Positions 1-64,000 of a stretch of 64,000 nt of DNA are shown in pieces. The position numbers and the translations under genes were made by a program. This stretch comes from an uncultured Bacteroidales bacterium. GTDB lineage: Bacteria > Bacteroidota > Bacteroidia > Bacteroidales > FEN-979. The stretch's first letter is position 1. Every line of letters starts with the position of its first letter. A model generated the notes under the pieces. That model was given only the letters and a program-made list of their open reading frames with translations, was not told the DNA's origin and searched no databases. The stretch covers positions 1-64,000 of the forward strand of contig CAIWTA010000046.1 of assembly GCA_903915465.1 (NCBI GenBank), written 5' to 3'.

Positions 1-60
1 CAAAAAGTTATTATTTTTGAAGTTCCTATAATTTCCTTGAGGTGGGGCACTCTGCGAGAC
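1..60 (+). repeat. Partial copy of dispersed repeat tail
   Basis: The first 60 bases match 63639-63681 and its flank: CAAAAAGTTATTATT, then TTGA.GTTCCT, then AGGTGGG and CACTCTG in the same order and spacing, with scattered substitutions. The copy at 63 kb is the 3' tail of a longer structured repeat, so the window probably begins inside another copy. No gene is seen here. Seen directly; membership of a larger family is inferred. Confidence 0.8.
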
Positions 61-123
61 TCAGCGAGAAAAAACATGATTGAATATCAAATAATTACAT
101 CAAGTTATATAGTAGACGCTTAA

Positions 124-218
124 GCGCAGAGATTAGAAATTGTTTACGTATCTTGTAAATCCATTTTTCAAAACCGGCACATTAAAAAGTAATACAATTG
201 CTAATAATTTCTCTGCGC
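124..218. repeat. Inverted repeat with TCTGCG-type words
   Basis: Left arm 124-142 (GCGCAGAGATTAGAAATTG) and right arm 195-218 are imperfect reverse complements that enclose about 50 bases. The outer part pairs GCGCAGAGA with TCTCTGCGC. The same kind of vocabulary (ctctgcg, cagcg, gcgaga) appears at 51-76 and in the palindrome at 49606-49692. The rest of 60-375 shows no gene; it is AT-rich intergenic sequence. Confidence 0.6.
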
Positions 219-375
219 CTCAGCGGTTTCATTTTATTACACCGGAGGTATGAATTCATCTTGTTTCTACAGCAAGAACCATATGACTTATTCATTTTGT
301 TACTTTCCGTTGCAGCTCAGCTTCAAAAATCTTGATCAATCCAGCACCTCAAAAAAAGATACTGCCAGTTTGGTC

Positions 376-405
376 TTGTGAAAGATACAAAATTGATTAT
401 TTTTG
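376..405 (+). promoter_or_regulatory. Bacteroidota-type promoter for POT transporter
   Basis: TATTTTTG at 398-405 fits the phylum's TAnnTTTG -7 element. A TTG at 376-378 sits 19 bases upstream, the expected place for the -33 element. Transcription would start around 410, downstream of the TTG at 403, which supports the ATG at 460 as the translation start. Confidence 0.55.
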
Positions 406-459
406 CAATATACTTCCTTCAGACAATCAAATGATTATTCATCAACAATCTCTTTAGCT

Positions 460-2127
460 ATGTTCAAAGGACATCCAAAAGGACTTTTTGTCGCATTTTT
501 TACCAACATGGGGGAGCGGTTTGGCTACTATACTATGCTGGCCATTTTTGTCTTGTACCTTCAGTCAAAATTTGGCTGGTCAACTACTCAAGCCGGTCAT
601 GTCTATGGTTTCTTCCTGTTCGGAATTTACTTTTTACCCCTTTTAGGTGGATACATTGCCGATAATGTACTCGGCTATGGAAAGACCATTTTGATGGGGA
701 TTATCATAATGTTCATAGGTTATGGTTTACTTGCGATGCCCGGGACGGGTGAATATTTCATCTACTTCGCGCTGGCAGTGATTTCGCTGGGTACCGGGTT
801 TTTTAAAGGGAACCTTCAGGCACTGGTGGGTAATTTATATGATGATGCGAAATTTAGTAAGTTCAGGGATTCTGCATTCAATATTTTCTATATGGGCATC
901 AATATCGGAGCATTTTTTGCCCCGAGCGCTGCAGAAGGCATGAGAAACTGGGTTCTCCGGATGAGCGGTTTTACATATGACCCGGCAATTCCTGATCTTG
1001 CCCATAAATTTTTGAACGGAACGCTGAAAAACACTCCCCAGCTTGAACAATTTGCCAGCACTCAGACAGGCGCTCATTTTGCCAACCTGACAGAATTCTG
1101 CCACCAATATATCACAAGTATCGGACAAGCCTATAATGCCGGTTTTGCTGTCGCTGCAGTAAGCATGATTGCTTCGCTTCTGATCTTTATCGGTTTCAGA
1201 AAATATTACAAACATGCCGATGTCACACACAAGCAAAAGAAAGCAGGAAATCTACAAATGGTAGCAGATCTCACACCAGCGCAAACCAAAGACAGGCTGA
1301 TTGCCCTTGGGTTGGTCTTTTTTGTTGTGATGTTTTTTTGGATGGCTTTCCATCAAAATGGCTTTACACTTACCATTTTTGCAAGGGATTACACGGTAGC
1401 TACGGTTTCGAAAGGTACTGCAATCATCTTCAACCTTTCCACCTTCCTTCCAATTTTGATCACTGCTTTAGGAGTTTTCCTTTTAGTAGGTAAAGGACAC
1501 TCCGGTAATATCAGGATACTTGGAGCAGTGGGGTCTATCGGCGCCATCGCAATTGGCAGCTATACAATCAGCAGATTATTACCAGAAAAAAATCCCATCT
1601 CTCCAGAGATTTTTCAACAGTTCAACCCGATTTTCATTGTGTTCATGACACCAATAATAATCGGCTTGTTTGCATATTTCAGGAAATATGGCAAAGAGCC
1701 TTCTTCGCCTCAAAAAATCGGTATCGGTATGCTTATTACTGCTGCCGGGTTCCTGATCATGGTTCTTGCTTCCCAGGGACTGATGAGCCCGAAAGAGCTT
1801 GCATTGCAAGGCGGAGTGTCAGACACTCTGCGTTCGCCTTACTGGCTTATCGGAACCTATTTTACTTTGACCATTGCAGAGTTATTTTTAAGTCCGATCG
1901 GTATTTCCTTTGTTTCAAAAGTGGCACCACCTCAGCATAAAGGGCTGGCACAGGGAGGTTGGTTCGCAGCTACCGCAATCGGAAACCTGATGGCTGGTTT
2001 TATCGGTCCTTTCTGGGACAAATGGCAACTCTGGCAATTCTTTACGCTGTTGGTCGCATTGACACTTCTTTCAGCGATAATCATGTTCTCCATTCTAAAA
2101 CGGTTGGAAAAAGCTACAACCAGTTGA
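460..2127 (+). CDS. POT-family proton-coupled peptide transporter
   Basis: Inner-membrane proton-dependent oligopeptide transporter (POT/PTR2, major facilitator superfamily), 555 aa, with many hydrophobic helices throughout. The family signature near the N-terminus reads NMGERFGYY: Glu19 and Arg20 of the ExxERFxYY motif are present, but the first Glu is Asn16. The family is known for H+-driven di/tripeptide uptake; the lost Glu takes part in proton coupling in characterised members, so coupling may differ. The frame is open upstream to a TTG at 403, but that lies before the predicted transcription start, so the ATG at 460 is preferred. It is a single gene, followed after 56 bases by a radical SAM gene. 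Substrate not deducible. Confidence 0.9.
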   Translation: MFKGHPKGLFVAFFTNMGERFGYYTMLAIFVLYLQSKFGWSTTQAGHVYGFFLFGIYFLPLLGGYIADNVLGYGKTILMGIIIMFIGYGLLAMPGTGEYFIYFALAVISLGTGFFKGNLQALVGNLYDDAKFSKFRDSAFNIFYMGINIGAFFAPSAAEGMRNWVLRMSGFTYDPAIPDLAHKFLNGTLKNTPQLEQFASTQTGAHFANLTEFCHQYITSIGQAYNAGFAVAAVSMIASLLIFIGFRKYYKHADVTHKQKKAGNLQMVADLTPAQTKDRLIALGLVFFVVMFFWMAFHQNGFTLTIFARDYTVATVSKGTAIIFNLSTFLPILITALGVFLLVGKGHSGNIRILGAVGSIGAIAIGSYTISRLLPEKNPISPEIFQQFNPIFIVFMTPIIIGLFAYFRKYGKEPSSPQKIGIGMLITAAGFLIMVLASQGLMSPKELALQGGVSDTLRSPYWLIGTYFTLTIAELFLSPIGISFVSKVAPPQHKGLAQGGWFAATAIGNLMAGFIGPFWDKWQLWQFFTLLVALTLLSAIIMFSILKRLEKATTS

Positions 2128-2183
2128 TGCGGAAATTCCTGATCTACTTAAACTCTTTTCTCAGGAATGACAGATTGTAAACA

Positions 2184-3134
2184 GTGAACAAAGAAGAATT
2201 TTCCTGGGGAAACAACCGCCGGTATAATTCATATTCGGAATATATCAGGAAACTCTTTGGTGAGAGAGTACAAAAAGTTGCCGTGGATGCAGGTTTCACC
2301 TGTCCTAACCGCGACGGAACGAAAGGTATTGGTGGGTGTACTTATTGCGATAACGAGGCTTTCAACCCTTCCTACTGCGATCCGAAGGAATCCATTACTG
2401 AGCAGATCCGCAAAGGAATTGAATTTCATGCTGTAAGGTATCGTCGTGCTGCCCAATTCCTTGTCTATTTTCAACCCTTCAGCAACACCCATGCTTCCAT
2501 TGAAGTACTGAAAGAAAAGTATGAAGAAGCGTTGCTATACCCGGGAGTTGTCGGACTTGTAATTGGAACACGCCCGGATTGTGTGGATGATGAGAAACTC
2601 AGTTACCTTTCCGCACTGGCAAAAAATTATTTTATCCAGGTTGAATATGGCGTAGAAACAACAAATGAGGCCACCTTGACCAGGATAAACCGGGGCCATA
2701 CTTTTGAATTATCCCGAAAAATAATTGAGAAAACACATTCCCTGGGAATTCGCACAGGAGCCCATTTCATCTTCGGTTTGCCAGGTGATACCCTGGAAGG
2801 GATGATGGAAATGGCAGGTCAAGTCTCCTCTTTGCCGATCGATACAGTCAAATTCCATCAACTTCAAATCATCAAAGGAACGGTACTTGAAAAAGAATTC
2901 CAGGCTGATCACTCAGGATTCCATCTCTTTGGCCTCAATGAATACATTGATTTTATTGTGAGTTTCACAGAAAAGCTCAATCCTTCAATCGTCATCGAGC
3001 GATTTACCGGGGAAGTCCCGCCAAGGTTCATTGAAAGTCACAATTGGGGATTGTTGCGGAATGATGAGATACTCCGGCTGATCGAGAAAGAGTTTGAGCG
3101 GAGAGATAGCTGGCAGGGGAAGAATCATATCTGA
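2184..3134 (+). CDS. TIGR01212-family radical SAM protein (YhcC/YtqA-like)
   Basis: 316 aa radical SAM enzyme of the family called TIGR01212 (YhcC in E. coli). The N-terminus has CPNRDGTKGIGGCTYCDN, carrying the iron-sulfur cysteines in the spacing typical of this family. Further family-like stretches are VEYGVET and HFIFGLPGDT (SAM-binding core). It starts at GTG (2184); there is no suitable ATG before the cysteine motif. The biochemical role of the family is unsettled. The stop codon TGA is formed by the first unit of a GAGATCTGAG repeat array. Convergent with pstB. Confidence 0.88.
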   Translation: MNKEEFSWGNNRRYNSYSEYIRKLFGERVQKVAVDAGFTCPNRDGTKGIGGCTYCDNEAFNPSYCDPKESITEQIRKGIEFHAVRYRRAAQFLVYFQPFSNTHASIEVLKEKYEEALLYPGVVGLVIGTRPDCVDDEKLSYLSALAKNYFIQVEYGVETTNEATLTRINRGHTFELSRKIIEKTHSLGIRTGAHFIFGLPGDTLEGMMEMAGQVSSLPIDTVKFHQLQIIKGTVLEKEFQADHSGFHLFGLNEYIDFIVSFTEKLNPSIVIERFTGEVPPRFIESHNWGLLRNDEILRLIEKEFERRDSWQGKNHI

Positions 3135-3206
3135 GATCTGAGCACCGAACTCCGATAGAAAACCGGCTCTCGGATCTCGGATCTCGGATCTCGGATCTCG
3201 GATTTG
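3130..3206. repeat. GAGATCC heptamer array between convergent genes
   Basis: The left part reads ATCTGAGATCTGAG; the right part (3162-3204) is about six units of CTCGGAT. The two arms are imperfect inverted repeats that can pair if G-U pairs are allowed. Read from either neighbouring gene the sense strand is GAGATC(C/T)GA right after the stop codon. The array supplies the stop codon of the gene ending at 3134 and lies 14 bases beyond the stop of pstB. Possible bidirectional terminator-like structure. Confidence 0.8.
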
Positions 3207-3219
3207 CCAGTTTCACTGA

Positions 3220-3993
3220 TCAATTGAACGTTCCGCCAAGGTACTGCTTAGTCTTCTCCATTTTCGGATTTTCAAAAATCATAAAATTTGTACCCTGTTC
3301 TATTACTTCACCCAGGTACATGAATACCACATAATCAGCAATTCTTTTCGCCTGTCGTAAAACATGTGTAACCAGCACGATGGTATAATCTTTTTTCAGT
3401 TCAACAAACTTCTCCTCGATGCTTTGACTTGAAATAGGATCCAATGCAGAAGTCGGTTCATCCGCCAGGATGATATCGGGACTCACTGCCAGGCCACGGG
3501 CCAGACAAAGTCTCTGCTGCTGCCCAATGGATAAGTTAGAAGCAGGTTCCCGCATACGGTATTTCACTTCCTCCCATAAATTTGCCTGTTGCAGGTAACT
3601 TACCACTTGTTTGTGCAGGTCTCTTCTTTTCTTTACACCTTTCAGTTTTAAAGCATAAGCCACATTATTATAAATGTTCATAGGAAGCGGATAGGGTCGC
3701 TGGGAAAGCAAACCCATGTGTTGCCGAAGTTGATAAATATCTTCTTTGGCCTCCAATACATCATTTCCATCAATCATAACTTTACCGCTGACTTTCAACT
3801 CAGGATACAGGTCAGTCAAGCGGTTCAGGCATTTCAGCAAGGTGGTCTTTCCACAACCGGAAGGACCGAGTATTACTGTGATTTTGTTCTTTGGAATCTC
3901 AATATTGATATTTTTCAGGATTTGGGTTTTCCCGGCAGCGACATTCAGGTTAACAATGCTTATTTTACTGGTGTTTTCCATATTGATTGGCAC
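3220..3993 (-). CDS. pstB: Phosphate ABC transporter ATPase PstB
   Basis: Cytoplasmic ATPase of the high-affinity phosphate importer, 257 aa (normal length). Walker A is GPSGCGKTT, the signature region is NLSIGQQQRLCLARGLA, and Walker B runs IILADEPTSALDP. The start may be the first ATG or the internal MENTSK five residues on. It is the last gene of pstS-pstC-pstA-pstB, 8 bases after pstA. No phoU follows, although it often does in other bacteria. Assignment to phosphate rests on family resemblance and the adjacent pstS. Confidence 0.93.
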   Translation of the reverse strand: MPINMENTSKISIVNLNVAAGKTQILKNINIEIPKNKITVILGPSGCGKTTLLKCLNRLTDLYPELKVSGKVMIDGNDVLEAKEDIYQLRQHMGLLSQRPYPLPMNIYNNVAYALKLKGVKKRRDLHKQVVSYLQQANLWEEVKYRMREPASNLSIGQQQRLCLARGLAVSPDIILADEPTSALDPISSQSIEEKFVELKKDYTIVLVTHVLRQAKRIADYVVFMYLGEVIEQGTNFMIFENPKMEKTKQYLGGTFN

Positions 3994-4001
3994 TTCCGCT
4001 A

Positions 4002-4859
4002 TTAAAAATTGATTTTTGTTTTATGATATCTTTTTCCCAATCCCCTGGAGAATAAACTTACAATTAAAATTATCAGGGTGAGTATAAGAGCTGAAGCATA
4101 AGCACGATTTTGCACTTCAGGTACCGGTGATGCCAATTGGAAGAAGATGGATAAAGGCAAAGTGGCAACCGGTTCCATTAAAGAATTCGGAAGATTATCG
4201 GTATATCCTGCTGTAAAAAGAACTGAAGCAGCATCGCCTATGGCACGTCCAAAAGAGAGAAGGATGGCAGTGATTATTCCGGAAAACGACTGGCGGGTAA
4301 AAATTTTAAAAGCCACTTCCGATTTATTGGATCCCAACGAATAGGATGCTTCCATCAGCCCAACAGGAATGGTCCGGAGAATTTCATCCATGGAGCGGAT
4401 CATTATGGGCAGAATAAATAATGTTACGGTCAGCATCCCAGCCAGAAGGGATGTCTGAATTCCCAGGAAAATCATCATACTGAATCCGAATGCTCCATAA
4501 ACGATGGATGGAATTCCCCAAACAAGATCCAGGATAAAACGGATCACACCAACCAGCTTTTTCTTTTGAACAAGGAAGACATTCATATACAGTGCAACCG
4601 GCAAACCGATGATAAAAGCCAGAAAGGTTGCGCCAAAAGCGAGCGATAAGGATCCCAGAATAGCATTGAGTATACCACCTCCTTTTCCATAATAATAGCC
4701 GCCCGATGGAATCTGTGATATCATTTCCCATGAAATTGCTTTGATTCCTTTTTCAAAGATGCTATAAATGATCAAAGCAAGGATAAGAAGAATAAAATAA
4801 GTCGAAAAGACCATCAGGACTTTGAAAATTGCTTCTTCTATTTTCCGGGATCTTTTCAT
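4002..4859 (-). CDS. pstA: Phosphate ABC transporter permease PstA
   Basis: Inner-membrane permease subunit, 285 aa, with about six hydrophobic helices and the EAA-type loop (ASYSLGSNKSEVAFKI) that contacts the ATPase. It forms the channel together with PstC. It starts 2 bases after the end of pstC, so the pair is translationally close. The C-terminus ends in a basic tail. Family assignment is clear; the substrate is inferred from the operon. Confidence 0.92.
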   Translation of the reverse strand: MKRSRKIEEAIFKVLMVFSTYFILLILALIIYSIFEKGIKAISWEMISQIPSGGYYYGKGGGILNAILGSLSLAFGATFLAFIIGLPVALYMNVFLVQKKKLVGVIRFILDLVWGIPSIVYGAFGFSMMIFLGIQTSLLAGMLTVTLFILPIMIRSMDEILRTIPVGLMEASYSLGSNKSEVAFKIFTRQSFSGIITAILLSFGRAIGDAASVLFTAGYTDNLPNSLMEPVATLPLSIFFQLASPVPEVQNRAYASALILTLIILIVSLFSRGLGKRYHKTKINF

Positions 4860-4861
4860 TT

Positions 4862-5752
4862 CTAGTATTTATTATAACGTGCAATGAAGAAGTGCATGAT
4901 CAGGTTGAAAAACAGTGAAACGGCAAGCAGTATCAAAGCGGCAAACATTAGCGCAGAATCGTATCGCGGGATAGAAAGCATCTCTCCATAGTTATTTGCA
5001 ATAAGGGCTGGCAGAGTATATCCTGGATCGAAAACACTTTTGGGAAGCTTTACTACATTTCCCACGACCATCAGTACGGCCATTGTTTCACCAAATGCTC
5101 TTGCCAATCCGAACCCAAATGCAGCAATTATCCCGGGGAGTGATTTCTTGATAACAACATGCTTGACTGTTTGCCACTGTGTGGCTCCCAACGAAAGTGC
5201 TGCTTCTTCCAATTCGATGGGAACAGCCTGGAAAACTTCAATCAGAATGTTCAGTATAAAAGGAATGATCATGATGGAAAGCACCAATGCCGCTGCCAGT
5301 ATACTATATCCCAATGTATTCACACCAAAAAAAGGTCCCAGATAGTGGGAAATAAAAGGAATAATCACAAGGATTCCCCAGACTCCGTAAACGACAGATG
5401 GAATTCCAGCCAATATATCAATTGCAGGGTGCATTATCCGAAGAAATCGCTTTTTGGTATAGTGCGTAACATAGATGGCTGTAAGCAAACAGATCGGTGC
5501 TGAAAGTAGCATGGCGAGCAATGTAACCCAGATAGAACCAACGATGAATGGAAAGAAACCAAACTTTCCGATTCCCGGCTTCCATTCTTTGGAAAAAAGA
5601 AGATCAGAAAGATTATAATCGTGAATCAACAGGAAGGATTTCAGGTATAATCCTAAAAAAAGCAAAAAGGGCAAAGAAGCAACCAGCAACAGGCTGACGA
5701 TCATCCAGGTATAGTTGACCCGGTGTCTTTGATTCCTGTTTAGTAAGTACAT
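4862..5752 (-). CDS. pstC: Phosphate ABC transporter permease PstC
   Basis: Inner-membrane permease subunit, 296 aa. The EAA loop is recognisable as EEAALSLGATQWQTVKHVV, followed by the GRAFGETMA-like stretch ARAFGETMAVLMVVGN that is characteristic of PstC. Six predicted helices. It lies between pstS (33 bases upstream) and pstA. Together with PstA it forms the phosphate translocation pore. Confidence 0.93.
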   Translation of the reverse strand: MYLLNRNQRHRVNYTWMIVSLLLVASLPFLLFLGLYLKSFLLIHDYNLSDLLFSKEWKPGIGKFGFFPFIVGSIWVTLLAMLLSAPICLLTAIYVTHYTKKRFLRIMHPAIDILAGIPSVVYGVWGILVIIPFISHYLGPFFGVNTLGYSILAAALVLSIMIIPFILNILIEVFQAVPIELEEAALSLGATQWQTVKHVVIKKSLPGIIAAFGFGLARAFGETMAVLMVVGNVVKLPKSVFDPGYTLPALIANNYGEMLSIPRYDSALMFAALILLAVSLFFNLIMHFFIARYNKY

Positions 5753-5785
5753 TCTAAGGGATTATTGATCACAGATGACCTGTAG

Positions 5786-6769
5786 TTATTTCAATTTAGC
5801 CAGACTGTTTTGAATTTTCTCATTGGAAAGAGTGACATACCCTGCCTCAGTTAAATACTTCTGGCCGTCTGTCAGGATCCACTGCAGGAAAGCAAGAACA
5901 ATTTTATTCTGAGGTTTTCCTGCAGCAACAAGGTAAAGATCACGGGCAGGTGGAGAAGGATAAATTCCACTCTGAATGGCTTTCATCACCTGATCAAGGG
6001 TTTTGTAAATGCTTTCTTCCTGATCAATTTTCCCATTCCCATTCAAATCAATTGGAATAACAGCCAGCCCTGGATAGACTTTACGGGTGTTCATGTCGAA
6101 AATAAAGTTCAGGTTATTGAACCCGATTCCATTCTCAGTTTTGCGAATTGCATCAGCAACACCCGGGTCACCGTTCACACCTAACCCGAGCAAATCCTCT
6201 TGCTTCTTTCCCATTAAATATTTAGCCCACATTTCTGCTGCACCGCATGCATCCGAGCGGGTAAATGGCTGCAGTGTAACTTTTGAACTATTATTTACCG
6301 CGGAACCCCAAGTTGTGATCTTCCCGGAAATAAAAATATCAAAGAATTTCTGTTTTGTCAACCCTTTTGATAAGAGATCCTTCAATACAGGATTACGCGC
6401 ATTTACTGTAGGTAGTACAGCATCCCTTGCAACTCCGATATACCACGCACCTTTGGCTCTTTCTTCAGGGCTTAATTCCTTGGAATACATCCCAAGATCG
6501 ACCATTCGTGATAAGGCATCTGCCATTCCTTTTCCAGCACCTCCTGCAGAGATATTTATGGTCACGTGAGGATGAAACTTTTTAAATTCCTCCGCCCATC
6601 TCACAGTCATTGGGTAAAGCGCAAATGCGCCGGAAATGGTGATTTTCCCTTTCATATCGTCAGACTTCTGGCCAGCTTTGCTCCCTTCCTGAGTATTGCA
6701 GGAAATAAGAATACATGAAAATACAAAATATGCCAGAAAGATTCCGATGAAAAGACATTGTTTATTCAT
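5786..6769 (-). CDS. pstS: Phosphate-binding lipoprotein PstS
   Basis: Periplasmic solute-binding component, 327 aa. The N-terminus is a lipoprotein signal ending CILISC-N, so the mature protein is probably anchored at the lipidated Cys. Phosphate-site regions are recognisable: SGAFALYPM near the N-terminus, SAGGAGKG, and FTRSDACGAAEMW in the second lobe. First gene of the Pst operon. The upstream gap (6770-6824) has no convincing promoter word or Pho box that I can identify. A related anion such as tungstate cannot be fully excluded, but PstB/A/C context favours phosphate. Confidence 0.9.
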   Translation of the reverse strand: MNKQCLFIGIFLAYFVFSCILISCNTQEGSKAGQKSDDMKGKITISGAFALYPMTVRWAEEFKKFHPHVTINISAGGAGKGMADALSRMVDLGMYSKELSPEERAKGAWYIGVARDAVLPTVNARNPVLKDLLSKGLTKQKFFDIFISGKITTWGSAVNNSSKVTLQPFTRSDACGAAEMWAKYLMGKKQEDLLGLGVNGDPGVADAIRKTENGIGFNNLNFIFDMNTRKVYPGLAVIPIDLNGNGKIDQEESIYKTLDQVMKAIQSGIYPSPPARDLYLVAAGKPQNKIVLAFLQWILTDGQKYLTEAGYVTLSNEKIQNSLAKLK

Positions 6770-6852
6770 AGAAGCTGACTTTTACCTGAAAGCAAAATAT
6801 TTCTCCTTCTGGATTGAAAGAAATTGGTTTATTTCAAAAAACACAAAATTCA

Positions 6853-7827
6853 TTAAATGAGTTGATTGATGATGTCTTCAACCTTAATACCATCGGCTTC
6901 AGCTTTGTAATTCTTGACTAACCTGTGTCGCAAAACAGCAGTAGCCACAGCTTTTACATCTTCGATATCAGGAGAATACTTTCCGTTCAGTGAAGCATGA
7001 CATTTAGCACCAAGAATAAGGTATTGGGAAGCTCTCGGACCGGCTCCCCAGATAAGATATTGATTTGAAATAGGGGCAGCAGCATGTGTTTTTGGTCTGG
7101 TTTTGGACACCAGTTCAACTGCATAGTGATAGACATTATCGGGGACCGGAATTTTCAATATTAACCCCTGAAAAAAAAGAATCTCTTCAGAATTCATTAC
7201 AATCTGAGGTGATATCGATTGGTTGGATGTTGTGGATTTGACAATTTTGATCTCCTCATTAAATGAAGGGTAATCCAGCCAGATATTGAACATAAACCGG
7301 TCCAGTTGGGCTTCCGGCAACGGATAAGTTCCTTCCTGTTCGATCGGGTTTTGGGTGGCAAGAACAAAAAATGGTTCCTCCAGTATATAAGAAAATCCAG
7401 CCACGGTGACGGATTTTTCCTGCATCGCTTCCAGCAATGCCGACTGTGTTTTTGGAGGAGTTCTGTTGATCTCATCGGCCAGGATGATATTGGCAAAAAC
7501 AGGGCCTTTGATGAATCTGAATTTGCGATTTTCATCCAGGATTTCTGTTCCAATGATATCAGAAGGCATAAGGTCAGGGGTAAATTGAATCCGGCTATAA
7601 TGTAACCCCAACGCTTTGGAAAGCGTGTTTACCATCAATGTTTTTGCCAATCCTGGAACACCGACAAGAAGACAATGTCCTTTGCAAAAAATTGAGATTA
7701 AAAGGTTTTTTACGACCTCATCCTGCCCAACAATTACTTTGGCAATTTCAGATTTCAGCTGATTGTATTTTTTAACCAGTGCTTCAACAGCTTCGACATC
7801 AGAAGAAAAGTTCATAGTTTTTTCCAT
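6853..7827 (-). CDS. MoxR-family AAA+ ATPase
   Basis: Cytoplasmic AAA+ chaperone-type ATPase, about 324 aa. Walker A is GVPGLAKT, Walker B ILADEINRTPPKTQSALLEAM, and the sensor stretch ATQNPIEQEGTYPLPEAQLDRF is diagnostic for MoxR. The frame opens at 7860, but the ATG at 7827 overlaps the stop of the upstream surA gene as TAATG, so translational coupling is likely and this start is preferred. MoxR genes usually precede DUF58/VWA genes; here pstS follows after 83 bases and no such partner is present. Role inferred as maturation of envelope proteins, from the surA linkage. Confidence 0.9.
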   Translation of the reverse strand: MEKTMNFSSDVEAVEALVKKYNQLKSEIAKVIVGQDEVVKNLLISIFCKGHCLLVGVPGLAKTLMVNTLSKALGLHYSRIQFTPDLMPSDIIGTEILDENRKFRFIKGPVFANIILADEINRTPPKTQSALLEAMQEKSVTVAGFSYILEEPFFVLATQNPIEQEGTYPLPEAQLDRFMFNIWLDYPSFNEEIKIVKSTTSNQSISPQIVMNSEEILFFQGLILKIPVPDNVYHYAVELVSKTRPKTHAAAPISNQYLIWGAGPRASQYLILGAKCHASLNGKYSPDIEDVKAVATAVLRHRLVKNYKAEADGIKVEDIINQLI

Positions 7828-9188
7828 TATTTTTTTTGCCAGGACCTTTGGAATTCGCAATTGGCATAAAGTCCTTTGATACTGATATAAGTTCTGCTTA
7901 TCTTTCTATTGATCCATCCATTAATCACATCCGATTTTTTTGTTTCCAGCGCCCATTGCTGCAGCTTATCATAATCCTGCTCAGGATTGGCCTTATGAGG
8001 AAGTGTCCTCTCTTTTAAATAGTAGATTCTGAATTCATCCTTTCCACGATCAGTCTTGTACATGACTGTGGAAGAGATATCCCCTACTTTCATTTTATCA
8101 ATAACAAGAAAAATTTTCGGATCCAATTGACTCGCATCAAACTTGCTGTTGCCATTGGCCCCATTGATAATCAGTCCCCCATTGTTTTTGCTCAGATCAT
8201 CGGAGAATTTCGTTACGGCATCTGAAAATGCGATCTTTTTATTCCGGATCACCTTCCCTAAACTGTCGAGAAGCGATTTCGCCTGGTTCATACTTTGATT
8301 GGAGAATTTAGGTTGAAGGAGGATATGCCTGACGTTGATGTATTCTCCTTTTCTTTCAATCATCTGAATAAGATGAAAACCATCTTCTGTCTCCACGATG
8401 TCGGAAACTTCGCCGGGTTTAAGTTTAAATGCAGCTGCCTCAAACTCTGTCCGCATTTCACCTCGTTTAAAAAGTCCCAGTTCACCACCTTTTTTTGAAG
8501 AACCCGGATCCTCAGAATAGAGAATTGCCAGTGTCGAAAAATCATCTCCATTCTTTATCCTTTCCTTGAAACTCTTCAATTTTGCCTTTACAGTTTCTTT
8601 TTCCTGCTCTCCCAAAACAGGGTGTTTTGCAATCATTCCTATTTCATATTCTGCGGATACTTCAGGAATACTGTCCTTGGGCAATTTCCTGTAGAAAGTT
8701 TTGACCTCAGAAGGTGTCACAGTTACATCTTTTGTGATTTTTTGCTGCGTCATTTCTATCATCATTTGTTCTTTAATGATTTCCCGCATCTCATTTTTGA
8801 ATTCCACCATTGTTTTTTGATAGTATTCCTCTAACTTTTCCTGCGACCCTGCCTGTGACAGCAAGTAGCGTAACCGCCGATCCATCTCTGATTCAACCTG
8901 GATATCATTAACTTTTGCGCTGTCTATCTGCGATTGGTTCAACATCAGTTTCTGGAAAAGTAAATTTTCAAAGATCTGGCACTTTACCTTCTCAGCGCTA
9001 CCTTTGATATTTCCCTGCATCCTGTATTGAAGATATTGTGCTTCAACTTCTGATTTCAGCACTATATTGGCACCCACAACAGCGACTACTCCATCAATCA
9101 CAGAATCATTAACCGACTGCGCAGGGATGGCAGAGGCGACAACCATTAACAGGAAAATATAAATTGAACAATTCAACAATTTCTTCAT
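7827..9188 (-). CDS. surA: Periplasmic chaperone/peptidyl-prolyl isomerase SurA
   Basis: About 453 aa from the ATG at 9188, which gives a clean signal peptide (MKKLLNCSIYIFLLMVV...). The frame is open to 9227, overlapping the previous gene. After the signal comes a SurA N-terminal helix domain (VVAVVGANIVLKSEVEAQY) and two parvulin rotamase domains: the first around KHPVLGEQEK to GFHLIQMIERKG, the second beginning at INVRHILLQPK. SurA assists folding of outer-membrane proteins. Third gene of the operon ppiC - lipoprotein - surA - moxR. Confidence 0.88.
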   Translation of the reverse strand: MKKLLNCSIYIFLLMVVASAIPAQSVNDSVIDGVVAVVGANIVLKSEVEAQYLQYRMQGNIKGSAEKVKCQIFENLLFQKLMLNQSQIDSAKVNDIQVESEMDRRLRYLLSQAGSQEKLEEYYQKTMVEFKNEMREIIKEQMMIEMTQQKITKDVTVTPSEVKTFYRKLPKDSIPEVSAEYEIGMIAKHPVLGEQEKETVKAKLKSFKERIKNGDDFSTLAILYSEDPGSSKKGGELGLFKRGEMRTEFEAAAFKLKPGEVSDIVETEDGFHLIQMIERKGEYINVRHILLQPKFSNQSMNQAKSLLDSLGKVIRNKKIAFSDAVTKFSDDLSKNNGGLIINGANGNSKFDASQLDPKIFLVIDKMKVGDISSTVMYKTDRGKDEFRIYYLKERTLPHKANPEQDYDKLQQWALETKKSDVINGWINRKISRTYISIKGLYANCEFQRSWQKK

Positions 9189-9213
9189 GTATATTTTTTT
9201 AACGATAACCCTG

Positions 9214-10053
9214 TCAGAATATTTCAAAATCGTTATTTTTCAAGGCTTTCTCATAAATGTCGTTATGCATTTTCTGGATAAGGTCAATTTTCCTTTTATT
9301 TATGATTATGTTCTTTACCCTTTCTTTCTCAAAGCTTAAAGGAGAAATGGATTCCTTGATTTTAAAATCGCGGAATCTGACCAAATAGGTGTACAAAGAG
9401 TCCTGGTATTCAAGATCCCGGTGGTTCTTCAGAAACTCTTCCTGGTTATACGTTTTTATAGGAATCTGCTTCAGCAAATCATTAAATAAAAGCCAATTCT
9501 GATCATCCAGAAAATAATCTGCCGCGTACTTCTCGCATTCTTCTGCAAAATGGGTCCTGTCTGAGGAGTTATCGGCATTAAGAAGCTTTTTAAACTGTTT
9601 TATATGGGTAGATTTGATTGGGATTTTCACATATTGTATCTGAACGATATTGTCTTTTAAGAGGAAGTTCTGCTGGTTTGCGGAATAATAATTTTCAACC
9701 TCTTCATCCGAAACCAAAGTATCAAGTTTCTGTTTGACTAATTCATTCTCGTAAGTAAAGGTGATCAATGAATTCCTGTAATTCTTCAATTGTTGCGAAA
9801 ATTCCATTTGTTCGCTGGAAAGGTTTTTCTCTGCCTGATGAATGATCAGACGCTGATGAATCCAGGTTTCAATATAATTTTTTGCGAGAGTTAAGCTGTC
9901 CTTTGCATTAGTACCAACAGGAATCACACCTTTCAGGTCAGATTCATACAGATAATCATCATAAACTTTTGCCAGAGGTCTTTCGGTTTTCATTTTGAAA
10001 AAGCCTGAACAGCCACAAAGAAGAACCAGTGTAAGAAGCAGAATCTTTTTCAA
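9214..10053 (-). CDS. Lipoprotein related to SurA N-terminal region
   Basis: 279 aa. Signal LLTLVLLCGCSGFF has a lipobox ending in Cys. The mature part is mostly helical with charged heptad-like stretches (FSQQLKNYRNSLITFTYENEL; VSDEEVENYYSANQQNFLL), resembling the chaperone domain of SurA/PpiC proteins, but I see no parvulin catalytic domain. It sits 6 bases after the 675-aa PpiC-like gene and before surA. Probably an outer-membrane- or periplasm-anchored chaperone partner; function inferred from position. Confidence 0.75.
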   Translation of the reverse strand: MKKILLLTLVLLCGCSGFFKMKTERPLAKVYDDYLYESDLKGVIPVGTNAKDSLTLAKNYIETWIHQRLIIHQAEKNLSSEQMEFSQQLKNYRNSLITFTYENELVKQKLDTLVSDEEVENYYSANQQNFLLKDNIVQIQYVKIPIKSTHIKQFKKLLNADNSSDRTHFAEECEKYAADYFLDDQNWLLFNDLLKQIPIKTYNQEEFLKNHRDLEYQDSLYTYLVRFRDFKIKESISPLSFEKERVKNIIINKRKIDLIQKMHNDIYEKALKNNDFEIF

Positions 10054-10059
10054 ATCAGC

Positions 10060-12087
10060 CTATTTAATTTGAGAAAACACTTCTTTTTTTACATTTACCG
10101 GATACTTTTGGCGTAGATACTGGATCCAGATTTTTTCAAGGTAATTCTGGTAGTCGGCTGTGATGAGGCCCCGTGCTTCATTTAAGGTTTTATTCGCAGG
10201 CAATAGCAAGCTCCGGATATTTATCATAACTACCGAAGAGTCGGAAGTTATGTCGTTTGAAAGGCCAATATTCCAAGGAACCATGTCAATGAATTTGTTG
10301 TCTTTCCTTGAGTATTTGCCATTTTCAACGGTAAGGATCTTATGAGGGTCTGTATTGATTTCTTTCAATACAGCATCATCAGTCAGACCTGATTTTATGA
10401 AGTTTCTAACCTTCTGCGACAGCTTCAAATCCTTTAATGTAAAGATGGAAGCTTCCACGCGATTACCCCAGACATAATTTTTTTTGTTATTTTCATAATA
10501 TTGTTTTAGTCCAACTGTATCCTTGACGGCTTTGGACCAAACTTTCTGATCTGTCAGGTCAAAAAGTAGAATTCCATCCCTATATTCTGTCATCAGGTTA
10601 CGGAAGTCAGGGTATTTTTGCTCAAGGTGTGCATTTTCCCATTTCATGAGGCTTTCATTGACGTACTCTTTGTAGGATTTGTTCACGAATGCGGGGATCT
10701 TGTCTTTTTCACTTTTCTTTTGTTTTGAAACCAGGTATTGTGCAAAATCCTGTTGTTTGAAAAGCATATTTCCCAACTTGAATAGCGGTTTGGTCAGACC
10801 TTTGGCCTCGTTGATGTCCCATTTTCCAACAAAGATGCTGTCGGTGACCACTGTATAGAAATCGGTTTTGGATTCAGGGAATTCAGTGAAGTTGTATTCT
10901 TTTTTTATCATATTATAAACCATATCCACTGCGATTTGATGACGTACATCTTTAGAAATACGTTGTTTCAAATCAGCTTTTTCATCAGGAAATGTACCCG
11001 GAAGTTTTCTTTCTACCAACCGGATGATGTGCCAGCCGTATGGAGTTTGAACAGGAGCTGAATAATCTCCCGGTTTTTCCATTTTGTATATGGCATCGAC
11101 AAATTCGGGGACCATACGGTTCACACCAAATTTGGGTAGAACTCCACCTTTTGAAGCACTTCCTTTATCATCTGAATATTGTTTCACCAATGTATCCCAG
11201 GCACTTCCTTGCTGAAGTTTCTGGTAAATTGAATCAATCCGTTGTTTAATAAGCGCTGAATCTTCTTTTGATGCATCCTTCTTCATCATTAAAAAGAGAT
11301 GAGCCACCGTAACTTTTCCCAGTGCTGATCTCTTATCAGTCAATTTAATAATATGATATCCATAATCAGTTCTGATTACAGGAGCGACTTTCCCAACTTC
11401 TACATTGTAAGCTCCGTTCTCGAATGGATATACCATGTCGAATACGGTAAAGTATCCAAGATCTCCATGATTGCCATGAATGAATGCATGCTGCTGATTG
11501 GATTCACGGTCTCTTGCAGATGGATCATCAGATTCTTCAACCGCAAGTTTTTCAAATGATTCTCCTTTCATCAACCTGTCACGGATCATCTGTGTCCTGT
11601 TAAAAGCGGCGAGTGAATCCTCTGGCGCGGCATCAGGCCCAATACGAACAAAAATATGACTGGCGCGGACGTCATAATGTTCACGGTCGAATGCTTCCTG
11701 AACAAGCTTGTCGATGGTAGGCTCATCGATAAAATACGGTTTGGCCAGTTGATCACGGTAACCATTCAATTCAGTTTTAAAAGAAGTCAGTGTATCTAGT
11801 CCGAGATCTTCAGCTTCCCTCACTTTCAATTTAAAGTTGATATAGAGCTCAAGGTATTCCAAAAGATTCTGTTTGTTTATAATTTCTCCTTTCCTGATAA
11901 CTTTATTTCCTAAAGTATCCGCTTTGGGATTGTTTTTCAGGTAAATTGACATAAACTCACCAACTGTGACATTCTTTCCACCGATTGTCATCAGGGTGGA
12001 TTCATTGTTTATCTGGGCATGGAGGGATGGCATTGCCAACCCAAAACAGATCAAAGACATTAAAAAATTAACCTTCAAGCATTTCAT
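10060..12087 (-). CDS. Large PpiC-type peptidyl-prolyl isomerase
   Basis: 675 aa exported protein with signal sequence MKCLKVNFLMSLICFGLAMPSLHAQ. Two parvulin-like rotamase domains are visible: the first from VRASHIFVRIGPDA to TDYGYHIIKLTDKR, the second from VTVAHLFLMMKKDA to TPYGWHIIRLVERK. A SurA-like N-terminal region precedes them and about 280 residues without an obvious domain follow. First gene of the four-gene envelope-folding operon. Such tandem isomerases with surA and moxR are familiar in Bacteroidota. Substrates probably outer-membrane proteins. Confidence 0.85.
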   Translation of the reverse strand: MKCLKVNFLMSLICFGLAMPSLHAQINNESTLMTIGGKNVTVGEFMSIYLKNNPKADTLGNKVIRKGEIINKQNLLEYLELYINFKLKVREAEDLGLDTLTSFKTELNGYRDQLAKPYFIDEPTIDKLVQEAFDREHYDVRASHIFVRIGPDAAPEDSLAAFNRTQMIRDRLMKGESFEKLAVEESDDPSARDRESNQQHAFIHGNHGDLGYFTVFDMVYPFENGAYNVEVGKVAPVIRTDYGYHIIKLTDKRSALGKVTVAHLFLMMKKDASKEDSALIKQRIDSIYQKLQQGSAWDTLVKQYSDDKGSASKGGVLPKFGVNRMVPEFVDAIYKMEKPGDYSAPVQTPYGWHIIRLVERKLPGTFPDEKADLKQRISKDVRHQIAVDMVYNMIKKEYNFTEFPESKTDFYTVVTDSIFVGKWDINEAKGLTKPLFKLGNMLFKQQDFAQYLVSKQKKSEKDKIPAFVNKSYKEYVNESLMKWENAHLEQKYPDFRNLMTEYRDGILLFDLTDQKVWSKAVKDTVGLKQYYENNKKNYVWGNRVEASIFTLKDLKLSQKVRNFIKSGLTDDAVLKEINTDPHKILTVENGKYSRKDNKFIDMVPWNIGLSNDITSDSSVVMINIRSLLLPANKTLNEARGLITADYQNYLEKIWIQYLRQKYPVNVKKEVFSQIK

Positions 12088-12142
12088 CGTTCAACAGATT
12101 TGATAATTTGACAATGGTTGAGTTATATAAAAATATACTAAT

Positions 12143-13609
12143 TTATCGGCTATAATTCGGTGCTTCATGGGTGATTGTCACATCGTGCGGATGGCTTTCG
12201 ACTACTCCTGCTGAAGTGATTTTCAGGAACTTTGCTTTCTGAAGTTCTTCAATCGTTCCTGCGCCTGTATATCCCATTCCAGAACGTAATCCGCCAACCA
12301 TCTGGTAGATAACTTCAGAAAGAGATCCTTTGTAAGGAACTCTTCCGACAATACCTTCAGGAACGAATTTTCGCACATCATCTTCCATATCCTGGGAATA
12401 GCGGTCTTTTGATCCTTGCTGCATGGCTTCGATGGATCCCATCCCCCGATAGGTTTTAAATTTCCTGCCTTCCATAATGATGGTTTCTCCCGGTGATTCA
12501 TCCACTCCGGCAAACAAAGAGCCAGCCATGACCGAATGAGCTCCTGCAGCTATAGCTTTAACGATATCACCAGTATAACGGATTCCTCCATCAGCTATTG
12601 CAGGTATGTTGGCTCCTTTAAGCGCTTTTGTCACTTCATAGATAGCCGACAACTGAGGAATTCCGATTCCGGCAATTATTCTGGTAGTGCAGATAGAACC
12701 CGGGCCTATCCCGACTTTTACGGCATCCACTCCGATTTTGGCCAATGCTTTTGCGGCATCACCGGTACCGATATTCCCAACGATCAGGTTAAGGTCTGGA
12801 AAAGTTTTCCTGACCATTTTTGCAACATCCATCACATTTTTCGAATGACCATGGGCAGTATCTATGATGATTGCATCAACATCTTCATTAACAAGCGCGG
12901 TAACCCGTTCGAGTGTATCTGCACTGACGCCAACAGCAGCAGCAACACGAAGGCGTCCCCTCGAATCTTTACAAGCATTAGGACGTGCTTTGATCTTGAT
13001 GATATCTTTGTATGTGATTAATCCAACCAGTTTGTGTTTGTTATCGACTACAGGCAGCTTCTCAATCTTGAATTGCTGAAGCATTCCCTCAGCATTTGAA
13101 AAGTCAGTAAATTCGGCAGTAGTGATTACTTCTTTAGTCATTACTTCGGTAATAGGTCGTGTAAGGTCGCGTTCGAAGCGAAGATCGCGGTTGGTCACTA
13201 TACCCACCAGTACATTTTTTTCATTTATAACAGGAATACCACCAATGTTGTATTCTTTCATGAGGTTGAGCGCATCACCAACCAAACCGTTTTCATTAAT
13301 TGTAACAGGATCAAGGATCATCCCGTTTTCTGCCCGTTTAACTTTCCGCACTTGCAGTGCCTGGGCGGCAATTGACATGTTTTTGTGCAAAACTCCGATA
13401 CCCCCCTCCTGCGCAATCGCTATGGCCATCACAGATTCGGTAACAGTATCCATGGCTGCAGAAACAATCGGGATGTTGAGCTTGATATTTTGGGTAAGAA
13501 ATGTTGTCACATCCACGTCACGGGGAAGAACTTCAGAATAAGCAGGGAGCAACAAAACATCATCGTATGTAAGCCCTTCCCCCTGGAACTTATCTCCATC
13601 CATGAACAT
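12143..13609 (-). CDS. guaB: IMP dehydrogenase
   Basis: Cytoplasmic enzyme oxidising IMP to XMP with NAD+, the first committed step to GMP. 488 aa, full length. The barrel begins [20 protein letters not shown]; a CBS-domain pair is inserted around residues 95-205; the active-site loop reads [11 protein letters not shown] with the catalytic Cys; the flap has [15 protein letters not shown]. Its own promoter is seen at 13630-13661. It lies 55 bases upstream of the isomerase operon and transcribes the same way. Confidence 0.97.
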
Positions 13610-13629
13610 AATGTGGAAAATTTGGATTG

Positions 13630-13661
13630 CAAATGTACAAAAAAATAAATTACGGATACAA
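13630..13661 (-). promoter_or_regulatory. Bacteroidota-type promoter for guaB
   Basis: On the minus strand 13637-13630 reads TACATTTG, a perfect TAnnTTTG -7 element, with a TTG at 13661-13659 spaced 21 bases upstream. The start codon of guaB follows about 20 bases downstream. The element overlaps the 3' end region of the convergently placed cytochrome gene's stop (13650). Confidence 0.6.
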
Positions 13662-15140
13662 CACCCGATGGCACTCTGTACAGTTGTAATTTTTCCAATT
13701 GTCTTTTATATCAATTGGATGAATGAATCCCAAAACTTCGTTAATGGAAGAGTATTGAATTTTCCCGGTTGGACCTTCGGCAACGATGGTATGGCACAAA
13801 TTACAATCCTTTGAAATAATCCTCCCTTTTTCAGATTTATGACGGTTGGAATGGCAACGGAAGCAGCCATCTGATTCCTGGTGGCCAATGTGGTTAAGGT
13901 AACTGCTGGAAATTGCACGCATATAAGGAAAGACATTCAGATTAAAAGATTCCTGGATGCCTGCTATGGCTGTATTTATGGATTCCCTGCGGGATTTGAA
14001 AATTTGTGGATATGAAATCCTGTAAAAATTCGTAATGCTGTCGCGGATATAAGTCAACGCTGAATCTTTCTGCGTAAAAGGTCCCTTCAGCACATTCATG
14101 GCAATCTTTTTGATAAAAGGCAGATCATTGGGAATTTTTCCACTTACCATGGCATTATCAACAAAGACGGGAGCAGATTTATATGAATGTGAAGGCCGGT
14201 TGTGACAATCCATACAGTCCATTTTCCGGTGTTCAAGAGTATCCATCGCTTTTTTACTCAATACATTCGCAGTATCGCAAAAAATCTGTACTTCCCCGGT
14301 TTTCAGGTTGGTATATTTTAACCATGGAATACTTTCTCTGTCTTTCGTTCCTGCTATATATTCAATTTTCACATTCGGGTTGATGTGCCAGTGGATGCCT
14401 TCCATTAAACCGAGGGAACTAAGGTTTGGCCCGATCTTCATCAACATCGAAATGTTCCATTCGGTATTTATTGAGTCGGTCAGATATCCTTTTTGAGTAA
14501 TTAATTTCCTTGCATAAAATTTCTGCGGCCAATGACATCTTTCGCATGTTTCCGCTGCCGGACGCAAGTTCTTGAGTGGCGTTCCGATTGGTTGAGGATA
14601 CTTATGAAAAATTACAGAATAGACCTGGTAGAGACCTGATAATTTCGATTTTACATACCAATCGGCACCTTCCCCCACATGACACTCAACACAGGCAACT
14701 CTGGCATGCGGAGAATGCAGGTAAGTGGTATATTCAGGTTCCATAACCTTATGACAAAGTTTCCCGCAAAATTCTACAGATTCGGTATAATTGAATGCTT
14801 CATAACTTCCCATCGCGGAGACTATGAGAAATAAAAAGGTAAAAATCGAAATGACAATCAGTTTTTGGCGTGAACGGGGATTATTCAAATCAAGTACCGG
14901 CCAGCGCTGCTCCATTGATCTACTTTTCTTTCTTCTTATCAGAATTCCTATTGGGATCATGAGAAGCCCAATTACCATAATGACCGGTAAAATGATGTAG
15001 GCGAAAATTCCATTGTAAGGATTTGGATGAGCTGTAAGTAAGGATTGGACAAAAAGTGCCAGTATCAGGATGGCACTGTTTACGGCAAAAATGAACCCAA
15101 GGATACTTACCCAGTTATAGATTGATTTTGATATCTTCAT
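13650..15140 (-). CDS. NapC/NirT-type membrane multihaem cytochrome c
   Basis: 496 aa. Three hydrophobic helices lie in the first ~115 residues, then a large periplasmic part. Seven haem motifs: one CX3CH (CGKLCH, near residue 124) and six CX2CH (CVECH, CERCH, CMDCH, CFRCH, CNLCH, CTECH). NapC/NirT/NrfH proteins pass electrons from menaquinol to periplasmic reductases; CX3CH at the first site is common in Bacteroidota members. No reductase (nrfA, napA) is adjacent, so the acceptor is unknown. Upstream gap 15141-15350 shows no gene. Confidence 0.88.
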
Positions 15141-15350
15141 AGAATGCGGTTTTTAGCAGATCTGTTTGAAAAGTTAAATTTCATGCTTAAAATTACAAAT
15201 AATACCAAAACAAACTAAAAAAGGACAAAAAAACCTCAATTCAAAGGATCGTTGTATGGAAATTGATCATTCACTTCAATTTTCGTAAATTCGCAAAGAA
15301 TTTCCTAATGCAGGAATCTTCAATTGATTGTTACACTGCACAGATTATCT

Positions 15351-16634
15351 ATGCTACAGCAAATTCTCATAATTATAACCCTCCTCCTGATAAATGGCTT
15401 TTTTGCCATGTCAGAAATTGCGATTGTTTCATCCAGAAGGTCACGGCTGGAAGAACTGCTCAGGAAAGGACACAAGAATGCAAAGCTGGTACTTAAGCTT
15501 TCAGAAACGCCCAATCGTTTTCTTTCTACTGTCCAGGTTGGTGTTACACTGATCGCCATTATGATCGGGGTTTTCAGTGGTGGTGATTTCTCACACAGGT
15601 TTGCGAAGTTCTTTCTTGACCAGGGTCTTGTTGAACCTTATCCCCAAAGACTCTCAATTACCCTGATCGTTCTTGTGATAACGTTCTTTTCAATTATCAT
15701 TGGCGAACTTGTTCCCAAAAGAATCGGGATGAGTAACCCTGAAAACATTGCTATGCTGGTTGCAAAACCAATGTTGCTTATCTCAAGGATAATTACGCCT
15801 TTTGTCTGGCTTCTTAGCATTTCCACGGATTTTCTTGTAAAATTGTTTAACATCAAACCCAAAACAGCCTCCCAGGTTACTGAAAATGAAATTAAAGCCT
15901 TATTGGAAGAGGGAACTGAATTCGGAACTATCCAGGAGATCGAGCAGGATATCGTGGAACGAGTGTTCCACCTGGGGGATCAAAGGATCGGCGCCCTGAT
16001 GACAAACCGGAACGATATTATCTGGCTTGATATTGAGGACCCGGTGGAGGAAAATCTTAGAAAAATAACTTCCAGCACACATTCGATATACCCGATCAGT
16101 GAAAAAGAGCTGGATGATCTTCTTGGGATAATTTATTCCAAGGACCTGTTGCTGGCCGTCATCAACAATCCCAATCTGGAATTAAAAGAGCATATCAAAC
16201 CTGTGAATATATTTCCCAGCGACCAAAATGTTTACCAGGTCCTGGAAAAATTCAAGGAAACATTTATTCATTATGGTGTTGTTGTAGATGAATATGGATC
16301 TGTAGAAGGAGTGATCACCCTGAACGACATCATGGATGGTTTGGTTGGAGACATTACCGATATGGATGAACCGGAAGTCATCCAACGTTCGGAAGACAGC
16401 TGGCTGATTGATGGAAAACTTGCCTTCTTTGAGTTCCTTCATGAATTTGAAATCCACAATGACGATTTCACGGATGCCCAGTTTCACACAATCGGGGGGT
16501 TTGTGATCCACCAGCTACAGGCTATTCCTAAAACCGGTACTACATTTGATTGGAATGGATATCGTTTTGAAATTGTTGATATGGATGGAAACAGGATCGA
16601 TAAGATCATGTTGACCAAACTGTCTTCAGGCTAA
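15351..16634 (+). CDS. CorC/HlyC family CBS-domain membrane protein
   Basis: 427 aa from the ATG at 15351 (the frame opens at 15324, but MLQQILIIITLLLINGFF is the expected beginning). Order of parts: CNNM transmembrane domain (three or four helices, SEIAIVSSRRSRLEELL; VLVITFFSIIIGELVPKR), a CBS pair (GALMTNRNDIIWLDIED... LGIIYSKDLL; YGVVVDEYGSVEGVITLNDIM), and a C-terminal CorC domain (DSWLIDGKLAFFEFLHEF). Family members are implicated in Mg2+/Co2+ efflux or ion homeostasis; often mis-annotated as haemolysins. Confidence 0.9.
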   Translation: MLQQILIIITLLLINGFFAMSEIAIVSSRRSRLEELLRKGHKNAKLVLKLSETPNRFLSTVQVGVTLIAIMIGVFSGGDFSHRFAKFFLDQGLVEPYPQRLSITLIVLVITFFSIIIGELVPKRIGMSNPENIAMLVAKPMLLISRIITPFVWLLSISTDFLVKLFNIKPKTASQVTENEIKALLEEGTEFGTIQEIEQDIVERVFHLGDQRIGALMTNRNDIIWLDIEDPVEENLRKITSSTHSIYPISEKELDDLLGIIYSKDLLLAVINNPNLELKEHIKPVNIFPSDQNVYQVLEKFKETFIHYGVVVDEYGSVEGVITLNDIMDGLVGDITDMDEPEVIQRSEDSWLIDGKLAFFEFLHEFEIHNDDFTDAQFHTIGGFVIHQLQAIPKTGTTFDWNGYRFEIVDMDGNRIDKIMLTKLSSG

Positions 16635-16771
16635 TATTTAATTGTCAACATTTTTTTTGAACAAAGAATATTGATCAACGATTTTTGATTTAGGAAGTAA
16701 TAGTCAGGAGGAAAGGTCAAAACACATCTGAATTCAAAAATCGTTAATCAATATTCGATATTCAATTTCGT

Positions 16772-17956
16772 ATGAATTCATCCGGCCGGTCTCAACTGAA
16801 AAGTATCTTCAATCCGGTCAGGGAACTGGCCGAAAATGGAAGATTATCAGGAATCCTTCTGATAATGGCAACCCTATTTTCAATCATTTTCAGCAATACG
16901 GGAAACGCCTCTTCATACCTACAGATATGGCACTCAGAAATTGGCCCAACTTTTCTATCCAAGTCTATTTTACACTGGATTAACGATGGATTAATGCCGT
17001 TTTTTTTTCTATTGGTAGGAATTGAGATTAAGAGGGAAATGGTATCCGGCGAACTTTCGCAGTTTCGCCAGGCAATACTTCCGGGATTTGCAGCCATAGG
17101 AGGAATGTTAGTTCCTGCATTCATTTATATTTTCTTCAATAATGGAAATCCGGAAACAAGCCACGGATGGGCTATACCAACTGCCACCGACATTGCCTTC
17201 TCGCTCGGACTGCTTTCTTTATTGGGGAAAAGAGTCCCATTTGCATTGAAAATATTCCTGACAGCGCTTGCCATCATTGATGACCTTGGAGCAATTATCA
17301 TCATTGCAGTATTCTATACAAGCAGCCTGAATCTGTTGATGCTGGTAATGTTCCTCCTGATCTTTGTTTTATTGCTGATTTTAAACCGTTTCAAAGTCCG
17401 GTTCATGTTCCCTTACCTTCTTTTGGGAACGATGCTCTGGTATTTTGTCATGAAATCAGGAATTCATCCTACAATTGCCGGTGTTCTTATGGCTTTCTCC
17501 ATACCTGTAACCATTGCTGAGAAACTGGAAGAAAAGCTGACAAAAGCTGTGTATTATTTCATTCTTCCTCTTTTTGCTCTGGCCAATACGGCTATCCCGC
17601 TGTCGTTCGACATGGCAGCGAATCTGCTTTCACCCATGTCAATGGGAATTATTTTGGGATTGTTGATCGGTAAGCCTGTAGGGATTGTTCTTTTCACTTA
17701 CATCCTTGTGAAGACAAGAATCAGCGAAATGCTGGCGGGGATCAAATGGAAACAGATGATTGGAATCGGGATGGTAGCAGGGATCGGGTTTACCATGTCG
17801 ATCTTTATTGCATCCCTTTCATTTTCCTCCGGTTTCCTTTCGGACATATCAAAACTTGCCATCATTGGAGGGTCGGTACTTTCGGCCATTGTCGGGTTGT
17901 TAACTCTGTGGAGATCATTCAGATCTGAGATCCGAGATCCGAGATCCGAGATATGA
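16772..17956 (+). CDS. nhaA: Na+/H+ antiporter NhaA
   Basis: Inner-membrane antiporter exchanging sodium for protons, 394 aa, about twelve helices. The ion-binding Asp pair is at residues 170-171 (LAIIDDLGAIIII), and the characteristic ATDIAFSLG stretch precedes it. The last ten or so residues, SEIRDPRSEI, are encoded by the GAGATCC heptamer array that begins at the gene's end; the array also provides the TGA stop. The natural C-terminus was probably near LTLWRSF, so the gene has been extended or its end replaced by repeat sequence. Confidence 0.93.
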   Translation: MNSSGRSQLKSIFNPVRELAENGRLSGILLIMATLFSIIFSNTGNASSYLQIWHSEIGPTFLSKSILHWINDGLMPFFFLLVGIEIKREMVSGELSQFRQAILPGFAAIGGMLVPAFIYIFFNNGNPETSHGWAIPTATDIAFSLGLLSLLGKRVPFALKIFLTALAIIDDLGAIIIIAVFYTSSLNLLMLVMFLLIFVLLLILNRFKVRFMFPYLLLGTMLWYFVMKSGIHPTIAGVLMAFSIPVTIAEKLEEKLTKAVYYFILPLFALANTAIPLSFDMAANLLSPMSMGIILGLLIGKPVGIVLFTYILVKTRISEMLAGIKWKQMIGIGMVAGIGFTMSIFIASLSFSSGFLSDISKLAIIGGSVLSAIVGLLTLWRSFRSEIRDPRSEI

Positions 17957-18034
17957 GATCCGAAATCTGAGATCCGAGATATGAGATCCGAAATCTGAGA
18001 TCCGAGATCCGAGATCCGAGATATGAGATATGAG
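17930..18034 (+). repeat. GAGATCC heptamer array with 28-bp higher-order unit
   Basis: About fifteen heptamer units of GAGATCC and variants (GAGATAT, GAAATCT, GAGATCT). Within it a 28-base unit (four heptamers) is repeated twice without a mismatch, at 17949-17976 and 17977-18004, showing local duplication of a block. It codes the end and stop of nhaA and runs to within 22 bases of the end of the opposite gene at 18056. Period seven with ATCTGA or ATATGA places stop codons in several frames of this strand. Confidence 0.9.
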
Positions 18035-18055
18035 ACAAATAATAATCAGGATTCT

Positions 18056-18439
18056 TCATTTTATCCCAATTTTTTCTTTCATTTTTCTCTTTATTGAGTT
18101 GAATATTCTGACAAGCTGATCAACCTCATCGTGTATATTCTTGATTTCATCTGTTGACAACATGTTGATCCTCAAAAGATATTCAAGCCAGAAAAGTGTT
18201 TCATCGCACTCTTCAGTTACAATACATATTTTTGAAAAGAATTCTGCATTTGATCTTGCTCTTGTCGCTGCACTGAAGTTGGCAGCAACCGATGAAGAGC
18301 TTCTAATTATTTGACTGACTGTTGGGTTGGTCAGGAAAGTCAACTTTTTTGATTGAAAAAGACCATTGATATTTATAGCCATCTTCATTGTTCTTTCCCG
18401 AAGCATCTGATTGTATCTATCCTTTTCCGAATTTGTCAT
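18056..18439 (-). CDS. Four-helix bundle protein (S23/TIGR02436 family)
   Basis: 127 aa small helical protein of the family first described from intervening sequences of 23S rRNA genes. Typical features: FTNP-like TNPTVSQIIRSSSSVAANFSAATRARSNAEFFSKICIV and EECDETLFWLEYLL. The function of the family is unknown; members are widespread singletons in Bacteroidota and no rRNA gene is present here. It is the only gene between two GAGATCC arrays (17930-18034 and 18555-18590), which are in opposite orientation. Confidence 0.85.
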   Translation of the reverse strand: MTNSEKDRYNQMLRERTMKMAININGLFQSKKLTFLTNPTVSQIIRSSSSVAANFSAATRARSNAEFFSKICIVTEECDETLFWLEYLLRINMLSTDEIKNIHDEVDQLVRIFNSIKRKMKEKIGIK

Positions 18440-18554
18440 GTTTGATTTTCCCCTTAATCATGGAAAATCAAAAAAGTCATACATTTAATGAATCGAAAAT
18501 TCAGAAATAAGAATTCCAAAAGAATAAAGCTAAAAACTGAGTATTTTTCAATTC

Positions 18555-18590
18555 TCAGATCTCGGATCTCGGATCTCAGATCTCAGATCT
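18555..18590 (-). repeat. GAGATCC heptamer array at end of T9SS gene
   Basis: On the minus strand this reads AGATCTGAGATCTGAGATCC and continues with GAGATCC and GAGATCTGAG, about five heptamers. The stop codon of the gene ending at 18583 lies inside it. Sense orientation relative to the gene is the same as in the three other heptamer-tailed genes. Confidence 0.85.
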
Positions 18591-19761
18591 GTCTCACCAA
18601 CATAACCGTTCCCTTATTGCTGACCTTGGCCTTTTTGTTGTCTTCGTAATAGATTGCCCAGCAATAGATTCCTTCCGGGCACTGTTGTCCATTCATTTTT
18701 CCATCCCATGATTCAAGGATGTTGGTGGAAGTGAAAACAACCTGTCCCCAACGATTGAATATCTGAAGATTATATTTTGTGATATTCTCTACAGGAAGTC
18801 CGACAATCCTGAATTCATCATTAACACCATCACCATTTGGAGTAAAACCGTTCGGGATCCTTGGCAAAACAACTACTGTTACAGTAGTGTCGAATTGTTC
18901 TCCGAGGCAAAGTGTCATAGTGGCCCTGTAAGTAGTGGTTTGAGAAGGAACAACGGTGATACTTTGTTCATTACTGATGAAGCTGGAGCCTTCGTACCAG
19001 CTATAACTGATCTTGTTTCCGGGAACCAGTGGTTCAAGATGAAAAGGTACGGAAGAGATTGCAAAACTATCTACAGGAATAGGATTATACTGCCATCCCT
19101 CCTTCTCAGCAGACCACGAAGTTGCATTTCTTCCCGGAACTGCAAACCCGATCATGCCGGTCTCATTCTGTACTCCAAGGGTTCCTTTATAATTGTCGGG
19201 ACATTGGGGCTTCCTGAAAATCTGATTCTCGATTGTGTTAATTCCTTCATGAAGAATGATCTGGAATGTAGCAACCAGGTCAGTTGGACACCTAAACATT
19301 GGCGTTTGGCACCACATAACGACCAATTTCCGGTTTGGCGATTCTCCTATCGTCAGGTAGTAAATATAATTTCCTAAAGCATCGGGGAGCAAGTCGACAA
19401 ATGGTCCGAGAATGCAGATTTTAGGATTGTACAGGACGCTGCTCGGGACTGCAAAAACAGTTCGGATCCCCGCAGAGCTTACATTGGGAATGAAGCTGAT
19501 CCATCCATTGGCACCAATCCAGAATTGGTGGTAAATATTTCCAAAGAACATGAAATCAAATCCAATCGGGAAAGGACCTTCCACTCCGTCATCATCAGTA
19601 GTAACAGGAATCCCAATCTCACCATACGTGGCGGTAAGTGTCACAGGAACACCCTGATTGATTGTATCATTTGGTCCTGCAGAAAATTGTGCATGGCATA
19701 TCAGAGAGTACAAGCAGAAGCAGGGGATGATAAGGATCAGTTTGATCAGTCTGCTTTTCAC
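18583..19761 (-). CDS. Secreted protein with type B T9SS/gliding C-terminal domain
   Basis: 392 aa. An N-terminal signal peptide (LILIIPCFCLYSLICHAQ) is followed by a beta-rich region that contains GFDFMFFGNIYHQFWIGANG, resembling surface-protein sandwich folds, and a C-terminal module beginning IPNGFTPNGDGVNDEFRIVG, with YNLQIFNRWGQVVF and CPEGIYCWAIYYED. That module is the gliding-motility-associated type B sorting domain (TIGR04131 type), which sends proteins through the type IX secretion system to the surface. Cargo function unknown. Confidence 0.88.
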   Translation of the reverse strand: MKSRLIKLILIIPCFCLYSLICHAQFSAGPNDTINQGVPVTLTATYGEIGIPVTTDDDGVEGPFPIGFDFMFFGNIYHQFWIGANGWISFIPNVSSAGIRTVFAVPSSVLYNPKICILGPFVDLLPDALGNYIYYLTIGESPNRKLVVMWCQTPMFRCPTDLVATFQIILHEGINTIENQIFRKPQCPDNYKGTLGVQNETGMIGFAVPGRNATSWSAEKEGWQYNPIPVDSFAISSVPFHLEPLVPGNKISYSWYEGSSFISNEQSITVVPSQTTTYRATMTLCLGEQFDTTVTVVVLPRIPNGFTPNGDGVNDEFRIVGLPVENITKYNLQIFNRWGQVVFTSTNILESWDGKMNGQQCPEGIYCWAIYYEDNKKAKVSNKGTVMLVRQI

Positions 19762-19838
19762 TTGATTTCAGGTTTTGAAACTGATAATACTTTTCTCATT
19801 TTCCCTACAAAATTGATCAATAAATTTGAAATAAGTCT

Positions 19839-19846
19839 TACTTTTG
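19839..19846 (+). promoter_or_regulatory. -7 element upstream of glyA
   Basis: TACTTTTG matches TAnnTTTG, 56 bases before the glyA start. A TTG at 19813-19815 is 23 bases upstream, a little far for the -33 element, so support is moderate. Confidence 0.45.
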
Positions 19847-19902
19847 TTTATTAAATCTCCTGATTCGGTTCCAGCGGATCCGAATTTCTAAAAAATCTAT
19901 CT

Positions 19903-21183
19903 ATGAAAAAAGACATTCAGGTATTCAATGTCATTAAAAAAGAATTGCATCGCCAAACCAATGGTATTGAGCTGATCGCATCCGAGAATTTTGTCAGTGA
20001 CCAGGTATTGAAAGCTATGGGGTCCTGTCTTACAAACAAATATGCCGAAGGATACCCGGGAAAAAGGTATTACGGAGGATGTCAGTTTGTAGATGAATCC
20101 GAACAGCTTGCCATCGACCGTGCAAAGGAATTGTTTAACGCCGAATGGGCCAATGTACAACCACATTCAGGTGCACAGGCCAACATGGCTGTATTGATGA
20201 CAGTCCTGAAACCCGGAGATTCATTCATGGGGCTGGATCTTGCGCATGGAGGCCATCTTTCGCATGGATCGCCGGTAAATTCATCAGGAATATTGTATCG
20301 TCCATTCGCTTACCAGGTTGAAGAATCAACAGGTATGATCAACTATGATAAGATGGAAGCCCAGGCCGTTCTAAACAGACCCAAGCTTATCATTGCGGGT
20401 GCTTCTGCTTATTCCCGCGACTGGGATTATAAACGAATGCGGCAGATCGCCGATAAGGTCGGAGCCATTCTGATGGCTGATATTGCTCATCCGGCAGGAT
20501 TGATTGCACGTGGATTGCTCAATGATCCTGTTCCATGGTGTCACATCATTACTACAACTACACATAAGACGTTGCGTGGGCCAAGAGGCGGAATGATCCT
20601 GATGGGAAAAGATTTTGAAAATCCATGGGGAGTAAAAACGCCAAAAGGGGAAACGAAAATGGTTTCAGCCATGCTGGATTCTGCGGTATTCCCAGGAATT
20701 CAAGGCGGTCCCTTAGAACATGTTATAGCTGCTAAAGCTGTTTCTTTCTACGAAGCACTTTCTGATGAATACATGGACTATATACTCCAGGTTAAGAAAA
20801 ATGCCACAGTAATGGCAAAGGCCTTTGTTGACAAAGGATACCATGTAATCTCCGATGGCACTGATAACCATCTCATGCTGATCGACCTCAGGAAGAAATT
20901 TCCAGACATCACAGGAAAACAGGTAGAGAATACACTCGTGAAAGCTGATATCACGGTGAACAAAAACATGGTTCCTTTTGATAGCCGTTCTCCATTCCAG
21001 ACATCCGGGCTAAGGGTTGGAACACCTGCAATTACGACACGCGGATTAAAAGAAAAACACATGCCGGCGATTGTTGACCTGATCGATGAGGTAATAAGTG
21101 ATATTGAAAATGAAGCCAGGATTGCCAAAGTTGCAAAGAAAGTAAATGAAATGATGGAAGAGTTTCCTTTGTTTGCATACTAA
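19903..21183 (+). CDS. glyA: Serine hydroxymethyltransferase
   Basis: PLP enzyme interconverting serine and glycine with tetrahydrofolate, 426 aa, full length. Pyridoxal phosphate is held by the lysine in [14 protein letters not shown] (Lys222). Other hallmarks: [10 protein letters not shown] near the start, [16 protein letters not shown], and [11 protein letters not shown]. First gene of a plus-strand series glyA - sixA-like - ppk1 - divIC with short gaps, though the functional link between them is not obvious. Confidence 0.97.
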
Positions 21184-21202
21184 TTGTGCTTATTATGAAA
21201 AT

Positions 21203-21700
21203 ATGAAAACCCTTTATTTGGCGCGTCACACAAAATCCTCCTGGGAAATGGAAGGTATCGACGACTTTCACCGGCCATTACTGGATAAGGGGATTGAAAA
21301 AACAAAAAAAGTAATTAAATATTTAAATCATTTACAAATCAACGTTGATAAAATCATTTCAAGTCCTGCCGTAAGAGCGCTGGAAACAGCCAAACTCATT
21401 GCTGCAGGCATTGATTTTCCGAAAGAAAAGATCCTGATTGAACCAAGGATATATGAAGGATCTGTCGACAGAATAGTAGATCTAATCTACGCTACAGAAG
21501 ATACGTTTGATTCTTTGATGATATTTGGGCACAATCCCGCCATCACTTACCTGGCTAACCTTTTTTTAAATCCCGGAGTCGAATTCATACCAACAATGGG
21601 AATAGCCTGCGTTTCCTTTGATACAGACAAATGGTCGGAAATCCCTCTGGCAGAGACTAAAAACGAATTCATACTGTTTCCGAAATCGCTACCAGATTAA
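21203..21700 (+). CDS. SixA-like histidine phosphatase
   Basis: 165 aa from the ATG at 21203, which gives the family start MKTLYLARHTKSSW with the catalytic RH. Phosphoglycerate-mutase-type branch; ISSPAVRALETAKLI and FGHNPAITYLAN supply the second Arg/His motifs. SixA removes phosphate from His of phosphorelay proteins in E. coli; other members act on small molecules. It ends directly at the ppk1 start with no gap, so co-translation is likely; a link to phosphate or polyphosphate metabolism is inference. Confidence 0.85.
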   Translation: MKTLYLARHTKSSWEMEGIDDFHRPLLDKGIEKTKKVIKYLNHLQINVDKIISSPAVRALETAKLIAAGIDFPKEKILIEPRIYEGSVDRIVDLIYATEDTFDSLMIFGHNPAITYLANLFLNPGVEFIPTMGIACVSFDTDKWSEIPLAETKNEFILFPKSLPD

Positions 21701-23773
21701 ATGGGAAAGAACAAAAAAATACAAATCCTTAACCGGGAAATCAGTTGGCTAAGTTTTAATGGCCGGGTGCTCCAGGAGGCAGCTGATTTTGATAATCCAG
21801 TTATTGAGCGACTGAAATTCCTTGGCATTTTTTCGAACAACAGGGATGAGTTTTTCCGTGTCCGGGTGGCAACATTGAGCAGGATGACAACGATGGGAAG
21901 TGTCAGGACTGATTACAAAATCAATCCGAAAAAAGTACTGAAAGAAATTAATGAGATTGTAGTATCCCAGGAACGGGAATTTATGGCCATTTATCAGCAA
22001 ATCGTGACTGAGCTGGCAGAGCAAAATATTTTTATCGTAAATGAAACTGAGCTTAACGAGGAACAAGGCATCTTCGTTAAAAAATACTTCCATGAGAAAG
22101 TTCGTGTTTGTCTTTTCCCTATTATGATCGGGAGCCTCCAGGCTATTTCATCCTTACGGGACAAGTCGATCTATTTAGCCGTAGCGCTTGGCAAAAATGA
22201 AAAGCCTTCCAAAAAAGACATTGCATTGATCGAACTCCCGACAAAAATGGTGTCAAGATTTCTTGTTCTTCCCTCTGCCGGAGAAAAGAAATTCATCATC
22301 CTTCTGGACGATATCATCAGGTATTGCCTTTCGGAGATTTTCTCCATTTTTGGATGGAATAATTTCAGCGCATATACCATCAAAATCACACGAGATGCGG
22401 AGATCGACCTCGATACGGATGTGTCCAAGAGTTTTGTCGAGATCATGACGCAGAGCCTGAAACAACGTAAACGTGGAAACCCCGTCAGGTTTGTTTATGA
22501 TAAAGCTATTCCGGATTCCTCCTTAAAGATTATCACAAAAAGGCTTGGAATAAGCAAAGAGGATCCGATCCGTGGGGGTGGCCGGTACCATAATTTTAAG
22601 GACTTCATGAATTTCCCGAACCTTGGTTCAAAAATCCTTGAGTATACTCCACGCGTTCCTTTGTTGCATAAAGATCTTCCCACAAATAAAAGCATCCTGG
22701 CTTCTATCCGCCAGAAAGATGTGATGCTGCATTATCCCTACCAGTCATTTCAATACATTATCGACCTTCTGCGCGAAGCATCTATCGATCCAATGGTGCG
22801 GTCAATCAAGATGACGATCTACCGGGCAGCAAAAAATTCAAGTGTGATCAATGCACTGATCAATGCAGCAAGGAACGGTAAATATGTTACAGTTTTTATG
22901 GAATTACAGGCCCGCTTTGACGAAGAAGCCAACATCCTCTGGACTGAACGTCTGCAGGAAGAAGGCGTAAAAGTCATCCAGGGAATTCCCGGATTTAAAG
23001 TTCACAGCAAACTGATTTTAATCCGGAGAAAAGAAAACAATAAAAACATCTTTTATGCAAATATCGGAACGGGGAATTATAATGAAGATACTGCCCTGGT
23101 CTATGCCGATGATAGTCTTTTGACCGCCAATCCTGACATTACTGCCGATGTCGAGAATGCCTTCCACCAAATGGAAGCCAACTATCAACCGCTAAAGTAC
23201 AAGACACTTGTTGTTGCCCCTTTTCATATGCGAAACTATTTTCTTAGCCTGATTTCCAGCGAGATTCAGAATGCAAAAAAATGGAAAGAAGCTTGGATAA
23301 TAATCAAACTGAACAACTTAGTTGACGAAAAAATTGTTAACAAGCTTTATCTTGCCAGTAATGCCGGAGTAAAGATTAAACTGATTATCCGGGGGATATG
23401 TGTTCTTATTCCAGGAATCCCCGGAATGAGCGAAAACATAGAAGTCATAAGCATTGTAGACAGGTATCTTGAACATTCCAGAGTCCTCGTTTTCTGCCAT
23501 GGAGGAAATCATAAATATTTCATTACTTCCGCTGATTGGATGATCCGGAATTTTGATAACCGTATCGAGATAGCTTGTCCGATCTATGACAAATCCATTC
23601 AATATGAATTGATGAAAATGCTGGAAATACAACTGTCAGATAATACGAAAGCAAGGATCATCGCCGCTGATAAAGCAAATAACTACAAACGGACCGACGA
23701 CGATCCGATTCGTTCTCAAAATGAGATTTATGATTACCTGAAAGAAATGGCCAGCAATAATTGCTTATTTTAA
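21701..23773 (+). CDS. ppk1: Polyphosphate kinase 1
   Basis: Makes inorganic polyphosphate from ATP, reversible. 690 aa. N-terminal LNREISWLSFNGRVLQEA and NNRDEFFRVRVA are typical. The two active-site histidines are at residue 435 (VHSKLILI, the autophosphorylated His) and 592 (YLEHSRVLVF), the same numbers as in the E. coli enzyme. NIGTGNYNEDTALVYAD and SADWMIRNFDNRIE complete the C-terminal phospholipase-D-like domains. Starts on the base after the sixA-like stop. Confidence 0.96.
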   Translation: MGKNKKIQILNREISWLSFNGRVLQEAADFDNPVIERLKFLGIFSNNRDEFFRVRVATLSRMTTMGSVRTDYKINPKKVLKEINEIVVSQEREFMAIYQQIVTELAEQNIFIVNETELNEEQGIFVKKYFHEKVRVCLFPIMIGSLQAISSLRDKSIYLAVALGKNEKPSKKDIALIELPTKMVSRFLVLPSAGEKKFIILLDDIIRYCLSEIFSIFGWNNFSAYTIKITRDAEIDLDTDVSKSFVEIMTQSLKQRKRGNPVRFVYDKAIPDSSLKIITKRLGISKEDPIRGGGRYHNFKDFMNFPNLGSKILEYTPRVPLLHKDLPTNKSILASIRQKDVMLHYPYQSFQYIIDLLREASIDPMVRSIKMTIYRAAKNSSVINALINAARNGKYVTVFMELQARFDEEANILWTERLQEEGVKVIQGIPGFKVHSKLILIRRKENNKNIFYANIGTGNYNEDTALVYADDSLLTANPDITADVENAFHQMEANYQPLKYKTLVVAPFHMRNYFLSLISSEIQNAKKWKEAWIIIKLNNLVDEKIVNKLYLASNAGVKIKLIIRGICVLIPGIPGMSENIEVISIVDRYLEHSRVLVFCHGGNHKYFITSADWMIRNFDNRIEIACPIYDKSIQYELMKMLEIQLSDNTKARIIAADKANNYKRTDDDPIRSQNEIYDYLKEMASNNCLF

Positions 23774-23803
23774 CGAAGACAGGCTGTGGGAAAAAACATA
23801 TAG

Positions 23804-24112
23804 ATGGTTAAAAAAATATTTTCTTTCTTCATTAATAAATACTTCCTTATAACGGTTGCCTTTGTTGTCTGGTTAATCTTCTTTGACAGCAACAACATCG
23901 TAAACCGACTACGTTACAACGATAAATTAAAGGAGTTGAAACAGGAAAAGCATTTCTATCTTGATGAAATAAGAAATGATTCTATTCTTGCCCAGAAACT
24001 TTTAACTGACAGCCTTGAGCTGGAAAAATTTGCGCGCGAAAAGTACATGATGAAGAAGGACAAGGAAGATGTGTATATCGTTATTGATTCTACTGTGGAT
24101 CGACGTCAATGA
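23804..24112 (+). CDS. FtsB/DivIC-type cell division protein
   Basis: 102 aa: short cytoplasmic start, one membrane helix (YFLITVAFVVWLIFF), then a coiled-coil (RLRYNDKLKELKQEKHFYLDEIR) and the EKFAREKYMMKKDKEDVYI region typical of septum formation initiator proteins. Expected to act with FtsL/FtsQ-like proteins in the divisome. Its last 23 bases overlap the end of convergent priA. Confidence 0.82.
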   Translation: MVKKIFSFFINKYFLITVAFVVWLIFFDSNNIVNRLRYNDKLKELKQEKHFYLDEIRNDSILAQKLLTDSLELEKFAREKYMMKKDKEDVYIVIDSTVDRRQ

Positions 24113-26591
24113 TTAATTTAACCGAATTGTGATCCTTGTTTCTGAAGAAATCTTCTATTACTTTGACAACCCGTATTTTCATCTCCGTTTGCGATGAATT
24201 CCGCTCAATTTTGATCATGATTTGTTTCATGTAATAATTCTTGATCCTTGAAACAAGAGGATATTCCGGGCCCAGGACGCGCTTTCCCAAAATCATTCTA
24301 AAACCTGCTGCCAGTTTTTCGGCAGCGCTGTTCAGGACTTGTGGATCCTTATGTTTGACCTTGATCTGCACCAAGCGGTAGTAAGGCGGGTAATTAAATT
24401 TTCTCCGGTCGACAAGTTCGTGTTGATACATGGAAGTATAGTCATGATTGACAACATCAAGGATGATCGGGTGTTTGGGGTTTCTGGTCTGGATGATCAC
24501 TTTCCCCCGGTTATGTTTTCTTCCGGCTCGACCGCTAACCTGCGACATCAGTTGAAAACTGCGTTCAGCGGCCCTGAAATCAGGAAATGAAAGCATATTG
24601 TCGGCATTCAGAATGCTGACAGTACTTACATTTTCAAAGTCCAGCCCTTTGGTAACCATCTGCGTACCGACAAGGATATCGATTTTCTTTTGTTCAAAGT
24701 CGTGGAGGAGTTTCAGATGAGCTTGTTTGCTGTGCATGGTATCCAGGTCCATCCGCATAATCTTTGCCTCTGGCAGCAATGTTTTCAGTTCTTCTTCTAC
24801 TTTTTCAGTTCCGAAGCCTTTCATCCGGATGTCGGTATTTTTACAGACCGGGCATTTATCGGGGATTCTGGAATTATATCCACAATAATGGCACCGGAGC
24901 TGATCGCTGGCTTTGTGGTAAACCAGGGTCACATCACAGTTTTTGCAAGAGGGCATCCAGGAGCAGGATTCACATTCGAGACGCAATGAAAAACCTCTGC
25001 GGTTTTGGAACAGGATCGCCTGCTGATGCGATTCCATTGCATCTTCAAGTTGTTTCATCAATACGGAAGAAAAATGAGATTTCATCTTCTTCCACCGCAT
25101 CTCATCCCGGATATCGACTACTTTAATTTCCGGCATCTCCATGTTTCCGTATCGTTCCTTCATTTCAACCAAGGCATATTTTCCTTCCTGGCAATTGAAG
25201 TAACTTTCGATGGAAGGCGTGGCTGATCCGAGAATCGCTTTTGCCTTGTGCAGGTGCGCCAGGTATAACGCGGCATCTCTTGCATTATAACGGGGAGAAG
25301 GATCATATTGCTTGAATGACGGATCATGTTCTTCGTCAATAATTATCAGACCTAATTTTGAAAATGGAAGGAAGAGGGCTGAACGCGCACCCAGGATAAT
25401 ATCATAATTGCTTTTTTCATGGGTGGACTTTTTTCCTGCAGATAATACCTTATTCCAGATTTCAAACCTTTCATTTTCATTGAACCTGGAGTGATAAACA
25501 CCGATTCTTTCCCCGAAATATTTTTTCAGGCGAATGATGATGTGCGAAGTCAGGGCAATTTCAGGAAGCAGGTAAAGAACCTGTTCGCCACGGTCCAATG
25601 CTTCCTGAATACATTTGATATAGATTTCTGTTTTCCCGCTGGAAGTTACACCGTGCAGTAAAACCACTTCCTTAGATAAAAATGATTGCCGTATTTTCTC
25701 CAAAGCGCTCTTCTGCAGCTCATTTAAAATAATTGAATCCACACTACAATCTGCTACTCCGAAATTGATCCGGCTGATCACTTTTTCATGGATTTCAAGC
25801 ACCTTCTTTTTGACAAGGCCATCGAGCACAGTTCCGGTGGTGTGGGCGCTCTGAAGAAGATCTGCCCGGGTAACTTCTTCTATCTTTCCGGATCCATATT
25901 TTGACAACACCAGAAACGACATCAGTAAATCGAGTTGTTTCCTGGCTTTTTTTTCAAGTTCCAGGAATAGCGGTTCAAATTTCTTTTCATCCTCCAGATA
26001 TGCAACATTCAGAAAAACATAATTTTCCATTTTCGGCTTGTACCGGTCAGAAAGTTGCTCCTCCATCAATACAATTCCTTTCTCCAATAGGGTGTTGATG
26101 ACAGGGATAACTTTCTGTTGATTCAGGATTTTATTGACTTCTGAAATTTCGATGGATTTCCTGTTGTGGAGTGCTTCAACCAATAATTGTTCCTTTTCAT
26201 TCAATACGGAGAAATCTACTTCCACCGAAGGATGAAGCATAATCCTTGATTCGCTGGCCAATTTAAAAGCTGAAGGAAGCGCTGCATTCATCACTTCGCC
26301 CTCATGGCACAGGTAATAGGATGCAATCCATTGCCAGAACTTTAACTGAACAGGAACGACAATTGGATTTGGGTCAAGCGCAGAAAGAATATCCTTTGGC
26401 TCATAACCTTTCGGAGCACAATCGTTCAAATCCACCACCAGGGCGGTATACAACTTTCTTTTCCCGAACTGGACAACAACTCTTCCTCCAGGAATAACAT
26501 TCTGGACTAAATCTTCCGGAATACGGTAAGTAAAAGTTCCGCTAACCGGCAACGGGAGCAAGAGTTCGGCAAAATTACGGGCAGTTTCCAA
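24090..26591 (-). CDS. priA: Primosomal replication helicase PriA
   Basis: 833 aa 3'-5' DNA helicase that restarts stalled replication forks. N-terminal 3'-end-binding domain (PLPVSGTFTYRIPED), Walker A GVTSSGKTEIY, DEAH-type box IIIDEEHDPSFKQ, zinc-binding cysteines in CESCSWMPSCKNC ... CHYCGY ... CPVC inserted between helicase motifs, motif V/VI VGTQMVTKGLDF and SQVSGRAGR. Complete. The next gene, pfkA, lies upstream in the opposite order of transcription by 20 bases (pfkA end 26611), so the two are co-directional neighbours. Confidence 0.96.
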   Translation of the reverse strand: METARNFAELLLPLPVSGTFTYRIPEDLVQNVIPGGRVVVQFGKRKLYTALVVDLNDCAPKGYEPKDILSALDPNPIVVPVQLKFWQWIASYYLCHEGEVMNAALPSAFKLASESRIMLHPSVEVDFSVLNEKEQLLVEALHNRKSIEISEVNKILNQQKVIPVINTLLEKGIVLMEEQLSDRYKPKMENYVFLNVAYLEDEKKFEPLFLELEKKARKQLDLLMSFLVLSKYGSGKIEEVTRADLLQSAHTTGTVLDGLVKKKVLEIHEKVISRINFGVADCSVDSIILNELQKSALEKIRQSFLSKEVVLLHGVTSSGKTEIYIKCIQEALDRGEQVLYLLPEIALTSHIIIRLKKYFGERIGVYHSRFNENERFEIWNKVLSAGKKSTHEKSNYDIILGARSALFLPFSKLGLIIIDEEHDPSFKQYDPSPRYNARDAALYLAHLHKAKAILGSATPSIESYFNCQEGKYALVEMKERYGNMEMPEIKVVDIRDEMRWKKMKSHFSSVLMKQLEDAMESHQQAILFQNRRGFSLRLECESCSWMPSCKNCDVTLVYHKASDQLRCHYCGYNSRIPDKCPVCKNTDIRMKGFGTEKVEEELKTLLPEAKIMRMDLDTMHSKQAHLKLLHDFEQKKIDILVGTQMVTKGLDFENVSTVSILNADNMLSFPDFRAAERSFQLMSQVSGRAGRKHNRGKVIIQTRNPKHPIILDVVNHDYTSMYQHELVDRRKFNYPPYYRLVQIKVKHKDPQVLNSAAEKLAAGFRMILGKRVLGPEYPLVSRIKNYYMKQIMIKIERNSSQTEMKIRVVKVIEDFFRNKDHNSVKLIIDVDPQ

Positions 26592-26610
26592 GGAGATTGT
26601 AAGAAAACGA

Positions 26611-27591
26611 TTATAATGCTAAGATCCGCGACATCTCAAGTAATTGCCGGTTGATGTCTTTATGATGTTTAATGGCTTTTTCGAACGGAGTGAAGACCAT
26701 TTCCTTGTCCATAATTCCGGCCATAACACTTCGCTGGCCATTGAGTAATCCTTTCACTGCGGCATAACCTAAAGTACTTGCCAATACCCTGTCGTACGCA
26801 CTTGGTGAACCGCCACGCTGGATATGTCCGAGTATCGTAACACGCGTATCCAGTTCAGGAACTCTTTCTTTCATTTTTGCGGCGATTTCATAGGCTCCTC
26901 CGGCATCATCCCCTTCAGCCACGATAACAATACCTGAAGTTTTACTTTTCCTCCAGTCATGCTTGAGCAACCGGGCAAGGTTGTCGATATATGTTGTGGT
27001 TTCGGGTACCAGGATGAATTCAGCGCCGCAGGCAATACCACTTCGTAAGGCAATGAATCCGGCATCACGCCCCATCACTTCGATAAAAAAAAGGCGGTCG
27101 TGTGAGGTAGCTGTGTCACGGATTTTATCAGCCGCTTCTACAACGGTGTTGACAGCAGTGTCGTACCCGATTGTTGCATCCGTTCCAAACAGATCATTAT
27201 CAATTGTTCCAGGCAATCCGATGATCGGGAAATCAAATTCCTTATCAAATTCACATGCACCGGTAAATGTGCCATTTCCGCCAATTGCAACGATGGCATC
27301 GATCTTATGATTTTGAAGATTCTGGTAAGCCAGCAGCCTTCCTTCTTTTTCCATAAACCTTTTGCTGCGTGCGGTCTTCAGGATTGTTCCTCCGCGCTGA
27401 ATGATGTTGGAAACAGAGTTGCTGTACATCTGCTCGATCTGTCCATCGATCATCCCCTCATACCCCCTGTAGATACCGAACACTTCAAGGTTTTCGAAAA
27501 TCGCAGTACGCACGACTGCACGGATGGCGGCATTCATCCCCGGTGAATCACCGCCTGATGTAAAGACACCGATTCTGCTAATTCTAGACAT
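26611..27591 (-). CDS. pfkA: ATP-dependent 6-phosphofructokinase
   Basis: Glycolytic enzyme phosphorylating fructose 6-phosphate, 326 aa. TSGGDSPGMNAAIRAVVR at the N-terminus; catalytic GTIDNDLFGTDATIGYDTA with the Asp; MGRDAGFIAL; and ILGHIQRGGSPSAYDR. The effector and substrate residues look normal for the bacterial ATP-dependent type. The 129 bases upstream contain a short 'accactgaggcac' word and then an octamer array, not a recognised promoter. Confidence 0.97.
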   Translation of the reverse strand: MSRISRIGVFTSGGDSPGMNAAIRAVVRTAIFENLEVFGIYRGYEGMIDGQIEQMYSNSVSNIIQRGGTILKTARSKRFMEKEGRLLAYQNLQNHKIDAIVAIGGNGTFTGACEFDKEFDFPIIGLPGTIDNDLFGTDATIGYDTAVNTVVEAADKIRDTATSHDRLFFIEVMGRDAGFIALRSGIACGAEFILVPETTTYIDNLARLLKHDWRKSKTSGIVIVAEGDDAGGAYEIAAKMKERVPELDTRVTILGHIQRGGSPSAYDRVLASTLGYAAVKGLLNGQRSVMAGIMDKEMVFTPFEKAIKHHKDINRQLLEMSRILAL

Positions 27592-27617
27592 AACTTTTCT
27601 TTATTTTAAATTTTTTT

Positions 27618-27661
27618 ACCACTGAGGCACTAAGATCACTCAGAATCTCTAAGAAGACTAG
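27618..27661. repeat. Word-like repeat (cactgag/cactaag/cactcag)
   Basis: Loosely repeated words: accactgaggcactaag, then atcactcagaatc and tctaagaag. This kind of degenerate intergenic vocabulary resembles the TCTGCG family at 1-218 and 49606-49692. It sits just before the pfkA start on the minus strand. Weak repeat; reported because it adjoins the octamer array. Confidence 0.4.
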
Positions 27662-27662
27662 T

Positions 27663-27722
27663 GATCAACTCATCAACTCATCAACTCATCACCCCATCAG
27701 CTCATCACCTCATCAACTCGTC
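27663..27722. repeat. CATCAACT octamer array
   Basis: About seven units of CATCAACT and variants (CACCCCATCAGCT, CATCACCT). On the minus strand it reads AGTTGATG directly after and around the stop codon of the THUMP methyltransferase gene (ends 27721). With period eight, TGA falls in all frames of that strand. Same word at 34676-34718 and 39403-39427. Confidence 0.85.
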
Positions 27723-28854
27723 AATACATCTCAAACTTCACAAACCTGCATTCCAGTGGTCCGTTGTAAAGAATGATCTTTTTCGACGGATGAAGACCGA
27801 TAAACTTTAAGGCTTTCAGGTCCGATGAGATGAACCATGCCTGGTAACCTTTATATTTTTTCTTCAGCACATCTCCGATGGTCTTGTAAAAGCCAATGAT
27901 GTCGTCCAGCTGCAAACGCTCATCATACGGTGGGTTACAAACAATAGTTCCTGGCGCTACCGGAGCGTCCGCATCTTCGAAGGATGTTTTCTTTATCGTA
28001 ATATCATCCAGCAGATTTGCAAAACTCAGGTTCTCCTTTGCATTTTCGATTACCCGGGAGGAGATATCAGAACCGATGATTGGAACCGAATTGCGGATGA
28101 TCCCGGAATCGGCCTGATCCTTTACGGAAGACCACAGATCTGCATCATAATCCACCCATTTCATAAATCCAAAATCATCCCTGAAGTATCCTGCAGGAAT
28201 AGCTTTTGCAGCCATGGCAGCCTCTATTAAAATCGTTCCCGAGCCACACATCGGATCGTAAAACAATGATTTTTTATCCCAACCTGAAAGAATAACCAAC
28301 CCGGCGGCTAGCACTTCGCTAAGAGGGGCAATCCCTTGATTTTTCCGGTATCCTCTTTTATGCAAAGAAGGACCAGAGCTGTCAAGCGAAACCGTACAAG
28401 ATTCTTTGTATATATGAACATTGATTCGGAGATCAGGATTGTCGAGGCTCACGGATGGCCGGGAGCCGGTCTTTTCCCTGAAACGATCCACGATTGCATC
28501 TTTGGTCTTCAGCGAAATGTACTGCGTATTAGTAAAAACAGAAGTGCTGTTCACTGCATCCACTGCCAATGTTTTGCCTGCATCCAGATAATTTTCCCAG
28601 GGAAAATCGAGCATATTCTGGTAAAGATCTTCCTGCTTAACAAGTGAGAATGTCAATACCGGTCTTAAAATCCTTAACGCTGTCCTGCAGGAATAGTTTG
28701 CCCGGTACAGCAGCTTCTTATCACCCAGGAAGGTGACGGCCCGCTTTAGAACCTGAGTATTCTGAGCACCAAGTTCATCGAGTTCGGATTTCAGGGTTTC
28801 TTCAAGCCCGGCAACGGTTTTAGCGGTATATGTGTTCAATTCTTTCGGATTCAC
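27721..28854 (-). CDS. THUMP-domain class I RNA methyltransferase
   Basis: 377 aa, RlmL/TrmN-like. THUMP RNA-binding region in the first ~165 residues (VAGLEETLKSELDELGAQN; KRAVTFLGDKKLLYRANYSCRTALRIL), then a Rossmann SAM-dependent methyltransferase: MCGSGTILIEAAMAAKAIPAG, GSDISSRVIENAKENL, and catalytic NPPY in IVCNPPYDERL. NPPY indicates N-methylation of a base, probably guanine N2 of 23S rRNA or tRNA. Divergent from the DUF5686 gene. Confidence 0.87.
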   Translation of the reverse strand: MNPKELNTYTAKTVAGLEETLKSELDELGAQNTQVLKRAVTFLGDKKLLYRANYSCRTALRILRPVLTFSLVKQEDLYQNMLDFPWENYLDAGKTLAVDAVNSTSVFTNTQYISLKTKDAIVDRFREKTGSRPSVSLDNPDLRINVHIYKESCTVSLDSSGPSLHKRGYRKNQGIAPLSEVLAAGLVILSGWDKKSLFYDPMCGSGTILIEAAMAAKAIPAGYFRDDFGFMKWVDYDADLWSSVKDQADSGIIRNSVPIIGSDISSRVIENAKENLSFANLLDDITIKKTSFEDADAPVAPGTIVCNPPYDERLQLDDIIGFYKTIGDVLKKKYKGYQAWFISSDLKALKFIGLHPSKKIILYNGPLECRFVKFEMY

Positions 28855-28901
28855 AAGCCTGAATTTACGATTCGAAAATTACAAATTTTTTTTGAAGAGA
28901 A

Positions 28902-28930
28902 TTGAATAATAAAAATCATTCCTATCTTTG
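28902..28930 (+). promoter_or_regulatory. Promoter for DUF5686 gene
   Basis: TATCTTTG at 28923-28930 is a perfect TAnnTTTG; TTG at 28902-28904 is 18 bases upstream. The start codon is at 28983, leaving a leader of about 45 bases. Confidence 0.55.
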
Positions 28931-28982
28931 AATTGTACTAAAATACCTGATTCTGCTTTCCAAAATCTTCAACTTCATCCGT

Positions 28983-31487
28983 ATGCATTTTAAATTCTTT
29001 GGTTTTATTCTGATTCTGTTGATGGCTGCAGGGCCTAGTGGCTTCAGCCAGGAATATTACAATATCTCCGGGAAGGTTATGGACTCAAAAACGCAGGAAC
29101 CCTTAGCGTTTGTAAATATAGTTATCAACAACAGTATGAATGGAGGAACTACTGACATTGATGGGAAATTTAAGCTCCAGTCTCCCGATAAAATCCTCTT
29201 CCTCCATCTTTCCTATGTTGGATTTAAACCACTGACTTATACTGTCGGACTCAAAACTGAAAATCTTCAGATCCAGATGATCAGGACGGAAATCGAGCTC
29301 AAGGAAGTAGAGATCCTCCCCGGTATTAATCCGGCACACCGGATCATCAGAAATGCAATTGAAAACCGCGAAAACAACGACCCGGAAAAGTTGAGGTCCT
29401 TTTCGTATACTTCTTATGAAAAAGTAGTTTTCACGGTAGATTCTGCTTCAGCAGATGGCGGTGTTCAAAAAGATTCTACCAAAAAAGAGAAAAGAGTTGT
29501 TATTTATTCGAGCGAAAAAGGAGTTCCTGATTCTGTCAGAAAATCCATGGTGGATTCAAGTGAGATGTTTCTCGCCAAATTTTTAAGTCAGCAGTACCTG
29601 TTCCTGATGGAGAATGTGACCAAAAGGAAATTTCTGGCTCCTGAGAGGAACTATAATCAGGTGATTGCAACCCGGATGTCGGGATTTAAAGATCCGATTT
29701 TTGTTTTTCTGACAACCCAGATTCAATCATTTTCTTTTTACAAACCTTTTATTTCAATCTTTCAGAGTACATATATCAACCCAATCAGCAGCGGAAGTCT
29801 CAATAAGTACTTTTTTAAACTTGAGGATACGATTTATTCCGGGAAAGACACGGTTTTTATCATCTCTTTCCGGCCACACAGAGGAACAAACTTCGATGGA
29901 TTAAAGGGTGTGATTTCCATCAGCACGCATGGATGGGCGATCCAGAATGTGATTGCTGAGCCTTACAACAAAAGCCAGGCCATTCAAATCAAGATCCAGC
30001 AGATGTACAAATTGTTTGAAGGAGAACACTGGTTTCCTATCCAGCTGAATTCTGATGTAACATTACAGATGCTGTCAATTGGTCAGCATCAAGTGATCGC
30101 CAAAGGAAGGAGTTATATCCGGGATATTGTTCTCAATCCGGAGCTGGTCCGAAAAGAATTCAACCACCTTGATGTGGAAGTCGATAAGGCCGCAACTGAG
30201 CGTGATGAAGGATTCTGGAACGAATACCGGACTGACAGCCTGACGGTAAAAGACAGAAAAACTTATCAGGTCATTGACAGTCTTGGAAAAGAGGCCAACC
30301 TCGACAAAAAGGCCAAATCTTTGCAGACATTGCTCTCTGGTCGGATTCCATGGAAGATCATTGATTTTGATATCAACCGGATACTGGGTTACAACACCTA
30401 CGAGGGTTTGATCCTGGGATTGGGCATTCATACAAATGACCGGCTTTCCGAATGGTTTAAAATCGGTGGATTTTACCAGTATTCCTTTGCGATCTCGACA
30501 TCCAAATATGGTGGTGATGTAAGATTTTTACTCAACCGCCGTAACGATGTCACAATCAGGGGTGGGTATTCTTACGACCTGATCGAATCCGGCGGAGTCA
30601 GATTTTTTGATGACTACGAATCCATCCTGGGGGGAAATTTCAGGCCTCTTTTTCTCAAAAAGCTTGACCGCACTGAGAATGAGAACATCTCACTTACTTT
30701 CCGTGCACGAAAATACTGGTTGTTTAATGTCGGGATCTCAAGATCATTTAAACGTACAACCACCGACGATCTTGTCCTGAACGTGGGGAATGTCACAGTT
30801 CTTGAAAATGAATTTCACTTTACAGAGCTGACGGCAGCGCTAAAGTGGGCCTATGGCGAAAAATTCATTCAGACAATCCATAATAAAATCTCGCTGGGAA
30901 CAAAGTATCCTGTGGTCTGGCTGCAATATACCAGGGGAATTAAAGATTTCCTGGACGGACAATTCGATTACAACCGTGTGGACATGAAGATCCGAAAGAC
31001 TTTTAAAATAAAATTTCTTGGCAAACTTACTGTCCAGGTAGCCGGAGGTTATATTGATCAGGCGATTCCTGCCTGCAACCTTTATTACGCGCCGGCAAGT
31101 TTCAGGACTTTTACGCTTTATTCTCCTTATAGTTTTACAACGATGAGGATGAATGAGTTTCTCTCAAACAAGTATGCTTCACTCTTTATTTATCACGATT
31201 TCGGATACTTGCTATACAAAGGGAGAAAATGGTTCCATCCGGAATTTGCCCTGGCGCAGAGCGTAGGGTTCAGCTGGCTCGATCATCCTGAGAATTATAT
31301 CAATGCACAGGGATCTCAACGATCCATGGATCTGGGATACTATGAATCCGGAATTCTGATCAATAACCTGATCAACCTGAGAGTTTACAAGGTCGGTGCA
31401 GGCGCCTTCTATCGTTGGGGACCTTATTCATTCGAATGGGCTGGCAACAACTTCTCTTATATGTTAAGTATCGTCTTCCCGTTCTGA
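28983..31487 (+). CDS. DUF5686 outer-membrane protein with carboxypeptidase-regulatory-like domain
   Basis: 834 aa. Signal peptide ends at GFSQ; a carboxypeptidase-regulatory-like beta domain follows (ISGKVMDSKTQEPLAFVNI, DIDGKFKL), then the long DUF5686 part with many alternating beta stretches and a terminal aromatic strand ending YMLSIVFPF, typical of an outer-membrane barrel. The family resembles TonB-system or adhesion-type barrels of Bacteroidota, with no established function. Followed by an AI-2E permease with its own promoter. Confidence 0.85.
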   Translation: MHFKFFGFILILLMAAGPSGFSQEYYNISGKVMDSKTQEPLAFVNIVINNSMNGGTTDIDGKFKLQSPDKILFLHLSYVGFKPLTYTVGLKTENLQIQMIRTEIELKEVEILPGINPAHRIIRNAIENRENNDPEKLRSFSYTSYEKVVFTVDSASADGGVQKDSTKKEKRVVIYSSEKGVPDSVRKSMVDSSEMFLAKFLSQQYLFLMENVTKRKFLAPERNYNQVIATRMSGFKDPIFVFLTTQIQSFSFYKPFISIFQSTYINPISSGSLNKYFFKLEDTIYSGKDTVFIISFRPHRGTNFDGLKGVISISTHGWAIQNVIAEPYNKSQAIQIKIQQMYKLFEGEHWFPIQLNSDVTLQMLSIGQHQVIAKGRSYIRDIVLNPELVRKEFNHLDVEVDKAATERDEGFWNEYRTDSLTVKDRKTYQVIDSLGKEANLDKKAKSLQTLLSGRIPWKIIDFDINRILGYNTYEGLILGLGIHTNDRLSEWFKIGGFYQYSFAISTSKYGGDVRFLLNRRNDVTIRGGYSYDLIESGGVRFFDDYESILGGNFRPLFLKKLDRTENENISLTFRARKYWLFNVGISRSFKRTTTDDLVLNVGNVTVLENEFHFTELTAALKWAYGEKFIQTIHNKISLGTKYPVVWLQYTRGIKDFLDGQFDYNRVDMKIRKTFKIKFLGKLTVQVAGGYIDQAIPACNLYYAPASFRTFTLYSPYSFTTMRMNEFLSNKYASLFIYHDFGYLLYKGRKWFHPEFALAQSVGFSWLDHPENYINAQGSQRSMDLGYYESGILINNLINLRVYKVGAGAFYRWGPYSFEWAGNNFSYMLSIVFPF

Positions 31488-31499
31488 TCTCAAAATCTA

Positions 31500-31530
31500 T
31501 TGACAGTTGCATTATTTTCAACTACGTTTG
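31500..31530 (+). promoter_or_regulatory. Promoter for AI-2E family permease
   Basis: TACGTTTG at 31523-31530 with TTG at 31500-31502, exactly 20 bases apart: an excellent match to the Bacteroidota consensus. The ATG at 31549 follows 18 bases later. Confidence 0.65.
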
Positions 31531-31548
31531 TATTAAAAAAGAAAGCTT

Positions 31549-32658
31549 ATGAGCGAGCTCTATGCAAAGAACAAATTGTTCTTCCTGATCCTTATCTTGG
31601 GAGTAACCGGATTTTTAGCCTGGTATTTTCTTGAAATCATCATTTGCATCCTTGTAGCTGGAGTCATTTCTATTATCGGATATCCATTGGTTGAATTTTT
31701 CGACAAGGTTAAAATAGGGAAAGTCAGATCTCCACACGCTCTGAGTTCAATCCTAACCCTTTTGATTATCATCATTTTCTTTTGTGCACTCTTAAGTTTT
31801 TTCGTTCCGCTAATCATTCGTGAAGCCTCGATCATCTCTGCCATCGATGGAAAAAAATTGGTGGAATTCTATGCCAAAGAGATCCATTGGCTGGAATATA
31901 ACATGACTCAATTGGGGATCATTAAAAAAGGAGCAACGATCGAAACAATTCTCAAGGTGAATATCTCAAAGGTCCTTGATCTGGGAATTTTTACAAACAT
32001 CATTTCCCGCATACTTTCTTTCACCGGAACTTTTTTCTTTAATGCTTTCACCATCCTGTTCCTGTCGTTTTTCTTTCTTTTCGACAATAAAATGCTGCCC
32101 CGGTTCATCCTGTTGCTGATCCCTGAAAAGTATGCCGAACAAACACGTAATGTAATGTCAAAAAGCAAGAAACTTCTTTCACGCTATTTCCTCGGGCTTA
32201 TTCTCAATGTCCTGGTGATGATGATCTCATACACAATTGCGCTGAGTATTGTTGGTGCAAAAGGAGCAATCGTCATCGCGTTTTTTGCCGGAATTGTCAA
32301 TATCATTCCATACATTGGTCCGATTATCGGTGTGATCATGGGAATATTACTCGGGGTGACAGGCATGGTCAGTGAAGGATTGTATGGCGGGATCTGGTCA
32401 ATGGCTTTGAATATTGGCATTGCAATGACAACAGTCATCCTCCTTGATAACTTCATTTACGGTCCTTTGATACAGGGCAGAAGCGTGAAAGTCCATCCGG
32501 TTGAAATTTTCCTTGTGATTATTGCAGCAGGCAGCGTTGGCGGGATTCCGACGATGATCATTGCCGTCCCTTCTTATGCTTTCCTTCGAATCGTTGCCGG
32601 CGAATTCCTCAGTCAATTCCGGCTGGTTCAGTCGTGGACGAAAAAGGGTGAGGAATAA
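31549..32658 (+). CDS. AI-2E/PerM family permease
   Basis: 369 aa inner-membrane protein with about eight helices. The family signature is in the C-terminal half: FFAGIVNIIPYIGPIIGVIMG and VHPVEIFLVIIAAGSVGGIPTMIIAVP. Members range from putative autoinducer exporters to Na+/H+ antiporters; the substrate cannot be told. Followed by the YtxH/holin-like trio after 45 bases. Confidence 0.88.
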   Translation: MSELYAKNKLFFLILILGVTGFLAWYFLEIIICILVAGVISIIGYPLVEFFDKVKIGKVRSPHALSSILTLLIIIIFFCALLSFFVPLIIREASIISAIDGKKLVEFYAKEIHWLEYNMTQLGIIKKGATIETILKVNISKVLDLGIFTNIISRILSFTGTFFFNAFTILFLSFFFLFDNKMLPRFILLLIPEKYAEQTRNVMSKSKKLLSRYFLGLILNVLVMMISYTIALSIVGAKGAIVIAFFAGIVNIIPYIGPIIGVIMGILLGVTGMVSEGLYGGIWSMALNIGIAMTTVILLDNFIYGPLIQGRSVKVHPVEIFLVIIAAGSVGGIPTMIIAVPSYAFLRIVAGEFLSQFRLVQSWTKKGEE

Positions 32659-32703
32659 TAATCAAAAATGATCGTTAACTTCGTACTATGTAAATCTAAG
32701 TTT

Positions 32704-32943
32704 ATGGCAAATAAAAGTTCCAAACTATTATTGGCCGGAGTGGCCGGCATTGTTGCCGGAGTGGCACTCGGGATATTGTTCGCCCCGGCCCGGGGTTCCA
32801 AAACCAGAAAACGCCTGAAGAAAGGGATCGAGGAAATGTCTGGAATGGAAGGAAAGGATTTTTCTGAAAAACTCAAATCTTTTACATCCATCTTTTCATC
32901 AAAGAAAGAGGATAAAGAAGACGAGGAATCTTCAACTTTATAA
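32704..32943 (+). CDS. YtxH-domain protein
   Basis: 79 aa. ATG at 32704 chosen over 32668 because it starts MANKSSKLLLAGVAGIVAG, the family beginning: one glycine-rich hydrophobic helix, then GILFAPARGSKTRKRLKKG, the basic YtxH signature, and an acidic Lys/Glu tail. Small membrane-associated protein of unknown role, often stress-induced. First of three small genes that look like an operon (9-base gap, then a 17-base overlap). Confidence 0.85.
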   Translation: MANKSSKLLLAGVAGIVAGVALGILFAPARGSKTRKRLKKGIEEMSGMEGKDFSEKLKSFTSIFSSKKEDKEDEESSTL

Positions 32944-32952
32944 TTTCGACCT

Positions 32953-33324
32953 ATGGAATCCAAAAAAATCTCAGATAATTTTTCCGAAATAACGGAGAAC
33001 ATTAAAGAATACGTTAATCTGAAGATCGACATTCTGAAACTCACACTCACTGAAAAGTTCGCCCGCCTGGCTTCTTTTATTGTGATCATGCTGATCTTTT
33101 TTATCATTTTCCTGTTTTTTTCTCTGTTCGTTTCGCTGGCTTTCATCTTCTGGTTCCGTGACCATGCCGGCCCGGCATACATCGGAGCCCTTATTGTAGC
33201 CGCATTTTATCTCATCCTGGGAGGATTGATATATCTCTTGCGAAATACTCTTTTTATTAATCCTTTGGTCGCACAGTTATCACAAATTCTATTAGAGGAG
33301 GACACCAATGAAAATGAATCATAA
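32953..33324 (+). CDS. Holin-X-like (phage holin superfamily) membrane protein
   Basis: 123 aa with a helical amphipathic N-terminus (NFSEITENIKEYVNLKIDILKLTLTEK), then two strong hydrophobic helices around residues 35-60 and 72-95. Matches the pattern of the 'phage holin family / putative Holin-X' proteins found next to YtxH genes in bacterial chromosomes. Despite the name, nothing here suggests a phage. Probably involved in envelope stress; inferred only. Confidence 0.75.
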   Translation: MESKKISDNFSEITENIKEYVNLKIDILKLTLTEKFARLASFIVIMLIFFIIFLFFSLFVSLAFIFWFRDHAGPAYIGALIVAAFYLILGGLIYLLRNTLFINPLVAQLSQILLEEDTNENES

Positions 33325-33631
33325 ACCTCATCATAAAATACGCAAGCTTAGTACACTTCATGAATTGGAGCTTGAAAAAGTCCGGCTGAAATTTGAAGCG
33401 CTGAAGAAAGAAGATCAGATAAAAGACAATTACAGAAACATTGTTGATGCACTTTCTTTCAGGAATTTACTCCAGCATTTGTCAAATGAAATTTCTACGA
33501 CAACATCAGCTGTTTCGACAGCTTTTTCAGTCGGAAAAAATCTTCTCGAAAAGTTTAAAAAGAAGAAAAAAAACAAGGATAAAATAACGACAATTTCTCC
33601 GCCAATCACTGAGATAGATGTTGTTGAATAG
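33308..33631 (+). CDS. Hypothetical basic helical protein
   Basis: 107 aa (or 105 from the next ATG at 33314), overlapping the previous gene by 17 bases, which implies translational coupling. The first 60 residues are strongly charged and helical (HELELEKVRLKFEALKKEDQIKDNY), then a Ser/Thr-rich stretch and a long lysine run (KKKKKNKDK). Not recognised by family. Third member of the YtxH/holin-like unit; a cytoplasmic partner of the two membrane proteins is plausible. Confidence 0.7.
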   Translation: MKMNHKPHHKIRKLSTLHELELEKVRLKFEALKKEDQIKDNYRNIVDALSFRNLLQHLSNEISTTTSAVSTAFSVGKNLLEKFKKKKKNKDKITTISPPITEIDVVE

Positions 33632-33670
33632 CTTCAAAATTTATCATTCACCTTCCATAATTCGTGCTTT

Positions 33671-34669
33671 TTGCTGATCAGAAAGTCATTCAATCTCCTT
33701 CAAATCATCTTGGGATATTTTTTATCGAGGATTACCCGAAATGTCATTCATTGGGGAAATCCTGTCAGCATATCTATAGAACCAACCAATTCATGCAATC
33801 TCCATTGCCCGGAATGTCCCAGCGGACAGCGGATTCTCACAAGAAAGAAGGGTTTTATTGAAGACAGTCTTTTCAACAAAATTATATCAGCGGTTTCCGG
33901 CAGGCTGTTCTTCCTGACCTTCTATTTCCAGGGCGAACCCTATCTCCACCCCGGTTTTACAAAAATGGTCAAAATTGCAAAATTGAAAAAGATCCGTGTC
34001 AGTACCTCTACAAACGGTCATTTTCTGAATTCTGAAAATGCAAATTCAACAGTACAATCAGGTCTCGACAAGCTGATTATCTCATTGGATGGCACTGATC
34101 CTGATACTTATTCTTCTTATCGTATCGGTGGTTCATTTGATAAAGTAATTGAAGGAATCCATGAGATAGTCCGGCAAAAAAAAGAGGTTGGATCGTCAAA
34201 ACCTAAGATAATACTGCAATTCCTAGTTCTGAAGACCAATGAACATCAAATAGCTGAAGTAAAAATTCTCGGCCACCGTTTAGGTGTTGATGCTGTGGAA
34301 ATTAAGACAGCTCAGTTTTACGATTTTGAGAATGGGAATCCACTCATGCCAGTTAATCACCGGCATTGCCGTTATGTTTCCACAGAAACAAGATCCGGGA
34401 AAAACATTTATCACATACGGAACCAGATGCCACGCCATTGTTTTCGTATGTGGAGCTCATGTGTGATTACGTGGGATGGAGATGTAGTTCCTTGTTGCTA
34501 CGACAAAGATGCAAAATACAGGATGGGTAATTTAGCTGATAAATCCTTTGATGAAATCTGGAAAAGTGAAAAATACCGTGAATTCCGCCGTAAGATCCTG
34601 CATTCCCGCGAAACCATTGATATTTGCAGAAATTGTTCAGAAGGAATTGGGATTACCAGAATAATCTAA
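33671..34669 (+). CDS. Radical SAM/SPASM-domain protein
   Basis: 332 aa. The SAM-binding cluster is CNLHCPEC (CX3CX2C), preceded by ISIEPTNS. At the C-terminus a SPASM region has cysteines for an auxiliary cluster: CFRMWSSCVITWDGDVVPCCYDKDAKYRMGN and CRNCSEG. The earliest start in frame is TTG at 33671; the upstream in-frame stop is at 33629, and no ATG lies before the cluster, so TTG or a nearby rare codon must be used. SPASM proteins modify peptides or sugars; no precursor peptide or glycosyltransferase gene is adjacent. Confidence 0.83.
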   Translation: MLIRKSFNLLQIILGYFLSRITRNVIHWGNPVSISIEPTNSCNLHCPECPSGQRILTRKKGFIEDSLFNKIISAVSGRLFFLTFYFQGEPYLHPGFTKMVKIAKLKKIRVSTSTNGHFLNSENANSTVQSGLDKLIISLDGTDPDTYSSYRIGGSFDKVIEGIHEIVRQKKEVGSSKPKIILQFLVLKTNEHQIAEVKILGHRLGVDAVEIKTAQFYDFENGNPLMPVNHRHCRYVSTETRSGKNIYHIRNQMPRHCFRMWSSCVITWDGDVVPCCYDKDAKYRMGNLADKSFDEIWKSEKYREFRRKILHSRETIDICRNCSEGIGITRII

Positions 34670-34675
34670 ACTATA

Positions 34676-34718
34676 CTCATCAACTCATCAACTCATCAAC
34701 TCATCAACTTATCAACTC
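34676..34718. repeat. CATCAACT octamer array
   Basis: Five units of CATCAACT (last one TATCAACT) between the radical SAM stop at 34669 and the cutC start at 34733. It is the only octamer array oriented with CATCAACT on the sense strand of the preceding gene. Confidence 0.9.
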
Positions 34719-34732
34719 TTAAATTACAAAAA

Positions 34733-35473
34733 ATGATCCTCGAAGCATGTGTGAATTCAGCCATTTCTGCTGTCGAAGCGGAGCATGGCGGCGCCGACCG
34801 GGTTGAATTATGTGAAAACATGGCGGATGGCGGATGTACTCCCGGTTATGGTTCAATTCTGTTTGCCAGGAAACAGCTAAAGATTGATTTATTCGTGATG
34901 ATACGTCCAAGGGGCGCGGATTTTCTCTATTCTGCAGGGGAATTTGAGATCATGAAAAACGACATTCGTATGGTAAAAAAATCGGGTGCCAACGGGGTTG
35001 TTTTTGGTATCCTGAACCCGAGTGGTGCGATTGATAAAACCCGGATGGAAATACTGTCAGAACTGTCGCGCCCAATGAGCATAACTTGTCACCGGGCCTT
35101 CGATATGACGGCAGATCCATTTCAGGCCATGGAAGATCTCATAAATTTAGGTATCAACAGGATCCTGACATCCGGGCAACGTGAAAACGCATTGCTTGGA
35201 GCATCACTTATCAAAAACCTGATCAGCAAGGCAAAAGGAAGAATTTGCATAATGCCCGGCGGCGGAATAAAAGAACATAATATCAAAGAAGTAATAACCA
35301 CCACAGGTGCAAATGAATTTCATGTGTATCTCCCAAAATCTGTTCATTCCCAAATGACCTTCACCAGGCCGAATATTAACATGGGAAGAACTAATTCCCG
35401 GGAATACGAGTCAACGATCATTGACACGGAAAGGATCAAAAGAGTGAAAGAAATAATTAAGATGAATTCCTAA
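34733..35473 (+). CDS. cutC: CutC family protein
   Basis: 246 aa TIM-barrel protein, full length. The N-terminus LEACVNSAISAVEAEHGGADRVELCENMADGGCTPGYG and ITCHRAFDM, RILTSGQ, IMPGGGI are CutC signatures. Originally linked to copper homeostasis in E. coli, a role later questioned; in Bacteroidota it often sits near glycan enzymes, as here with GH20. Starts 14 bases after the octamer array. Confidence 0.93.
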   Translation: MILEACVNSAISAVEAEHGGADRVELCENMADGGCTPGYGSILFARKQLKIDLFVMIRPRGADFLYSAGEFEIMKNDIRMVKKSGANGVVFGILNPSGAIDKTRMEILSELSRPMSITCHRAFDMTADPFQAMEDLINLGINRILTSGQRENALLGASLIKNLISKAKGRICIMPGGGIKEHNIKEVITTTGANEFHVYLPKSVHSQMTFTRPNINMGRTNSREYESTIIDTERIKRVKEIIKMNS

Positions 35474-35479
35474 TGTAAG

Positions 35480-35487
35480 TAAGTTTG
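35480..35487 (+). promoter_or_regulatory. -7 element upstream of hexosaminidase gene
   Basis: TAAGTTTG, 31 bases before the ATG. No clear -33 TTG at the right distance, so the promoter is weakly supported. Confidence 0.4.
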
Positions 35488-35518
35488 CAACCTTTTCACC
35501 ACTAAAACTGTTCGAACA

Positions 35519-37867
35519 ATGAAAGGAAAAATACTGATTATCCTGATCTGCATTTTGTGTTCATTTTCTGCCGGAGCAACCGGAAATTCTGTGATCAATA
35601 TTGTTCCAAAACCTGCAAAAATGAAAATTTTTCAGGGGAATTGTGAACTCAGGGAGAAGATGGAAATATGTTATCAATCGACTAATCCTGAGCTAGCGCA
35701 GATTGCCAGGTTTTTTACTGATCGTGTCCTTCTTGCAGGAGGTCCTTCATTAAATATCACCAGTCAACCCAACGAATCCAAAAAGAAACCGGAGATCTTT
35801 ATAACCATAAAGGTCGGACAGCTTCCAGCAGAAGGTTACAAACTGGTTGTGAAAAGCAACAGTATTCTGATCACCGGTGGTAGTGAAGCAGGTGTTTTTT
35901 ATGGCATACAGACGTTGTTACAACTTTTACCAGCAGAAGTGTTTGGAAAAGGAACCAGTAAGTCAAATATAAGGTGGATCGTTCCTTGTGTCGAAATTAA
36001 AGATCAACCGCGATATTCCTACCGGGGTATGCATCTTGATGTTTCCCGTCATTTTTTCCCCAAAGAATTTATCAAAAGATACATAGACCTGATGTCGATG
36101 TATAAAATGAATACTTTTCACTGGCATCTGACGGATGATAACGGATGGAGAATTGAAATTAAGAAATATCCGAAACTCACGCAGATCGGGGCCTGGCATG
36201 TAGACCGTGAAAATCTGCCATGGAAAGAGCGCCCGCCGCAACAAACCGGTGAAAAAGCAACATATGGCGGTTATTATACACAGGATGAAATCAGGGAAAT
36301 TGTTGTTTATGCAAAAGAACGATTTGTTACTGTGATTCCTGAAATAGAAATGCCGGCTCATTCGCTGGAAGTGCTGGCCGCCTACCCGCAATTGTCGTGT
36401 ACCGGAGGACCATTCACCGTGCCTCCCGGCAGCTACTGGCCAAACAATGATATTTTATGTGCAGGAAATGATTCAACTTTCACTTTTATTCAGGATGTCT
36501 TGTCTGAAGTGATCGCCCTCTTTCCTTCGGAATATATTCATATCGGCGGTGATGAAGCAGACAAAGCGCAATGGAAATTGTGTCCCAAATGCCAATTGAG
36601 GATAAAGAACGAAGGTCTGAAAGATGAAAAGGAATTACAAAGTTATTTTATTAAGAGAATTGAGAAATTCCTGATCTCGAAAAACCGGAAGATGATCGGG
36701 TGGGATGAAATTCTCGAAGGTGGCCTGGCACCTGAAGCTACCGTTATGTCTTGGCGAGGGGTAGAAGGAGGAATTTCAGCTGCAAAGCAAGGTCATGATG
36801 TGATTATGACACCAACAACATTTTGTTATTTCGACTATTACCAGGCAAATCCCAAAACAGAACCAAAGGCAATCGGTGGAATGCTGACCCTGAAAAAAGT
36901 CTATTCATTTGAACCAACACCGCGGGAATTGACCCATGATCAGGCAAAACATATTTTGGGTGCACAAGGAAATCTGTGGGCTGAATACATCCCTACCGAA
37001 GCACATGCCGAATATATGGCAATTCCCAGGATGCTTGCCCTGGCAGAAGTTGTATGGTCCCCAAAAATACAGAGAAACTGGCAAGATTTCCGTTCACGGA
37101 TCACAGCTCAGTTCAGAAAACTCGACCAGATGCATGTCAATTATTGCAAAGGATCTTTTAAGGTTGATGTCAGCACATATTTTGACAAAAAGCTCAATTC
37201 GCTTCAATGCAAACTCGAATCTGAACAACCGGATTGGCCGATAGTCTACACACTTGATGGAAATAATCCTGTGTCTAAATCTCCGGTTTATTCACAACCC
37301 TTCGAGATAAATAAAAATTGTTACATCAAAGCGGGAATATTTCGAGATAGTAATGCGGAAGATTCATTTACCGAACGCACCATTCTTAATCATCATGCCA
37401 TTGGAAAGAGAACCAATTACCTTCAGCCATACAGTTACAGGTACACAGGAGGTGGTGATGGCGCCCTTACAGATGGTCTTCGCGGTTCTTCCGATCATCG
37501 CGATGGAGGCTGGCAGGGATTTTTAGGAAATGATATGGAAGTTGTGATTGACCTGGGGAAAGTGGAACCTGTCAGGTCGGTTGCCATTACTTTTTTGCAG
37601 AATAATGCCAGTTGGATCTTTTTACCTGATTCTGTGATCTTTTCCTTATCTCCAAATGGCAAGAGATTTCATTCCATCAACGAAGTTGGAAATTCGATAA
37701 CCAAAAAAACCGACCGGCCGATCATCCAGGAATTCTCTCAGATTTTCCCTGATACTCCGGCAAGGTATATAAAAGTTCGCGCTAAGAATGCAGGTGTTTG
37801 TCCATCCTGGCATGAAGGCGCCGGGGAATCCTGCTGGGTGTTTGCAGATGAGATAGTGGTGTATTGA
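35519..37867 (+). CDS. Beta-N-acetylhexosaminidase (GH20) with discoidin-like C-terminus
   Basis: 782 aa exported enzyme releasing terminal N-acetylhexosamine. Signal peptide (ILIILICILCSFSAGA), GH20b alpha/beta domain to ~155, catalytic barrel with MHLDVSRHFF, FHWHLTDDNGWRIEI and the catalytic pair Asp345-Glu346 in HIGGDEADK. The C-terminal 250 residues hold a chitobiase-like beta part and a discoidin/F5-8-type sandwich (WQGFLGNDMEVVIDLG; ARYIKVRAKNAG) likely to bind glycan. Two bases after its stop an ATTTACGATTGG word begins, part of an inverted repeat. Confidence 0.93.
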   Translation: MKGKILIILICILCSFSAGATGNSVINIVPKPAKMKIFQGNCELREKMEICYQSTNPELAQIARFFTDRVLLAGGPSLNITSQPNESKKKPEIFITIKVGQLPAEGYKLVVKSNSILITGGSEAGVFYGIQTLLQLLPAEVFGKGTSKSNIRWIVPCVEIKDQPRYSYRGMHLDVSRHFFPKEFIKRYIDLMSMYKMNTFHWHLTDDNGWRIEIKKYPKLTQIGAWHVDRENLPWKERPPQQTGEKATYGGYYTQDEIREIVVYAKERFVTVIPEIEMPAHSLEVLAAYPQLSCTGGPFTVPPGSYWPNNDILCAGNDSTFTFIQDVLSEVIALFPSEYIHIGGDEADKAQWKLCPKCQLRIKNEGLKDEKELQSYFIKRIEKFLISKNRKMIGWDEILEGGLAPEATVMSWRGVEGGISAAKQGHDVIMTPTTFCYFDYYQANPKTEPKAIGGMLTLKKVYSFEPTPRELTHDQAKHILGAQGNLWAEYIPTEAHAEYMAIPRMLALAEVVWSPKIQRNWQDFRSRITAQFRKLDQMHVNYCKGSFKVDVSTYFDKKLNSLQCKLESEQPDWPIVYTLDGNNPVSKSPVYSQPFEINKNCYIKAGIFRDSNAEDSFTERTILNHHAIGKRTNYLQPYSYRYTGGGDGALTDGLRGSSDHRDGGWQGFLGNDMEVVIDLGKVEPVRSVAITFLQNNASWIFLPDSVIFSLSPNGKRFHSINEVGNSITKKTDRPIIQEFSQIFPDTPARYIKVRAKNAGVCPSWHEGAGESCWVFADEIVVY

Positions 37868-37870
37868 GAG

Positions 37871-37994
37871 AATTTACGATTGGACGATTTACGAATGAAG
37901 TTTGTTATTTACGATTTTATATTCCTATGAACTCACTTGATAAATTGTCAATCATTAACTTTAATCGTCAATCATAAATCGTCCAATCGTAAAT
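37871..37994. repeat. Long inverted repeat of ATTTACGATTGG words between convergent genes
   Basis: Left arm 37871-37899 and right arm 37965-37994 share ATTTACGATTGGACGATTTA as reverse complements without mismatch over 20 bases, and continue with few differences. Degenerate copies of the word (TTATTTACGATTTTAT, TAATCGTCAATC) lie in the loop. Both convergent genes (hexosaminidase and frr) therefore carry the same word in sense orientation right after their ends. Likely a bidirectional terminator-like structure. Confidence 0.8.
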
Positions 37995-38021
37995 AAGTAG
38001 GGTTTCTTCTTCTTTGCAGTG

Positions 38022-38585
38022 CTAAACGGTAAGAATGTCTTTTTCTTTTATTTCGATGATCTTGTCAACCTTACTGCTAAATTCATCCGTTATTTTCTGA
38101 ATATCCAGTTCCAGCTTTTCTACTTCATCTTCAGGAGTACCGTCTTTCTTTAATTGTTTGGCTGTTTCATTGGCAATCCGGCGAATGTTACGGATGCTGA
38201 TTTTGGCATTTTCCGCTTCAGTCCTGGCTCTTTTTACCAGTTCTTTCCTTCGTTCTTCTGTCAAAGAAGGTACAACGATGCGAAGGATCTCTCCTTCATT
38301 TTTCGGATTAAAGCCCAGGTTTGCAGCAAGAATAGCCTTTTCAATCAATCCAAGAACGCTCTTATCCCAGGGTTGAACGATGATCTGCCGTGCATCCGGA
38401 GATGAGATATTAGCAGCCTGGTCAAGGGGAGTCATTGATCCATAGTAATCGATTTTAACGCCTTCGAGCATCATTGGACTGGCTTTCCCTGCCCTTACTT
38501 TTTGTAACTCTTTTTCAAGATGGAAGATAGCGTGATTCATGCCTTCTTTGGCCTCTTCAAGGCATAATACAGTGTCGTCGTTCAT
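38022..38585 (-). CDS. frr: Ribosome recycling factor
   Basis: 187 aa, full length. Releases ribosomes from mRNA after termination together with EF-G. Clear RRF hallmarks: LQKVRAGKASPMMLEGVKIDYYGS, DARQIIVQPWDKSVLG, LTEERRKELVKRA and IRNIRRIANE. Downstream of pyrH by 72 bases. A CAAAAATA on the plus strand (38610-38617) is TATTTTTG on the minus strand, a possible internal promoter, without a clear -33 element. Confidence 0.96.
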   Translation of the reverse strand: MNDDTVLCLEEAKEGMNHAIFHLEKELQKVRAGKASPMMLEGVKIDYYGSMTPLDQAANISSPDARQIIVQPWDKSVLGLIEKAILAANLGFNPKNEGEILRIVVPSLTEERRKELVKRARTEAENAKISIRNIRRIANETAKQLKKDGTPEDEVEKLELDIQKITDEFSSKVDKIIEIKEKDILTV

Positions 38586-38657
38586 GCTTTTTCAGATATA
38601 ATTATTTTACAAAAATAGCAAATCTACCTGATCGATGAAAGCTAATGCAATCAAAGG

Positions 38658-39362
38658 TTATCTCACAATAGTACCAATTTTTTCTCCACTCAATAATTTG
38701 AGAAGATTCCCTTTCTTGTTCATATCGAAGACCACCACAGGCATGTTATTTTCTTTGCAGAGAGTGAAGGCTGTGAGATCCATGATCTTTAATCCCTTTT
38801 CATAAGCTTCGTCAAAACTCAGGCTGTCGTACTTCAGAGCATTTGGGTCTTTCTCGGGATCAGCAGTATATACTCCATCCACACGTGTTCCTTTAAAAAT
38901 AACATCGGCCTGGATTTCCAATGCCCGTAAAGCAGAGGCAGAATCGGTTGTAAAATATGGATTTCCCGTACCTCCTGCAATGATTACAACAAATCCTTTC
39001 TCAAGATAATTAATCGCTCTTTTTCTGCTCATTGTTTCACAGATCGGATCAACTGCTATTCCAGAAAGGATTTTCGATTTAACGCCCTGGTTTTCCAATT
39101 CTCCCTGAATTGCCAGACTATTGATCAAGGTTGCCATCATCCCCATATAATCACCCTGCACGCGGTCAATTCCGTGATTGGTTCCCTGCACTCCGCGGAA
39201 AATATTTCCACCACCGATTACAACAGCGACCTGAACTTTTTTATCGGTTGCTGATTTAATTTCGGTTGCATAATCAGCCAGACGAATCGCATCTATTCCA
39301 TATTGCTGCTCACCCATCAGGGCTTCACCACTGAGTTTGAGCAGAATCCGTTGATAAACCAT
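38658..39362 (-). CDS. pyrH: UMP kinase
   Basis: 234 aa amino-acid-kinase-fold enzyme that phosphorylates UMP to UDP. YQRILLKLSGEALMG, VAVVIGGGNIFRG, VIIAGGTGNPYFTTDSASALRA and TRVDGVYTADPEKD are the expected motifs. Between secA (upstream, 70 bases with an octamer array) and frr, as in many bacteria for pyrH-frr. Confidence 0.97.
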   Translation of the reverse strand: MVYQRILLKLSGEALMGEQQYGIDAIRLADYATEIKSATDKKVQVAVVIGGGNIFRGVQGTNHGIDRVQGDYMGMMATLINSLAIQGELENQGVKSKILSGIAVDPICETMSRKRAINYLEKGFVVIIAGGTGNPYFTTDSASALRALEIQADVIFKGTRVDGVYTADPEKDPNALKYDSLSFDEAYEKGLKIMDLTAFTLCKENNMPVVVFDMNKKGNLLKLLSGEKIGTIVR

Positions 39363-39402
39363 CTGATTTTATTTAAGTTACCAATTGCGACATTTCATCT
39401 CT

Positions 39403-39427
39403 CCATCAACTCATCAACTCATCAACT
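39403..39427. repeat. CATCAACT octamer array at secA end
   Basis: Three units of CATCAACT, minus-strand AGTTGATG, 5 bases beyond the secA stop (39432). The same orientation relative to the gene as at the THUMP methyltransferase. Confidence 0.8.
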
Positions 39428-39431
39428 AAAT

Positions 39432-42400
39432 TCACTCTCCTACCCCGTGACAATTCTTAAACTTCTTACCACTTCCACATGGGCATATATCATTCCTCCC
39501 GACACGTTTTTCCACCTTAACTGGCTGCGGTTTTGATTTGTCTTGTGTATTGGAATTGGCTTGAGAAAGAAGGTCAGAGCGTTCCTCTTTCAATCGACTC
39601 CGGTCAGTGCGCTTAGGCGCTTGAGCTTCATGAACATTCTGTACCTGTATTGGCACATCCGCTTTTACAAGAAATGAAGTAATTTCTTTATTGGTTCGTT
39701 GGACCATCGCCTTGAATAATTCGAATGATTCGAATTTATATATCAATAACGGATCTTTTTGCTCATAAGCCGCATTCTGCACAGATTGTTTCAGTTCATC
39801 CATTTCCCTGAGATGCTCTTTCCATGCATTATCGATCATTCCGAGGACAATACCTTTCTCAATTGAGAGAGGAACTTCTTTTCCTTTATCGTTGTATGCT
39901 TTCTTCAGATTGGTAATGACCTGCATGGTTTTTATCCCGTCAGTTACCGGAATGCCAATATTTTCATATTGGCTGTTGTCTTCATAAACATCCTTAATAA
40001 TAGGAAAAGTTTTGTTGGCAATGGTTTCATTTTTTAATTTGTACCTTTTATATACGTGAGAATAGAGGTTATCGGTGACCTCGTCGGCACGAATCGAATA
40101 AAAATCATTTTCACTGAAGGGAGGATCGGTGATAAACTCCTTCACAAGTTCCAGCTTGAAGCCAGTAAAATCGCGTCGTTCCTGGTAATCAAGTACGACA
40201 GTTTCGCAGACATCATAGATCATATTGCTGATATCCACTGCCAGTCTTTCTCCAAACAAGGCGTGGTGTCTTTTTTTATAAATAGCTTCACGCTGGATGT
40301 TCATCACGTCATCATATTCCAGCAACCTTTTCCGGATTCCGAAGTTGTTCTCTTCAACTTTTTTCTGCGCACGTTCGATAGATTTGGATATCATCGAATG
40401 CTGAATGACCTCTCCCTCGTCAATTCCCATGCGGTCCATGATCTTGGCAATACGGTCTGAACCAAACATTCTCATCAGGTCGTCTTCCAGCGAAACAAAG
40501 AACTGCGAACTGCCGGGATCTCCCTGACGTCCGGCACGTCCGCGCAACTGGCGGTCAACACGTCGGGATTCATGCCGTTCTGTTCCAATAATCGCCAATC
40601 CTCCTGCTTCTTTTACTCCTTTACCCAGCTTGATGTCAGTACCACGACCAGCCATGTTGGTTGCGATGGTGACAGTTCCTGCCTGACCTGCTTCCAGAAC
40701 AATTTCAGCTTCTTTTTGGTGAAGTTTAGCATTCAGCACATTGTGTTTTATATTTACCCGCTTCAGCATGCGGCTCAGCAACTCGGAAGTCTCCACAGAA
40801 GTTGTTCCGACCAGCGAAGGTCTGCCGATGGAAATAAGATGTTCAATCTCGGCAATCACCGCATTGAATTTTTCGCGCTTTGTTTTGTATACGAGGTCTT
40901 GTCTGTCATCGCGGATGATCTTACGGTTGGTAGGAATTACAACTACATCAAGTTTATAAATATCCCATAATTCACCTGCTTCAGTCTCAGCAGTTCCGGT
41001 CATACCTGCAAGCTTTTTATACATGCGGAAATAATTCTGCAGGGTGATGGTTGCATAAGTCTGGGTGGCCGCCTCAACTTTCACACTTTCCTTGGCTTCA
41101 ATAGCCTGGTGAAGGCCGTCGGAATAACGTCTTCCTTCAAGGATACGGCCGGTTGATTCATCAACGATTTTGACCTTATTGTCCATCAGCACATATTCGA
41201 CATCCTTTTCAAAAAGGGCGTACGCTTTTACGAGCTGGTTAACTGTATGAACCCGCTCCGATTTCACAGAGTAATCGATCATAAGCTGGTTCTTCTTTTC
41301 CAGCTTTTGTTCTTCCGAAAGCGTCTGGCGTTCAAGCTCAGCCATTTCATTTCCGATATCAGGCAGGATGAAAAGAGAAGCATCTCCAAAAGACTCTGCC
41401 AGCAGGTCAATACCTTTGTCGGTCAATTCAATGGTGTTGTTTTTTTCATCAATAACGAAGAACAATACATCATCGATGATATGCATGTTTTTGGACTGCT
41501 CGGCCATATAGAAATTTTCCGTTTTCTGGAGCAGTGCCTTCATTCCCATTTCGCTGAGGAACTTGATAGTCGGTTTATTTTTAGGAAGGCCACGGTGGGC
41601 ACGTAACAATTGCTCCCCGGCTTTTTTGGCATTTTCTGAATTTTCCAGATCTTCAGAAAGAGACTTTGCTTCTGCAAGAAGTTTAGTCACAAGGTTACGC
41701 TGTGCATTGTACAATTTGACTACTTCAGGTTTGAGCGATTCAAAAGCCTGATTATCGCCTTTTGGTGTAGGCCCTGAGATGATCAGCGGAGTCCGGGCAT
41801 CATCGATCAATACAGAGTCCACTTCATCAACGATCGTAAAGTTATGCGGACGTTGAACGAGTTCTTCAGGATTCCCTGTCATATTGTCGCGGAGATAGTC
41901 GAACCCGAATTCATTGTTTGTACCAAAAGTCACATCTGCGTTATACGCATTCCTTCGGGCATCCGAGTTGGGTTCATACCTGTCAATGCAATCCACTTTC
42001 AGTCCATGAAACTCATAAAGTACACCCATCCACTCAGAGTCACGTTTGGCCAGGTAATCATTCACAGTTACTATATGAACACCTTTGCCAGGCAGCGCAT
42101 TCAGGTAAACCGGAAGTGTAGCAACGAGAGTTTTTCCTTCCCCTGTCCCCATTTCAGCAACTTTTCCCTGGTGAAGGACGACTCCGCCAATCAGCTGAAC
42201 ATCATAATGTATCATATCCCACCGGATCATGTTGCCACCTGCAACCCAACTGGTCTTGAACCGGGCCATATCATCGACAATATCCACATTGGCCTTCTTT
42301 GCTGCCATATCACGATCCATCTGGGTAGCAGTGACTTCGACAAATTCGTTTTCAACAAACCGACTGGCTGTTTCCTTCATCACGGCAAAAGCCTCCGGAA

Positions 42401-42716
42401 GGATCTCATCCAAAATCTCCTGGGTTAGGTCGTAGGATTCTAATTCCAGCTTATCAAGGACAGCATAAAGTTTCTCTTTCTCCTCGACATCAATCTCATC
42501 AGAATCAAGTGAAACTTTTAATTCCTGGATCTCTTTTTCCTTAGCAGAAAGATGATTGCTGATGCGCTGCTTAAAATCAATTGTTTTAGCCCGAAGCTCA
42601 TCGTTGCTCAAATTCCTGAATTCTTCTCCGAATCCAAGCGCAGCATGAACAACAGGCATAATAGACTTTATATCCCTTTGGGATTTGTCTCCCAGAAAAT
42701 GTTTAAGAATATTCAT
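39432..42716 (-). CDS. secA: Preprotein translocase ATPase SecA
   Basis: About 1094 aa. Motor of the Sec export pathway. The frame opens at 42740, but the typical Bacteroidota start is [15 protein letters not shown] at 42716; a -7-like TAATTTTG on the minus strand (42756-42749) fits that choice. Walker A lies in [19 protein letters not shown]-like [22 protein letters not shown], helicase part [13 protein letters not shown] and [15 protein letters not shown]. The C-terminus ends in the zinc motif [17 protein letters not shown], for SecB-type partners or ribosome contact. Confidence 0.97.
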
Positions 42717-42793
42717 AATTTCAAAAAAATAAACCTTCAAATACTCAACAAAATTAACTAAAATCCTCGAATCAGCGGTATTAATACCCGGAA

Positions 42794-44185
42794 TTAAGGA
42801 TTCAACAGCTTTTCAATTGAAGCCTCCAGGCCTTTGCCGGGAAAGTCAGCCGGATAACTATAAATATTACCGGAGCCATCTATCAACACAAATAACGGAT
42901 AAGACTTAACATCATACTCTTTCAATAATTCAAGCTGATCTCCAATATGCAGAAAAGTCCATGTAAAATCCTTTTTCAGATCGATAAAAAATAACATCTT
43001 CATGAATTCCCTGTCGGCACAAATGCTGACAAAGTTCATCCTGTTCCCATATTTGGCATACAAACTTTTCATGGCCTCCATTTCGCTCAGGCAGCCCTGG
43101 CAATAAGTCGTCCAGAAACTAAGCAAGACTGGCTTCCCTTTCAGACTACTGAGTGTTACTGTTTTTCTGTTCCTATCCTGTAAAGTAAATTCGGGTGCAG
43201 GTGTCCCAGTTTTCAGGTATGTCAGAACTTTGCTGATATTCTCTGCTATCAAACGAGTTGCAGGGTACTTACTTTGGCTGGCAACCGTTTTTATCAACGC
43301 AAGGATGTTTTCCTGGTTATACCCAGGAAGGTAGTAAATTTCCTTCAACCCTTTGAGCATCACAAGTTCCCGAAGTTGTTGCTTTTTCAGAAGTGTATCT
43401 GCTTCCAAAGCTTTCATCAAGGCCTCATAGCTTGATTGACCTTTGAGAATTGTAGCATAATCAATAAATTTCAGGCTCCTGGAAGTTGCTATCATATACT
43501 TCGTAAAATACTGATTAAAAAAATTCATGTATTCCGCATTTTCATATAGAACCGGGGGATCTGAAAAATACCGCTTTGCAAGCTGGGCCGGGCTGAATGC
43601 TTTGGCCACTTGTTCGAGAGAAGCCATCTTGTATTTGACATAAACGGCAAAATAATTGTTGTGTGTAGAAACAAAACTGCTGACAATCTCAAATCTGAAA
43701 GTATCAAGTAAAGCAATGTTCCGATCGCGATAGAGGTCATTAAAATGTTTGAGCAAAAAATTACTATGAAGAATGCTGAACTGCTGAATCAGGGCATTCA
43801 GTTCCTCAGGATCTTCATTCCTGAAATCCACCTGTAGATTTTCCGATTGGATGAATGGGTTGACTTCTATGGTTGAGTTATAATTCATCGGTGCAATATC
43901 AAGCTTATATGATTTCCCAGGCTCCAGGAACATCTCCACCCGGTGAAAATCGATAGAAAGACTGGCAGAAACGGTGTTGGTAATATCTACTGATAACGAA
44001 AATTGGCCTGCTGAATCAATTCTTGTTTTAGCAACTTCTTCTTCTAGGAAAGTGATAAAATCTTTCGTGACAAATACACGGACCGACTTACCTTCAGCAC
44101 CAAGAGCCGTTCCGGTTATTCTGACAGGTTGGGAAATTCCAAAAATCGGAAAAAACAAAACGAGAGCAAATATGAAACCCCGCAT
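42794..44185 (-). CDS. TlpA/ResA-like thioredoxin-fold protein
   Basis: 463 aa exported protein. Signal peptide [20 protein letters not shown]-terminal beta domain like DUF4369 ([19 protein letters not shown]), a helical middle part, then a C-terminal thioredoxin fold: [41 protein letters not shown] with a CXXC (CQGC) active site. Periplasmic thiol-disulfide reductase of cytochrome maturation or general redox type; partner not deducible, though the window does contain a multihaem cytochrome. Confidence 0.85.
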
Positions 44186-44205
44186 GAATAAAGTATTATT
44201 TTTTA

Positions 44206-44667
44206 TTATTGTATCTTGATTCCTTTCGGGATAAACTGACCTACATCTCCACCATTTTTATGGATTTCCCTGACAATTGATGAACTTATTGCTGCATATT
44301 CATTGGAACTCAGAAGAAAGATTGTTTCAACTTCAGGATTGAGGGCTTTATTCATCAAACCAATCGTACGTTCAAATTCAAAGTCTGCAGATGTCCTGAG
44401 CCCTCTGAGAATGTATCCGGCATGTATTTTCCTGCAAAAATCGACAGTCAGCCCACTATATTGCTGAATGCTGATCCTGGGTTCCTTTTTAAATGCTTTC
44501 TCCAACCATTCGATCCTTTTATTCAGCGGGAAGAAAGATTTTTTACCGGAGTTTTCACCCAGAGCCACAATAATTTCATCAAATATCGGCAGGGCTCTCA
44601 GGAGTATTGATTCATGTCCCCGGGTAATGGGATCAAACGAACCAGGGAAAACTGCGATTCTGTTCAT
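44206..44667 (-). CDS. coaD: Phosphopantetheine adenylyltransferase
   Basis: 153 aa, full length; penultimate step of coenzyme A synthesis. Nucleotidyl-transferase motif FPGSFDPITRGHESI (TxGH), GLRTSADFEFE, and ISSSIVREI near the C-terminus. Twenty bases upstream of the thioredoxin gene; the gap 44668-44844 before porT shows no gene. Confidence 0.96.
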   Translation of the reverse strand: MNRIAVFPGSFDPITRGHESILLRALPIFDEIIVALGENSGKKSFFPLNKRIEWLEKAFKKEPRISIQQYSGLTVDFCRKIHAGYILRGLRTSADFEFERTIGLMNKALNPEVETIFLLSSNEYAAISSSIVREIHKNGGDVGQFIPKGIKIQ

Positions 44668-44844
44668 GCAGAGATATATTTATCACAAAATAAATTCTGC
44701 GACAAACTTACGCAGAAACTAGAGTAATCCGACCCATTCCAAAGAAATAATAGAGCCAAAATGTACTGCAGAAACTAACACTGCAATTGAAACTTTTTTC
44801 AATACTGACGATCAACTTAGGAAATTGATGTAAGGTAAAGCCAC

Positions 44845-45633
44845 TTATTCGAAAGTCAGCGAGATTTGGAAAATTTTTGATTTCAGGGATTCGATTGCAT
44901 CAGTATAGATGTTGTTTTCACGTTTGAGAATGTCAAGTAATCCATATTGCATCTTAAATTCGACTCCGAATTTGAACCATTCATTATAGAAATCAAACCC
45001 CACACCAGCTTCGGCATAAACATCATTCTGCTTGAACTTCACTATTTTCTGATCGGCATTTTTCTGTTCTCTTTTTTTTGCTTGTGAAGCAAGATCAAGG
45101 GTATATTGAACGCCCCCCATCAGGTATGCCCTGAAATTATTGTACCGTTTTGATTTGAATTTGAATTCGAGCGGAAAATTGATATAAGTGGAAGGAACGC
45201 TTTTCGTGATGTTGCCGGTTAGTGAGCTTTTCCCCTTCCTGTAGGTCTGAACGGAGTATATCAAGCTCCTGTCACCAAAAGAGAGGGATGGAACAAACCG
45301 CAAGTCAAAATTATCACCTAAATGCAGATTACTCACGATGCTGATAACAAATCCCGGGGTTGGTGTTGAGGTGATTGACAAAACCCTTGCGGAATCAGGT
45401 AAAGGCAAGATATCAGGGATATATGTGGAGTCGAAAATATGCGAACCAAGGTCTTGGATCGGCCTGATGGTAACATAACTCATATCGCCTCCCAGAACGA
45501 AACCAAAATGAAAAAGAGATTCGTGGTCATAAGTTGGCATATTTACTACCATTCCTCTCTGTCCATTGCTCTTTTGGGCCATGAGCAAAAGGAAAAGGAT
45601 CAGATAAATGCAGATGAGTTTGCGGCAGTTCAA
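44845..45633 (-). CDS. porT: Type IX secretion outer-membrane protein PorT
   Basis: 262 aa. Signal peptide ending SNGQ, then a small beta-barrel-like protein with repeated amphipathic strands (LHLGDNFDLRFVPSLSFGDRSLIY; YAEAGVGFDFYNEWFKFGVEFKM) and the conserved TRPIQDLG-like IRPIQDLGS near the N-terminus. PorT is needed for secretion of T9SS cargo. It follows ubiE, an order often seen in Bacteroidota, and explains how the window's sorting-domain proteins are exported. Confidence 0.85.
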   Translation of the reverse strand: MNCRKLICIYLILFLLLMAQKSNGQRGMVVNMPTYDHESLFHFGFVLGGDMSYVTIRPIQDLGSHIFDSTYIPDILPLPDSARVLSITSTPTPGFVISIVSNLHLGDNFDLRFVPSLSFGDRSLIYSVQTYRKGKSSLTGNITKSVPSTYINFPLEFKFKSKRYNNFRAYLMGGVQYTLDLASQAKKREQKNADQKIVKFKQNDVYAEAGVGFDFYNEWFKFGVEFKMQYGLLDILKRENNIYTDAIESLKSKIFQISLTFE

Positions 45634-45699
45634 AAAAAAGTTGCTAATTGTTTTACTAATAACGCTGGGCCAATGGTTTTATTTTAAACATTTCTGCAT

Positions 45700-46410
45700 T
45701 CAGGGTTTCGGTAAACCGGGTTTTTCTCCTGAATAAATGCTTGAAATACCGAATGTAAGGGGAATATACGAAGTATTTTTCATTCCGCTTTTTTCCATAA
45801 TTATTAAAAAATCCTTCCCTGAAGGAAATGTTGCAACTGATTCAGGCAGATAAGAATAGGCTGTAGTATTTTTCGAAATGACTTTTCCCGCAAAAGGAAT
45901 AATAAACCGGCTATAGAATTCATAAATTTGCTTAAATGGCATCGATCCGGGATGCGAAAATTCAAGAATTTGCATGATACCACCTGGTTTTAAAACACGT
46001 TTCATTTCGGATAAACCTTTTTCGAGGTTTTCGAAGTTTCTTACGCCATAGGCAACTGTTACAGCATCGAAGAATTCATCAGGAAAAGGAATAGTTTCGG
46101 CATCTCCGGATTCAAAAAAGACTTGATCAGTAAGCTTTTTCTTTACAATTTTCTTTCTCCCGATATCCAGCATCTGGTTGGCAATATCAATGCCGATGAT
46201 CTTTTCAGGAGATAATGCCACCATTGCAATGGCCAGATCGCCAGTGCCTGTTGCTACATCAAGGATCAAACGGGGTTTTTTTTCTGCCAAAACGGTAACG
46301 AATTGTTTCCTCCACCAGTGATCGATCCCGAAGGATAGAAAATGATTGAGAAAATCATATCGGCCGGAGATTTCGTTAAACATGGTACGGACTGATTCTT
46401 TTTCTGCCAT
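45700..46410 (-). CDS. ubiE: Demethylmenaquinone/ubiquinone methyltransferase
   Basis: 236 aa SAM-dependent methyltransferase for the last step of menaquinone synthesis (MenG/UbiE). Signature stretches: MFNEISGRYDFLNHFLSFGIDHWWRK, LDVATGTGDLAIAM, VAYGVRNFENLEKGLSEMKRVLKPGG. Given the phylum, menaquinone is the likely product; this would feed the NapC-type cytochrome. Sixty-six bases upstream of porT. Confidence 0.94.
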   Translation of the reverse strand: MAEKESVRTMFNEISGRYDFLNHFLSFGIDHWWRKQFVTVLAEKKPRLILDVATGTGDLAIAMVALSPEKIIGIDIANQMLDIGRKKIVKKKLTDQVFFESGDAETIPFPDEFFDAVTVAYGVRNFENLEKGLSEMKRVLKPGGIMQILEFSHPGSMPFKQIYEFYSRFIIPFAGKVISKNTTAYSYLPESVATFPSGKDFLIIMEKSGMKNTSYIPLTFGISSIYSGEKPGLPKP

Positions 46411-46436
46411 AATGGTTCTTATGTTTAATCAATGAT

Positions 46437-46511
46437 CGTTCTCAAGTAGGACGGGCCTTTTCACTACAACGCAGCAATGCCTGTAGCTGGCGCGCGTTTG
46501 TAACGCGTGCC
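46437..46511. repeat. Truncated copy of structured repeat plus GC hairpin
   Basis: TCACTACAACGCAGC at 46461-46475 matches the left arm of the structured repeat (TCACCACAACGCAGC at 46579-46593; TCACCCCAACGCAGC at 63472-63486), but no right arm follows. Instead a separate GC hairpin is present: GGCGCGCGTT (46489-46498) pairs with AACGCGTGCC (46502-46511) around a 3-base loop with one G-U. Lies between ubiE and the complete copy. Confidence 0.75.
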
Positions 46512-46560
46512 ATGATATTCATCTATTCCTTTATTAGTTTCTTCTAAATAATTTTTGCGC

Positions 46561-46670
46561 TCAAGCCGCGCCGCTTCATCACCACAACGCAGCTGCGCCT
46601 TCTTCTATCTCACTTCGTTCGATTTCCGGCTTCACCGGAACCGAAGAAGCCAAGGCTGCTAATGTGGTGA
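46561..46670. repeat. Structured repeat, copy B (stem-loops with conserved core)
   Basis: About 110 bases. Small stem AAGC/GCTT (46563-66, 46573-76). Outer stem TCACCACA/TGTGGTGA (46579-86, 46663-70), then GCAGC/GCTGC (46589-93, 46655-59), then CTTCTTC/GAAGAAG (46599-605, 46643-49), an unpaired 19-base core TATCTCACTTCGTTCGATT (46606-24), and end hairpin TTCCGG/CCGGAA (46624-29, 46635-40). Copy A at 63451-63564 has the same core but different, still pairing stems. Between ubiE and tsf. The rest of the gap 46512-46560 is AT-rich with nothing recognised. Confidence 0.85.
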
Positions 46671-46692
46671 CTGATAATCAAATCTCAAGAAT

Positions 46693-46727
46693 AAAAAAAG
46701 GATCACCTGTTATTTCAGGCAATCCTT
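46693..46727 (-). terminator. Rho-independent-like terminator after tsf
   Basis: AAGGATCACCTG (46698-46709) and CAGGCAATCCTT (46716-46727) pair over 10 of 12 positions around a 6-base loop. On the minus strand the hairpin is followed by a U-run (A7 at 46693-46699 on plus). Placed 20 bases beyond the tsf stop, it would end the rplM-rpsI-rpsB-tsf transcript. Confidence 0.75.
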
Positions 46728-46747
46728 CTTCTTATAATAGAATTGGG

Positions 46748-47584
46748 TTATGCTCCCAGCATGAGCCTGATAAATCCTGTAACAGTAAGGTCTTTATCAT
46801 TTTCAGAAAGGAATTGACGAACAGTCTTTTTAGAATCTTTAATATAATCCTGATTGAGCAGCGTATTGTCTTTGAAAAATTTGTTTAGTTTCCCGATTGC
46901 TATCTTTTCAAGCATTTCTTCAGGTTTTCCTTCTTCCCGGGCTTGTTCTTTACCGATTTCGACTTCACGGTCAATGATTTCCTGAGAAACATTTTCTTTA
47001 TCCACTGCAATAGGGCTCATGGCTGCAATCTGCATGGCCAATTCATGCCCTATTTCCATTAAATTCTTAACATCTTTTTTATTCAGGCCAAGAATAGTGG
47101 CAAGGCGGTTTCCATGATGGTTATATGCTGCAACAGCAGGCCCTTCAATGAATTCGTAATGTGCGATTTGAATTTTTTCACCGGTCTTTCCCAACATTTC
47201 GTTGAGTTTTTCCTCCACTGACAAACCCGGAAGGCGCAATGAACTTAGTTCTTCAATAGTTTTAGGTTTATTTTTAACTCCCAGGTCAATGATATCCTTG
47301 GCAAACTGAATAAATTCATCCGTTTTACCTACGAAGTCCGTTTCGCAGTTGAGCATGAGGATTGCGGCATAGGTATGGTCGGCATTTGTTTTGGCGATTA
47401 CATAACCATGGTTTGCTTCACGATCGGCCCGTTTGGCAGCGACTTTCTGCCCTTTTTTACGCAGGTAGTCAATGGCTTCTTCAAAATCACCGTTTGTTTC
47501 CTGTAGTGCTTTCTTGCAATCCATCATTCCGGCGCCAGACATTTGTCGTAGCTTGTTAACGTCAGCAGCAGTTATATTGGTCAT
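46748..47584 (-). CDS. tsf: Elongation factor Ts
   Basis: 278 aa nucleotide exchange factor for EF-Tu. Starts ITAADVNKLRQMSGAGMMDCKKALQETNGDFEEAIDYLRKKG, a textbook N-terminus; TDFVGKTDEF and MQIAAMSPIAVDKENV follow. The last gene of the ribosomal operon, 33 bases after rpsB, with a terminator downstream. Confidence 0.97.
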   Translation of the reverse strand: MTNITAADVNKLRQMSGAGMMDCKKALQETNGDFEEAIDYLRKKGQKVAAKRADREANHGYVIAKTNADHTYAAILMLNCETDFVGKTDEFIQFAKDIIDLGVKNKPKTIEELSSLRLPGLSVEEKLNEMLGKTGEKIQIAHYEFIEGPAVAAYNHHGNRLATILGLNKKDVKNLMEIGHELAMQIAAMSPIAVDKENVSQEIIDREVEIGKEQAREEGKPEEMLEKIAIGKLNKFFKDNTLLNQDYIKDSKKTVRQFLSENDKDLTVTGFIRLMLGA

Positions 47585-47617
47585 CTTAAATTACTAATTA
47601 TGAATTAAAATTATGAA

Positions 47618-48553
47618 TTATTTCTTTGTGGATTTGCCAACTGGTTTGCTGATTCTTTTTCGCGGCGCTTTTGCCTTTTCTGCTTCCTGCTCTTCGAGGG
47701 TTTTCAGTTTGGTGACTTTCGAATCCACGAAATCTTTTTTCGTTACTTTCAGCCCATCTTCTTCCTCCTCAGCATCTAATGCGGCAATAGATCTCAAACC
47801 TGATTCTTCTTCGCCTTCAATACGGTCTTCGTGATCTTCTTCAGCTGATTTCTTATCGCGATCAAGTTTTCTTTCCATGAGTCCTTCTTCGATTGCCTTA
47901 ACCATTGCATCAACAATAAGAGCGATGGATTTGGAGGCATCATCATTAGCGGGAATAGGGAAATCAACTTGTCTGGGGTCAGAATTGGTATCAACAATTG
48001 CGAAGGTAGGAATATTCAATTTTTTTGCTTCAGCAACAGCAATGTGTTCTTTCAGGATGTCGACGATAAAGATGGCAGCGGGCAGACGGTTAAGGTCGGC
48101 GATGCTACCAAGGTTCTTTTCAAGTTTTGCGCGCTCACGAGTGATCGTAAGTCTTTCCTTTTTTGATAAATTATTATACGAAGGACTTGAAATAAGTTTA
48201 TCGATGGAGGCCATTTTACGGACTGCTTTGCGGATTGTGGCAAAGTTGGTCAGCATACCGCCCGGCCAGCGTTCGGTAACGTATGGCATATTCACGCGCT
48301 TGACGAGTTCGGCAACAATTTCTTTCGCTTGCTTTTTGGTAGCAACAAATAAAATACGTTTACCGGATTTTGAGATCTGTTTCAGTGCGGAAGCTGCTTC
48401 ATCAATCTTAGCCATTGTTTTATAAAGATCGATGATATGAATCCCATTGCGCTCCATAAAAATGTAGGGAGCCATGTTGGGGTTCCATTTTCTTCTCAGG
48501 TGGCCAAAATGCACACCTGCATCCAATAAATTATCAAAAGTGGTTCTTGACAT
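47618..48553 (-). CDS. rpsB: Ribosomal protein uS2 with long charged C-terminal tail
   Basis: 311 aa, longer than the usual ~230-260. The N-terminal 225 residues are normal S2 (LLDAGVHFGHLRRKWNPNMAPYIFMERNGIHIIDL; PYVTERWPGGMLTNFATI). From about residue 230 an extra tail runs acidic (AEEDHEDRIEGEEESG; LDAEEEEDG) and then basic (PRKRISKPVGKSTKK). Charged extensions on S2 are known in Bacteroidota. Between rpsI and tsf in operon. Confidence 0.95.
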   Translation of the reverse strand: MSRTTFDNLLDAGVHFGHLRRKWNPNMAPYIFMERNGIHIIDLYKTMAKIDEAASALKQISKSGKRILFVATKKQAKEIVAELVKRVNMPYVTERWPGGMLTNFATIRKAVRKMASIDKLISSPSYNNLSKKERLTITRERAKLEKNLGSIADLNRLPAAIFIVDILKEHIAVAEAKKLNIPTFAIVDTNSDPRQVDFPIPANDDASKSIALIVDAMVKAIEEGLMERKLDRDKKSAEEDHEDRIEGEEESGLRSIAALDAEEEEDGLKVTKKDFVDSKVTKLKTLEEQEAEKAKAPRKRISKPVGKSTKK

Positions 48554-48577
48554 AATGTATGTGATGTAAAAAAACTA

Positions 48578-48964
48578 TTAACGTTTACTAAACTGGAATC
48601 TTTTCCTTGCTTTTTTCTGGCCGAATTTCTTGCGTTCTACCATACGGGGATCTCTTCGCATCAATCCTTTTGCTTTCAGTGCCGGACGATGTTCTTCACT
48701 GATTTTGCAAAGGGCGCGGGAAATTGCATGACTCAAAGCTTCAGCCTGGCCGGTGATACCACCGCCATCAAGGTTCACTTTAACATCATATTTCCCTATG
48801 TTGTTGGTTACCTGAAAAGGTTCAATAACCTGATATTGTAGGATAGCAGTGGGAAAATAGTTTTTGTAATCGCGGTCGTTGACCGTGATGGTTCCCTGAC
48901 CTTCCTTTACATAAATTCTCGCTACGGCAGTCTTTCTTCTGCCAAGGGCCATAATGACTTCCAT
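48578..48964 (-). CDS. rpsI: Ribosomal protein uS9
   Basis: 128 aa. MALGRRKTAVARIYVKEGQG, GGGITGQAEALSHAISRALCKI, and the basic C-terminus KFGQKKARKRFQFSKR that reaches the P-site tRNA. The MEVI start is kept because the phylum's S9 proteins commonly begin so. One base separates it from rplM's stop. Confidence 0.97.
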   Translation of the reverse strand: MEVIMALGRRKTAVARIYVKEGQGTITVNDRDYKNYFPTAILQYQVIEPFQVTNNIGKYDVKVNLDGGGITGQAEALSHAISRALCKISEEHRPALKAKGLMRRDPRMVERKKFGQKKARKRFQFSKR

Positions 48965-48965
48965 A

Positions 48966-49421
48966 TTATTTAATTGAATTTAGGTTAATCGTTTTGGGTT
49001 GCTGTGCCTGATGCGGGTGTTCTGGCCCGGCATAAACATAAAGATTACGGAACAGCTCACGGCCTAACCGGTTCTTTGGAAGCATCCCTCTGATGGCCTT
49101 CTCAACCACGGAAATAGGTTTCTTGGCTAACAATTCTTTGGGCGTTGCAAAACGCTGCCCTCCTGGATAACCAGTGTGCCGGACATATACCTTATCATCC
49201 ATTTTTTTTCCGGTGAGGATTATCTTCTCAGCATTGATGATGATCACATTATCACCGCAATCAACATGAGGTGTATAATTGACCTTCAGCTTGCCTCTCA
49301 ATAATCGCGCGGCTTTGGTGGAAAGCCTGCCAAGAACCTGATTTTCTGCATCAATAAGCACCCATTCCTTGGTCACCGTTGCCTGGTTTGCGCTTATTGT
49401 TTTGTAACTTAATGTATTCAT
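48966..49421 (-). CDS. rplM: Ribosomal protein uL13
   Basis: 151 aa; WVLIDAENQVLGRLSTKAARLLRGK, DNVIIINAEKIILTGKKMDDKVYVRHTGYPGG and RGMLPKNRLGRELFRNLYVYAG are typical. First gene of rplM-rpsI-rpsB-tsf, with its own promoter at 49466-49496. Confidence 0.97.
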   Translation of the reverse strand: MNTLSYKTISANQATVTKEWVLIDAENQVLGRLSTKAARLLRGKLKVNYTPHVDCGDNVIIINAEKIILTGKKMDDKVYVRHTGYPGGQRFATPKELLAKKPISVVEKAIRGMLPKNRLGRELFRNLYVYAGPEHPHQAQQPKTINLNSIK

Positions 49422-49465
49422 GAATTCGGACTGGTTTCTAATTCATTATTTTTTTAAAAGGAGTG

Positions 49466-49496
49466 CAAAGATATATTTTGTTTTTTGATCTGACAA
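49466..49496 (-). promoter_or_regulatory. Promoter of rplM-rpsI-rpsB-tsf operon
   Basis: Minus strand: TATCTTTG (49473-49466) as -7 element and TTG (49496-49494) exactly 20 bases upstream. A leader of about 40 bases precedes rplM. One of the best matches to the phylum consensus in the window. Between here and 49605 the sequence is AT-rich, without a gene. Confidence 0.65.
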
Positions 49497-49605
49497 GCAA
49501 TTCCATGAATAACTTATCAATTATTTTAGTTATCCCTTATTGTGTTACATTATTTAGTACTTTTATACTTGATTATGACGTAAGTTAGTGAATTAAAATA
49601 AAAAA

Positions 49606-49692
49606 GGGTTCCCGCTGAGTTTCGCAGATAGTATTAGTATTTGAAAATCAGCGTGAATCTGCGCTTAACTCTGCGAAAATCTGCGTGAACCC
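49606..49692. repeat. Inverted repeat of TCTGCG words
   Basis: Left arm 49606-49628 begins GGGTTCCCGCTGAG and ends TTTCGCAGA; right arm 49670-49692 begins TCTGCGAAAA and ends GTGAACCC; the two pair at about 19 of 23 positions. In the loop more words (CAGCGTGAATCTGCGCTTAA). Placed between divergent genes, 28 bases before the ATPase-like gene. Confidence 0.75.
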
Positions 49693-49719
49693 TTGAAATC
49701 TTTCGGTTAATATCACTGT

Positions 49720-51069
49720 ATGGATAGACAGATCTCAAAAAAGCTGGAAGACTGGGAATCAACAAAAGAAAGGAAAGTCTTGCTTTTTCAAGGTGCCCGG
49801 CAATCCGGTAAAACCCATTGTATCAATGATTTTGCCAAAAGATTTGATCAATACCTCTATTTCGATCTTTCAAACCAAAAAGACTGGCAGATTTTCAAAA
49901 ACAAATCATCATTTGCAGATCTTCTGCAGGCAATGTTTTCCATCAGGGAAAAACAAAGAAATGGTTTGCGGAGCCTGATCTTCCTGGATAATATTTCAGA
50001 TTCTCCTTCGGCTATGAACTGGCTGCCATCATTTCACAAAGAAGCAAACGATCTTTTTGTGATCGCATCGTCATCAAGGGATCTGAAATCAATTTATAAA
50101 GAAGAAAAAGATTCTGATTCCGGTATAGAGTCTCTACTAATTTATCCTTATAATTTCAGCGAATTCCTGGCTGTTCTGGGCGAAGACTCATCCCGCAATG
50201 CTTTCAATGAAGTTCCATTCCCGAATAACTCTTTTGATAAACTGATCCGATTTTTTCATCTCTACACACTGATCGGCGGAATGCCAGAAGTTGTGGAAAA
50301 TTATTCAAAAGACCGGGAACTGGCAGACCTGCAGCCAATTTATGAAAAAATCATGAGCCTGTTCCAGGAAGAGTCAGATACTATTTCTCCGTCAAAGAAA
50401 AGCAGGGAACTCAACCGGGATACTTTTCAAAACGCCTTTCCTTATGCCTCGATGCGAATCAGTTTCCACCATTTCGGGAATACATCGTCACGAAGCCGTG
50501 AAACAGGCAGGTCATTCCGCACGCTGGAAGAGTTGCTTCTCCTGAACCTGGTCTATCCGTGCACATCAACAATAATGCCAACCCATCCCGACAAAAAGAA
50601 ATCTCCCCGGTTGCAGTTGATTGATACCGGACTCGTCAACTACTCAACCGGCATCCAGAAACAGATCTTTGAGGTTAACGACCTGCTTTCAATCTTCGAC
50701 GGACAAATTGCCCGTCATGTGGTTGGACAGGAGATCCTTGCAGTGGGAAACGGGGATGCAACCGGGCTTCATTTCTGGGTTCGCGACAAAGCACAATCAA
50801 CTGCTGAAGTCGATTTTATTATTCTCTATGAAGATTTAATAATTCCCGTGGTTTTGAAATCCGGTGAACCGGGAAGATTGCGTTCGCTTCATCAATTCAT
50901 GGACGCTGCACCACATCCTTTTGCAGTAAGGCTTTGGGCACATCAGCTTTCCATCCAGCAAGCAAAAACAATAAAAGGAAAGAAATTCTTCCTGATAAGT
51001 CTGCCGTATTTCCTGGCGGGTAGGATTGCGGAGCATCTGGAGGGGTTTATAAGGCTGGTGAAGAGTTAA
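49720..51069 (+). CDS. Degenerate AAA/DUF4143 ATPase-like protein
   Basis: 449 aa of the AAA_14 + DUF4143 family. Walker A GARQSGKT (residues 25-32) is intact. Walker B reads LIFLDN with Asp90 but Asn91 in place of the usual Glu. The C-terminal PD-(D/E)XK-like part has EVDFIILYEDLIIPVVLKSG: Asp365 and Lys380 are kept but the middle acidic residue is Val378. So ATP may bind, while hydrolysis and nuclease activity are doubtful. Family role unknown (sometimes defence or toxin-related). An isolated gene. Confidence 0.82.
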   Translation: MDRQISKKLEDWESTKERKVLLFQGARQSGKTHCINDFAKRFDQYLYFDLSNQKDWQIFKNKSSFADLLQAMFSIREKQRNGLRSLIFLDNISDSPSAMNWLPSFHKEANDLFVIASSSRDLKSIYKEEKDSDSGIESLLIYPYNFSEFLAVLGEDSSRNAFNEVPFPNNSFDKLIRFFHLYTLIGGMPEVVENYSKDRELADLQPIYEKIMSLFQEESDTISPSKKSRELNRDTFQNAFPYASMRISFHHFGNTSSRSRETGRSFRTLEELLLLNLVYPCTSTIMPTHPDKKKSPRLQLIDTGLVNYSTGIQKQIFEVNDLLSIFDGQIARHVVGQEILAVGNGDATGLHFWVRDKAQSTAEVDFIILYEDLIIPVVLKSGEPGRLRSLHQFMDAAPHPFAVRLWAHQLSIQQAKTIKGKKFFLISLPYFLAGRIAEHLEGFIRLVKS

Positions 51070-51220
51070 GGCAAAAGGTAAGGTTATACTTTTGGCTATT
51101 TTGGATCTGTCTTGCCATTTTAGATTTACCATTTTACATCTTACGTACGGTCAGGGTAAAAACACATTGATGTGTATATTTCATGCAAGCTTCCTCATTC
51201 AATCAAAAGTATACTGCATG

Positions 51221-52870
51221 AAACGTCTACCGCTCCCAAGCTTTACAGTGATTTGCACAGCTTTTTTCATATTAATATTCTGCTCTGCCGCTGCTCAGTT
51301 TTTCACTGAAATATTAGGCCGACCAACGGATTCCTCAATTTCTATAAACTTCCTGGCTGATCAGAACACAGATGTATATTGGGAATACGGCACTTCTCCG
51401 GGATCTTATAGTCTTTCCACGACTCAGTTTGCCGTTGAGAAGGATTCAGCGATTGAAGTTGATTTCACAAACCTTCTTCCCGATACAAAATATTTTTACA
51501 GAACACGGTACAGGGCTGGCGGCAGCTCAACCTCATTCCTTTCAGGCACGGAACATCATTTCAATACACAGCGGGCATCCGGAAGTACTTTCACATTTAC
51601 AATTGAAGCAGATGAGCATCTGTATGATAAAAAAGGGGTCTGCAGCTTACACCAGGTATGTATTGCAAACCAGGCAACGGATGATCCGGATTTCATGCTC
51701 ACCCTGGGTGACATTTTCGGAGACGATCATCATCCTTATGACATCACAGCTTCCGAAATGGATTCCTTGCACAAATTTTACCGGCCCTATCTCGGCAGTA
51801 TCTGTCATTCGGTTCCTCTCTTCATCTGCCTCGGAAATCATGAAGGAGAAAAAGATTTTTACCTGCATCAGACTCCCCCTGAAAATATCGCAGTCTATGC
51901 AACACTTTCCAGGAAGTCATATTATCCGAATCCATCTCCGAATAACTTCTATAGCGGCAATCCTGACACAGAGCTCTTTGGAATGGGAAATCCGGAAAAT
52001 TACTACGCATGGACATGGGGAAATGCCTTGTTTGTTGTGTTGGATGTTTACAGATATGACTCTGATACTTCCGCTAAACCAACAAACTGGGAATGGACGC
52101 TGGGTTTTCCTCAATATACATGGCTGAAAAACACGCTGGAATTGAGCGATGCACAGTACAAATTTGTTTTTGCACATCATACGCGGGGAGAAGGAAGAGG
52201 CGGGATCACGACTGCCAGGTATTTTGAATGGGGCGGTTATGAAGCAAATGGCACTACATGGGGATTCTCCGCCAACCGCCCGGGATGGGTCAAACCCATT
52301 CATCAGTTATTTGTTGATAACGGGGTCAATATTTTCTTCCAGGGACATGACCATCTTTTTGCTCATGAAGTTTTGGATGGTGTTGTTTACCAGGAAGTTC
52401 CGATGCCAAGTGATTCCACCTACGAAATCGGGATGCTGGCAAATGCGGGTGCCTATGTTTCCGACACAATAGGTGGTTCCGGACATTTGAAGGTCACGGT
52501 TTCTCCGTCGTGTGTCCAGGTAGATTTCATCAGGGCCTATCTGCCGGCTGATACATTGAACGGAAATCATCACAATCGTGAGGTTGCATTCAGTTATACA
52601 ATCGGGACATGTCCCTCTCAGGGAATCGATGATCAGATTGAAACCCCAATAGTTAACGTTTTTCCAAATCCGGTAACAGATAAAATAACAATAAGTTTAT
52701 CAGAAGATATTAAACACTTTCAAATCAGTTTGATCAATACTTTAGGCCAAGTCCTTCTGCAAACACAATCAAAAACTGTTGATGTGGGTAGGATTCAGAA
52801 TGGGATTTATTTTTTACATGTCAGAGCAGCTAATTTTGATGTGAAAAAAAAGCTGATTATTTATCGGTAA
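51221..52870 (+). CDS. Secreted metallophosphoesterase with T9SS domain (1)
   Basis: 549 aa from the ATG at 51221 (signal peptide SFTVICTAFFILIFCSAAAQ; the frame opens earlier at 51092 without a signal). Fibronectin-like N-terminal domain as in purple acid phosphatases (VYWEYGTSPGSYS; DTKYFYRTRYR), then metal motifs EADEHL (~127), LGDIFGD (~160), GNHEGE (~205), HHTRGE (~318), GHDHLF (~374), and a type A sorting domain from VNVFPNPVTD (~476). Likely surface phosphatase or phosphodiesterase. Shares 53 identical bases with the gene at 59428. Confidence 0.85.
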   Translation, partial: KRLPLPSFTVICTAFFILIFCSAAAQFFTEILGRPTDSSISINFLADQNTDVYWEYGTSPGSYSLSTTQFAVEKDSAIEVDFTNLLPDTKYFYRTRYRAGGSSTSFLSGTEHHFNTQRASGSTFTFTIEADEHLYDKKGVCSLHQVCIANQATDDPDFMLTLGDIFGDDHHPYDITASEMDSLHKFYRPYLGSICHSVPLFICLGNHEGEKDFYLHQTPPENIAVYATLSRKSYYPNPSPNNFYSGNPDTELFGMGNPENYYAWTWGNALFVVLDVYRYDSDTSAKPTNWEWTLGFPQYTWLKNTLELSDAQYKFVFAHHTRGEGRGGITTARYFEWGGYEANGTTWGFSANRPGWVKPIHQLFVDNGVNIFFQGHDHLFAHEVLDGVVYQEVPMPSDSTYEIGMLANAGAYVSDTIGGSGHLKVTVSPSCVQVDFIRAYLPADTLNGNHHNREVAFSYTIGTCPSQGIDDQIETPIVNVFPNPVTDKITISLSEDIKHFQISLINTLGQVLLQTQSKTVDVGRIQNGIYFLHVRAANFDVKKKLIIYR

Positions 52871-52959
52871 ATTTTAATGTCCAACTGAATCTTTTGTGGC
52901 GTAATACCCATCTTCATCTGAGAAATTCGTCTGACTACACAGAGTAACTAATCTGATAC

Positions 52960-53523
52960 ATGGAAGATGCAGCATTAATTGGGAAGTTAAAAACTGGCGA
53001 CAAAACCGGTTTTACTGAATTGATGCATCTCTATTCCGGCAGGGTGATCAACACCTGCTACAAATTCTTACTGGATAAAGAAGATGCAGAAGATCTTTCA
53101 CAGGAAGTTTTCATTGAAGTGTTTCAGTCCATCCGTTCATTTCGCGGGGATGCAAAATTGTCTACCTGGATTTACCGAATCGCAGTATCAAAAAGCCTGG
53201 ATGAAATAAAAAGACGGAAGCGACAAAAACGCATCACATCCATTGGGAAAATATTACATCTCGATGAAGTTGCTCAATGGATTGCAGGAGGTGTAATGCC
53301 AGATAAATTGATGGGAGAAAAGGAAAACATGAGGGAAATCATGGAGGCTTTAAATAAACTTCCTGATAGTCAGCGGGTGGCATTTACATTGAGCAAAATT
53401 GATGGATATACCAACAAGGAAATTGCAGAAATCATGAAATCCACAACCGATGCTGTTGAATCGCTTGTATTTCGTGCAAAGAAGAAGATGACACGGGAGC
53501 TTGAAATAATTCTGAAAAAATAA
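52960..53523 (+). CDS. ECF RNA polymerase sigma factor
   Basis: 187 aa. Region 2 has DAEDLSQEVFIEVFQSIRSFRGDAKLSTWIYRIAVSKSLDEIKR (-10 recognition), region 4 LPDSQRVAFTLSKIDGYTNKEIAEIMKSTTDAVESLVFRAKKKM (-35 binding). Followed by a small membrane protein (probable anti-sigma partner) and a Spy-like protein, 47 and 3 bases apart. Could control the neighbouring secreted-protein genes, but no repeated promoter motif was found to prove it. Confidence 0.92.
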   Translation: MEDAALIGKLKTGDKTGFTELMHLYSGRVINTCYKFLLDKEDAEDLSQEVFIEVFQSIRSFRGDAKLSTWIYRIAVSKSLDEIKRRKRQKRITSIGKILHLDEVAQWIAGGVMPDKLMGEKENMREIMEALNKLPDSQRVAFTLSKIDGYTNKEIAEIMKSTTDAVESLVFRAKKKMTRELEIILKK

Positions 53524-53570
53524 TCGTAAAAAAGTGCCGGCATAGAAGTTTTTTATCGTCAAATAAAACA

Positions 53571-53882
53571 ATGATGAAAGATTCAGCATCACATAGCAAA
53601 GCAGAACAAGCACTCCGGACGTTTGAATCGCTCGGGAATATTCAGCCATCCGCTGGCTGGGACCAGTCGCTGATGATAAAACTTTCATCTGCAAAGCCCT
53701 CTTCAAATTCAAGATCATTAATCACAGGTTATACCTTGATCCTTCTGTTTTTTGTGCTCATGAACATTGGATTCTTTCTGGGAGCAGTGATTCATGATTC
53801 GCATAAAAGTATTTACCGGAACAATGAACTCCAGATAATTTCAAATGAGCTATTGATTAATCCGACTTCTTTAAACAATTGA
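53571..53882 (+). CDS. Small single-helix membrane protein, putative anti-sigma partner
   Basis: 103 aa. N-terminal 50 residues cytoplasmic (EQALRTFESLGNIQPSAGWDQSLMIKL, the pattern 'P..W...L' common before anti-sigma helices), one membrane helix (LITGYTLILLFFVLMNIGFF), and a short external tail. Not a recognised zinc-type anti-sigma (no HxxxC). Role inferred from its place right after the sigma gene. Confidence 0.65.
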   Translation: MMKDSASHSKAEQALRTFESLGNIQPSAGWDQSLMIKLSSAKPSSNSRSLITGYTLILLFFVLMNIGFFLGAVIHDSHKSIYRNNELQIISNELLINPTSLNN

Positions 53883-53885
53883 CCC

Positions 53886-54377
53886 ATGGACATTTTCAAG
53901 CAGAAAAAAAATTTGGTTCTCATCATCATTGTCCTCTCTTTGCTGAATTTATTTATGATTGGTGCTTTTATGCTGAAGGATTTTTTCCATAAACCGCCAC
54001 CGCCTTTGCATTCGCAGGATCAACATGAAGTATCCAATATTTTGCAGAAGGATTTGGGCTTAACAGAAAAACAGGCTGAACAGATAGATAAGCTGCGGTC
54101 TGATTTTTTCGAAAAAGAGCAATTTTTATCCGCTCAGATAAGCGCCGGAAGGGATTCAATGAATATGGCAATGTTTAATAAAATCACAGATGAAGATCTG
54201 GTCAAGTCTTTGGCAAAAAAAATTGCCGACAATGAATACAGGATGGAGTTATTACGATTTGAGCAGGCAAAACAATTCAAATTAATCTGCACACCTGAAC
54301 AGATGGATAAATTTGAAGGGTTGGTCAAAGAAGTTCGCGACTATTTCAAACCCGAAAATCAACCAAAACGAAAATGA
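53886..54377 (+). CDS. Spy/CpxP-like periplasmic protein (LTXXQ type)
   Basis: 163 aa with one N-terminal membrane anchor (VLIIIVLSLLNLFMIGAFML) and a helical periplasmic part: LQKDLGLTEKQAEQIDKLRSDFFEKE, which carries the LTxxQ motif, and a second CTPEQMDKFEGLVKEV. Related proteins sense metals or act as holdases in envelope stress. Three bases after the previous gene; sigma - anti-sigma - Spy is a common unit in this phylum. Confidence 0.8.
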   Translation: MDIFKQKKNLVLIIIVLSLLNLFMIGAFMLKDFFHKPPPPLHSQDQHEVSNILQKDLGLTEKQAEQIDKLRSDFFEKEQFLSAQISAGRDSMNMAMFNKITDEDLVKSLAKKIADNEYRMELLRFEQAKQFKLICTPEQMDKFEGLVKEVRDYFKPENQPKRK

Positions 54378-54434
54378 TTTTTTCCTATTCTCATCAAAAA
54401 ATAAAAATGTGTTAACCCAACTTAGACTTTACTT

Positions 54435-56228
54435 ATGAAAAAAATTCTTTTCCTTGCAGGTTTTTTCCTTTTTGCAATTTCCTCTTTTGCCCAGGAATGT
54501 TTCATGGTATCCACTGAAACCAGGTATTGGGACAATGCAGGAACCTATTCCGGGTATACCTTATTCGGAACCCGCGGAACATCTTACTTAATAGATTTTG
54601 AGGGATATGTAATCCACACCTGGAACATTGGTACGAACCCGCGCTTTACAGAAGGGGGAACACTACTTGATGCAGTTGGCGGCAACCCAAGCAATCAGAA
54701 TGTGTGGAAAGAGCTTGACTGGGCCGGCAATGCATTATGGCAATATTCCGAAACCCGCTCAAATTATCATGGGCACCATGATTTTGCCAAGATATACAAT
54801 CCCAAACTCGGAGACTCAACTTTCATCTACATTGCGAATAAAGACCTTACCGCACAACAATGTCTTGATGCCGGATGCGACCCTTCACACAATTACACCG
54901 GAGCCCAGATGGATGCGATCGTAGAAGTTGATATGCAGGGAAATGTCGTTTGGGAATGGTGCTTCTTTGACCATGTAGTTCAGGATATAGACCCAACTAA
55001 ACCCACTTATGGGGTCATTGCAGATACTCCCGGCAGGATTGACCTGAATTTGCGGGGCAATCCGGTAAAAAGTGATTGGATGCACTGCAATTCCCTTGAT
55101 TATAACCAGACTCTCGATTTAATGGTCGTTAATTCGGTTCATGGCGAATTTTATGTGATTGATCATGGAAACACATTTGTTCCTAACAATCCGGTTAGCA
55201 GTATTGCACTTGCTGCCAGTAGCCTGGGTGACTTTCAATATCGTTTCGGCGATCCTGCTAAATACGACCAGGGCGATCCTCCTTCGGTACTGGATAACTG
55301 GGAGAAAGCAACAGCAGGAAATAAGCAACTTGGAGGTTCTCATGATATCCAATGGATAAAGACAGGATTGCCCGGTGAGGGGAATTTTCTGGTTTTTAAC
55401 AATGCAGAAAACCTTTTTGAACTTACACCGCAGTCATACATAATAGAAATAAACCCCTTTTTAAACGCTGTAGGAGTAAATACGGGCAATTTCGTCAATC
55501 CTCCAGATGCCGGTTACAACATTGTAAACTCTCCTGATGCCAATCTTATGAAGGAAAAGAAAAATATTTCAAAACAGGTTGTCTGGAGATATTCCAGTAA
55601 AAATAACACCTCCTTCTACAGTACTATCGGCTCAAGTGCTCAGCGATTACCCAATGGGAATACCCTGGTTTGTTCCATGAATGATGGACATTTCTTTGAA
55701 GTAGCACCCACTGACACCGCCATTGTCTGGGAATATATCAATCCAATGACCCGTGATGGAATAAAGAAAATAAAAGTGGATAATTATCCTACTTATAACG
55801 GTGTCTTCAGAGCGTACAGGTACGCAGCCGATCATCCTGCGCTTGTTGGTCATGACCTGACTCCTGGTCCCACAATGACCGGAGCAACGCCAAATTACTG
55901 GACCCCGGGAGACATCACTGCCGTTAAGAATGAGGAACATCGGGTTATCCAAGACGATGTTCTTGACCAGAACTATCCAAACCCGTTTACCTATTCAACT
56001 ACCATAGAATTCGAAATTGCTGAATCCAAACAGGTAAGTGTCGTGATCTATGATTTTTCCGGAAATCATGTTAAATCATTGCTGAATACAAGATATCCAA
56101 AGGGGAAATATTCCCTGACCTGGGACGGTACCAATGACAATTCCCAGCACGTGGCAAGCGGTATGTATTTTTATATTCTGATGGCTGACAATCACACTTT
56201 GAGTAAGAAAATGATCTATTGCAGGTAG
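54435..56228 (+). CDS. Secreted arylsulfotransferase-like protein with T9SS domain
   Basis: 597 aa. Signal peptide (ILFLAGFFLFAISSFAQ). Beta-propeller of the aryl-sulfate sulfotransferase family (Arylsulfotrans): GYTLFGTRGTSYLIDFEGYVIHTW; HGHHDF; VVWEWCFFDHVVQD; WMHCNSLDYN; SHDIQWIKTG; AQRLPNGNTLVCSMNDGHFFEV. His residues in HHDF, MHCN and SHDIQW match those shared by the family. C-terminal sorting region from LDQNYPNPF (~510). Family members move sulfate from one phenolic ester to another without PAPS; actual substrate unknown. Confidence 0.82.
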   Translation: MKKILFLAGFFLFAISSFAQECFMVSTETRYWDNAGTYSGYTLFGTRGTSYLIDFEGYVIHTWNIGTNPRFTEGGTLLDAVGGNPSNQNVWKELDWAGNALWQYSETRSNYHGHHDFAKIYNPKLGDSTFIYIANKDLTAQQCLDAGCDPSHNYTGAQMDAIVEVDMQGNVVWEWCFFDHVVQDIDPTKPTYGVIADTPGRIDLNLRGNPVKSDWMHCNSLDYNQTLDLMVVNSVHGEFYVIDHGNTFVPNNPVSSIALAASSLGDFQYRFGDPAKYDQGDPPSVLDNWEKATAGNKQLGGSHDIQWIKTGLPGEGNFLVFNNAENLFELTPQSYIIEINPFLNAVGVNTGNFVNPPDAGYNIVNSPDANLMKEKKNISKQVVWRYSSKNNTSFYSTIGSSAQRLPNGNTLVCSMNDGHFFEVAPTDTAIVWEYINPMTRDGIKKIKVDNYPTYNGVFRAYRYAADHPALVGHDLTPGPTMTGATPNYWTPGDITAVKNEEHRVIQDDVLDQNYPNPFTYSTTIEFEIAESKQVSVVIYDFSGNHVKSLLNTRYPKGKYSLTWDGTNDNSQHVASGMYFYILMADNHTLSKKMIYCR

Positions 56229-56252
56229 TCCTAACCCATAACTCATTATACC

Positions 56253-59200
56253 ATGAAAACAATTATCCTCATCTTGATTTTTGGATTGCTTGCAGAACTT
56301 TCCATTTCACAAGAAATGCCCGTAAACAAAGTATCCGATTCCGGGAAAACCCAAACAAAATTATCTATAAAAGCCGGCCAGTCGCTGACCTTTCAAACCA
56401 TCAATGAATCCCTGATTCCAAAGGGAGATTATGTGATGGGAGACCATTTCGGTTTTGTCGATCCAAATCATCCCAGTGATGAGACGCCCATCCATACGGT
56501 GTCGATCGATTCATTTTACATGGCCAAGAACCTGACCACCAACCAGCAATTCCTTCTCTTCCTGAACTCGATGCTGGCTGCCGGTTCCATCCATGTGCAG
56601 AACAACCGGGTTTACATGACCGGTGATACCAATACGCTCTGTTATACATATCAGTATGCCTACTATTACAGCATCGGCTATAACGGGACCTCTTTCAGCA
56701 TTGCCGATTTCAGAGCGAATCACCCGGTTGTTGGTGTGATGTGGTACGGCGCAGCGCTATACTGCAACTGGCTGAGCCAGCAGAACGCGTTGCAGAGCTG
56801 TTACAACACCCAGACCTGGATCTGCGATTTCATAAAGACCGGATACCGGCTTCCCACGGAGGCCGAATGGGAATATGCGGGACGGGGCGGACATACGAAC
56901 CCTTACTACAACTATCCGAACGGAAATTCAATCGACGTAACAGAGACAAACCTGCCGGATTCGGGAGATCCTTACGAAACCGGCGCCTATCCATTGACAA
57001 CACCAGTAGGGTTTTATGATGGAATGTTGAAATATAAATCTGACTACAACTGGCCAGGAAGTATGACAAGCTACCAGACATCAGCCGGTGTCAATGGTTT
57101 TGGCCTTTATGATATGGAAGGAAATGTGTGGCAATTTGTCAACGACTGGTACAGCCAGAACTATTACAGTGTAAGTTCAACAGATAATCCGACAGGTCCT
57201 TCAACAGGAAGCACCATGCCCGATGGCAAATCATACAGGGGTATGCGCGGAGGAAACTGGTATAATGGCGATGTTATCAGTGGTGTAAATGACGGACATT
57301 CGCGGATTTCAAACCGCAATCCCTCCTACTATCGCGGACCGCAGGATCCGTATCATCCGTGGTACCATGTAGGTTTCCGGGTCGCCAGAGGGTTTACAAG
57401 CACTTCTCCCGGTACAACCAATACTGTCGGCCTGTTCCTGAATGATACCATAAATGCTTGTGCCGGTTATACTTTATTTGCGCCCAAGCACAACACTATG
57501 ACTTACCTGATCAATAATGAGGGAAGAAAAGTTCATCAGTGGACGGCAAGTACCTACAATCCGGGACAATCTGTTTACCTTCTGGAGAACGGCAATCTGC
57601 TCAGGACATGTCAGGTTATGGGACAGCTCGGTTCAGGAGGCGGTGAAGGCGGCAGGCTCGAAGAATATAACTGGAACGACAGCCTGGTCTGGCAGTTTAA
57701 CTATTCCACTGCCAACTACACGCAGCACCATGATGTGAAACGTCTGGCAAACGGGAATATCATTATGCTGGTAGTGGAGAAAAAACTATATGCAGATTTG
57801 ATTGCAGCAGGATTTAATCCGAGTAACTTCCAACCGGATATCCAGCAAAAAGGATACATGCTTCCCGATTATGTGGTAGAGATACACCCGACACCACCGC
57901 TTGGGGGAACCATTGTGTGGGAATGGCATGTTTGGGATCACTTAATACAGGATTATGATGCCACAAAATCAAATTACGGGGTCGTCAATGCTCACCCTGA
58001 ACTGATTGATTGTGATGGTGACCGCCGGAAACTTCCATTATTCTGGAACCACATGAATTGCATTGATTATAATCCGGTACTTGACCAGATTGTTTTAAGT
58101 GTGAGAGGGAACAGCGAATTGTGGGTAGTGGATCACAGCACTACAACAGCACAATCTGCATCTCATAGTGGCGGCGCGCACGGCAAAGGCGGCGACCTTC
58201 TTTACCGATGGGGAAATCCTCTGACATATGGCGCCGGAAACGTAAGCAATGAAAAATATTTTGAACAACACGATGTGGAATGGGTCAAACCTGGTTGTCC
58301 GGGGGCAGGTAACTTAACCTGTTTTAATAATGGTGTCGGCCGGAATTACTCCACTATTGATGAGATCACTCCACCGGTTGATGCGAATGGCAACTATACA
58401 CTGGCTTCAGGATCTGCATTTGGCCCAACTGCTCTTTCATGGACCTATCAGGCAACTCCTCCATCATCCCTTTTTGCTCATGATATATCCGGAGCACAGC
58501 GTTTACAAAACGGGAATACCTTGATTGATGACGGACCTACAGGAACATTTATTGAAGTCACATCAGCCGGAGCTGTTGTATGGAAGTATATCAACCCCAC
58601 CACAAATTCCGGGCCTGTCACCCAAGGTGACACTTTACCACATGATCCTACCCATCCGGAAGAAACAATGAATTCTGTGTTCAGGGTTTACAGATATGCT
58701 CCAAGTTATCCGGCATTTAGTGGGAAAGATATGACGCCAGGTGATTTTATCGAACTTTACCCGTCAAAAACAGTAAATATGACAATCCTGCTTGAAGGAC
58801 TCTATGCAGGAAATGGGACAATGAACCAGGCGCAAGATGCTATCGGACCTCACTGGACAAGCCCAATTGTGGATAAAATTACAGTCGAATTGCACAGCGG
58901 GTCAAATTATGCAAACATCCTTTATAGTACTTCGAATGTCTCTTTAAATGCAGATGGAACAGCTTCTTTTACTTTACCATCATACTATTCAGGGAATTAT
59001 TATGTGACGATTAAGAACCGTAACCATATCCTGACTTCAACCGCGCTGCCGGTATCTTTTGGGTCTTCGGCAGTCAGCTATAAATTTGATGCCCCGGCGA
59101 AATCATACGGGCCCAATATGTTACTGATGGGAGACGGTGCCTATGCATTCTACGGAGGCGATGTAAACCAGGATGGACTTGTGGATGGAGGAGATTTATC

Positions 59201-59339
59201 TGACATCGCTAATCTTTCCACATTAGCTGCCAGCGGGTATCTGCCGGAAGATGTAAATGGGGATGGGCTGATTGATGGTTCCGACTTGTCTGCTGCCGGC
59301 AACAATGCTGATATTGCTATTGGAGCACTTACTCCATAA
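56253..59339 (+). CDS. SUMF1-like / arylsulfotransferase fusion with dockerin
   Basis: 1028 aa. Signal peptide, then SUMF1/FGE-like domain (~55-385: GDYVMGDHFG, GYRLPTEAEWEYAGRGG at ~197, MRGGNWYNG at ~330, WYHVGFRVAR), arylsulfotransferase propeller (~390-850: GYTLFAPKHNTMTYL, QHHDVK, NHMNCIDYN, QHDVEW), a beta domain, and a dockerin-like pair DVNQDGLVDGGDLS (~968) and DVNGDGLIDGSDLS. The FGE active-site cysteines are absent, so it is not expected to make formylglycine. 24 bases after the previous gene. Closest internal relatives: 63753 (propeller) and 61107 (SUMF1 part). Confidence 0.82.
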   Translation: MKTIILILIFGLLAELSISQEMPVNKVSDSGKTQTKLSIKAGQSLTFQTINESLIPKGDYVMGDHFGFVDPNHPSDETPIHTVSIDSFYMAKNLTTNQQFLLFLNSMLAAGSIHVQNNRVYMTGDTNTLCYTYQYAYYYSIGYNGTSFSIADFRANHPVVGVMWYGAALYCNWLSQQNALQSCYNTQTWICDFIKTGYRLPTEAEWEYAGRGGHTNPYYNYPNGNSIDVTETNLPDSGDPYETGAYPLTTPVGFYDGMLKYKSDYNWPGSMTSYQTSAGVNGFGLYDMEGNVWQFVNDWYSQNYYSVSSTDNPTGPSTGSTMPDGKSYRGMRGGNWYNGDVISGVNDGHSRISNRNPSYYRGPQDPYHPWYHVGFRVARGFTSTSPGTTNTVGLFLNDTINACAGYTLFAPKHNTMTYLINNEGRKVHQWTASTYNPGQSVYLLENGNLLRTCQVMGQLGSGGGEGGRLEEYNWNDSLVWQFNYSTANYTQHHDVKRLANGNIIMLVVEKKLYADLIAAGFNPSNFQPDIQQKGYMLPDYVVEIHPTPPLGGTIVWEWHVWDHLIQDYDATKSNYGVVNAHPELIDCDGDRRKLPLFWNHMNCIDYNPVLDQIVLSVRGNSELWVVDHSTTTAQSASHSGGAHGKGGDLLYRWGNPLTYGAGNVSNEKYFEQHDVEWVKPGCPGAGNLTCFNNGVGRNYSTIDEITPPVDANGNYTLASGSAFGPTALSWTYQATPPSSLFAHDISGAQRLQNGNTLIDDGPTGTFIEVTSAGAVVWKYINPTTNSGPVTQGDTLPHDPTHPEETMNSVFRVYRYAPSYPAFSGKDMTPGDFIELYPSKTVNMTILLEGLYAGNGTMNQAQDAIGPHWTSPIVDKITVELHSGSNYANILYSTSNVSLNADGTASFTLPSYYSGNYYVTIKNRNHILTSTALPVSFGSSAVSYKFDAPAKSYGPNMLLMGDGAYAFYGGDVNQDGLVDGGDLSDIANLSTLAASGYLPEDVNGDGLIDGSDLSAAGNNADIAIGALTP

Positions 59340-59393
59340 AATAATTATTGAAACCCTGCTTCTTGAATTATCAAAAAATTATTGACCAAGATG

Positions 59394-59401
59394 TAAATTT
59401 G
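59394..59401 (+). promoter_or_regulatory. -7 element upstream of second metallophosphoesterase
   Basis: TAAATTTG, 26 bases before the ATG at 59428; no properly spaced -33 TTG. Weak but in the right place. Confidence 0.4.
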
Positions 59402-59427
59402 GAAAAATATACTTTTAACATTTATCC

Positions 59428-61089
59428 ATGAAGTACTTTTCATTATTTATTTTTATGCTATCTGCCAGCAGCAATCTAATCTTCAGTCAGAATTTCACTG
59501 AGATATTAGGCCGCCCAACGGATTCCTCAATTTCTATAAACTTCCTGGCTGATCAGAACACAGATGTGTATTGGGAATATGGCTTCTCTTCAGGTGCCTA
59601 TCCTTTTTCCACTGGCAACTTTGTTGCGGTAAAGGATACAACTCTTGAAGCTGATTTTACCGACTTGATGCCTGATCATAAATATTATTATAGAACAAGG
59701 TACAGAGTGAACGGCAGTTCAGCTTCCTTTACAAATGGCCCGGAACATACTTTCCATACTTCCCGGATACCTGGATCTACATTCACCTTCGCAATTGAGG
59801 CCGATCCGCACTTAGACACCAATTCAATACCTGCCGCCTACTCATTGACACTTCAAAACATACTGGTAAAAAATCCCGATTTCCTGCTCGACCTCGGGGA
59901 TATCTTCATGTCGGAAAAGTTTCCGCCCGTTACTCAACAAACAATCACCGCCCGTCACCTGCTTTACAGGTCTTACTACGGCTCGGTTTGCCACTCTGTT
60001 CCGCTTTTCATCGTGATCGGAAATCATGAAGGAGAGAATGGTTGGGTCCTTAACGGAACCGCAGATTGTCTGCCTGTGATGGCCGCAAATACCAGGAAAA
60101 TGTATTATCCGAATCCATTCCCCGATGGATTTTATTCGGGTGATACAATTGCCGAAAACTTCGTAGGGCTTCGTCAGAACTATTATGCATGGGAATGGGG
60201 AAATTCATTGTTCATTGTTTTGGATCCATACTGGTACACAATTACCAAGCCGGAATGGGGATGGACACTGGGAGAAGACCAGTACAACTGGTTTAAGAAT
60301 GTTATCACGACGAGCCATGCAAAATTCAAGTTTATCTTCTGTCATCAATTAGTTGGTGGAGATGGCAACGATGGCCGCGGTGGAACAGAATACTCCGGCT
60401 TCTTTGAAATGGGTGGAAAAAATGTTGATTCATCCTGGGGATTTGATACGCACCGTCCGGGCTGGGGCAAAACTATTCATGAACTGATGGTTGAAAGTAA
60501 TGCAACAATCTTCTTTCATGGACATGATCATTGCTATGCAAAACAAGACATGGACGGAATCGTGTACCAGGAAGTACCTCAGCCTTCTTCAAGAAATATA
60601 ACAAATATTACTGGCACACAATACGGTTATGTGAATGGCGTCCTGATGCCAAGCCGGGGCTATCTTCTCGTCACAATCACAGATTCAAGCGCAAAAGTCG
60701 ATTATATCAGGACATTTCTTCCCAATGAGGAGAGTGCATCTCATACCAATGGCGAAATAGCCTATTCTTATACCATTGCCTCCCATCCTTCTGCAATTGA
60801 AGAAAAAAAAGATGAATCATCATCATTTCAGCTATCTCAGAATTGTCCGAACCCATTTAATCAGGAAACATCAATAAATTATAAAATCCTGCAGGCTGAA
60901 AAAGTTCAGATAAAAGTCTATGATTTGTTTGGAAGAGAAATTTCGACACTTGTTGATCAATATCTGCAACCCGGAAATTATGCTGTTCCGTTAAGTTCAG
61001 AGAAATCATCACTGAGAGGAGGAATCTACTGTTACCGGATTACCTGCGGAAATTATTCGAAGAGTATGAAAATGATTTGTATTAAATAA
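59428..61089 (+). CDS. Secreted metallophosphoesterase with T9SS domain (2)
   Basis: 553 aa paralogue of 51221-52870. Same order: signal peptide, purple-acid-phosphatase-type N-terminal domain, metal motifs EADPHLD, LGDIFMS, GNHEGE, CHQLVGG, GHDHCYA, and a sorting domain from LSQNCPNPFNQ (~468). The start of the mature protein, FTEILGRPTDSS through YWEYG, is identical in the two proteins while the rest has diverged. Likely surface phosphoesterase. Confidence 0.85.
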   Translation: MKYFSLFIFMLSASSNLIFSQNFTEILGRPTDSSISINFLADQNTDVYWEYGFSSGAYPFSTGNFVAVKDTTLEADFTDLMPDHKYYYRTRYRVNGSSASFTNGPEHTFHTSRIPGSTFTFAIEADPHLDTNSIPAAYSLTLQNILVKNPDFLLDLGDIFMSEKFPPVTQQTITARHLLYRSYYGSVCHSVPLFIVIGNHEGENGWVLNGTADCLPVMAANTRKMYYPNPFPDGFYSGDTIAENFVGLRQNYYAWEWGNSLFIVLDPYWYTITKPEWGWTLGEDQYNWFKNVITTSHAKFKFIFCHQLVGGDGNDGRGGTEYSGFFEMGGKNVDSSWGFDTHRPGWGKTIHELMVESNATIFFHGHDHCYAKQDMDGIVYQEVPQPSSRNITNITGTQYGYVNGVLMPSRGYLLVTITDSSAKVDYIRTFLPNEESASHTNGEIAYSYTIASHPSAIEEKKDESSSFQLSQNCPNPFNQETSINYKILQAEKVQIKVYDLFGREISTLVDQYLQPGNYAVPLSSEKSSLRGGIYCYRITCGNYSKSMKMICIK

Positions 61090-61106
61090 ATTTAACCGGA
61101 ACCTTT

Positions 61107-63371
61107 ATGATTTGCTTAAAACAAAAAATGATCATCGCAATAGTAATTGCCGGATTATTTTCCCCGCAGGGTTTTGCGCAGAAACTTCTTCCATTCAGGC
61201 TGTCTGATTCAGGACAAACCGGCAGCTACACCTCAACCCCGGGAGAAGATGCTGATTTCATCATGAATCCTTTATCATTTACCGATAACGGGGATGGAAC
61301 CATCACTGACAATAACAGTTTATTGATGTGGCAGAAAACCGATGGCGGTGAAATGACCTTTGAAAATGCAGTCACATATTGCAGTGATCTGACGCTGGGA
61401 GTCTTCAGTGACTGGCGACTTCCCACGAGCATCGAATTATTCAGCATCAACCATTACAACCATCTCAATCCTGCGCTTGACACGAACTATTTTACGAAAA
61501 CCTTAGCACAGTATTGGTGGACCAGCGAGACACAAGTGGATGATCCTTCAAAAGTGTGGGTTGTCAATGCCGGAGGTGGAATCGGGGCGCATCCGAAAAC
61601 AGAAACTTTGAGTGCCGGAGGAACAAAGCTGTTTCATGTGAGAGCTGTAAGAAATCCTGTATCAACAACGTTTCCAGTATCTCACTTTACTGACAACGAA
61701 AACGAGACTATCACCGATAACTTTACAGGACTGACCTGGCAGAAAATCCAATCCTCAAATGCCATGACCTGGGAAGAAGCGCTCGCATACAGCAACAGCT
61801 TATCATTTGCAGGTAAATCAGATTGGAGATTACCCAATGTCAAGGAGTTGCAATCTTTGAATGATGTTGCATTATTCAAACCATCCTTCAATAAAAATTA
61901 TTTCACTAATGTACTTTCAGGAAATTACTGGTCTTCAACGACAATGATCAACGCATTATCGAGAGCATGGGACATCAATGTTGACTATGGGATTGTTTCA
62001 TACAATGAAAAAACAGTTCCGGAAAATGTAATTGTCGTAAGGGGCGGGCTTGACAACAAGGAACTCAATATCAATGAAGTGTCCGTTCCTGGCGGTGAAT
62101 ATGAAATGGGTGACCACAATGGCCACTACGATCCCAGTCATCCAAATGATGAAATACCGGTTCATCTGGTAAAAGTTGATTCCACTAATATGTCGACGAC
62201 TGAAACAACGAATCAGCAGTTCCTGGCATTTCTGAATTCATCTTTGTTATCCGGAATAATTGAAGTTAGCAACAACCGTGTGCATCTTACCGGAGATACC
62301 AATACCTTATATATCACCCATCAGAATGCTTCATATTACAGTATTGGTTTTGACGGGAATGTATTTTCAATGTCTGATTTCAGGGGAAACCATCCTGTTG
62401 TGGGTGCAATGTGGTTTGGCGCTGCTGCTTTTTGCAACTGGTTAAGCAATAATAATGGATTGCAGGAATGTTATGATCTTCCTTCGGGAGATTGCGATTT
62501 TTCGCTTGATGGTTATCGACTTCCGACGGAAGCAGAATGGGAATATGCAGGAAGAGGCGGTCATTTGAATCCATATTATAAATTTCCTAATGGGAATGTG
62601 GTTGATGTTACCCAGGCAAACCTGCCGAATTCGGGCGATCCTTATGAAACAGGAGATTATCCGTTGACGACCCCTGTTGGATTTTATGATGGAAATCTTA
62701 AGCTGAAGTCAGAATATAACTGGCCTTCAGGTGCGACAAGTTATCAGACATCCAATAGTGCAAATGGTTTCGGATTGTTTGATATGCAGGGGAATGTCTG
62801 GGAGTTTTTGAATGACTGGTATGGCAACGACTATTACAGCAGCAGCCCCTATGATAATCCCACAGGTCCTGCCACAGGATCGATCATGCCGGATGGTAAG
62901 CCATACAGGAGCATGCGAGGTGGAAACTGGTACAATGGTATCGATTCGAACAATGTAAATGACGGGCATTCGAGAGTATCCAACCGCGATCCTTCCTATT
63001 TCCGCGGTCCCCAGGATCCAAACCACCCCTGGTATCATGTTGGATTTCGTGTGGCAAGAAATTATTCACCGCTGACAGGAATTGGTGAAAATGGGAATGC
63101 ACAGCCCGAAACATTCAAGCTGGCACAAAATTACCCGAATCCATTTAACCGCCTGACAACCATTCGGTTTTATGTTCCGTATGTTTCAGATATTATCATA
63201 AAAGTCAGCAATACATTTAACCAGGAAGTTACAAGATTGGTTGATGGGATGAAGAGCCCGGGATGGTATTCAGTTGCATGGGATGGCAGCAGGGTCAGAA
63301 GTGGAGTTTACTTTTGTACATATTCTGATGGAACTCATCAGTCGACCATTAAGATGATTGTGATAAAATAA
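61107..63371 (+). CDS. DUF1566-DUF1566-SUMF1-like secreted protein with T9SS domain
   Basis: 754 aa (an ATG at 61128 is an alternative start that also gives a signal peptide). Two DUF1566/Lcl-type domains in tandem (~56-178: FTDNGDGTITDNNSLLMWQK, WRLPT; ~192-312: ETITDNFTGLTWQK, WRLPNVKELQSL), then a SUMF1-like domain (~327-655: GGEYEMGDHNG, GYRLPTEAEWEYAGRGG, MRGGNWYNG, WYHVGFRVAR), then sorting domain LAQNYPNPFN (~671). The SUMF1 part closely resembles that of 56253 and likewise lacks catalytic cysteines. Function unknown; probably carbohydrate or surface binding. Confidence 0.82.
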   Translation: MICLKQKMIIAIVIAGLFSPQGFAQKLLPFRLSDSGQTGSYTSTPGEDADFIMNPLSFTDNGDGTITDNNSLLMWQKTDGGEMTFENAVTYCSDLTLGVFSDWRLPTSIELFSINHYNHLNPALDTNYFTKTLAQYWWTSETQVDDPSKVWVVNAGGGIGAHPKTETLSAGGTKLFHVRAVRNPVSTTFPVSHFTDNENETITDNFTGLTWQKIQSSNAMTWEEALAYSNSLSFAGKSDWRLPNVKELQSLNDVALFKPSFNKNYFTNVLSGNYWSSTTMINALSRAWDINVDYGIVSYNEKTVPENVIVVRGGLDNKELNINEVSVPGGEYEMGDHNGHYDPSHPNDEIPVHLVKVDSTNMSTTETTNQQFLAFLNSSLLSGIIEVSNNRVHLTGDTNTLYITHQNASYYSIGFDGNVFSMSDFRGNHPVVGAMWFGAAAFCNWLSNNNGLQECYDLPSGDCDFSLDGYRLPTEAEWEYAGRGGHLNPYYKFPNGNVVDVTQANLPNSGDPYETGDYPLTTPVGFYDGNLKLKSEYNWPSGATSYQTSNSANGFGLFDMQGNVWEFLNDWYGNDYYSSSPYDNPTGPATGSIMPDGKPYRSMRGGNWYNGIDSNNVNDGHSRVSNRDPSYFRGPQDPNHPWYHVGFRVARNYSPLTGIGENGNAQPETFKLAQNYPNPFNRLTTIRFYVPYVSDIIIKVSNTFNQEVTRLVDGMKSPGWYSVAWDGSRVRSGVYFCTYSDGTHQSTIKMIVIK

Positions 63372-63450
63372 CATTATCTGCGAAACAACTATATAACTAA
63401 TTGGAAAAGATTAATAACCAAGCATCTACAATTCTTCTATTTACACATGC

Positions 63451-63564
63451 GCTCAGGCCGCGCGGGCCTCGTCACCCCAACGCAGCTGCGCCCAGTGCTA
63501 TCTCACTTCGTTCGATTCACGCCTTCGGCGTGACCGCACTGGTCAAGGCTGCTTATGTGGTGAC
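63451..63564. repeat. Structured repeat, copy A (stem-loops with conserved core)
   Basis: Small stem AGGCC/GGCCT (63455-59, 63465-69); outer stem GTCACC/GGTGAC (63471-76, 63559-64); GCAGC/GCTGC (63482-86, 63548-52); CCAGTGC/GCACTGG (63492-98, 63536-42); unpaired core TATCTCACTTCGTTCGATT (63499-63517); end hairpin TCACGCC/GGCGTGA (63517-23, 63527-33) with TTC loop. Compared with copy B (46561-46670), core and GCAGC are the same while three other stems differ but still pair. An open frame 63401-63709 across it looks spurious. Confidence 0.88.
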
Positions 63565-63710
63565 TGGTATTTTCTTTCGTTCTTTCTTTTGGTGGAAGCA
63601 AAAGAAAGTACAATTGACCAAAAAGTTATTATTCTTGATGTTCCTCTATTTTTCTATAGGTGGGCCACTCTGGGAGAAACTAAATACCGATTATATACCA
63701 ACAATCTAGC
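63565..63710 (+). repeat. 3' tail of structured repeat with perfect 10-bp hairpin
   Basis: CTTTCTTTTG (63582-63591) and CAAAAGAAAG (63599-63608) pair perfectly around a 7-base loop; then CAAAAAGTTATTATT (from 63639) and AGGTGGG..CACTCTG to about 63681, which recurs at 1-60. Copy B at 46.6 kb lacks this tail. So the whole element here may be about 260 bases. Confidence 0.75.
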
Positions 63711-63752
63711 ATCAGGAAGAAAGTCAATAATTGTAACTAAACAGAGGATCTT

Positions 63753-64000
63753 ATGAAAACGAAAATCATTTTTGCCACGATCATAGCTTTGGGAATTGGA
63801 TCAGCTTTCGGGCAAACCAGAACTCTCGGCCTGTTCATTAACGATACTGTGAATGCTTTCAAAGGCTATACCTTATTCGCACCCAAACATAATACAATGA
63901 CTTACCTTATCGACAACGAAGGACGGAAATGTCACGAGTGGTCTGCAAGCACTTATAATCCCGGGCAATCTGTTTACCTCCTTGAAAACGGCGACCTTCT
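63753..64000 (+). CDS. Arylsulfotransferase-like protein, cut by window end
   Basis: Partial: 82 codons seen, no stop before the window ends. ATG at 63753; signal peptide KIIFATIIALGIGSAFGQ; then TRTLGLFINDTVNAFKGYTLFAPKHNTMTYL and NPGQSVYLLENGDLL. This is nearly the same as the propeller start in the fusion at 56253 (residues ~390-450) but here it stands directly after a signal peptide, with no SUMF1-like domain. Third arylsulfotransferase-type gene of the region. Confidence 0.85.
   Translation, partial: MKTKIIFATIIALGIGSAFGQTRTLGLFINDTVNAFKGYTLFAPKHNTMTYLIDNEGRKCHEWSASTYNPGQSVYLLENGDL

What the first reader, a model, noticed from the sequence alone, without database searches (positions are those of the whole stretch)
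63451..63564. Structured repeat with paired, compensatory changes between two copies
Copies at 63451-63564 and 46561-46670 share an exact 19-base core and a GCAGC/GCTGC stem, but three other stems differ: CCAGTGC/GCACTGG versus CTTCTTC/GAAGAAG, TCACGCC/GGCGTGA versus TTCCGG/CCGGAA, AGGCC/GGCCT versus AAGC/GCTT. Both arms changed together, so pairing has been kept while sequence was lost. That is the mark of selection on structure (RNA, or folded single-stranded DNA), not of simple copying. The unpaired core, strictly kept, may be the recognised part. I know no named family with this core.
Basis: partly seen in the sequence, partly recalled or inferred. Interest (0 to 1): 0.87.

Follow-up and report, generated by a model that had tools for sequence, protein, structure and literature searches.

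The report
Mobile structured repeat, pairing under selection
A short mobile piece of non-coding DNA, present in about 60 copies in this bacterium, keeps the same folded shape while its letters change, which means the fold itself is being preserved; it looks like an unusually elaborate member of the REP/MITE kind of bacterial repeats, with hints that it acts as RNA in the tails of messages.

Summary
Both copies exist as described. The own genome holds about 57-70 copies; more occur in 14 of 60 relatives and 17 in Pontibacter vulgaris. On a structure-blind alignment of 45 copies with a tree-based null, 9 of 30 proposed pairs covary (E<0.05) against 1 of 2747 others. Both window copies are absent from the orthologous sites of relatives, so the unit is mobile. 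About 20 own copies ride in a MITE; the finding's copy is part of a longer composite repeat. Mismatch asymmetry, the tandem G.A form of the core and gene orientation favour the complementary strand as the one that folds. The core is a hairpin, not an unpaired, strictly kept recognition sequence. No Rfam, plasmid or viral match; no RAYT beside it. Best explanation: a REP/BIME- or MITE-like mobile structured repeat, probably acting as RNA in 3' UTRs and spacers, with ssDNA recognition by a transposase in trans the main rival. Its mobilising enzyme was not found. New variant of a known kind.

The parts
63448..63566 (-). structured unit, copy at 63 kb (finding); the folding strand is probably the minus strand
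63374..63687 (.). approximate extent of the larger composite repeat that contains the unit; several contigs of the draft genome end inside it
63455..63469 (+). 5' hairpin AGGCC/GGCCT; overlapping alternative or pseudoknot pairing GCGC(63449-63452)/GCGC(63460-63463)
   Evidence: pair 0-10 of the test, E=0.002
63471..63479 (+). P1 5' arm GTCACCCCA (3' arm TGTGGTGAC, 63556-63564)
63482..63486 (+). P2 5' arm GCAGC (3' arm GCTGC, 63548-63552)
63492..63498 (+). P3 5' arm CCAGTGC (3' arm GCACTGG, 63536-63542); CTTCTTC/GAAGAAG in the other copy
63498..63516 (-). 19-base core; on the minus strand a hairpin ATC-GA-AC-gaa-GT-GA-GAT with tandem G.A mismatches and a GAA loop
   Evidence: the tandem G.A reading is read off the sequence
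63517..63533 (+). tip hairpin TCACGCC/GGCGTGA; TTCCGG/CCGGAA in the other copy
63579..63611 (.). next module: hairpin GTTCTTTCTTTTG/CAAAAGAAAGTAC, also repeated elsewhere and placed downstream of the unit in relatives
46559..46673 (-). second window copy of the structured unit
46605..46623 (-). 19-base core of the second copy
46489..46511 (+). neighbouring REP GGCGCGCGTTTGTAACGCGTGCC of the kind that flanks RAYT (Y1 transposase) genes in this genome; a separate element family
46452..46475 (+). truncated 5' part of another unit (cgggcctttTCACTACAACGCAGC) fused to that REP
   Evidence: by eye

Best explanation
It is a mobile, non-coding, structured interspersed repeat of the REP/BIME- or MITE-like kind. 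The folding unit is about 118 nt and is often the first module of a longer composite. Shown here: many dispersed copies in intergenic places, absence of both window copies from orthologous sites in relatives, carriage of about 20 copies inside a TIR-bounded MITE, and preservation of helices P1-P3 by paired changes. How the unit moves when it is not in the MITE is not known.
For: Copies: 57-70 in the own genome, 14 of 60 relatives, 17 in Pontibacter vulgaris. Mobility: empty orthologous sites in G001-G004 for the 46-kb copy and in G002 and G004 for the 63-kb copy; MITEs with TIR AGAGACTGTTTAAAAATTTCA with and without the unit. Structure; in Pontibacter P1 reads GTCCTT/AAGGAC, GTTTTC/AAAAAC, GTTTCT/AGAAAC, GTCTTC/AAAGAC with 97 of 102 cells paired. 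Strand: in P1-P3, A.C mismatches on the plus strand (G.U or G.T on the minus strand) outnumber G.T by 47 to 14 independent origins, and make up 79% of such cells against 61% in shuffles. Between tandem genes the minus strand is the gene-sense strand 23 times against 7, p=0.005, in the same direction in three separate sets. REP RNA hairpins as attenuators and barriers to decay: PMC12306157.
Against: No transcript data. The 5' hairpin shows the opposite asymmetry (11 G.T against 4 A.C origins). The finding's own copy lies between tandem genes with the plus strand as gene sense. Part of the A.C excess follows from column composition. DNA folding of the minus strand is as significant as RNA folding. 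The enzyme that moves the unit was not found.
Confidence: 0.5

Rival explanations
1. The fold is selected as single-stranded DNA: the repeat is the recognition site of an enzyme acting in trans (HUH/Y1 or another ssDNA transposase), which mobilises it as RAYTs are thought to mobilise REPs.
For: Mobile, multi-copy, extragenic, hairpin-based; copies lie next to terminator and REP hairpins in T-rich DNA; stable minus-strand DNA fold (z -4.2 and -4.6); Y1 subclass 2.6 in Bacteroidetes is reported to be flanked by atypical secondary structures with copies elsewhere in the genome (PMC6006769).
Against: No copy within about 1.5 kb of 34 Y1 loci in 13 genomes, including Pontibacter; the subclass-2.6-like Y1 gene of this genome is flanked by a different REP. 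The strand bias relative to genes is more naturally an RNA effect.
Confidence: 0.3
2. No selection on the fold: both arms change together because palindromes are corrected or swapped by template switching and recombination between hairpins.
For: Tips of some copies are replaced by other palindromic repeats (L131, L135); hairpins have been inserted into a loop (L046, L118).
Against: Between the two window copies P3 changes on both sides while the core lying between its arms is identical, so one swap cannot explain it. Covariation is spread over P1, P2 and P3 as single-pair changes in several genomes, and the inserted hairpins left P1 intact.
Confidence: 0.12
3. A discrete small RNA gene or cis-regulatory RNA (riboswitch-like) with its own promoter, duplicated in the genome.
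For: Pontibacter copies share an upstream TATACTTTGG box resembling a Bacteroidota -7 element (the resemblance is from memory); the structure is elaborate.
Against: Copies sit between convergent as well as tandem genes, and mostly with the gene-sense strand opposite to that box; the box is not shared by other genomes; both window copies are absent from orthologous sites.
Confidence: 0.06
4. Guide RNA or target site of an IS110/IS1111 element.
For: One unit lies just downstream of an IS110-type transposase gene in G002, and two units lie downstream of another in the own genome.
Against: Nearly all units are unlinked to the three IS110-type genes of the own genome; in G002 the junction sequence resembles a CCTGCC/GGCAGG hairpin that is also inserted in units without IS110 (L046, L118); no RNA family hit.
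Confidence: 0.02

Closest known systems
REP / BIME elements (RAYT-associated repetitive extragenic palindromes)
   Same: extragenic, multi-copy, hairpin-forming, mosaic with other hairpins, some copies next to terminators, sites where other elements insert
   Different: about 118 nt with a multi-tier stem and variable tip instead of a 14-40 nt hairpin; no GTAG tag; no RAYT beside it
CGTC-tagged palindromic repeats (PMC3733652)
   Same: the 5' hairpin is followed by CGTC
   Different: those have 8-9 bp stems that begin with A-T pairs and a CCA-like tail; here the hairpin is 5 bp and is only the edge of a larger fold
MITEs
   Same: short, non-coding, mobile; about 20 own copies are physically inside a MITE with TIRs
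   Different: no terminal inverted repeats were found for the unit itself, and it exists outside the MITE in this and other genomes
Atypical structures flanking Y1 subclass 2.6 genes in Bacteroidetes (PMC6006769)
   Same: phylum, and structures with copies elsewhere in the genome
   Different: the subclass-2.6-like gene here carries GGCGCGCG...CGCGTGCC repeats, not this unit

Membership tests
REP (as defined in PMC12306157) | extragenic and multi-copy | tested here: met
REP (as defined in PMC12306157) | short single palindrome, about 14-40 nt | tested here: not met
   118-nt multi-helix fold
RAYT-associated REP | copies flank a Y1 transposase gene | tested here: not met
   no hit at 34 Y1 loci in 13 genomes
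CGTC repeats | 8-9 bp stem with A-T in the first two positions, 4-5 nt loop, CGTC at one end | tested here: not met
   stem AGGCC/GGCCT of 5 bp compared with PMC3733652
MITE | terminal inverted repeats and target duplication | tested here: inconclusive
   met for the carrier element (TIR AGAGACTGTTTAAAAATTTCA, flanks TTA/TTA in L231 and L253), not found for the unit itself
MITE | related autonomous insertion sequence | not tested
   parent IS of the TIR not looked for beyond
Rfam RNA families | covariance model match | tested here: not met
IS110 bridge RNA / seekRNA | encoded in the non-coding end of an IS110-type element | tested here: not met
Selected RNA or ssDNA structure | covariation beyond phylogeny | tested here: met
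Functional RNA element | transcribed and folded in vivo | not testable with these tools
   no transcriptome data

The most novel reading that the evidence does not exclude
A class of mobile 3'-UTR RNA elements shared by Bacteroidales and Cytophagales: a conserved protein-binding base with a freely evolving tip, spread as DNA but selected as RNA on the strand that is sense to the host genes.
Probability: 0.3. Interest if true: 0.72.

Novelty: new variant of a known kind. Interest (0 to 1): 0.52.

Why it matters
Bacterial interspersed repeats are usually judged by sequence alone, and whether their hairpins are selected as RNA or as ssDNA is an open question. This family has enough diverged copies to show covariation with a tree-based null, and mismatch asymmetry and gene orientation give a handle on which strand folds. 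It could be tested in a named isolate, Pontibacter vulgaris.

Tried and rejected
Rfam at gathering threshold and at E up to 5: nothing relevant. Plasmids, phages (one 45-base hit to the downstream hairpin in an unannotated phage record) and viral contigs: nothing for the unit. RAYT link: Y1 genes in own and 12 other genomes, no unit beside them. IS110 link: looked real in G002 and C193, but better explained by a separate CCTGCC/GGCAGG hairpin or by distance. Phylum scan with model R2 and with the 21-mer: only marginal matches outside the family, so the unit is patchy. First covariation test with all 72 copies was weakened because the MITE-type copies pair P3 in another register; repeated without them. 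Exact insertion boundaries could not be read from the empty sites because intergenic DNA has diverged. A joint model with Pontibacter was not built because its P1 and P2 lengths throw the alignment out of register. Paper searches for a description of this repeat found none.

Full report
What was checked. The same core occurs 45 times in the draft genome with up to two mismatches and never in the reversed-pattern control. A covariance model built from 16 own copies finds 57 copies at E<=0.001 in the own genome (70 at E<=0.1) and further copies in 14 of 60 relatives from the genus, the family and one other family of the order.

Anatomy. Read on the plus strand, the unit runs from TGC[C/G]CTCAGGCC to GACTG: a 5' hairpin AGGCC/GGCCT, then P1 (GTCACCACA/TGTGGTGAC), P2 (GCAGC/GCTGC), P3 (for example CCAGTGC/GCACTGG) and two tip hairpins. 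A second pairing at the 5' end, GCCC/GGGC or GCGC/GCGC, overlaps the hairpin loop and may be a pseudoknot or an alternative fold. Across relatives the base is conserved while P3 and the tip change: the inner 13-36 nt differ from genome to genome. Two related units carry a foreign hairpin inserted exactly between P2 and P1 while P1 stays paired (L046, L118).

Statistics. In 16 own copies 13 of 43 pairs have changes on both sides (shuffles 4.9; none of 500 reach it). In 27 copies from several genomes 17 of 28 pairs do, in 83 cells (shuffles 24; slid structures 10-24). Shuffles ignore ancestry, so I aligned the two halves without using structure, built a tree, and simulated columns independently along it with column-specific rates and frequencies. 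In 45 copies 9 of 30 proposed pairs reach E<0.05: two in P1, one in P2, five in P3 and one at the 5' end. Among 2747 other pairs one does, a register neighbour in P3. The test is an imitation of R-scape, not R-scape itself. With all 72 copies the signal is weaker because the MITE-type copies pair P3 in a shifted register.

A distant cousin. A pattern scan of genome contigs found the 5' hairpin in Pontibacter vulgaris, a member of the phylum outside Bacteroidales. That genome has 17 copies with a similar base (CTCAGGCCGGGCGGCCTCGTC, CGCGCTG, CAAGGCGCTCAA, GACTGG) but different P1 sequences: GTCCTT/AAGGAC, GTTTTC/AAAAAC, GTTTCT/AGAAAC, GTCTTC/AAAGAC. 97 of 102 cells pair. The 21-mer and model R2 find almost nothing in 395 genomes drawn from the phylum, so the family is patchy.

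Mobility. The orthologous spacers in the four genus mates lack the 46-kb copy, and those of G002 and G004 lack the 63-kb copy. About 20 own copies lie beside or inside inverted repeats AGAGACTGTTTAAAAATTTCA, forming MITEs of 159-464 bp; some MITEs lack the unit, so the MITE probably picked it up. The finding's copy lies in a composite repeat of about 63374-63687 in which several contigs end. In G003 and in some own MITE copies the unit is followed by a long stem with TGTTTGAG...GACGAGTTT and by a hairpin whose outer pairs also change together: GTCC/GGAC, GTAC/GTAC, GTTC/GAAC. Several copies follow an intrinsic terminator directly, and several follow a RAYT-type REP.

Which strand. In P1-P3, A.C mismatches on the plus strand, which are G.U or G.T wobbles on the minus strand, arose about 47 times against 14 for G.T (p=2.7e-5 against equality). 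Composition explains part of this: 79% observed against 61% in shuffles, none of 1000 as high. The core on the minus strand reads ATC-GA-AC-GAA-GT-GA-GAT, a hairpin with tandem G.A mismatches, which on the plus strand would be the poorer C.T and T.C; MITE copies have Watson-Crick pairs there. Among 30 copies between tandem genes the minus strand is gene-sense in 23 (p=0.005), with the same trend in own, related and Pontibacter sets (genes from a simple open-frame caller). The 5' hairpin shows the opposite asymmetry (11 to 4), and the finding's own copy is in the minority orientation. Together these favour RNA on the minus strand but do not settle RNA against ssDNA.

What it is not. No Rfam family. 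No match in plasmids or viral contigs, and only a short hit of the downstream hairpin in one phage record. Y1 transposase genes in 13 genomes have no unit within about 1.5 kb, and the REP-flanked ones I inspected in this genus carry repeats of another kind. IS110 neighbours exist in two places but are better explained otherwise.

Verdict. The most likely nature is a mobile structured repeat of the REP/BIME- or MITE-like kind with an unusually elaborate fold. The function as RNA is inferred and the mobilising enzyme is unknown.

Noticed in passing
window 46489-46511; L035: RAYT-type REP GGCGCGCGTTTGTAACGCGTGCC; the same kind of repeat flanks a Y1 transposase gene (NHLH, YIHQNP, like subclass 2.6) on contig C93.
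   Followed up: partly
L231, L232, L237, L244, L253: MITE family with TIR AGAGACTGTTTAAAAATTTCA, 159-464 bp, apparent TTA or TA target duplication; parent insertion sequence not identified.
   Followed up: partly
window 63579-63611; L131, L134, L125: Separate repeated hairpin CTTTCTTTTGGTGG..GCAAAAGAAAG whose outer pairs change together between copies; about 20 copies, many at contig ends.
   Followed up: partly
L134, L133, L021: Long stem carrying TGTTTGAG..GACGAGTTT between the unit and the terminal hairpin; a similar motif (TGTTTGAGCGTTCAGCGAGTTT) follows the unit in Pontibacter.
   Followed up: no
L046 1501-1640, L118 about 1000-1150: CCTGCC/GGCAGG hairpin inserted in the loop between P2 and P1; the IS110-type gene of G002 (L099 290-1282) ends beside a similar sequence, so it may be that element's target.
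   Followed up: partly
L047, L106: Units in which P2 is replaced by a separate hairpin ATCCCGAG..CTCGGGAT.
   Followed up: no
Pontibacter L141-L157: Spacers are mosaics of several short repeats (GACAGGTCGCGACCTGTC, CTATGAAACTATACTT and others) around the unit.
   Followed up: no
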